Below are positions 1-37,644 of a DNA stretch of 37,644 bases, piece by piece (position 1 is the first letter of the stretch; every line of letters starts with the position of its first letter). The translations under genes were made by a program, and so were the position numbers. The notes below the pieces were generated by a model. It saw only the letters and a program-made list of their open reading frames with translations, ran no database searches and had not been told where the DNA came from. This DNA comes from a candidate division CPR3 bacterium 4484_211 (lineage in GTDB: Bacteria > Patescibacteriota > 4484-211): the NCBI GenBank assembly GCA_002084955.1, contig MZGJ01000010.1, forward strand, positions 1-37,644, in the 5' to 3' direction.

Positions 1-119
1 AACCAAACAGAGTTTAGTGTTTGATGTCTGTTTGAGATTAGTATCAGATTGTTAAAGAGCTAAATTGTCATAAATTTTGCCTCTTGACTTTTGATAGCTA
101 GTCTCGAAAGGTTTTTTTG

Positions 120-680
120 CTATAGTCCAAGTTCACCGGCAATTTTTTGCATTCCGCTAAGGACAATTTCAATATGTTTTTTAAGTGGCACTTTGATCTC
201 CTGAGCTCCGCGTTCAATTTCTTTGCGATTTACCCCGGCGGCAAAACTGGGAGAATTCCATTTTTTAAGAACCGATTCCACGGTAACTTCGCTCAGCTTT
301 TTGGTGGGACGGACCAGAGCTGTAGCGACAATTAGACCGGTTAATTCGTCAACAGCTCTTAAGGTTTTGGCCATTAAAGTTTTGGCTTTGACATTAAAGC
401 CAAATCCATGGGCGGCGACGGCGTTTACCAGATCTTCGTCGGCGTTAATCTTATTTAACCATTTAATCGTGAATTGTGGATGTTGGTGGGGAAACTTTTC
501 GTAGTCGGCGTCATGAATTAGTCCGGCCACAGCCCATTTTTCCCTTTCTTCCTTGGGAATCTTAAAATAATTGGCGTATGCCAGCATGGCTGCCTCTACC
601 GCCAGGCAGTGTTTGATGAGATTTTTGTTCTGCATCAGCTCATTTAATTTTTCCCAAGCCTGTTGTCGGGTGATTTTCAT
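120..680 (-). CDS. HD-domain (HDIG-like) hydrolase
   Basis: 186 aa ORF with HCLAVEAAM...GLIHDADYEK and a downstream AAHG motif typical of HDIG-type proteins. Confidence 0.8.
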   Translation of the reverse strand: MKITRQQAWEKLNELMQNKNLIKHCLAVEAAMLAYANYFKIPKEEREKWAVAGLIHDADYEKFPHQHPQFTIKWLNKINADEDLVNAVAAHGFGFNVKAKTLMAKTLRAVDELTGLIVATALVRPTKKLSEVTVESVLKKWNSPSFAAGVNRKEIERGAQEIKVPLKKHIEIVLSGMQKIAGELGL

Positions 681-1037
681 GAATTATGGTTCCGTGCGCT
701 CGATTTTCCTAATTTAGTTCAGGGTTTTACCAAAAGAGTAAAGGTCTTCATGTTATTAGCCAGAGAACAGGCAACTAAAAAGGCACCAAGGTAGGAGGTG
801 TTATGGAGGCAGGAATAGCCGCCTGGCTCTTTTGTGCAATTACCAACAACCGCAGTGCGGTAATACTATCCTATTGCAGGCGCCGCCTTTCGTCAAGAAG
901 TATTCCCCATAAACCAGAAAGCTGTGCTGGCAGGAGGGCGGCTTTCGGTTTTTGGGCTTTCGCTCTTTAAGGAATGGAATCCTGCAAGAAAAATACATCC
1001 GTTTTCAAGGCGTGGAGTTTCATTTCCCAGAAGCACG

Positions 1038-2204
1038 CTAGCTGAAAAATCTGTCCCACAAATTTTTCGGCCGGGAATTGGTTTTTTTGAGTTTCTCAAA
1101 AATTTCTTTCTCGGCCGGACTTAGTTTTTTGGGCGTTTGCAGTTTTATCCTGATGTATTCATCGCCCTTTCCCGTGCCGGAGAGTTTGGGCATGCCCTGG
1201 CCGGATAGTTTAATGACGGCCTCTGCGTCTATGCCGGCGGGTATTTTTATCTTTTTTCTTCCAATCCCGCCCGGCTGACCTGGGTCGATTACGGGGACTT
1301 CAAGAGTGTCTCCGAGAGCCGCCTGAGAAAAAGTAATGGGCAGGTCCAGGTACACATCAGGTCCCCGCCTTTGGAAAATTTTTGACGGCTCTACTTTTAT
1401 CTGGATATATAGGTCTCCGGCCAGACCGCCGTTTTCTCCGGCGTCGCCTTTTTGTCTAAATCTTAGTTTATGTCCCGTCTCTACTCCGGCGGGAATTTTA
1501 ATTTTTAATTTTTCCTGTGCGGCTATGCGTCCTTTGCCGCGGCACTTGGGACAGGGATTCTTGATAATTTCCCCGCTTCCGTGGCAGGTGGGGCAGGTGC
1601 TGATGGTGGCGATTTGTCCCAGAAAGGTGCGGTTTACCTTTTGGACTCTGCCGCTTCCCTGACACTGAGGACAAGAAATTTTACCATTGTTGGCGGCGCC
1701 GCTGCCTTTGCAGGCAAGGCATGGTTTTAGCCGTCGGTAGGCTATCTCATAGTCGGTGCCTTTTACGGCGGCGGCAAAGGGTATTTTTATTGTCTGCAGC
1801 AAATCCCGCCCGGCCTTTTTGGCTCTTTGGCGAGATTTAGATCCTGTCCTTGTCTGGGTAAATGGTGAGCGAAAACCAAAAAATTCTTCAAAAATATCAA
1901 AAGGGTTGGAAAAGCCGGAGAAGTTATAGTCGAAACCGGGGAATCCGTAGGAGGCGCTTTCTGCGCCGGAGAAACTGCCGTTAAAGGCGGCATGTCCTAG
2001 GCGGTCGTAGGCGGCTCTTTTTTGCGAATCGGAAAGTACTTCGTAGGCCTCGTTAATCTCCTTAAACTTTTGCTCAGCGCCGTCTTCTTGGTTGACATCG
2101 GGATGATATTTACGGGCCAGATTGCGGTAGGCTTGTTTTATTTCTTTGTTGGAGGCATCTCGGGAAACTCCGAGAATATCGTAGTAGTCTTTTTTATCGG
2201 GCAC
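1038..2204 (-). CDS. dnaJ: Chaperone DnaJ; J domain with HPD, four CxxCxGxG zinc repeats
   Basis: [13 protein letters not shown]...[38 protein letters not shown]; apparent GTG start. Confidence 0.97.
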
Positions 2205-2265
2205 ATCAGAATCAAGCTAATCTTCCAGACCGCCTGGTTGGCTGAGGAAAATCAGAGAATATTTG

Positions 2266-4095
2266 TCATTTGTCGTCTTCATCAACAATTTCTCCCTCCA
2301 CGGTTTGACTGCCCGGTTCGGAAGATTTATTTTCGTCGCTTTTGTCTTTTGCTTCCTCCTTTTTTTCTTTTGCCTCGTTCTCTGGCTGCTGGCCGGCCGA
2401 TTGATACATGGCGGCGCCGACTTTCTGCAGGGCCTCGGAAAGAGCCTGATACTCTCTCTTTAGGTCTTCCGCGGAAGCACTTTCCAGTTTGCTTCTTAAT
2501 TGCTCCACCTGCTGGCTGATTTTACTTTTTGTTTCCTGAGGCACTTTGTCTCCGACGTCCTTAAGGGTTTTCTCGGCGGTGTAGCAGAGAGCTTCCGCCT
2601 GGTTTTTAGCTTCAATTCTTTCCTTTTTTTGCTGGTCCTCGGCGGCGTGGGCCTGAGCCTCTTGTCTCATCCGTTCAATTTCTTCTTTGGACAGTCCCGT
2701 GGACCCGGTGATGGTTATTTTCTGTTCTTTGCCGGTAGCCTTGTCTTTGGCAGAAACATTAAGAATGCCGTTGGCGTCAAGATCAAAGGTTACCTCAATT
2801 TGGGGTACACCCCTTGGAGCCGGGGGAATTCCAGATAGAATAAACTTGCCCAGACTTTTGTTATCCGCGGCCATGGGACGTTCCCCTTGGAGGACATTTA
2901 TCTCTACCGAGGTTTGGTTGTCGGCGGCGGTGGAGAAAATTTGAGTTTTAGAGGTGGGGATTGTCGTATTCCTGTCAATTAGGGGGGTGCGCACCCCGCC
3001 CAGGGTTTCAATTCCCAAGGTCAGCGGCGTTACGTCAAGAAGCAGGACCTCTTTAGATTCTCCGGTAAAGACCCCGGCCTGGACTGCCGCTCCAACAGCG
3101 ACTACTTCGTCGGGGTTGATGCCCTTGTGAGGCTCTTTGCCAAAATACTCTTTTACTCTTGCCTGGATTTTGGGCATGCGGGTTTGCCCGCCGACTAGGA
3201 CAACCTCGTCAATTTCGTCGACATTTAATCCGGCATCTTTCAGTGCCGCGCTGCAAACGTTAAAACAGCGGTCAATGAGATCCTCTACCAAGGATTCCAG
3301 TTTGGCGCGGGTTAAAGTTATGGCCAGGTGTTTGGGGCCGCTTTCGTCGGCGGTAATAAAGGGCAGGTTGATTTCCGTTTCCTGACGGGTGGAAAGTTCA
3401 ATTTTGGCCTTTTCGGCTGCATCCCGAAGCCGCTGCAGAGCCTGACTGTCTTTTTTCAAGTCAATACCGGTGTCTTTTCTAAATTCTTCGGTGAGAAAGT
3501 CTATGATCTTTTGATCAAAATCATCGCCGCCCAGATGGGTGTCTCCGTTGGTGGCTAAAACTTGGAAGACGTCACGTTCCTCTTCGCCCTTGGACTCAAT
3601 TTCTAGTATGGAAATATCAAAAGTTCCTCCTCCTAGATCAAAGACGGCAATTCGTTCGTTTTTTTGCTTGCCTAGACCATAGGCTATTACCGCCTCTTCA
3701 ACCTTTTGTCCCAGATAGGCTTCGGCGTCAGCTTTAATTTTTTGTAAAATCATGGCGGAAATTTCTTGGGGCGTGTAAGTTTTGCCTTCCACTTCCACCA
3801 CAGCCATGCCCTCCTTGCCTTCTTTAATGGTGTAGGGAAGCCACTCTTTGTCCCGCTGTACTTCGGGGTCACTGTATTTTCGGCCCATGAGCCGTTTGAT
3901 GGAAAAAATTGTCCGCTTGGGGGCGGCAATGATCTGGCGTTTGGCCACTCGGCCGACAATGTTTTTTACCGGATCAACCACGGAAGGGAACAAGTTCTCT
4001 CCCTCGGAGGAATGAATCACCTTGGGTTGCCCGCCTTCCATGACGGCGACAACACTGTTAGTTGTTCCTAAATCTATGCCTACGATTTTAGACAT
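2266..4095 (-). CDS. dnaK: Chaperone DnaK (Hsp70) with an internal in-frame deletion in the nucleotide-binding domain
   Basis: [22 protein letters not shown]..., [13 protein letters not shown], substrate-binding domain present; the [13 protein letters not shown]...NEPTAAAL block is absent. Confidence 0.96.
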
Positions 4096-4192
4096 GTAAT
4101 TTATCGGAATTAGGCAGTTTGCTTTGCTGTAGATTCTGCACTTCGTTGCAATAATTGGGTGATTACTCCCAACTGCCTAATTACCTAGTTGT

Positions 4193-4606
4193 CTAGCTGC
4201 CCACTTTTACTTTCGCCGGTTTTATTACCCGCCCGTGTAATTTATACCCCCTGGCGATAATTCCCACAACCCTTTCTCCGTCACCTTCTGAGACAGCGGC
4301 CTCCATTAGGTGAGGGTCGAAATCATCTCCCATAGAAACGTCAATTTTTTCCACACCGTGTGAAGAGAGAATATTTTGGAGTTGCTGGACAACGATTTCC
4401 AGTCCTTCCCAAACTGCGATCAGGTTTTCAATTAATAAACGGTTGGCAAATTTACGGTGCTCTTCTTTTTCTTTTTCGGTTTGCTTTTTTAGGTTATCAT
4501 AATCTGCCAGCGCACGTCTTAGGCGGTTTTCAAGATCCTTTTTCTCGGTTTCTAATCTTTTTAAATTCTCTTGTGTTTTTGGCGTACCTTTCTTTTGCGG
4601 TGACAT
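4193..4606 (-). CDS. grpE: Nucleotide exchange factor GrpE (short)
   Basis: RALADYDNLKKQ..., FDPHLMEAAV, GYKLHGRVIKPAKVKV; sits between hrcA and dnaK. Confidence 0.9.
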   Translation of the reverse strand: MSPQKKGTPKTQENLKRLETEKKDLENRLRRALADYDNLKKQTEKEKEEHRKFANRLLIENLIAVWEGLEIVVQQLQNILSSHGVEKIDVSMGDDFDPHLMEAAVSEGDGERVVGIIARGYKLHGRVIKPAKVKVGS

Positions 4607-4672
4607 TTTCGCTGACTAAATAATATTATACACCACCGAGCAATAGGCGGGTTTCCTTTTTGTGTCAGCGAA

Positions 4673-5398
4673 TTATGCGCCTTGGCCGAGCTCGTTGATA
4701 AGCTTTTGAAAATACCGGACGCGGGGAATGATATAGCCGTAATTTAATCTCATCGGCCCGAGGATGCCAATGTAACCGGTTCTTCCTCGAGGGAAAGAGA
4801 TTTGACCAAAGACTAGACTGCAGGGATTAAGTCTTTTGTACCCGAGTTCGTCTCCGAGGAGTACATTTACGTCTTTGCTTTCTGGCAGTTTCTCAAAAAT
4901 GGACCTGATAATTTCCACTTCATCCAGGAGTTTTAGTACACTGCGGGTTAAATCGATATCGTAAAATTCGGGGTGATCAAGAATATAGGCCGCCCCGGCG
5001 TAGTAGAGGAAGCTGTTGTCTAAGAGAGCTAGGCTCAGATTTCGTGATTCCTCGGCCAAATCATAAACAGCCTGGCGAAGCATAAGTTGTGGATGTTCCC
5101 TTTTTTCCCAGAGGTGCTGTTTAAAAGAAACCTCGCTGACGACCGGAAGAGCTTCTTCTTCCATTAGATTTTTAATGAAGTGCCGAAAGGCTAGGGAGGT
5201 GGGGATCCGCCCCGCAGAAACATGGGGCTTTTCCAAAAAACCTTCTTCGGTTAAATATGCCATTTCGTTGCGGATAGTGGCGGGGGAAACTCCCAGGGCG
5301 TAATTTTGGAAGATCAACTGAGAGCCAACGGGTTCGGCGTTTTTAATGTATTCTTCAATGATGGCCTTGATTAGTTTTTCCTGCCGCTCGGTTAACAT
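4673..5398 (-). CDS. hrcA: Heat-inducible transcription repressor HrcA (short form)
   Basis: MLTERQEKLIKAIIEEYIKNAEPVGSQ...SPATIRNEMAYLTEEGFLEKPHVSAGRIPT; ATG at 5398 preferred over the in-frame TTG at 5404. Confidence 0.92.
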   Translation of the reverse strand: MLTERQEKLIKAIIEEYIKNAEPVGSQLIFQNYALGVSPATIRNEMAYLTEEGFLEKPHVSAGRIPTSLAFRHFIKNLMEEEALPVVSEVSFKQHLWEKREHPQLMLRQAVYDLAEESRNLSLALLDNSFLYYAGAAYILDHPEFYDIDLTRSVLKLLDEVEIIRSIFEKLPESKDVNVLLGDELGYKRLNPCSLVFGQISFPRGRTGYIGILGPMRLNYGYIIPRVRYFQKLINELGQGA

Positions 5399-5435
5399 TA
5401 TCAAAAGTCTAGCATAAGTGCTAAAGGGGTGTCAA
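5398..5435 (-). promoter_or_regulatory. Predicted hrcA-operon promoter with a degenerate CIRCE-like operator
   Basis: Minus strand: TTGACA (5435-5430), 18-nt spacer, TAGACT (5411-5406); TTAGCACTT-N9-TTTTGATAA resembles CIRCE (left arm 8/9, right arm 5/9). Confidence 0.5.
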
Positions 5436-5845
5436 GGTTGGAGCCTTACGTGACTATTTCAAAATTGGGGGCAGTATTTTTTTAAAGACATTAATTTAGG
5501 GGTTGTTTCCCATAAACGCCATTCGGCAGGAACGGCTCAAACTATCCTTTAACCAGCCCCTATTGTTGAAACAATTACATTTTTAATTGGCCTGAAGACG
5601 TTTGGCATAAAGACGTTACTCAAGTTTTGTAAACTTGACGTGCGGCCGCATAGGAGATTTACAAATTTTTTGGTAAAGGCTTTGAGGATGGGGTAAAAGT
5701 GCTCAACTCAGTTGTCATAGCTTATTACGGCCGGGACATAATCTTTAAGATTTAACTGTGAAGCTCCACCGTCTTGGACGCAGGTGTATTTTTCTTGTAG
5801 GGTTTCATTCCTGTGGAGCGGAACCCTGAATCGAAAGCCATTCAT

Positions 5846-5865
5846 CCACGCCTCTCCCGGCGTGG
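5846..5865 (-). other. Hairpin resembling an IS200/IS605-type right-end hairpin
   Basis: CCACGCC-tctccc-GGCGTGG; minus strand reads GAAAGCCACGCCGGGAGAGGCGTGGATGAATGGC. Confidence 0.25.
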
Positions 5866-5908
5866 CTTTCCACTTCACGGGGAATAGCAAACTTTAGTCT
5901 GCAATCTT

Positions 5909-6035
5909 TGCGCGCACCAATCGTAGTAATAATCATTTGAATGGGGTGACACCCTCAAAAAGGGTGTCACCCCTTCTAAGCGCGCACTAACCGCAGTACC
6001 ACAAAGGCATGCGGCAAGAGTGCGCTATTACAATT
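5909..6035. repeat. REP-like hairpin cluster with flanking imperfect direct repeats
   Basis: GCGCGCACCAATCGTAGTA (5910-5928) and GCGCGCACTAACCGCAGTA (5980-5998) flank a perfect 13-bp inverted repeat GGGGTGACACCCT-CAAAA-AGGGTGTCACCCC (5943-5973); ends GTGCGCTATTACAA. Confidence 0.65.
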
Positions 6036-6088
6036 AAATTGGGCATTTATGGCTCATCCTCTATGTCCCAGATATTGCTAAAAGGTTC

Positions 6089-6124
6089 TTGACAGCCCCT
6101 TTATAATATAAATGTACTTGATAA
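6089..6124 (+). promoter_or_regulatory. Predicted groES promoter, similar in layout to the hrcA promoter
   Basis: TTGACAGCCCCTTTATAATATAAATGTACTTGATAA compared with hrcA TTGACACCCCTTTAGCACTTATGCTAGACTTTTGATAA. Confidence 0.5.
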
Positions 6125-6135
6125 GAGATTGGCGT

Positions 6136-6462
6136 ATGACTAAGACAGCAAGAGCATCTGGCAACATCCTGAAAAAAATTAAACCTCTGGGCGACCGGGT
6201 TTTGGTCCGCCCTATTTCCAAAGAAGAGACCACCGAATCAGGGATTATTATTCCGGACACGGCAAAGGAAGAACGGCCGCAGGAAGGTGAGGTGTTGGCG
6301 GTGGGTCCAGGCAAGCTGAACGAGAAAGGTGAGCGGATTGTTCCTGAAGTTAAAGTGGGCGATAGGGTCATGTTTAAAAAGTATAGTCCGGAGGAATTAA
6401 AGATTGAAGGAGAGGAATTTCTAATTGTCAACGAAAGTGACATCTTGGCGGTGATTGGGTAG
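6136..6462 (+). CDS. groES: Co-chaperonin GroES
   Basis: IKPLGDRVLVRPISKEETTESGIIIPDTAKE...; upstream in-frame ATG at 6112 is possible but overlaps the predicted promoter. Confidence 0.95.
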   Translation: MTKTARASGNILKKIKPLGDRVLVRPISKEETTESGIIIPDTAKEERPQEGEVLAVGPGKLNEKGERIVPEVKVGDRVMFKKYSPEELKIEGEEFLIVNESDILAVIG

Positions 6463-6544
6463 TGTTCTATCTACTTTCACCCTCGGCAGGAATTTTGGCC
6501 GAGTATGCCGACCAAGTTCGGTGTTGAGAGTCCGATTCGCCTAA

Positions 6545-6576
6545 CTGAAAATCCCGCGTCGCGCTTGGATTTTCAG
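6545..6576 (+). other. Inverted repeat immediately upstream of groEL
   Basis: CTGAAAATCC (6545-6554), 12-nt loop, GGATTTTCAG (6567-6576); groEL ATG at 6588. Confidence 0.6.
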
Positions 6577-6587
6577 GGCTTTGTTAA

Positions 6588-8210
6588 ATGCCTAAGCAAA
6601 TTATTTATTCGGAAGAAGCAAGAAAAAGATTAAAATCCGGAGTGGACCAGCTGGCGCTGGCTGTAAAGACAACCCTGGGCCCTAAGGGCAGAAATGTGGC
6701 TTTGGACAAAAGTTTCGGCGGTCCAACGGTAACTCATGACGGGGTGACCGTGGCCAATGAAATTGAGCTAAAGGATAAGTTTGAGAACATGGGAGCCCAG
6801 CTTTTAAAAGAAGCGGCTTCCAAGACCAATGATGTGGCCGGCGATGGGACAACTACCTCGGTGGTTCTGGCCCAGGCCATAGTTAATGAAGGTCTTAAAA
6901 ATATTGCCGCCGGGGTTAACCCGATGAGTTTGCGGTCGGGTATTTTGAGTGCGGCCGGCCAGGTGGCGGAAGAGGTTAAAAGGTTGGCCAGGGATGTTTC
7001 GTCCAGGGAGCAAAAAGCTCAGGTGGCGACGATTTCTGCGGCCGATGCTGAAATTGGGCAGAAGATTGCCGAGGCTTTGGAAAAGGTGGGTAATGAGGGG
7101 GTAGTTACCGTAGAGGAATCCAAGGGGCTGGAATTTGAAATTGACTACCGCGAGGGGATGCAGTTTGACAGAGGCTACAGTTCTCCTTATTTTGTTACCG
7201 ATCCTTCCCGTATGGAGGCGGTGGTTAAAGATGCCTATATTCTAATCACCGACCAAAAAATTTCTGCGCTTAATGATATCCTTCCTCTATTAGAGAATTT
7301 GGTTAAGGTTTCCAAGAACTTTGTAATTATTAGCGAGGATATAGAAGGAGAAGCTTTGGCCACCTTGGTGGTTAATAAGCTGCGTGGAACTTTTAATGTT
7401 TTGGCGGTGAAGGCCCCGGGTTTTGGTGATCGAAGGAAGGCGATGCTGCAGGATATTGCCATTCTCACCGGGGGCGCGGTGATATCTGAAGAGGTTGGAC
7501 GGAAGTTGGAGACGGTAACCGTGGAGGATTTGGGTCGGGCGGACAAAGTTGTTTCTACCAAGGACGAGACAATTATTATCGGCGGGAAGGGCAAAGAGGG
7601 TGATATTCAGGGAAGGATGGATCAGATTCGAGAACAGATTAAGGTTACGGAATCTGACTATGATCGCGAGAAGCTGGAGGAGAGATTGGCCAAGCTGGCT
7701 GGCGGGGTAGCGGTTTTGGGAGTGGGTGCGGCGACGGAGGTGGAGATGAAAGAAAAGAAGCACCGTGTGGAAGATGCGGTGGCGGCTACACGGGCGGCAA
7801 TTGAGGAAGGAATTGTTGCCGGTGGCGGCGTGGCCTTGTTAAGAGCCCGTGAAGTTCTAAAACCAAAAGTGGAAAAGGACGGAGAAGTGGCCTACAGGAT
7901 TGTTTACAAGGCGATGGAGGAGCCGATTAGGCAACTGGCCAAAAATGCCGGTTATGATGACGGTTGGGTGTTGAATGAGGTTATTAAGCGCAAGGATGAT
8001 GAGGGATTTAATGTAAAAACGGGAGAGTTTGTTTCTATGTTTAAAGAAGGAATTATTGATCCGGCTAAAGTTACCCGTTCGGCGCTTTTAAATGCGGCTT
8101 CGGTGGCAGTGATGATTTTAACCACGGAAGCTTTGATAACTGATATCCCTGAAGAAAAGAAAGAAACTCCTGCCATGCCGCCCGGCGCCGGTGGGATGGG
8201 AGGGATGTAG
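6588..8210 (+). CDS. groEL: Chaperonin GroEL
   Basis: [16 protein letters not shown]-terminal [11 protein letters not shown]. Confidence 0.98.
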
Positions 8211-8235
8211 CTTCAGAAAGAATTCCTAGCTGTTG

Positions 8236-9165
8236 TTAATTTAGGTTGCATTGAGTTGGAGTTAGCCCAAGGGAGTGGAGCTTTTGCCGGTATTTTTTGA
8301 TTGTTTTCCTTCTTTGGTCATCGGGATGGAACATGAGCAGGGTCTCGGTAATAGTTTCGGTGGTGCGTTTAGACGACATGTAGTTGAGCTGTAGTTTTTT
8401 AGCTAAATGCTCAAAGAAGTTGAGAACTGATGATTGGCGGCCGGTAGCCGGCGACTGAGTTTTCCGCCTCTTGATTTTTAATTTTTCACTTTTCATTTTT
8501 AATTTATTACCCCACCAGTTTGGCAGCCATTCCTTCATCCAGCTGTTGGAGGTTAAAAATTTTTCATAAGTTTGGTCTCGGTTTAAAATGGGTTTCATTT
8601 GGGCAATTTCCCTGGCGGTGAACAGGTCGTGGTGAGGCAGTTTTAGATTTTGGGAATCCAGGTACATATTGGGGCAAACTTTGTTTTTAGCCTTTTCCCC
8701 GGCATGATTTCCCGGATGTCGTCTTATTCCCATGAGTTCGGTGGATATTTTTTCTAAAAGGCGGCTTAACCAGAGGCGGCCGGAGGCGGTGATAAAAAGA
8801 AGATCAATATCATGATCCTCCTCGGCATTGCCGGCGGCTACCCCGCCGGTGACGGCAATCATTTTAATCCAGGGGATCAGACCTAACTTTTGGGCAACTT
8901 TTTGGGCTATGGCCTTTTTCTGCTTGGTCCATTTCTGTTTTTCTCTTCTTAGACTTACAATTTCCTCTCTTCCTTTGAGAAAGAAAAGACCATCTAGGAA
9001 ATCTATCTGGGGAACATTATTAATTAGCTCCGGAGAGATTAATTTCGGCGAGTCAAGAGGATAGCCCTCTAAATATTCGTAAAGCTCCTGCGGGTTCAGG
9101 GGAAAATCGAAGATATCAGAGTAGGCAAGCGTTTTAATAATGGCCTCTGATAGTTTTTTATCCAC
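8236..9165 (-). CDS. Nucleotidyltransferase-like protein
   Basis: 309 aa ORF with GGVAAGNAEEDHDIDLLFIT resembling the nucleotidyltransferase-fold GG/GS...DxD motif. Confidence 0.5.
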   Translation of the reverse strand: MDKKLSEAIIKTLAYSDIFDFPLNPQELYEYLEGYPLDSPKLISPELINNVPQIDFLDGLFFLKGREEIVSLRREKQKWTKQKKAIAQKVAQKLGLIPWIKMIAVTGGVAAGNAEEDHDIDLLFITASGRLWLSRLLEKISTELMGIRRHPGNHAGEKAKNKVCPNMYLDSQNLKLPHHDLFTAREIAQMKPILNRDQTYEKFLTSNSWMKEWLPNWWGNKLKMKSEKLKIKRRKTQSPATGRQSSVLNFFEHLAKKLQLNYMSSKRTTETITETLLMFHPDDQRRKTIKKYRQKLHSLGLTPTQCNLN

Positions 9166-9304
9166 ATGGCCATTATATCGCAGGCTAAAAGGAAGTTCGA
9201 TGTAAGGTTATTTAACATATGACCAGACATATCCGATTTTACTTGTAGCACAGCATGCCCAAGGACGGCCCTTAATTCAAGATGCTCTGTGATAAACTAT
9301 CAGT

Positions 9305-10024
9305 ATGAGAGCGATAGATTACGACATCCTAATTATAAAACAAGGGTTTCAGGTCTGTGTCCAAGCAAATGCGGCCCAAATTTTGAGGTTTTACAGTATA
9401 AACAAGACAGTCGAGGAAATCAAGAAAGAAGTTCCAGTCTATGTGTCTAGGGAAGGAAAACGACTGGGTTCCTCCATCGGCCATATAGCAACTTACTTTA
9501 TAAATCAAGGTTTTGAAGTCACGATACATACAGTTGACCTGGAAATTTTCGATAGAAGTTGGGCAGACTGTTCCAACTAAGTGCTGATAAAAAATCTCGA
9601 AGAAAGAAAAGAATTCATAAAACACCCCAGATATGATGAGAATGCTTTTGACTTAATCTTCGACGGGTATATTTCTTTTCTAAGAGCTGATGGAACTGTT
9701 AAATTTCCGATAATTGATGAGCAGTATCTATTAAAGCTTTTAGAAAACGGTCCGATATATGCCATCGTAGGTTTTAACTTCCTTAACCAAATCCCAAAAT
9801 TTAAGTTTTCTAAAAATGGCACTGACTCGACAGCAGACCCAATAGAAGGTTCACCGGGAACTCATGTAGTAATCATTTCTGGATATAAAGGCGGGAAATT
9901 CAAGATTACTGACTCGGACCCTAAGTACGGCGGTCAACGATGGATTACTCCTGGTCATCTAATAGGCGCTATTTACCTTGCCGAAACGGACTTTGATCCC
10001 TTGTTGATTACACTACAAAGGTAG
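9305..10024 (+). pseudogene. Peptidase C39-like protein gene interrupted by an in-frame TAA
   Basis: ORFs 9305-9580 and 9581-10024 are in the same reading frame, separated only by TAA at 9578-9580; first half has QVCVQANAAQILRFY (papain-like Q..C), second half has THVVIISGYKGGKFKITDSDP (His/Asp region). Confidence 0.7.
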
Positions 10025-10257
10025 ATCATTAGATAAGCAACGCGCAGTGATAGCTGGGGTTTGGATTGTATTGCCCTGTTCTGGTAAGCTGGTGGGTGTG
10101 CGGTCTTAATTAAAGGCTGTATGACAGCTAGTGGTAGTTAATACAATCTTTTTTCCCTCTTATTACTGGTGCGATTAGGGAAGTTTGGAGTGATTTGTGG
10201 AATAGCTTTGAAAAACTAGGCCCAGGGAGAATATTCAGCTGGTTGCTTTTCGGGTAG

Positions 10258-11028
10258 CTAAGTAAGTTTAATTGCTCTCTGGCCGAAATCCTCCAATATT
10301 GCCTCTCTTTCAGCCCATACACTGGGTAACCTGTAAGTTTGTGTAATTCCCCTCTTAACTTTTTCGTCAGTGATCAATATGTCAAGTATCACATGGCCCG
10401 CCCTTATTAAATTTCCTTCTGACCATACCATCATCTGCTGGTTAGGCCCTTCAGTAGGCAGGTGTCTGTAACATTCAACTACTGCTCCCGCCTTAACAGC
10501 GTGTAACACAGGGAGCTCTCGTTTGGTGCCGAAGCTACTATCATAGCATCTCATGGCTATATGTAATTCTCCGAGTGTAAAAGTTACCCCATTCCACTCA
10601 TTTCCGGGATCAAAATCCGCCGCCCGAAAGAACATGAGGTTGGGGAAAGCACCCTTAGCTGTTATCCTTTCAATGGAAGCCATAAGTAGGTCGAATTCTG
10701 CTCGTTGAGGAAGGCTTACTCTATCTGTACTCTCCCAAAAAGTTTCTGCCCACTGGTCCACTTGACCCGGGGCATTTACTAGACGGTTGAAGAGTTCTCT
10801 GTAGAGACCTGTTACATGCTGGTCAGTGAACAGCCAAGCGGGGGGGTCCCTAAGGACTTCTCGGGTACTGGCGTACAATATACTCCGCATAATGTTTGGT
10901 AATCTAGAATCTCTCTTGAAGCCAGCCTGGTCGGGTAACATTCCCGGGCGTAGTAGGGGGATTTGCTCGTACAACTTCTGTGTTTCTCCCTGCTCGGGAC
11001 CATGAGACCCTCTATAAAACTCACCCAT
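10258..11028 (-). CDS. Hypothetical protein, no recognised family
   Basis: Uninterrupted 256 aa ORF with protein-like composition. Confidence 0.55.
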   Translation of the reverse strand: MGEFYRGSHGPEQGETQKLYEQIPLLRPGMLPDQAGFKRDSRLPNIMRSILYASTREVLRDPPAWLFTDQHVTGLYRELFNRLVNAPGQVDQWAETFWESTDRVSLPQRAEFDLLMASIERITAKGAFPNLMFFRAADFDPGNEWNGVTFTLGELHIAMRCYDSSFGTKRELPVLHAVKAGAVVECYRHLPTEGPNQQMMVWSEGNLIRAGHVILDILITDEKVKRGITQTYRLPSVWAEREAILEDFGQRAIKLT

Positions 11029-11223
11029 ACCTAAGATTATACATCATGGCAAGGTCTAACTAGTGGTAAAACAAGTTGCGCCCGGCTATAGTTAGGATAT
11101 AAGTTCGAACTGCGAGATAGTGTATAAACCTAATCGTGAAAATTAACGTGTCGAAGATAAGGACCGTCCTTAGGGTCGTTAATGTATAGATAAAAAGGGT
11201 GAACTGTGGTAATACGTAAATAT

Positions 11224-11690
11224 ATGCCATCACCAAATAGATTGAAAAAAATATGTTAAGAACGCCTATTATCACATCTATAACTGAGGCATAAATAGAA
11301 TAAGTATATTCCACGAAGAAAAAGATTATCAAAAACTCTTCGACTATCTTAGATTAACATTGGTTCCAATAGATTATTTAGAAAAAGAGAGAGCTACTCT
11401 TCAGTAGTAAGTAATCGCAATTATCAGATAAAACAATTGAATAATGCAATTCAAAAAGGCATGAAGTATCGAGTATATGAAAATATAGATCTACTCGCAT
11501 ATTGCTTGATACCCAATCACTTCCATATTGTTTTATATCAACGATCAAAAAAGTGGAAATATTGATGAGAGGAGTTGCCTCTGGTTATACGGAATACTTT
11601 AATAGGCGGAGTTATTGAGGAAGAGGTTGCCAGGAGCGGGGAGTTATTATGATTCAAAGCAAAAATGGTTGGAAGGGTGCAGAAGTGGGT
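11224..11690 (+). pseudogene. REP-associated tyrosine transposase (RAYT / Y1 HUH transposase), degraded
   Basis: MPSPNRLKK(frameshift)YVKNAYYHIYN*GINRISIFHEEKDYQKLFDYL...LLAYCLIPNHFHIVLYQ (HUH motif HFH)...MRGVASGYTEYFNRR, with frameshifts and stops. Confidence 0.8.
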
Positions 11691-11748
11691 AAGCGTAAGT
11701 GGAGAGCCAGCAGTGAATATTTTAGATTCTGCGACTTCGTGTAATAAT

Positions 11749-12159
11749 TTACGTCTTGCTTTGTGAGCGTTCTAGAAATTTTAAAACCCGGGCAAGCCAC
11801 TCATCAGCCGATAGTTTGGAAAGGGGTAGGTAGTCCACAGCGCCCAGTTTGTAGGCCTCTTCAGCGATGCTTTCCTGACATAAGTTGGTGGAGACAATCC
11901 ACGGAATATGTTTAATTTCATCAATCCCTTTTACGCGCTTTAACATTTCTAAACCATCAATTTCTGGCTGCAAGATGCCGGAAATGACCAGGTCCAAATT
12001 ATCTTTTTCTCGCTTCATTATTGAAATTTGCTCGCTGGGGTCAAGGAGCGAGATAACACGAATGCCTGACTCGGTCATCATCTCGGTCTGCAGATCGTTT
12101 AAAAGTTTGTCATCCTCAATTAACATCACAGTGTATTGTTTAAAAGGTATTGTCCTCAA
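11749..12159 (-). CDS. Stand-alone response-regulator receiver-like protein with a degenerate phosphoacceptor site
   Basis: VMLIEDDKLLNDL...DLVISGILQPEIDGLEMLKRV...HIPWIVSTNL...GAVDYLPLSKLS. Confidence 0.82.
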   Translation of the reverse strand: MRTIPFKQYTVMLIEDDKLLNDLQTEMMTESGIRVISLLDPSEQISIMKREKDNLDLVISGILQPEIDGLEMLKRVKGIDEIKHIPWIVSTNLCQESIAEEAYKLGAVDYLPLSKLSADEWLARVLKFLERSQSKT

Positions 12160-12168
12160 GAGCTTAAT

Positions 12169-12202
12169 AGAGATTAAGCCTTAATCTCTAAATCTAGAGA
12201 TT
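12169..12202 (-). promoter_or_regulatory. Overlapping alternative stem-loops in the 5' region of the receiver gene
   Basis: Minus strand AATCTCTA-GATT-TAGAGATTAAG-G-CTTAATCTCTATTAAG; the middle segment can pair with either flank. Confidence 0.45.
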
Positions 12203-12304
12203 TTTCCAATCTTGGATTAAAAAGAGCTGATTGTCTGTATGTCCCCGACTTTCTCTACTCTTTGTTGGCGACCTGAAGCCGCAATGATTTCGCATCAGCC
12301 CGAT

Positions 12305-12757
12305 TTACATTTCTTTGGTGCCGAAAAGTTTCCAGGATCCGTTTTCGTGGTGCAAGACCACCAGAAAGTTTTGCGTCTGGCCGCTGGTTAGGACTATTTT
12401 AACCGAAAAGTCAGCCCAATCGCTACCAATTAAATTGATGTCGGAAGTTATTTCTGCATTTTTAATTTCTATTCCCTCGTTGCCGATTGTTTCCTGAAAA
12501 GTTTCTTGATCGTAGGTTTGCCGTAGGTCCAAGCTTAAAAGAGAAAAAAGCTCTTCCGGTTGGGTGCTTATTGTTTTGGCAATTTCTCCGGCCGCGTCTT
12601 GGGGCGAGTTCCAGGTGGCAGCAGAAAAAAGACCCTGGATCCTTTCGGTGTCGGAGAAAAGAGAGTTGCTTGGACAGGATCGGGAGAGGATAACAGAAAT
12701 GGCAAAAACTGTTAGGGCCAGAATTTTGATCAGCGGAAGTCCTTTTTTGTTCTTCAT
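12305..12757 (-). CDS. Hypothetical secreted/membrane-anchored protein
   Basis: 150 aa with N-terminal hydrophobic segment IKILALTVFAISVIL; NTF2-like fold possible. Confidence 0.55.
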   Translation of the reverse strand: MKNKKGLPLIKILALTVFAISVILSRSCPSNSLFSDTERIQGLFSAATWNSPQDAAGEIAKTISTQPEELFSLLSLDLRQTYDQETFQETIGNEGIEIKNAEITSDINLIGSDWADFSVKIVLTSGQTQNFLVVLHHENGSWKLFGTKEM

Positions 12758-12837
12758 CAGACTTTAGATTAGAAAAATGGATTGTCTCTTCCTCGTGCGG
12801 TAAAAAACTCCGACCGCAGGAATTTCCCCCGCAGGTT

Positions 12838-13806
12838 TTATCGGAGGTATTCTAAAGACATCTCGGTCAGCAAAAAACAGACATAGATAAAGATGAGAAA
12901 GACCCCTTCCCAGTGGACCAGCTTTTTGTCGGTCCGTACAAAAATCTCAAAGCTGATCAGTGTGGTTATTAGGTAAAGTACTGAGGACAGATAAATGGTC
13001 AGCGAGGGTATTTTTATGGGGGTGATGACCGAGGTAATTCCTAAAACTAGGGTGGCGTTGGTGACCACACTGCCCACTAGGTCGCCCAGGGCCAGTCCGG
13101 AATTTCCTTTTCGCGATGCTTTCAACTCAAAGGCTATTTCCGGCAGGGATGTCCCTAGGGCAACGAAAAGTATCCCGACCAAACCCAGGGGAACTCCCAA
13201 CATTAAGGCCATTTCGCGGGATATGCGGACTAAGACATCGGAAGCGCCTAGTAAAAAGGCCACTCCACTGGCAAACCCCAGGAGGCTTTTTAGAGCTTCT
13301 GTTTTGGTCACATGGTTATGGCGCTCTTTAAAGGCCGATCTTTGCCGAAGCAGAGTGAAAAGATAGAAGAGATAAAAGAGGATAAGTACGGTTCCGTCCC
13401 ACCGGGAAAGAACTTTGTCTGACAAAAGAAGAAGGGGGGCAATGGCAAAGGCCATCATAATAAGGGCGTCGTGCCTAACGATTACACTTCGCGCCGGAAT
13501 ACCCTTGCTGGCTAAAATTATGATGCCTGCCACCAGGGTAAGGTTTAAGATATTGGATCCGAGGGCATTACCCAGGGCAATGGCCGGCGTTTTTTCCAGG
13601 GCGCTGGAGATGGCTACAAAGACCTCGGGCAGTGAGGTGGCCAGGGCCATTAGTATGAAGGCTACGGAAAACTCGCGCAGAGCAAAAAAATGAGATAGTT
13701 TTTCTAATGAGTGTACCACCTTGGAGGAGGCATAGATTAATACCAAAGAAGCGATGGCAAGTAAAAGTGAGTATAAAAAGAGTAACATTGTTTTTAAGTA
13801 TAGCAT
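12838..13806 (-). CDS. Calcium/sodium antiporter (CaCA family)
   Basis: Two alpha repeats: GNALGSNILNLTLVAG and GDLVGSVVTNATLVLG; multi-TM. Confidence 0.9.
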   Translation of the reverse strand: MLYLKTMLLFLYSLLLAIASLVLIYASSKVVHSLEKLSHFFALREFSVAFILMALATSLPEVFVAISSALEKTPAIALGNALGSNILNLTLVAGIIILASKGIPARSVIVRHDALIMMAFAIAPLLLLSDKVLSRWDGTVLILFYLFYLFTLLRQRSAFKERHNHVTKTEALKSLLGFASGVAFLLGASDVLVRISREMALMLGVPLGLVGILFVALGTSLPEIAFELKASRKGNSGLALGDLVGSVVTNATLVLGITSVITPIKIPSLTIYLSSVLYLITTLISFEIFVRTDKKLVHWEGVFLIFIYVCFLLTEMSLEYLR

Positions 13807-13903
13807 AAAAAATTATGCTCGAAGATACAAAGACTTGACGCAGGGGGATGAACCTCGGGATGGTACAATCAAGGTAGTCTGAGAAGGCGAGGGGCCTAAA
13901 ATT

Positions 13904-15568
13904 ATGAAGTGGAAATTACTGAATAACACAGAGACTGCCAACCTTGCACCCCGGGATTTGGTTGATTTACTGCTTGAAAACCGCGGGATTGCGGCGGCAG
14001 ACCGGGAAAGATTTCTTAATCCGCAACTGGATTTGGAGGATATTTGCAGCCTCTTGCCCGATGAGGAATTGGTTAAAGCGCGTGAACTAATTTATAGGGC
14101 TATTGAACACAACCGGCCGGTTATTATTCATGGTGATTACGATGTTGACGGTCTCTGCGCTTCGGCTGTGCTTTGGGAGGCCATTTACCGCGGATTGGGC
14201 TATCCGCTGGCGCGTCCTTTTATCCCCCACCGAATTAACCACGGTTATGGTTTGTCGGTGCCGTCTTTGGAAGAAGTTGGTAAAATAAGCCGGCAGCTCT
14301 CGTCCCAGCCGCCTTTATTAATTACGGTTGATTGTGGAATTTCGGCGGTTTCGGAAGTGAAGCAGGCTAAAAGAGAGGGCTATGAGGTAATTTTAACCGA
14401 CCACCATGTGCCTGGCAATATCAGGCCTGCGGCCGATGTTATTCTTCACACCAGCAAGCTGTCGGGGACAGGTGTAGCCTGGGTTTTGGCTCATTTTTTG
14501 CTGGAGGATAAACTAGAACAGGAGGCTTATCTAGATCTGGTAGCCTTGGCTACGATTGCCGATTTGGTTCCTTTAATTGGGCCCAATCGCCCTCTGGTTA
14601 AAAGCGGCTTGGCGGCTCTGTCCAGTACTCCCCGAGTGGGTTTGCAGGAGCTTTTTCAAAAAGCCGGTATTAAAGATAAAGTCTTGACTTCCTATCATGT
14701 AGGGTGGATTATTGGTCCGCGGCTTAATGCGGCCGGACGTATTGATCATGCCCTGGAAGGCTTGCGGCTTTTGGCAACACGGGACAGGGTTCAGGCGGGT
14801 AAGCTGGCCGATTTTTTGGAGCGGCGGAACCGCCAGAGACAGCTTCTCACCGATAAGGCTTTTAGACAGGCACTGGAGATGACCGACCGAATTAACCAGC
14901 CGCTCCCAGTTTTGGCGCATCCGCAGTGGCACGAAGGTGTTATTGGCTTGGTGGCGGCAAAGATTATGCAGAGATTCGGCCGGCCGGCAATTGCCATCGC
15001 CAGAGGGGCAGAGATTTCCAAGGGCTCGGCGCGGTCGCCTGATAATTTTAATTTAATAGAGCTTTTTCAGCACTTAAAAAAAACAGTTAAAAGTTTTGGG
15101 GGGCATCCTCGGGCGGCTGGATTTTCCCTTGCCTCGGATAAAATTAGTCTTTTTGCCCAAGAAATCCAGGAAGTGGTGAAGGATAAATTTAACTTAAAGA
15201 GCGCTGAACCCGAGCTTAAAATTGATCTTGGTCTAAATGCGGCCTTTTTGACGCTGGACTTGGTGAGATTACTTGAGAAATTATCTCCGTTTGGAATAGG
15301 TAATCCAAGACCTGTTTTTTCTACGCCAAAACTTAGGGCTTTTGGCGTAAAGAAGGTAGGTGATCGAGGGCAGCATTTAAAGTTGCAGCTTCAAAACGGC
15401 TTAACCGGCCAGCTGTTTTCGGCGATTGGTTTTAATTTGGGAGACTTGGCCTATCAGTTAAATGAGGGGGCGGTGGTGGACGTGGCCTATCAGGTGGAGG
15501 AGGATAACTATTATCAGAAGCCGAGATTGCAGCTAAAGATAAAAGATATTAAAGTATCTACCGCGTAA
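13904..15568 (+). CDS. recJ: Single-stranded-DNA-specific exonuclease RecJ
   Basis: DYDVDGLCASAVLWE, LTDHH, GPRLNAAGRIDHA, GGHPRAAGFSL. Confidence 0.95.
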   Translation: MKWKLLNNTETANLAPRDLVDLLLENRGIAAADRERFLNPQLDLEDICSLLPDEELVKARELIYRAIEHNRPVIIHGDYDVDGLCASAVLWEAIYRGLGYPLARPFIPHRINHGYGLSVPSLEEVGKISRQLSSQPPLLITVDCGISAVSEVKQAKREGYEVILTDHHVPGNIRPAADVILHTSKLSGTGVAWVLAHFLLEDKLEQEAYLDLVALATIADLVPLIGPNRPLVKSGLAALSSTPRVGLQELFQKAGIKDKVLTSYHVGWIIGPRLNAAGRIDHALEGLRLLATRDRVQAGKLADFLERRNRQRQLLTDKAFRQALEMTDRINQPLPVLAHPQWHEGVIGLVAAKIMQRFGRPAIAIARGAEISKGSARSPDNFNLIELFQHLKKTVKSFGGHPRAAGFSLASDKISLFAQEIQEVVKDKFNLKSAEPELKIDLGLNAAFLTLDLVRLLEKLSPFGIGNPRPVFSTPKLRAFGVKKVGDRGQHLKLQLQNGLTGQLFSAIGFNLGDLAYQLNEGAVVDVAYQVEEDNYYQKPRLQLKIKDIKVSTA

Positions 15569-15648
15569 GTTGCCGAAACGCTTCAGTTATTCAGACCTGG
15601 GTGCTTTGCCCTGCCGAGAGTAGTCTTGCTCCCGGTGGTTTTTCTAAG

Positions 15649-17112
15649 ATGGAAAATTTGATACAAAAAATTCGAGCTTACAATCCGCTTGCGGATGTTA
15701 AACTTATCCGGCGCGCCTACAACTTAGCCTGTGAGGCGCATAAGGGCCAAAAGCGGATTAGTGGAGAACGCCAGATTGAACACCTTCTTGGTACGGCTCA
15801 TCTTTTGGCGGATATAAAGCTGGATGACTGTGCCATTGCCGCCGGTCTCCTGCACGATATTTTGAAAGACACATATTTTAACAGAAGGATTTTGCAGAAG
15901 CAGATTAGGCCGGAGGTTTCTCGGTTGGTTATTTTGGTGTCTCGGCTTAAATCTATTTCCACCCGGGTGATGGCCGGTGTTTATCGGGAAAATTTAAGGC
16001 GGCTTATCTTAACAGTTGCTCAGGATATAAGACCGGTGCTTGTCCGATTGGCGGAAAAAATTCACGATTTGCAGACTCTGGAAGCTTTTGAGCCATCGCG
16101 CCGGATGGAAATTCTTAGTAAGATCTTTGATGTTTATGCCCCGCTGGCGGGACAAATTGGGGCTTACCACTATAAGCGGCTTTTAGAAGACGGTGCTTTT
16201 CGTTATATGCATCCCAAATCCTACCAGAATGTTAAATCGGCGGTGGGCGAATTGTTGTTGAGTGTCGGCGATTGGTTGGATAAATTCCCGTCGGTGGTTT
16301 ACAAAGAGCTGGATAAAAATTCGATCTCGGCGGAAGTTTATGGCCGAACCAAACATCTGTATTCTGTTTATCAAAAATACCTGCAGAAAAGAAAAGCTGG
16401 AGAAAGTGAAACTGAGTTTGTGAAGCGTTGTTGGGATATTATTGCCTTTCGGGTAATAGTAAACAAAGAAAGTGATTGTTATAAAGCCTTGTCTTGTCTG
16501 GAAGCGGTTTGGCCTCGGGGTCCTAAGTTTAAAGATTATATTGCCCATCCTAAGCCCAATGGGTACCGCTCGATTAATACCACGATTATTGGTCCTAACC
16601 AAGTGCCCGTAGAGATCCAGATCCGCACTCGCAAAATGCACGAGTATAACGAGTATGGTCCGGCGGCCCATAGTTTTTATAAAGAATTGGGAAGGGAAAA
16701 GGGTGGACGGATAGCGGCTCCGCCGGAGCGAATACGCTGGTTAAGGAGTTTACTTAAGTGGCACTCTAATTTGCTCCAGAAAGGATCGCCGAATTTCGAA
16801 ATTAACTCTCCCTGGGATCGCGTTTTTGTCTTGACTCCTAAGGGCGATGTGTTTGATCTGCCTCTTGGGGCGACGCCGGTGGATTTTGCCTACCGGGTGC
16901 ACAGCAGGCTGGGTAACAGCTGTCGCGGGGCTCTGGTGGAAGGTAAGATTGTGCCCCTGAGTTATCAACTAAAGAGCGGTCAGGTTTGTAAAATTCTTGC
17001 AGATAAAAAGAAAAGCACTCCCTCTTTAGACTGGTTGAAATTTGTGAAGACCAGATACGCTCGGCAGAAAATTCGTCGGGCGCTGGGCCTGACGGTTCGC
17101 AGAGGGGCCTAG
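15649..17112 (+). CDS. RelA/SpoT homologue (HD, synthetase and TGS domains; no ACT seen)
   Basis: GQKRISGERQIEHLLGTAHLL, LLHDILKDT, FKDYIAHPKPNGYRSINTTIIGP, VEIQIRTRKMHEYNEYGPAAH, TGS VFVLTPKGDVFDLPLGATPVDFAY. Confidence 0.93.
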   Translation: MENLIQKIRAYNPLADVKLIRRAYNLACEAHKGQKRISGERQIEHLLGTAHLLADIKLDDCAIAAGLLHDILKDTYFNRRILQKQIRPEVSRLVILVSRLKSISTRVMAGVYRENLRRLILTVAQDIRPVLVRLAEKIHDLQTLEAFEPSRRMEILSKIFDVYAPLAGQIGAYHYKRLLEDGAFRYMHPKSYQNVKSAVGELLLSVGDWLDKFPSVVYKELDKNSISAEVYGRTKHLYSVYQKYLQKRKAGESETEFVKRCWDIIAFRVIVNKESDCYKALSCLEAVWPRGPKFKDYIAHPKPNGYRSINTTIIGPNQVPVEIQIRTRKMHEYNEYGPAAHSFYKELGREKGGRIAAPPERIRWLRSLLKWHSNLLQKGSPNFEINSPWDRVFVLTPKGDVFDLPLGATPVDFAYRVHSRLGNSCRGALVEGKIVPLSYQLKSGQVCKILADKKKSTPSLDWLKFVKTRYARQKIRRALGLTVRRGA

Positions 17113-18479
17113 AGAGAGTCAAGAATCTGTTGCGTTTTGGCGGCTGCTTCGTTTAGATAGTCTTGTATTTTCGCTCCCCTGTTTACTTTATTAATCATTT
17201 CTTGAAGAATTTTTACTATTCGGTCATTGAGGAGCTCATCGTGAGTAGCGTCCGCCATGTTCCATGAGGTATAGGTGGGCGCTTGGATAATATAGGCCGA
17301 TAGATATTGATTGTTGGCTAATTCTTCGGCCATGTCTCTTCGCGGGTAGGGTTCGCCAAAAGGCCGGCCGGGAGTATTCTGGGCCAGCCTAAACATTTCA
17401 GCTAGGTTTTCCTTTTGGCTGAGAAATGATAAAAATTCCCAGGCTTCTTTTTGGTACGGACTGTGTTTGGGGACCGTCTCTACCCAAAAGGTTCCCCAGT
17501 TAACGGTCGGTGTTTCCGGATCATCAATGGCCAGCTGAGGAACGGGAGCGATCCCCAGAGGCAGGTTGGGGTTTTTGCCAAAAATATCCAAGACTCGAAA
17601 TGATGGGGCAAAGAAGAAGGCCAATTTGCCTTCGGCAAAGGCATCAAGGGCGCAATCCCAGGAATCGTTCCATGATTTTCTGGATGTAGAAAAGATCTTG
17701 TAGAAATTAAGTACTTCCACACCGAGGTTTTCGCCTAGGGCCGAGAGGGACTTGTGGAAGGAGACCCGATGGTTTTTGTCTTCAAAATCTATTTGTCTTT
17801 GGGCCAGGAGCAGTCCTAAAATGTCGGAAAAATGCTCAATCCCCCGAGCGTATCCCAGAGTTGTTCCGGCCTGGGTAATATTCTCTGCGGCGTCTTTCTT
17901 GGTTAGCTTGGCTGAAACTTCTTTAAACTCATCCCAGGTTCTGGGAAGTTGAGTTATGCCGGCTTCAGAAAGCAGGGTTTTGTTGTACATCATGGCCAGA
18001 CCGTCAATTTCTAGAGGGATGGCGTAGTACTTGCCATCGGCATAAAGTGTGTCTTTGGTCACCGGGTAAAAGGTTTGCTCGTAAACCTCGGGAGACATAA
18101 TTTCGTTGGGGACAGCCGAAAGATATTTTCTTAGATAAGGCACCCAGGTATTGTGGACGCGGATAATATCCGGAGTCAGCTCCGTAGCCAGGCGCGCCCT
18201 TACGGTTTCAAAGTAATTAACTGGTTCTCGTTGCTGGAAATCAATGTGAACGCCTGGATGGAGTGATTGGTATTTATCAATTAGGGGCTGGATGTTGGCG
18301 GCATTTTCCCACAGGCTCCAGTAGGTAAGGGTGATTTCTTTTGGTGTGGTGTCGTTTTCGCACTGCCCCCCCAGCAGGGGAAGCCAAGAGGGAAGGCAGA
18401 TAATTTTGTTCATTACCAGAATGAAGAAAACAGCCAGGATCAAAAGAACCAAGGCGGCAATAACTAGGGGGCGTTTCAT
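17109..18479 (-). CDS. Extracellular solute-binding protein (ABC sugar family 1-like)
   Basis: N-terminal TM/signal, ITLTYWSLWENAANIQPLIDKYQSLHPGVHIDF, GKYYAIPLEIDGLAMMYNKTLLSEAGI; start chosen at MKRPLVIAAL. Confidence 0.88.
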   Translation of the reverse strand: MKRPLVIAALVLLILAVFFILVMNKIICLPSWLPLLGGQCENDTTPKEITLTYWSLWENAANIQPLIDKYQSLHPGVHIDFQQREPVNYFETVRARLATELTPDIIRVHNTWVPYLRKYLSAVPNEIMSPEVYEQTFYPVTKDTLYADGKYYAIPLEIDGLAMMYNKTLLSEAGITQLPRTWDEFKEVSAKLTKKDAAENITQAGTTLGYARGIEHFSDILGLLLAQRQIDFEDKNHRVSFHKSLSALGENLGVEVLNFYKIFSTSRKSWNDSWDCALDAFAEGKLAFFFAPSFRVLDIFGKNPNLPLGIAPVPQLAIDDPETPTVNWGTFWVETVPKHSPYQKEAWEFLSFLSQKENLAEMFRLAQNTPGRPFGEPYPRRDMAEELANNQYLSAYIIQAPTYTSWNMADATHDELLNDRIVKILQEMINKVNRGAKIQDYLNEAAAKTQQILDSL

Positions 18480-18549
18480 GCAAACAGTGTAGCACAGTTT
18501 TTGAAAAAGAATCAAGTTCTGGTAATATTGGGGTGTTCCCTCTTTTTTA

Positions 18550-19649
18550 TGCCAATTCAGCAGTTGATAAGTTTAATGACCCAAATCGCCTTGCCTTTAT
18601 TTTTTGCTTTTTTTTCAGGTTGGTTGTTTACGAAGGGGGTTATTAAGCTGGCGCCGCATTTTCAGCTGATGGATGATCCTCGCCGCAAGCACCCGGCGAT
18701 TCTTCATCGCCGTCCGGTGGCGCGCGGCGGCGGTCTTCCTCTTTTTTTGTCTTTTTTCTTGACCACCTTTTTGTTTCTGCCCAGAAGTGCCTATTTGCTG
18801 GCCATCTGGGCAGGTAGTTTTATTAATGTTTTGGTGGGGACTATAGATGACAGGGTGGATTTGTCGCCAAAAATAAGGCTTTTTGTTACTCTGCCTCTGG
18901 CAACCCTGCCGGTGATTCTGGCCGGAATTAATATGACGGTTTCCAATCCTTTGGGTAACGGCATAATTTCTTTTCGGTGGATTCCTCTTAACTTATCTTT
19001 TTTGCCGGCCACGGTTTACCTGCCTGAGGCCTTGCTTTTAATGTTTTGGATTATCTGGATGTGTAATGTTGTTAATTGGACGAAGGGGGCGAGTCAACTG
19101 CCGGGCATTGCCGTGGTGGCTTTTCTTGCCTTGGGAGGGGTGAGTTTAAAGTATCAGGCGGGAAACCCCCATCAGATAGAAACGGCTCAGCTCAGCCTAA
19201 TTTTGGCCGCTGGTTCACTGGCTTTTCTTCCTTTTAATTTTCCTCCCGAAAGAATCTTTCCCGGATTTGGGGGGTCTACCTTTATCGGCTTTAATTTGGC
19301 CGTTCTATCTGTTCTCTCCGGCGGCAAGCTGGCCGCCGCTCTGCTGGTTTTGGGCATCCCGGTTGTTGACATGTTTCTGTCTTTTGCGCGCCGAATAAGA
19401 GAAGGCAAGAATCCTTTGTATGGCGACCGGGGACATCTGTACCATCTTTTTTTGGATTTGGGTCTCACCAAAAAACAGGTAATTGTTGTTTATTGGTTGA
19501 TAACCTTGGGGCTGGGTTTTTTTGCTCTCGGCTTGGAGCGGGAAAAGAAACTTTTTGCCATTGTTTTTGTTTTTCTATTGACGAGTATGATTTTCTTAAC
19601 CGCCCGGTGGCTGGTGGGGAGACTGCCTAGGAAGACAACTCAAACTTAA
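18550..19649 (+). CDS. Glycosyltransferase family 4 (MraY/WecA-like), diverged
   Basis: MDDPRRKHPAILHRRPVARGGGLPLF, VGTIDDRVDLSPKIRL, GDRGHLYHLFLDLGLTKKQ; multi-TM. Confidence 0.85.
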
Positions 19650-20421
19650 GTTTAATAAGGAAGGATTGAGATGAGGTGTTTAGTGCTTGGTAGGTGTCTT
19701 GGCCTCTGATAACCGCCGTGAGGTAAGCTTTTTCTTGGGGAGCCAAGACGACCGTCTTGGTTGACCACGAACTGACTTTTGCTCCGGTGGAGGAGATCGG
19801 TTCGGGGTAAATTCGCTCTTTGGCCGGGTGCCGGTTTCTAAGGGGTGCGGTGATGAGATTTCCGTTAACTTGTGTTAGTAGATCCACCATTTCTTCGCCG
19901 ATGAGAACAGAGGCGGCGCCTTTAAATATTTCCTTGTTGTCTACTTCCAGTAAGGTATCCCCTTCTTTTTTATCATCAAGCAGGCTGGAAAAATAGGGAC
20001 TGCCCTCTGGGTGAAGGACGAAAGCGGCCAGAGTAAAAGGTCCCGCCTTTGGAGGGTCAATAAGCCTTACGCGCAGGCGAACGGTTTTGCTGCCCAGGTT
20101 GGTGATGCGGTAGAGACGATTGTAAATTGCCACTTGGCCGGGGAAACTGGTTAAATACAGGTTGTCGCTTATTTTACCTTCTTCTCCGTATTGGAGATTA
20201 AATGACGCGTATCGATCAAAATCCGTTTGGTTGGGGGATACTTCAATCTGGGCGGCTTCCAACTGCAGGCCGGCCACGGCACCCAGATCTTGTTTGGGTG
20301 GTGAAATGACCAGAAGTTCACCACCAAAGGCGGGAATGATCACCAGCGCAAGGAGGATAATTACCAGGCCAATATTTATGATATGAGAAAAGAAAAATCG
20401 GTTCATAGGATTTAAGCCCAT
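19627..20421 (-). CDS. Hypothetical membrane-anchored protein
   Basis: 264 aa, N-terminal TM; overlaps the downstream gene's start by 10 bp and the convergent GT4 gene by 23 bp. Confidence 0.7.
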   Translation of the reverse strand: MGLNPMNRFFFSHIINIGLVIILLALVIIPAFGGELLVISPPKQDLGAVAGLQLEAAQIEVSPNQTDFDRYASFNLQYGEEGKISDNLYLTSFPGQVAIYNRLYRITNLGSKTVRLRVRLIDPPKAGPFTLAAFVLHPEGSPYFSSLLDDKKEGDTLLEVDNKEIFKGAASVLIGEEMVDLLTQVNGNLITAPLRNRHPAKERIYPEPISSTGAKVSSWSTKTVVLAPQEKAYLTAVIRGQDTYQALNTSSQSFLIKLKFELSS

Positions 20422-20936
20422 TCTACCTCCCTCTCTAAATCGGCGATAAAGGACCAGGTGAGAATGGCGCCGACAAAGAGACTAAGGGCAAACATCCACC
20501 AATAGTGATAGCCGAAAAAAGCCTGGACCCCGGTGAGGATGATAAGCACCCAAAGATAGGACAGCCAAATGATTCCCTGATTGGAAATGTTGGGCGTGGT
20601 GTCTATTAGGTTGGTTAAATCTAAATCCAAGAGCTGGAGAGTTAATTGGGGGGTAATGTGAGTATCGTGCAGAAAGTGAGCTTTGATTAAAATCCATAAA
20701 AATCCTAAGGAAACAGCGGCAAGAACAAAAAAATTAGACCAGGAAGAGACGGTAACGAAGTTAGACATAGAGCTAAAGGTGATCGTGGGAAATAATGATT
20801 GGGTGGAGATAGTCCAGGGTATGCTCAAGATGGTAACTGTTAAAACAATTCCTGCAAATTTGGCAGTAACAACAAGCAGGGCCGGGATTATGGACTCCTT
20901 GATGAGCTTAAGAAGAATTTTAGAGAGCATCTGCAA
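20412..20936 (-). CDS. Hypothetical multi-TM membrane protein
   Basis: 174 aa with about four predicted TM segments; probable operon with 19627-20421. Confidence 0.65.
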   Translation of the reverse strand: MQMLSKILLKLIKESIIPALLVVTAKFAGIVLTVTILSIPWTISTQSLFPTITFSSMSNFVTVSSWSNFFVLAAVSLGFLWILIKAHFLHDTHITPQLTLQLLDLDLTNLIDTTPNISNQGIIWLSYLWVLIILTGVQAFFGYHYWWMFALSLFVGAILTWSFIADLEREVEWA

Positions 20937-21059
20937 GGAACAAAAAGCGCCTAAAGTCTGCGTTTTCTGTCGTCTGGGTTATAAGCTGTTACTGTCAGTA
21001 TAACGGTGCTCCTTTGCTCCTGTCAATAGCAATATGTGCGGCGGGGGAGTTGCTGGCGG

Positions 21060-22802
21060 CTATGGGAAGGTGTTTTTGGTGTTGATGATGTTTTTCTTTT
21101 CCGCCCACCCTCTTCTGGCGGTGGCCACGCCGTACTTGATCAGGTTAAGGCTGTTAATTTCGTGGGCGTCGGTGTTGATGGCCAGTTTAACCCCTGCCTT
21201 TATTGCCTGTTTAATGAGCATATCGGGCAGATCCAAACGGTTGTAAAAAGAATTGATCTCCAAAAACTTATCCCCTTTAATGCAGGCGGTGAAAACCTTG
21301 TCCCAGTTTAATTCATAACCCTTGCGTTGATTAAGCAGCCGGCCGGTGGGATGGGCCAGACCGTGGATATAAGGATTGTTTAGGGCGGCTAAAACTCTCT
21401 CGGTCATTTGTTCCTTGGGTTGATTTAGGCTGGAGTGGACACCGGCAATAGCTATATCTAAAAGTTTAAGGTTGTTGTCGTCTAGGGCTAGTGTTTTATT
21501 GGCCAGAACATCCACCTCAATCATATTTAAAAGCTTAATTTGGGGGAATTTCTTTTGTACTCGGTTTATCTCTTTTTGTTTGGCGAGAATAAGATGCCGG
21601 ATTTGGTCTTGATTATGTCTGGATACGGAGGGGGAATGGTTGCCGATGGCAATGTAGTGGTAGCCCAATTCAATCCCTTTTTGAGCTATTTCCTCTATGG
21701 AAGATTGGCCGGCGTCGTGTGATTCTTCCAGGTCAAAATTGCAGTGGACATGAAGATCTCCTTTAATGTCAGATGTTTTAACCAGTTGCGGCAGTTTTTT
21801 TTCCTGTGCGGCTTCAATTTCACCGGTGTCTTCGCGCAGTTCCGGCGGTATCCAGTCCAATCCCAGATAAGAATAGAATTCTTCCTCGGTGGCAAATTTT
21901 ATCAGGCGGCCCCTCTTGCCGCCTTTTCTGATGCCGTATTCCGAAAGAGAAAGGTTCTTCGTTCGGGCTAATTCTCTAAGATGGATATTATGTCTTTTAG
22001 AGCCTGTGTAGTGTTGGAGTAAGGCGCCGTAACCCGCGGCGTCTTGAACTCGCAGATCCACACGGGTGCCGTTTGACAGCCGGAGGGATGCTTCTACTTT
22101 TCCCTGGTTGATAATTTCCTGAGTATCGGGAAATTTTAAAAATTTATCAATTATCTGAGCCGGGTTGCTTGATGCCACTGCCAGGTCAATATCGCCGATG
22201 GTGGAAGCCATCCGCCGCAGCGAGCCCAGCGGGTCCACTCTTATAATTGAAGGAAGCGGGGCAAGGAAGGAGATGATTTTTTGAGCCGTATAGTCGGCGA
22301 CGGGTAGAAGCATGCGGGCGGGTGTTTTTGTAAGGAAGCTTTTTAGAGAGTGGAGTATTTTTTCTTGTGAAGTTTTACCAAAGCCTTCCAGCCGGGCGAC
22401 CCGATTTTGCTGGCAGGCTTTTTTTAGATCGTTAACAGATTTGACATTGAGAGCTTTTGCCAGTTTGTAGGCACTTTTGGGGCCTAATCCGGGTATTTGA
22501 AGAAGCGGAAACATGCCCGGGGGCAGTCCCTTTTTGACTTGTGTAAAGTGTTTTACCTTGCCGGTTCGAAAGAGTTCATCCAGGTGCTGGCTTATATTGC
22601 CGCCAATTCCTGGCAATTCCTGCAATTTGCCCTGTTCCCATAAGTCTTTAATTAAAGTGCCGGCCTGTTCTATTACCTCGGCGGCGGCATGATAAGCACG
22701 GGCTTGAAAGTAGGAATTGCCTTTAACTTCGTAGGCCGCAGCCACCTCGCGCAGAATTTGGGCCACTTCCTTGTTGGAAAAGCTTCCAGCCATTACTCCC
22801 AT
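21060..22802 (-). CDS. polX: DNA polymerase X family / PHP domain protein
   Basis: GSLRRMASTIGDIDLAVAS, RVDLRVQ, HhH region, PHP DLHVHCNF, INTDAHE. Confidence 0.93.
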   Translation of the reverse strand: MGVMAGSFSNKEVAQILREVAAAYEVKGNSYFQARAYHAAAEVIEQAGTLIKDLWEQGKLQELPGIGGNISQHLDELFRTGKVKHFTQVKKGLPPGMFPLLQIPGLGPKSAYKLAKALNVKSVNDLKKACQQNRVARLEGFGKTSQEKILHSLKSFLTKTPARMLLPVADYTAQKIISFLAPLPSIIRVDPLGSLRRMASTIGDIDLAVASSNPAQIIDKFLKFPDTQEIINQGKVEASLRLSNGTRVDLRVQDAAGYGALLQHYTGSKRHNIHLRELARTKNLSLSEYGIRKGGKRGRLIKFATEEEFYSYLGLDWIPPELREDTGEIEAAQEKKLPQLVKTSDIKGDLHVHCNFDLEESHDAGQSSIEEIAQKGIELGYHYIAIGNHSPSVSRHNQDQIRHLILAKQKEINRVQKKFPQIKLLNMIEVDVLANKTLALDDNNLKLLDIAIAGVHSSLNQPKEQMTERVLAALNNPYIHGLAHPTGRLLNQRKGYELNWDKVFTACIKGDKFLEINSFYNRLDLPDMLIKQAIKAGVKLAINTDAHEINSLNLIKYGVATARRGWAEKKNIINTKNTFP

Positions 22803-22856
22803 TCTAGCATAGTCTTGGCAAAGATTGCTTCCATTTAGTTAAATCTGGCGGAAATT

Positions 22857-23855
22857 TTAGCTGTTTGACCGACTCGAAAATTTACGGGCGGTTTTTAAAA
22901 CCAGACCTTCCGCCTTCTTAAGCGGCATCTTTAAAGTAAATCCGGCGGCGGGAGGGTGGCCTCCGCCGCCTAAAGCCTTGGCAATTTGAGAGACATCAAA
23001 GCCGTCTTGGCGGCGTGAGCGCAGATTTCCCCTGATTACCTTTGGTTCCTCCTCTAACAGCAAAACTCCAAAGTCGGTTCCTTTGAGGACTTTTAGATAA
23101 GGGGTAATGCCGTAGCAATCTACTTTTGGATCATCAATATCGCCTAGTTCGGAATAGGGAAGGGTGATCCAGAAAAACTTATTCTCCTTATCTATCTTTA
23201 TGCGCGATAGGCCTTTGGCTAGGCATTTGATGACGGACGGGCTGGTGTTTCTTTTCATAAAGAAGACAAGCTCGTCATGCGGCGCACCTGCCGCTATAAG
23301 CTTGATAGCGTCTTCATGAAGCAGTTTATAGTCTTTTCCGTATTCAAACAGGCCGCTGTCTAGAAGCAGTCCCCAGTAAAGAAGTGTGGCAATTTCTTGA
23401 TTAATGGGGAAATCAACTGCTTCAAAATACCGCAATAGAAGCTGTGTTGAAGAGGAAGCCTTTTGGGAGTCAACAATACTAAGCGGGCAGAAAAGTTTGC
23501 CCGGGGGGTGGTGGTCAAAACAAAAACACCTGACATTTTTAGGAATTGAGATCTCGTCGGCGTTGGTTATGCGCTTCGGCGTATTGTAGTCTATGAAGGC
23601 AATTAAATCAAAATCCCTTAGGTCCAATTCCGCCGGATCAATGTTTTCGATCCAGTCAAAATAGGGGAGAAATTTCCATTCGGGATCAACTGGGTCGGCG
23701 GAAACCACTCTCACTTTTTTCCCTAGGCGTCTTAGATAAGCCGCCATGGCCAGCCCGCTTCCGACCATATCACCATCGGGATGGAGGTGTAATGGGAGAA
23801 GGACATTTTTTGATTCGGCTATCAGCTGTTGAACTTGCTTAAACTTTTTTTGCAT
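22857..23855 (-). CDS. DHH/DHHA1 phosphoesterase (NrnA-like)
   Basis: LPLHLHPDGDMVGSGLAMAAYL, CFDHHPPG, ALGGGGHPPAAGF. Confidence 0.9.
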   Translation of the reverse strand: MQKKFKQVQQLIAESKNVLLPLHLHPDGDMVGSGLAMAAYLRRLGKKVRVVSADPVDPEWKFLPYFDWIENIDPAELDLRDFDLIAFIDYNTPKRITNADEISIPKNVRCFCFDHHPPGKLFCPLSIVDSQKASSSTQLLLRYFEAVDFPINQEIATLLYWGLLLDSGLFEYGKDYKLLHEDAIKLIAAGAPHDELVFFMKRNTSPSVIKCLAKGLSRIKIDKENKFFWITLPYSELGDIDDPKVDCYGITPYLKVLKGTDFGVLLLEEEPKVIRGNLRSRRQDGFDVSQIAKALGGGGHPPAAGFTLKMPLKKAEGLVLKTARKFSSRSNS

Positions 23856-23865
23856 TGAAAAATTT

Positions 23866-26535
23866 TTAATTTGTGTTCTTTTCTCTGTGGATGAACACTT
23901 CTTTTACCAATTCTATGCAGAATACCTTGAAGAGGGCTATGCCGATAAGAATGATCCAGTAATGTGCCGGCAGAGGAACGGTTTTCAAGATTGACCGCAG
24001 TGGAGGATAATAAAACGGCAAGAGCTGCAGAAGCCATCCTCCGCCGATAGCTCCCACCAGCCACCTATTGGAAAAGGGGTTAGTCTTCCAAAGGGGTCTG
24101 CGCAGGCTCTTGCACGAAAAAACATAAAATAGTGAGTCAATACCTAGAGCGCCGAACATGATGGATCTAAGAAGCCTAGGTGCAATTTGTGATCGCCAGA
24201 GGAAAACAAAAAGGCCAAATAAGATTAGGTCGGTAAATAAGCTGATAACGAAAATAATTGTCTTCATTTCCAGGTTCAATATGTCTTCTCCTTTTTTGCG
24301 CGGAGGGAAATTCATAATATCTTTTTCCTGAGGTTCCACGGTTAGGGCGAGATTGGGCAGGCCGTCGGTGATTAGGTTTATCCAGAGAATTTGACCGGCT
24401 AATATGGGTGTGGGCAACTCTATTCCCGAAAAGAGATGCATTAAAAGGGTTCCGGTAATCAGCACCATTTCGGAAAAGGCGTCGGCTAAAAGGTAGGTAA
24501 TTATCTTTCTGAGGTTGTCAAAAATTACCCGGCCTTCTTTTATTGCGGCCACAATTGTGGAGAACTTGTCGTCAAGCAGGACTAAATCTGATGCTTCCTT
24601 GGCAACTTCGGTTCCCGAACCAAGGGCCACGCCGATGTCTGCCTTTTTTAATGCCGGGGCGTCGTTTACTCCGTCTCCGGTCATGGCCACCACTTCGCCT
24701 TCTTTTTGCCAGGCATCAATAATCCTTAGTTTGTGAGTTGGGGTTACCCTGGCGTATAACTTAATGTCTCTTACCCGGCTCGCCAGTTCTTCATCGGAAA
24801 GTTTTTCCAATTCTTTGCCTTCAATCATATTGTTTGGTTCTAAAACTATGCCCGCTTCTCGGGCAACTTCTTTGGCGGTCAGCAGGTGGTCTCCGGTGAC
24901 TATCACCGGAGTAATGCCCGCTTTTCGGCAAAGGTCAATGGTTTGCCTGGCATCTTCCCGCAGGGGATCCCTTAGAGAGACAAAGGCTATGTAAATGAGG
25001 TCGTTTGCATCTTTTTCTTCAATTTCGTTTTTATCAAGTGCCCATTCTTTGTAACCCATACCCAGTATTCTTAATCCTTTTGCGCTTAGTTTTTCAATGT
25101 TTTCAAGAAGAGATTGTTTTTGGTCTTGGGTTAGAGGAATAGGATTGCCGCTTTCATAAATTCGGGTTGCTCTTTTCAAAATTAATTCCGGGGCTCCCTT
25201 AACCAGCAAGAACTTTTTGTTCTGAGATTTATCCAGATTTAGGGTGGCCATAAATTTGCGATTTTCGTTAAACGGAAGTTCACCTAGCCTGGGGTTTTTT
25301 TCTTTTAGAAGAGCTAGATTATTTCCGGCCTGTGCGGAAGCCAGAAGCAGTGCCCTTTCTGTGGGACTGCCAATAATTTTCCAGTGCGCAGGTTTTTCTT
25401 CTCTGTTTTGCACTATCGCATTGTTGCACAAAACGCTGATTTTAAATACCCAGGCGCGTGCTTTATGTTCATCCTGCGGCGAAATATCAACATCTCTTGG
25501 CTGATTCGGCAGGTTGATAGAGACCATCTGCATTTCTCCTTTGGTTAGTGTTCCCGTCTTGTCGGAACAAATTACCGAGGTACTGCCAAGGGTCTCGGCG
25601 GCGATGAGTTTGCGGACGAGTCCTTGGCGGCGGAGAATTCTTTGCATTCCCAGGGCTAAAACTGCTGTTAAGGCCACAAGCAGACCTTCCGGAATAGCGG
25701 CTACGGCAATGGCTATGGAGGTGGTGAGCATCTCAAACCAGTCCTTTCCCTGCCAAACCCCGATTACAAAAATAAAGAGACACAAAGCGCTCACCAGCCT
25801 GGTTAAAAAACCGCTGAATCGTGAAAGTTGTTCCTGCAGCGGGGTTTTTTCATCTTTGGTTTCGGATACCAGCAGGGCAATTTTCCCCAGCTCGGTGTTT
25901 TTGCCCGTGGCAACCACTATGGCCTGCCCGCGGCCTTTGCTGACCACCGTTCCCGCAAAGACCATGTTTTCACGGTCGGCAACCGGCGTGTCCGTCGGAA
26001 GACAGCCCGTGTTTTTTTCAGAGGGTGCTGATTCTCCGGTTAGAGCGGCTTCGATTACTTCCAGATCATTTTCCTTAATCAGTCGGGCGTCGGCCACCAC
26101 CCGATCTCCGGCTTCTAGAATTAAAAGATCTCCCGGAACCACCTCTTCGGCGGGGACGGCTGTTTCCCGGCTGTCCCGGATAAGTTTGGCTCTAAAATGC
26201 ACCAGTTTCTTGAGTTTGGAGAGGATGTTTAGAGCTTTTTTCTCCTGTATAAACCCTAGGATGGTATTTAGAAAGAGAGCAAAAGCAATGACCAGCGTGT
26301 CGCCCCAGTGTTGCAGGACAATGGATATTAGGGCGGCAAAGAGGAGAATATAGACGAGAGGGGATTTAAACTGAGAAATGAAGATTTCCAGAGAGGTGGG
26401 GAGTTTTTCTTCCGGGAGCTGGTTGAGCCCGAATTTTTTCAGCCGAGCCTGCGCCTCCTCTTGGAAGAGGCCTTGTTTTGGGTTAACCTTTAGTTCTTTT
26501 TGAATTTCGGAGATGGAAAGGGCGTGGTCATGCAT
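23866..26535 (-). CDS. Cation-transporting P-type ATPase (P2-like)
   Basis: VICSDKTGTLTKGEMQ, TGES, TGDGVNDAPALKKADIGVAL, multi-TM. Confidence 0.95.
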   Translation of the reverse strand: MHDHALSISEIQKELKVNPKQGLFQEEAQARLKKFGLNQLPEEKLPTSLEIFISQFKSPLVYILLFAALISIVLQHWGDTLVIAFALFLNTILGFIQEKKALNILSKLKKLVHFRAKLIRDSRETAVPAEEVVPGDLLILEAGDRVVADARLIKENDLEVIEAALTGESAPSEKNTGCLPTDTPVADRENMVFAGTVVSKGRGQAIVVATGKNTELGKIALLVSETKDEKTPLQEQLSRFSGFLTRLVSALCLFIFVIGVWQGKDWFEMLTTSIAIAVAAIPEGLLVALTAVLALGMQRILRRQGLVRKLIAAETLGSTSVICSDKTGTLTKGEMQMVSINLPNQPRDVDISPQDEHKARAWVFKISVLCNNAIVQNREEKPAHWKIIGSPTERALLLASAQAGNNLALLKEKNPRLGELPFNENRKFMATLNLDKSQNKKFLLVKGAPELILKRATRIYESGNPIPLTQDQKQSLLENIEKLSAKGLRILGMGYKEWALDKNEIEEKDANDLIYIAFVSLRDPLREDARQTIDLCRKAGITPVIVTGDHLLTAKEVAREAGIVLEPNNMIEGKELEKLSDEELASRVRDIKLYARVTPTHKLRIIDAWQKEGEVVAMTGDGVNDAPALKKADIGVALGSGTEVAKEASDLVLLDDKFSTIVAAIKEGRVIFDNLRKIITYLLADAFSEMVLITGTLLMHLFSGIELPTPILAGQILWINLITDGLPNLALTVEPQEKDIMNFPPRKKGEDILNLEMKTIIFVISLFTDLILFGLFVFLWRSQIAPRLLRSIMFGALGIDSLFYVFSCKSLRRPLWKTNPFSNRWLVGAIGGGWLLQLLPFYYPPLRSILKTVPLPAHYWIILIGIALFKVFCIELVKEVFIHREKNTN

Positions 26536-26536
26536 G

Positions 26537-28207
26537 TTAATCTACGAGTACGACTACCACCATGGGGTTTCTCTGCGTTTTACGGTAAAGGAAGTCAGCG
26601 ATGCGCTTTTCAATTCTTGTACGGACTGAATTCCATGAGGAGGTTTTCTTGTCCTCAATTACTTCTTGGACTAATTTCTCTGCCTTCTTAATTAACTGCT
26701 CGGATATGGCCATGTACACAAATCCCCGAGAAACGATGTTCACAGATTTTTTAAATTTTCCATTCTTGTCTTTTTTCACAATAATTACAAAGATGCCCTC
26801 TTCGGATAGAATTTGCCGGTCGCGCAAGACTACTGCCCCCACATCTCCAACTTGTGATCCGTCAACAAAAATATTGCTTAAAGAGATTAGTTTTTTGACC
26901 TTTATCTGGTTGGGGGTGATGACAATTCCATCACCGGAGCTAAGTTCCAGTATCTTGTTTTTGTCAAAGTTCATTTTGGCTATTAAATTTGTGTAGGCGC
27001 GCATGTGGCGGGGATTGCCGCCGATGGGGACAAAATGGTTTGGGCGAACTAGAGCGGCAAGTAAAGATAAATCCCCTTGCGAACCATGTCCGGAGACATG
27101 AAGATTTTCTTGAATTTCCGAATAGACGACGCGAGCTCCCTTCTCGGTGAGTTTATCAATTACCCTGCCTACCTGGTCGTAAACTCCGGGGATGGGGTCG
27201 GCGGAAAAGACAACCACCGCTCCGGGCTTAAGACTTATTAAACGGTGTGAGCCTTCGGCTAGTCGTGAAAGGGCTGAATTCTCTTGGCCGTAGCTGCCGG
27301 CAATAATGATAAGCAATTGATTGTCGGCGTATTTGTGGACGGTTCTGGAGTTGACAATAGTTCCGGGGGGTATTTTAAGATACCCTAAGTTTTGGGCTAC
27401 TTCGGCGTTGCGTTCTATGGATAGACCCAAAAAGGCGACCTTGCGCCCGTATTTAAGTGCGGCATTAATCGCCTGCTGGATGCGTGAGATGTTTGAAGAA
27501 ACAGTGGAGATAAAGATTTGACCCGGAGCTCGATCTAGTTCGTGCTCAAAAGAGTGCTGGATAAACCGTTCGGATTTGGTATATCCCCGGGAAGTGGCTC
27601 CCAGGCAGTCGGATAGTAAACATCTCACCGGGGCCTGGCTGGTAAGTTTTACCAATTTGGCCACATCAAAGAACTTGCCATCAACCGGAGTCCAGTCAAA
27701 TTTAAAGTCGGAAACATGCACCAAGTTTCCCAGGGGGGTGCGGATGAAAAACCCCAAGCTGTCTGGCACGGAGTGATTTACCCTGAAGGGGGTAAATTCA
27801 AATTGGCCTAGAGAAAAAGAGTTGTCTTCGGGATCAATCTGGTTTATCTGGGCACCTTTGAGCAGATTAAATTCTTCCAGTTTGACCTGAATTAAACCGC
27901 GGACCAGTTTGGAGGCAAAAATTGGAGGATTACCGAGATCCTTGAGCAGGTAAGGTAGGGCGCCGAAGTGATCCTCGTGTCCGTGGGTAATTACGATGCC
28001 CCTGATTTTATCCAATTTGTTTTTAAGGTAATTGATGTCGGGGATAACCACATCAACTCCCAGTTGTTCTGATTCTGGGAACCCAATTCCGCAGTCAACA
28101 ATAACAATATCTTTTCCACATTCGTAGACGAACATGTTTTTGTTGACCATAGAAGAGCCGCCCAGGGGGATTATTTTAAGTTGTGGCTGCTTTGGGTTAT
28201 TTATCAT
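26537..28207 (-). CDS. rnj: Ribonuclease J
   Basis: VITHGHEDHFGALPYLL; HVSGHGSQGDL; RNase J-type length and C-terminal region. Confidence 0.93.
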   Translation of the reverse strand: MINNPKQPQLKIIPLGGSSMVNKNMFVYECGKDIVIVDCGIGFPESEQLGVDVVIPDINYLKNKLDKIRGIVITHGHEDHFGALPYLLKDLGNPPIFASKLVRGLIQVKLEEFNLLKGAQINQIDPEDNSFSLGQFEFTPFRVNHSVPDSLGFFIRTPLGNLVHVSDFKFDWTPVDGKFFDVAKLVKLTSQAPVRCLLSDCLGATSRGYTKSERFIQHSFEHELDRAPGQIFISTVSSNISRIQQAINAALKYGRKVAFLGLSIERNAEVAQNLGYLKIPPGTIVNSRTVHKYADNQLLIIIAGSYGQENSALSRLAEGSHRLISLKPGAVVVFSADPIPGVYDQVGRVIDKLTEKGARVVYSEIQENLHVSGHGSQGDLSLLAALVRPNHFVPIGGNPRHMRAYTNLIAKMNFDKNKILELSSGDGIVITPNQIKVKKLISLSNIFVDGSQVGDVGAVVLRDRQILSEEGIFVIIVKKDKNGKFKKSVNIVSRGFVYMAISEQLIKKAEKLVQEVIEDKKTSSWNSVRTRIEKRIADFLYRKTQRNPMVVVVLVD

Positions 28208-28356
28208 GAGTAGGTTAGAGCCAAATCAGAGACTTAAAGTTAAGAATTTAACTTGTAAGTGTTAAGTTTATCGAATGCGGCAATTTTCAACTTTTAACCT
28301 TAGCGTTTATTTTGGTAAATTCCAATCACCGAGTATCAAATCTAGAGTGTCCAACC

Positions 28357-28770
28357 TCAAAACAACAGCTTAAATCCTGGAGTCTGATAAAATTTTAGAT
28401 GTAGTTTTAACATTTGAGCTTTGACTTTTAAGATGTCTATATCAGCTCCATCTGTTCTATTTGTGGTTCGGCTCCTTTTGGTTGTTCTTTGTTTTTCATT
28501 ATTAACTCCCCTTTTTCCAGCGATAAAAACCTCCTTTCGCGACAGACCAATGGAGGCCAGGCTTTGTTCTAAAAGTCTGCCGGCCTGGCCAACAAATGGC
28601 CGCCCTTGTTGATCTTCGTAATATCCAGGGGCCTCTCCAATAAAAACCAAATCGGCAAAGGGATTACCTTCCCCGGGGACTGGATTGGCAGCTGCCTTAT
28701 AGAGTGAACACCTTTGGCAGGCAGAGATCTCTTGGGCAATAGAGGCAAGTTGTTGCTCGCGAGTATTCAT
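28357..28770 (-). pseudogene. Type-4 uracil-DNA glycosylase, 3'-truncated
   Basis: CQRCSLYKAAANPVPGEGNPFADLVFIGEAPGYYEDQQGRPFVGQAGRLL...VFIA then unrelated low-complexity tail GKRGVNNEKQRTTKRSRTTNR. Confidence 0.8.
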
Positions 28771-28786
28771 TTGCAATTTGCTTTTT

Positions 28787-29911
28787 TCAGATTTCCGGCT
28801 CGGGCACAAAATCCTTGTAATTTTCTTCGGTTATTCTGTAGGTTTTTGCTCCGCCGGAGACGCGCTGTCGGGCGCATTTCCTAACAATTGCTTCTACCAC
28901 ACGGGCAACTGATCTTACTCCGGCGTCGTAGCCTAGAGGGCGGACAATAATTGGCCAGACTGCCTCATCCACGACTACATCGTTTTTATCCATCCCGCTT
29001 ACCAGTAGTTGCTGGGGCAGTAAATAATCTCGGGCGATGATAATTTTCTCTTCATCGTTATAGCCGGGCATTTGAATAACTTCCATACGGTTTAAGACGG
29101 CGTTGGCAATGTTGCGGGTGTTGTTGGCACTGCAGATGAACATGACCGAGGTAAGGTCAAAAGGGTAATTGATAAAGTAGTCGGTGAAGCGGATATTTTG
29201 CTGAGGGTCAAGCAATTCCAGCAGGACGCCCATAATATCAGATCTGACCGATTCTGCAACTCGGTCAATTTCATCTAGAAGAATCACCGGATTTTTAGTT
29301 TGTGCCTGACGCAGAGCTTTAATAATGGCTCCGGGTTCAGCCGTCCGCTCGGTGGCAGGATTGCCTCTTAGCTGGGAAGCGCTGCCCATGCCGCCCATGG
29401 GGATGCGGACAAATTTTCGGTTTAAGGCTTTTGCAATGGAGTGGACAATAGAAGTCTTGCCAACACCGGGCAGACCGACAAAAAGGAGAACAGGGGCTCT
29501 GCCAATGCCTCTTTGATAAAGGTCCTCTAGGGCCTTTTTGTGTTCGGGCCGTTTTTCTGCTTCATTCTGCAGGGCTAAAACAGCAATATACTCTAAAATT
29601 CTTTCTTTAACCACCTGTAAAGAATGGTGGGTGGAGTCTAAAATTTCCTGAGCTTTCTCTAGATCCAAATTGTCTTGGGAAACGGTATTCCAGGGCAGAT
29701 TAGTAATCCAGTCAATGTACCTTACCGTATCGTCCAGAGCCGCATGATACTGAGGAGATTTTATAAGGCGCTGCAGACTAACGATCAACTGTTCTGTTTT
29801 TTCCAAAAGGTTCGGGGGCAAACTTGCTTTACTAACCTGCTGGTAGAGTTGCTGCAGCTCAGAGGGAAGCTTTTGTATATCTGGTTGGGTATCCTTGGAG
29901 GAAGTATCCAT
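28787..29911 (-). CDS. Lon-like AAA+ ATPase lacking LON substrate-binding and protease domains
   Basis: LLFVGLPGVGKTSIVHSIAKAL, ILLDEIDRVAES, FICSANNTRNIANAVLNRMEVIQMPGY; ORF ends soon after the ATPase module. Confidence 0.88.
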   Translation of the reverse strand: MDTSSKDTQPDIQKLPSELQQLYQQVSKASLPPNLLEKTEQLIVSLQRLIKSPQYHAALDDTVRYIDWITNLPWNTVSQDNLDLEKAQEILDSTHHSLQVVKERILEYIAVLALQNEAEKRPEHKKALEDLYQRGIGRAPVLLFVGLPGVGKTSIVHSIAKALNRKFVRIPMGGMGSASQLRGNPATERTAEPGAIIKALRQAQTKNPVILLDEIDRVAESVRSDIMGVLLELLDPQQNIRFTDYFINYPFDLTSVMFICSANNTRNIANAVLNRMEVIQMPGYNDEEKIIIARDYLLPQQLLVSGMDKNDVVVDEAVWPIIVRPLGYDAGVRSVARVVEAIVRKCARQRVSGGAKTYRITEENYKDFVPEPEI

Positions 29912-29962
29912 ATGGGGCTTGTGTAGTTTTTAATATGGCTGGGACATAAATGTCTAGAATCG

Positions 29963-30019
29963 TTGTAGTAGCGCAATTTATTGCGCGCTCTTCGCGCGGA
30001 CTAAAGTCCGCTATTACAG
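29963..30019. repeat. REP-like element with three consecutive short hairpins
   Basis: TTGTAGTAGCGCAATTTATTGCGCGCTCTTCGCGCGGACTAAAGTCCGCTATTACAGG: GCGCAA/TTGCGC, GCGCG/CGCGC, CGGAC/GTCCG. Confidence 0.75.
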
Positions 30020-30059
30020 GCGAAACAGGGAATTATGGTTCAAAATTCAAGAGTCTGGA

Positions 30060-31850
30060 TTACACTTTCTTTGTAACTAAAACTTCTTCTCCTAACATGT
30101 CAATGATTTTAACCGCCACTTTGGTTTTCTTTTTAGGTATTTCAAGTTCATATTCACCTTTGACTAAATCGTTATTCTTTTCTGGCACATCTGAGTAAGC
30201 AATTCTAAACACTTCTCCATTATAATCGGTATCAACTAGCACCACATCAATCATTGACCTAAAGTCTGGGATTTTCTTTCTCAAAAGCCCTGGTTCTAGC
30301 TCCAAGCGCTTGATAATAGTGGGCGAGATAAAGGATTTGATTTTAATCTTAACTTTATTTTTACCCTTCCTTTTAATCTCAACCTCTGCCTTAGACGGCT
30401 CGTAGCTGACAAAATTCTTGTCTTTGAGATCAAAGATAATAAACTGCTTGATTCTTTGCTTGGTTCTGGTATCTTTATAAGGCTGTTTTTTATTCCATTC
30501 TTCAACCCAGGCATCTACTTTTGTTTCTCTTCCTAGACAAATAACTATTACATTTCTGTCTTCATCGGGTCGTTTGTTTAGTTCGTCAACGATAAGCTGA
30601 AGGTCGAGCAAGGTGAGCGGGTGGTTAAAGTCTATAATTTTTACCAGCTCATTAGAGTCTCTAGTGCCGTCAAAGAACGGGTCGGTTTTTGTAGAAGTAA
30701 TACCATATTGCTGGATTGCCAATTCTTTAGCCTCGGTGTGCAAAATCTTCAAATCGTAATTGTTAACTTTGTAAATAGCAAAGGTAGGATATTTCTCATT
30801 TTTGCCCTGATCTTTGATTATCTTTTGAATTCTCTTACTGGTAACTTGAATTGCTCCCTTATTTACATCTACACCAATCCACCGTCTGCCAAGTGCTTGT
30901 GCGGCTACACAAGTTGTTCCAGAACCGACGAAGCAGTCCAATACCAGGCCGTCACTTTCTGCTGAAGCCTTAATGATTCTTTCAAGTAATGTTTCTGGTT
31001 TCTGAGTGGTATAACTTGTCTTTTCAAGTGCGTTTCCCTGGACAGGGTTAATATCACTCCAGACATCTCCTGGGTTTTTACCAGACTTTTCAAGATCTTC
31101 TGCCTCAACTTCATATCTTGCTTCACCTCTCTTTGCTCTGGCTATTGTTTCTGGATTATACGGAACTCTAACAGGGTCTAGGTTGAATTGATACTTATTG
31201 CTTTTTGAGTAAAAAAGAATGTTTTGATGTTTCCTTCCCCATCTTTCTGTCCCACTTGCCCCCATGTAGTAATTCCAGATTAAATCGTTTTGAAGATTGT
31301 CTTCTCCAAAAACTTCGTCCATCAATACTTTAAGGTAATGAACCATTCGGTAATCTAAGTGGACATAAATGCTTCCTGTTTCTGCCAGTAATTCTTTAAG
31401 CAAAATAAGCCTCTCGTACATAAATTGAAAATACTCGTCTCTTTTCCAAATATCCTCGTACATTGTTTGCTGGATGATTGATTCGCTGTCTTCTTCCATT
31501 CTTCCTAAATCTTTCAATCCTCTAAGCTCAACCTTTCGCACATAATCTTTATTGCTGGCAAATGGCGGATCAATATAAACCAGGTCAATTTTACCTCTAA
31601 ATCCTAGTTCAAGAAGAGTGGCTAATACTTCTTTATTGTCTCCATGAAATAGAAGGTTGTGCCAATTTTTCTCCAAGCCATCATATACTGGTGTTTTAAG
31701 CGCGTGATTCTTGCTTTGTGGATCAAAACATTCAATTAACTGTGTGGGGTAGCCTTGAACATGTTCTAAGGGATGTTTACCAACCCAATTAAGCAAAGGT
31801 CTGCCTTTTGGTGTTTGAATTTTAATTGTTTTTTTCTTTTTTTCTGCCAT
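30060..31850 (-). CDS. DNA methyltransferase, type III Mod-like
   Basis: LVYIDPPFASNKDY (DPPF) precedes VLDCFVGSGTTCVAAQALGRRWIGVD; TQKPETLLERI. Confidence 0.93.
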   Translation of the reverse strand: MAEKKKKTIKIQTPKGRPLLNWVGKHPLEHVQGYPTQLIECFDPQSKNHALKTPVYDGLEKNWHNLLFHGDNKEVLATLLELGFRGKIDLVYIDPPFASNKDYVRKVELRGLKDLGRMEEDSESIIQQTMYEDIWKRDEYFQFMYERLILLKELLAETGSIYVHLDYRMVHYLKVLMDEVFGEDNLQNDLIWNYYMGASGTERWGRKHQNILFYSKSNKYQFNLDPVRVPYNPETIARAKRGEARYEVEAEDLEKSGKNPGDVWSDINPVQGNALEKTSYTTQKPETLLERIIKASAESDGLVLDCFVGSGTTCVAAQALGRRWIGVDVNKGAIQVTSKRIQKIIKDQGKNEKYPTFAIYKVNNYDLKILHTEAKELAIQQYGITSTKTDPFFDGTRDSNELVKIIDFNHPLTLLDLQLIVDELNKRPDEDRNVIVICLGRETKVDAWVEEWNKKQPYKDTRTKQRIKQFIIFDLKDKNFVSYEPSKAEVEIKRKGKNKVKIKIKSFISPTIIKRLELEPGLLRKKIPDFRSMIDVVLVDTDYNGEVFRIAYSDVPEKNNDLVKGEYELEIPKKKTKVAVKIIDMLGEEVLVTKKV

Positions 31851-31854
31851 ATAT

Positions 31855-33312
31855 TTATATTAACAAAAAATATTTAAGCGGAACTTTAACAATTTTACCT
31901 TCTATGCCGAGATTACTGCCAGAAATTACCAAACCGTAATCTCCTTTGATTTTCTCAAGTGTCGTTTGAGCTTGTTTTACTCCTTTGTTTCCGTAGCCCA
32001 CCTCAATAGCAATTTTCTTATTTGATAATTTCAGAATAAAATCTGCTCCTCCTTTAGCACTATCATAAAAAGTAGGCGAGGCTAGTTTTTGATTAAATTC
32101 TCGATATAAAGTCAGAGCAATAATATCCTCCAGATATTTTCCTTTATGCTTTCCAAAGGCGCTTTCTCCTTCAACAATGGTTAAAAGTGTGTGCCTGACA
32201 GCGGGCGTCATAAAATGATATTTTGAAGGCTTGCGCACCTTTTTGTAGGTTGAACCATAAGGATAAACCCGAATTAACATCTCCGCCTTTTCCAGGGCTT
32301 CCAGTACATTAATAAGAGTAACCATAGAGATACTCTTCAAGGTGTTAGCTAGACTAGTAATACTTAGCTCGCTGCTTCCTGATACCAACAAAAGAATATT
32401 TTTTATCATTGCCAGGGTGTTAGAATCAAACTTACCCAGCTCAGGTAAGTCTTTTTCAACGATCTTGTCTATTTGTTGATTAGTCAAAATATGAACCCTT
32501 TGTTCGTCCTTAATAGTTAAGGCGTAAGGCATTGTGCCAAATCTTAAATATTTATCAATTTCTAAACTATCTATTCCTAACCAATATTTTCTTACTTGGT
32601 TTTCTAAATCCTTTAAGTTTAAAAAACATTGGTTGGCGTCATGACTATAAAAAAGCACATTTTTTACTGAGTTTTTTAATCCTTTGATCGGAAACTTAAT
32701 TTCTACGGCATTATTCCTGGAAGACTCATATTTAGTCTTAAGCAAGATATATTCGGTAAAGTTCATCGGATATAATCTTTCAAAAATGACCCGCCTGGCT
32801 AAATCGGTTGTTGATTGGAGCGATAAAGCTGAAGAGCCTGTGCAGATGACAAAAACTCTTTTTGATTTGTCATAGAGACTTTTAAGTGCCGCTGCCCATT
32901 TTTTGTCAAAATGGATTTCGTCAATAAAGATAAATAAATCACGGTCTAGTTTTTCAAAACTAGTGCTGAGAATTTTCTGATATTCTTCAAAAACCGAATA
33001 TAAATCCGAGCGAAACTCATTCACTACCTGATCAGCAGAAATGTAAAGCATGTTTTCCGAGTGATGGGGAAAGAGTTTAAGGAATAATTGAGCTAGTAAA
33101 GTTGTTTTTCCTACTCCACGCAAGCCAGGAATGCTTACAATTCTAACTTCCTTCTGTCCATCAATAAAATCTTTTATCAATTTTTCTACTCGAATAAACA
33201 TGTTCCTTGCTAGATATTTGTTGCCCTGTTCATCCTGAGCATATGTTTTAAGCAAAGCAGGAGAACGACTTAATTGATTTTGGAGATATTGGTTAATTAG
33301 TAAACGATTCAT
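31855..33312 (-). CDS. AAA ATPase with DUF4143-like C-terminal domain
   Basis: IPGLRGVGKTTLLAQLFLKL (Walker A), LFIFIDEIHFDKKW (Walker B), CTGSSALSL; C-terminal GGADFILKLSNKKIAIEVG. Confidence 0.87.
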   Translation of the reverse strand: MNRLLINQYLQNQLSRSPALLKTYAQDEQGNKYLARNMFIRVEKLIKDFIDGQKEVRIVSIPGLRGVGKTTLLAQLFLKLFPHHSENMLYISADQVVNEFRSDLYSVFEEYQKILSTSFEKLDRDLFIFIDEIHFDKKWAAALKSLYDKSKRVFVICTGSSALSLQSTTDLARRVIFERLYPMNFTEYILLKTKYESSRNNAVEIKFPIKGLKNSVKNVLFYSHDANQCFLNLKDLENQVRKYWLGIDSLEIDKYLRFGTMPYALTIKDEQRVHILTNQQIDKIVEKDLPELGKFDSNTLAMIKNILLLVSGSSELSITSLANTLKSISMVTLINVLEALEKAEMLIRVYPYGSTYKKVRKPSKYHFMTPAVRHTLLTIVEGESAFGKHKGKYLEDIIALTLYREFNQKLASPTFYDSAKGGADFILKLSNKKIAIEVGYGNKGVKQAQTTLEKIKGDYGLVISGSNLGIEGKIVKVPLKYFLLI

Positions 33313-33348
33313 AATTTGTATATTAATCCACTATTATAGTAATGCTGG

Positions 33349-33376
33349 TTTCTATTATAGTCGACTATAATAGAAA
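33349..33376. promoter_or_regulatory. 28-bp perfect palindrome, predicted operator
   Basis: TTTCTATTATAGTCGACTATAATAGAAA; contains TATAAT on both strands; related CTATTATAGT at 33331-33340. Confidence 0.7.
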
Positions 33377-33425
33377 ATCAAATGCTGATTATTTCCTGTA
33401 ATATCGGTATTTTTTAAGTTAATTT

Positions 33426-36005
33426 CTATTTTCTTTTATAAATCCAGTTAATCACTGGGGTTACTTTGCCAAAGATTGACTCTCCTTCTTCAAGTAGAAG
33501 AAGTTCGTATTTTAGTTTGTTGGGATTGATTTTCTCCAATTTCCTCATTTCCTTCTCAGCTGCTTCATTACGATAAGGTTTTCCTTTGACTTCGACAATA
33601 AGTGATTTGCCATTTTTCTTGCGGATTAAAAAGTCAGGAGTGTAATTATGCCATCCCCCTTTTTCGTCTTTATATTCAAAAACAAAGTCGGTTTTCTCCC
33701 TGTCTGTTAAAGCGCCAGTGTAATAAATGTCCTCAATATCATCAGGGTCTTCTCCTAGTTTAGCCATCATCCGTTCGAAGAAAACTCTTTCATCTTCAGA
33801 GTCAAAATTATAAGGAGTATAGTGGAAGCCAAACAAAGGCATTTGCCCTGACTTCTTTTTGTAATCATCAAGGGGTAAAATATAACCCTTTAATTTGTCC
33901 CGCTTGACCCTAATGGTTGTTACCAGGACTGATTTGCCGTCTTGCTTTTCTTTTTCAAACCCTTCTTTTTTAACTAAAGCCAGCGCTTCTTCTACAGTCT
34001 CACTGATTACCTTGTAGTTGACAACTTGTCTCTCTAACTGCTCCCTAATTAGCTCAAACTCTGCTACAGACATATCTTTGCCTGCATAAAGCTCTGAAAG
34101 TAGCTTAAAGAGCCTAAGAGAGTCTAACCTGTAGGCTTGCGCCAATATGACGGCTGCGGTGTATAAATCAACGATCTTTGCTCCAGATGATAATTCTTCT
34201 TGTCCGACCTCAATTAAAACCCGTTTGCTTTGCCCTTTGGAGAGATCATAAAGAACTTTTGTTTGTTTTTTAATTTCTTTGACTTTGGGCTTGCTTAGTT
34301 TTAATTCTTCTTTTTTCTTTTCTTCGCTTGGTATAAACTTTTGAATGACCTTTTTAATTACCAAAGGTTCAATGTTTATCTTTCTTAAAGTGACATTAAG
34401 TGATAAAACATCTGTTTCTGCCCGATTAATGTCCTCTAGGCTTTCTCCATAGGTTTCTTGAAGTTGTTTATCAAGAGTCGAAACATTATCTCCTGATAAG
34501 TAAATCTTGGCTTTTTTGGTGTTGTTAGGAACTTGGCGCAAGCAGCGACTGGCTGCCTGTAAAACAAAGTTATTGCTGGATTTTAATTTCCTTGCCAGAG
34601 CAGTGGCAAATAAAGAAGGGCAGTTCCAACCTTCAGTGCCTTTATTCACCAGCAAGAAGATTCTGTATGGCAATTTAGGATCATTAACCCGATTATCAAA
34701 TAAATCTTTGATTTCGGGTTTTGATTTGTGGTGAACAGGAAGAATTACTGAAGGGTCAATCCCAAGTGAGACAAGAGTTTGCTCTACGACTGGTTTACTC
34801 TTGTCCAAGTCTTTCCTTTGAGGAAAGTAAATAGCCAGCTTTGCCTTGCTGCCGTCATTGGTTTTAACCTGTTTGTAATTTTCAAAAAAGTCTTTGACCA
34901 CATCAATGATAAAGTCCTTATCAGTAACTTTGTCATAGGCCATAATGTTATTTTTGACATCCTTGAGTATCCCGTCTTCTATCCCTTGAGACAATCCATA
35001 CCAACAGACTACATCTCTTAGAAGCTGTCTTTTGTAATAAGGAGTGCCTGTGGTGTTTACTACCACCATTAGGTTTGTTTTTTCGCTGATATAGTTAATT
35101 GTCTGACGAACCCTTTTTAAACCTTTTTCTAACTTTTGCCCGTAGGTGTGATGGGCTTCATCTGAGAATACTGCCAAATGGGGAAGAGAAGTAATTGTTT
35201 GTAGTCGCAGATTAGCAATCAGTTTTTTTGCCTCCTCCATGCCCAGGCTTAGCTGTCCGTGGATATAAGACTTGGGAATAGAACCTTTTTGCAGTCTGAT
35301 CTTTTCAGTGTTGGTGACAATGACATTAAAACTACTGCCTCTTATAACAGGAATGTCTTTTTCTCCATCTCTGGTATAAGTGAACTTAACATTGGTGATA
35401 AAAAATTTGTAAAAGCGCTTAGGGAGTATTTTGTCGTAGGGAGTCTCTGAGATTTCCCGCAGTGCCCCAAGAATTGTTTTTCCTGGGGCAAACACTAGAG
35501 CATTCTTAACAAAGCCGTTTTCCTCGTTGTATTCCAGCGCCATCGCAAACTCAGTAGCGATGATTGAGGCTATAAGAATAGTCTTGCCTGCTCCCATTGC
35601 CAGAGCAAGAATGTAGCTGGGATATTCTAAATTTAGAGTTTCCCGTAAGCCTTGAAGTTTATATCTTTTTACAAAATCGTCATCTTTTCTAACCTTATCG
35701 ATTATCGACTTTAATCCTCCTCCACTGAGAGCGATTTCTTCTAAATCTTCTTTAGATAGTCTTATTCCTAATGCTTCCAATAGTTCCTTGCCATCAAAGT
35801 ATTCCTTGTAGAGATCGAAGATGTGGGGCGTCTTCTTGATTAAGCGTAAATACCAGTAAGTTTCTAGGGCTTCAAGCTGGGCTTTTCTCAAAAAGCTATT
35901 TTGATTGTATTTCAGGATGGTTGAGATGATTGGGTAGTCGCAAGGGTAATCTTGTTTTCTCCATTCGAGCGTTTCTAGTTTTAATTTTTGGTAAAGATTG
36001 GTCAT
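33426..36005 (-). CDS. Type III restriction endonuclease Res subunit (SF2 helicase plus nuclease)
   Basis: GAGKTILIASIIATEFA, VFSDEAHHTYGQ, TGTPYY, QAASRCLRQV; C-terminal TPDFLIRKKNGKSLIVEVKGK. Confidence 0.92.
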   Translation of the reverse strand: MTNLYQKLKLETLEWRKQDYPCDYPIISTILKYNQNSFLRKAQLEALETYWYLRLIKKTPHIFDLYKEYFDGKELLEALGIRLSKEDLEEIALSGGGLKSIIDKVRKDDDFVKRYKLQGLRETLNLEYPSYILALAMGAGKTILIASIIATEFAMALEYNEENGFVKNALVFAPGKTILGALREISETPYDKILPKRFYKFFITNVKFTYTRDGEKDIPVIRGSSFNVIVTNTEKIRLQKGSIPKSYIHGQLSLGMEEAKKLIANLRLQTITSLPHLAVFSDEAHHTYGQKLEKGLKRVRQTINYISEKTNLMVVVNTTGTPYYKRQLLRDVVCWYGLSQGIEDGILKDVKNNIMAYDKVTDKDFIIDVVKDFFENYKQVKTNDGSKAKLAIYFPQRKDLDKSKPVVEQTLVSLGIDPSVILPVHHKSKPEIKDLFDNRVNDPKLPYRIFLLVNKGTEGWNCPSLFATALARKLKSSNNFVLQAASRCLRQVPNNTKKAKIYLSGDNVSTLDKQLQETYGESLEDINRAETDVLSLNVTLRKINIEPLVIKKVIQKFIPSEEKKKEELKLSKPKVKEIKKQTKVLYDLSKGQSKRVLIEVGQEELSSGAKIVDLYTAAVILAQAYRLDSLRLFKLLSELYAGKDMSVAEFELIREQLERQVVNYKVISETVEEALALVKKEGFEKEKQDGKSVLVTTIRVKRDKLKGYILPLDDYKKKSGQMPLFGFHYTPYNFDSEDERVFFERMMAKLGEDPDDIEDIYYTGALTDREKTDFVFEYKDEKGGWHNYTPDFLIRKKNGKSLIVEVKGKPYRNEAAEKEMRKLEKINPNKLKYELLLLEEGESIFGKVTPVINWIYKRK

Positions 36006-36045
36006 GTTTTATTTTTGCTTTTTAATAAATTCCTTGTAACCAAAA

Positions 36046-37278
36046 TTAGTCGGTTGGGATATCGAAAACTAACACTGTTACAATTAACTCTCGCTCCCTA
36101 TCATTTTTATGATGCATAGCAAACCTAAATCCAGTTTCGGAATTGTAATCCACTTTTCTGACAAAGTTTGGATGAGCCTCAATGATTGCAGGAATTTGCG
36201 ACAACACTCCACTTGTATTTTTATTTCTATTAAAAATTAGAATTGATGTTTTTGTATCTCTCCAGGAAGTATAACCCAGTAGTTGATCGACAGCTTTCTT
36301 GAAGTATTCTTCGCCTCTCCAGAATTTACATTCGGCAATGAAAATGTTTTTATTGTCAACTCTTATCAAAATGTCTGTTTTGCCACCTGCATTAAAAGTT
36401 TCTCCCGTAGCTTGCCCTTCGTATTGCCCATTTAATTGGACTAGGAAATGTGTTCTTAAATCCTCTTCCTCCATGTTTACAAATGCCTTGGGGCTTCGCT
36501 CCATTACAGTGACCATATTAGAAATTATCTGGAGAATATGCTCATATTCTGCTATCTCTACGGTAGGTTCGGGTTTGGAAGGGGACATTGTAGGTTCTGG
36601 CATACGAGGAACAATCTTCCTTTTCACTTCTGGAACAACATAGGTTTGTGGAGCATTCTCCCGTTTCCGTATTGGAAAGCCAAAAGAAGCAGCTAAACCC
36701 TGATCGTTCTTTACTTTCTCTCTTCTAGAGTTAATCCTTGCTCTTATTTTATCTTCTATTTGACTATTGAATTCTGCGACTCCATTTTTGATATTGGTTA
36801 AATAGCTTTTAATACTATTTAACCTTCCTTCAAACGAGGATTTGATTTCTTCGCTTTTGTGTTTTGTTGTTTGGAAGGTAAGGATTAAATCTGTTTCAGT
36901 AACAACGCCTCTTGGGGGATTGAGTGTATAAGTAGAAGGTTTGCAGTTGAACAGGTCTTTATCGCCCTCATAGGGAATATAAAAATCAACTTTTGTGCCA
37001 GTAATGTAAAAAGGTTTGCTTTTATCCCAGATAAGACGATTGGGGTCACCACTAACATCTATTTGAGACTCTTCTTGGCCAACTGTAATTTTATCCTCAT
37101 GCAGCTGGGGGGCTAGTAAAAGATATTTTTCTTTGAAGTAATTAACTAATTTTTCAACATCTGTATTTAGTAGTTTATTTCCATTGATGTCATCAATTTC
37201 ATCGTTCATTGCTTTCTCGTGCGCCTCAATAACTCTGCGTAGATCATATTTAATAAAAAGATAGTCGTTGCTTCTCAT
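36046..37278 (-). CDS. PD-(D/E)XK nuclease-like protein of unknown function, RM-linked
   Basis: C-terminal GGKTDILIRVDNKNIFIAECKFWRGEEYFKKAVDQLLGYTSWRDTKTSILIFNRNK (D...ExK pattern). Confidence 0.75.
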   Translation of the reverse strand: MRSNDYLFIKYDLRRVIEAHEKAMNDEIDDINGNKLLNTDVEKLVNYFKEKYLLLAPQLHEDKITVGQEESQIDVSGDPNRLIWDKSKPFYITGTKVDFYIPYEGDKDLFNCKPSTYTLNPPRGVVTETDLILTFQTTKHKSEEIKSSFEGRLNSIKSYLTNIKNGVAEFNSQIEDKIRARINSRREKVKNDQGLAASFGFPIRKRENAPQTYVVPEVKRKIVPRMPEPTMSPSKPEPTVEIAEYEHILQIISNMVTVMERSPKAFVNMEEEDLRTHFLVQLNGQYEGQATGETFNAGGKTDILIRVDNKNIFIAECKFWRGEEYFKKAVDQLLGYTSWRDTKTSILIFNRNKNTSGVLSQIPAIIEAHPNFVRKVDYNSETGFRFAMHHKNDRERELIVTVLVFDIPTD

Positions 37279-37280
37279 GT

Positions 37281-37478
37281 TTATTTTTTCCTTTTAAGAA
37301 TTGCCTCAATATCTTTAGGATCATAGCGCCTGTCACCGCGCTCATTTACGATGATGGCCTTTAGCTTTCCACTTTTGTCCCAACGCCTCAGTGTCTCGAC
37401 ATGCACATTCAGAACCTCAGCAGCCTGCCTGATCGTTAGTAGTTTTGGTAACTCCGCGAGTTCTAAAAACGACTGCAA
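37281..37478 (-). CDS. Excisionase/MerR-type HTH DNA-binding protein
   Basis: LLTIRQAAEVLNVHVETLRRWDKSGKLKAIIVNERGDRRYDPKDIEAIL; stop lies 2 nt before the next gene's start; true start uncertain. Confidence 0.82.
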   Translation of the reverse strand: MQSFLELAELPKLLTIRQAAEVLNVHVETLRRWDKSGKLKAIIVNERGDRRYDPKDIEAILKRKK

Positions 37479-37535
37479 CCCCTAGAGAAATGTAGTAAGA
37501 TGAACACCTCAACAGAACGAAAGGAAGTGTTCATC

Positions 37536-37644
37536 ATGAATAATTATAGCAAGATTAATCGAAAAGAGCGCGAGTTACTCGAAGAGTGGAAAAGGGAAGG
37601 GCTATCCAACAAAGAATGTGCCCGCAGACTAAGGCGATCTCCCT
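37536..37644 (+). mobile_element. IS30-family transposase, 5' portion (runs off the window)
   Basis: MNNYSKINRKERELLEEWKREGLSNKECARRLRRSP resembles the N-terminal HTH of IS30 transposases; preceded by GATGAACAC...GTGTTCATC inverted repeat (37499-37535). Confidence 0.72.

Follow-up and report, generated by a model that had tools for sequence, protein, structure and literature searches.

A type III restriction-modification operon with two probable guest defence genes in a Patescibacteria genome

Five co-oriented genes of a Patescibacteria genome, encoding a small helix-turn-helix (HTH) protein, a 410 amino acid protein, Res, an AAA ATPase and Mod, raise the question whether they work as one composite defence machine or represent a type III restriction-modification (RM) operon which has taken up unrelated genes. 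A first-pass annotation had offered both readings, an extended type III system with an additional effector and regulator or the nested acquisition of defence units, and had regarded the set as the best candidate for an undescribed system in the window, by which we mean the whole stretch of DNA analysed (37,644 nt, corresponding to the entire contig C22 of an 826 kb genome, 99.85% complete). The data presented here make it highly probable that the locus is a type III RM operon composed of HTH, Res and Mod, and that two unrelated single-gene defence candidates occupy two of its junctions which tolerate insertions.

Layout and boundaries of the locus

The open reading frame check recovered all five genes where the first-pass annotation had placed them, in the minus strand order HTH, 410-aa protein, Res, ATPase and Mod (Table 1), and the domain searches agreed with their labels (HTH, PD-(D/E)XK protein, Res, AAA ATPase, Mod), adding the assignment of the 410-aa protein to PDC-S54 and of the ATPase to PDC-S01. 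The intergenic gaps are 2 nt between the HTH gene and the 410-aa gene, 40 nt between the latter and res, 113 nt between res and the ATPase gene and 4 nt between the ATPase gene and mod. Catalytic motifs are intact in all four enzymes, except that the nuclease-like domain of the ATPase has ExG where ExK would be usual.

Table 1. Features of the RM operon and of its flanks (positions in the window).
Feature	Position	Strand	Description
HTH, MerR/excisionase-type, RM core gene 1	37281..37478	-	65 aa, TTG start; HTH_17 2.2e-11, mad1 8e-12
PDC-S54 protein, 410 aa, guest in the HTH/Res slot	36046..37278	-	PADLOC PDLC05036 1e-161
Putative insertion scar, 27-nt imperfect copy of the HTH-gene 3' end (37280-37306)	36008..36034	-	22/27 identical
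Res, SF2 helicase with C-terminal PD-(D/E)XK, divergent type III-like	33426..36005	-	859 aa; ResIII 4.8e-7
Perfect 28-nt palindrome over TTGATT-16-TATAAT promoter, operator-like, 5' of the ATPase gene	33349..33376	.	
AAA_14 ATPase with C-terminal PD-(D/E)XK-like domain, PDC-S01, guest in the Res/Mod slot	31855..33312	-	485 aa
Mod, beta-class adenine methyltransferase, type III kind	30060..31850	-	596 aa; MTase_III 9.9e-69
REP-like hairpin element, boundary on the 3' side	29934..30037	.	DNA fold z = -4.0 vs shuffles
IS30 transposase gene start, cut by the contig end	37536..37644	+	HTH_38 1.5e-6

The REP hairpin and the IS30 element, between which the set had been said to lie, were both recovered. 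The 104-nt hairpin element recurs identically on contigs C18 and C29 of this genome and in diverged form across the same family, and represents a REP-like family specific to this lineage. The IS30 element is represented by the first 36 aa of its transposase, since the contig ends at position 37644; a search of this genome for a second copy, which would mark its boundary, found none. Adjoining the RM operon on the hairpin side is a Lon-type AAA ATPase gene (28787-29911), whose reading frame contains the lid domain and lacks the protease domain and which has DNA relatives within the same family. The neighbouring uracil-DNA glycosylase gene (28357-28809) looks truncated, as its profile match ends at position 53 of 141, after which the frame runs on in unrelated sequence of low-complexity appearance.

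The restriction-modification core

Res contains the helicase motifs GAGKT, DEAHH, TGTP and QAASRCLRQ and a C-terminal nuclease of the PD...EVK type (PDFLI-x10-EVK), a complete set of the motifs expected of a type III Res; the domain searches recognise a ResIII and a TnsA-like nuclease domain (3.4e-6). The match to the PADLOC REase_III model is weak (E 0.007) and no PDB chain was matched up to an E value of 10. Mod is recognised both by N6_N4_Mtase (3.5e-54) and through its profile, which matches Mod of EcoP15I (4zcf chain A) at 2.3e-31; its motifs follow in the order DPPF, FVGSGTT. From homology and intact motifs, Mod would mark the host DNA and Res would cut DNA not so marked. Type III enzymes methylate a single strand of a short asymmetric site, and for cleavage they require two unmethylated sites that are oppositely oriented. 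The MADS system (mad1-8) was rejected, as the HTH protein is the only good match, to mad1, besides a weak mad8 match of the ATPase (0.0056).

A scan of 84,980 species genomes yielded 80 Res loci, a sample which is uneven, with many Poribacteria, and in which cargo reading frames derive from a simple ORF caller. The closest operon relatives are from Woesebacteria, that is from Patescibacteria, and five Woesebacteria/Microgenomates relatives retain the core at 70-86% identity (Res 70-73%), none of them with the 410-aa protein or the ATPase. The locus of G136, from the same phylum, reads HTH (86%), Res (71%), DUF3800, Mod (77%) (L050); the others read HTH-Res-284aa-Mod (L051), HTH-220aa-Res-Mod with a HEPN-like 220-aa protein (L049), Res-DUF3800-Mod (L052), and HTH-Res with a two-ORF transposase interrupting Res near its end (L053, 8001-11200). 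The HTH gene comes first in four of these five loci (L049, L050, L051 and L053), encoding a protein 81-86% identical to that of the window. Profile HMMs detected relatives of PDC-S54 and of the ATPase in none of the 80 Res loci. Since close relatives keep HTH, Res and Mod with other additional genes or none, and without either guest, these three genes are the core of the operon, and the HTH protein, whose reading as such was correct, belongs to this core and not to the 410-aa gene. In one further locus (L097, 3-10136) the Res match lies inside a single open frame 3379 codons long, which may encode a giant fusion protein.

By analogy with RptR of the E. coli type I RM island, the HTH protein is most likely a repressor or modulator of the RM promoter. 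A -10-like box, resembling TATAAT in L051 and L020, is found just 5' of the ATG of the HTH gene in L051, L053 and L020, while in the window the gene starts with TTG, the first nine residues are unlike those of the relatives, and the corresponding promoter region consists of IS30 DNA. The native start and promoter of the HTH gene have probably been replaced by the end of the IS30 element, and the native RM promoter may have been lost or replaced. In L020 (4826-9777, genome G007) a 78% identical HTH protein heads genes for a 1262-aa nSTAND-like protein, a DNA methyltransferase and a putative nuclease, so that a regulator like that of the window is present on another RM-like operon.

Two junctions and their probable guests

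While mod and res are parted by the ATPase gene in the window, they touch or overlap in many relatives, and in most guest-free loci the gap ranges from -38 to +62 nt. Gaps of at least 700 nt are present in 24 of the 43 loci where res comes first and in 2 of the 22 where mod does (Fisher p = 3.6e-4), or 11 of 25 and 2 of 22 when Poribacteria are excluded (p = 0.01), both p-values being a guide only because the loci are related to each other. The cargo of the junction consists mostly of known or candidate defence families, including DUF3800, an OLD/GajA-like ATPase, DUF6978 with DUF1828/1829 (PDC-M24), TIR-TPR proteins like ThsB and a TIR-like effector; in L054 mod itself is interrupted by a YhcG-type PD-(D/E)XK protein (PDC-S02). 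Another recurrent guest is possibly a pair of TcmP-like (three-Cys-motif partner) and radical-SAM-like proteins, identified by eye, which comes after S54 in L017 (10627-12562), a type III locus of Patescibacteria, and after Res in an Altiarchaeales locus (L060, 2717-4600).

The 410-aa protein is a full length PDC-S54 (residues 1-408 on positions 1-407 of 410), matching no Pfam family. Family alignments show the invariant residues E293, D302, E316-x-K318 and Q332. The structure model (pLDDT 80 for the whole protein, 90 for the C-domain) comprises an N-terminal domain, a 58-residue helix (142-199), a disordered linker and a C-terminal domain with predicted secondary structure agreeing with PD-(D/E)XK. 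When the models, including the confident C-terminal one, were searched against PDB and BFVD, no fold was matched significantly, the best weak matches being nucleotidyltransferases and an archaeal repair endonuclease (2vld, E 0.08); the nuclease assignment thus rests on motifs and secondary structure. The family is scattered over Nostoc, Thauera, Rhizobium, Paludisphaera, Streptomyces, haloarchaea, Spiroplasma and viral contigs, usually as a lone gene, and PDC-S54 is not mentioned in the papers searched.

The trace which this gene appears to have left is the copy of the HTH tail located just ahead of res, after PDC-S54, repeating the 3'-terminal 27 nt of the HTH gene; it is short and AT-rich, and is the sole match of its quality in 7184 positions, the next best reaching 17/27. 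In L050 and L051 the HTH tail itself lies directly 5' of Res. These sequences are most simply explained by an entry of PDC-S54 at the HTH/Res junction, with a second copy of the HTH tail left behind. It would now be read together with the operon as an independent nuclease effector.

The ATPase had been annotated as AAA-DUF4143-like, of which the AAA part holds (AAA_14, 1.7e-28), while the DUF4143 similarity was not seen as a Pfam match; the PDC-S01 HMM covers residues 39-463 (2e-35). In the window and in the nearest relatives the nuclease-like domain reads IEVGxGxK, with the Glu retained and the Lys shifted; a canonical ExK is not known to be a requirement of the PDC-S01 family. The nine closest relatives (34-57% identity) lie mostly beside unrelated non-RM genes such as groEL and tsaD. 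In the window the gene has a predicted promoter of its own, TTGATT-16-TATAAT, overlapped by the perfect palindrome TTTCTATTATAGTCGACTATAATAGAAA. A promoter of the form TTGAnn-16..18-TAnnnT is present within 100 nt upstream of 8 of the 10 ATPase genes (window and nine relatives), most of these promoters have an overlapping dyad, and the dyads jointly exceed those of shuffled sequences (combined p 2e-7). The exact palindrome TATTATAGTNNACTATAATA occurs in the window only, among 287 genomes. A common operator sequence was rejected, since position and form of the dyad are conserved and its letters are not; the presence of strong promoters and dyads alike in form and not in sequence (L172-L180) suggests an operator specific to each ATPase. 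The promoter, the dyad and the unrelated settings of the relatives agree with a self-contained gene which represses itself, probably an independent ATPase-nuclease defence gene, whose promoter may also drive mod, starting 4 nt after the ATPase stop.

Interpretation and comparison with known systems

The co-orientation of the five genes and their mostly tiny gaps would agree with a single integrated system, in which Mod and Res of type III would be joined by a dedicated ATPase for substrate remodelling or sensing and by a dedicated second nuclease, all under control of the HTH protein, and S54 is in fact also coupled to type III RM in a second locus (G072/L017). In this distant Patescibacteria genome S54 lies at a gap of 0 nt from a distant mod/res pair (32% and 21% identity) with a broken mod, and some functional affinity of PDC-S54 with type III RM is therefore possible. 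It is however the only one of 21 other PDC-S54 loci, checked with profiles, with mod/res alongside, and the ATPase is never found with this Res elsewhere, so that the neighbourhood search did not bear out the co-occurrence with type III RM expected of an extended system. Above all, close relatives lack both additional genes or have others in their place, which largely rejects the integrated system; the absence of S54 and ATPase from the 80 Res loci, the separate promoter of the ATPase and the putative scar after S54 also stand against it, and we regard it as very improbable. Of the two readings of the first-pass annotation it is thus nested acquisition that stands, and not the type III system with an obligate extra effector. 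Nor is an undescribed system supported, since all five genes fall into families already described or catalogued.

The guests could instead be back-up effectors tied to the RM complex in the way of PrrC, the complex keeping them silent until restriction or methylation is blocked by a phage. Linkage to RM loci of type I or III is known for PrrC and for some RloC proteins, with PrrC silenced by its RM enzyme (PMC2610378), and S54 lies next to, and would be cotranscribed with, type III genes in two distant loci (window and L017). S54 and the ATPase are, however, mostly found without nearby RM genes and must therefore be able to work alone, which makes such a tie quite unlikely. A wider version, in which HTH-Res-Mod would be a regulated platform with two fixed slots, the HTH protein and the RM state controlling swappable effectors, and the guests forming a second line that is set free once the RM core fails through a block, appears to us unlikely too. 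Compatible with nested acquisition is a decaying locus, where IS30 removed the native RM promoter and only ATPase and mod are still expressed. The TTG start, the unmatched first residues of the HTH protein and the IS30 DNA in the place of the relatives' promoter point this way, and IS30 may have silenced the operon. Against it, none of the five reading frames is broken and the enzyme motifs are preserved, so that any loss of expression would be recent, and an insertion sequence can also supply a promoter; decay is possible, if rather doubtful.

We therefore favour the nested RM operon. As relatives bear different guests at the same two places, the locus appears to be a platform onto which defence genes are loaded, rather than a single machine of five parts. 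The guests would share regulation and transmission with the RM core and would not be required for its activity.

The principle of embedding is not new. That RM operons can harbour embedded defence genes is well established (PMC12988326, PMC12255303, PMC2610378), and was already known from the way the PADLOC PDC families were found, by 'guilt-by-embedding' (PMC12988326). The E. coli type I RM island has a small repressor gene first and DarTG2 embedded (PMC12255303), and RloC is present in some type I or III loci (PMC2610378). For a type III operon in which other genes part mod from res, the literature searched offered no direct precedent. What is new is the type III chassis with two occupied slots, the putative scar and the apparently self-regulated cargo. 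Embedded defence genes have so far come mainly from type I RM and Hma loci, and the divergent type III clade described here is nearly missed by common detection models. Its Res/Mod junction is filled by guests in about half of the loci in Res-Mod order, across many phyla, and lends itself to the search for new defence genes. The window appears to record both the entry of a guest, in a duplicated gene tail, and a guest bringing its own switch, in a promoter with palindrome; it also illustrates that composite 'new systems' seen in one genome can dissolve on comparison with relatives.

Compared with type III RM of the EcoP15I type, the locus shares a homologous Mod, a Res with SF2 helicase and C-terminal PD-(D/E)XK domains and co-oriented mod and res genes; it differs in a Res too diverged for good recognition by PDB or PADLOC REase_III, and in an operon headed by HTH, with res before mod and guests between the genes. 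PDC-S54, a PADLOC single-gene defence candidate, is matched over its full length with conserved catalytic residues, but the family is usually solitary, whereas the copy in the window is embedded in a type III RM operon with a putative insertion scar. PDC-S01, an ATPase fused to PD-(D/E)XK, is very common in archaea and bacteria and is reported to be the fourth most common defence candidate in prokaryotes (PMC12988326); the ATPase of the window has the AAA_14 and PD-(D/E)XK-like domains of this family, and differs in its place between res and mod and in the ExG for ExK common to its nearest relatives. A parallel in organisation is offered by the type I RM island of E. coli with RptR and DarTG2 (PMC12255303), which likewise has a small regulator as first gene and defence genes between the RM genes, whereas the operon of the window is of type III and has two separate slots.
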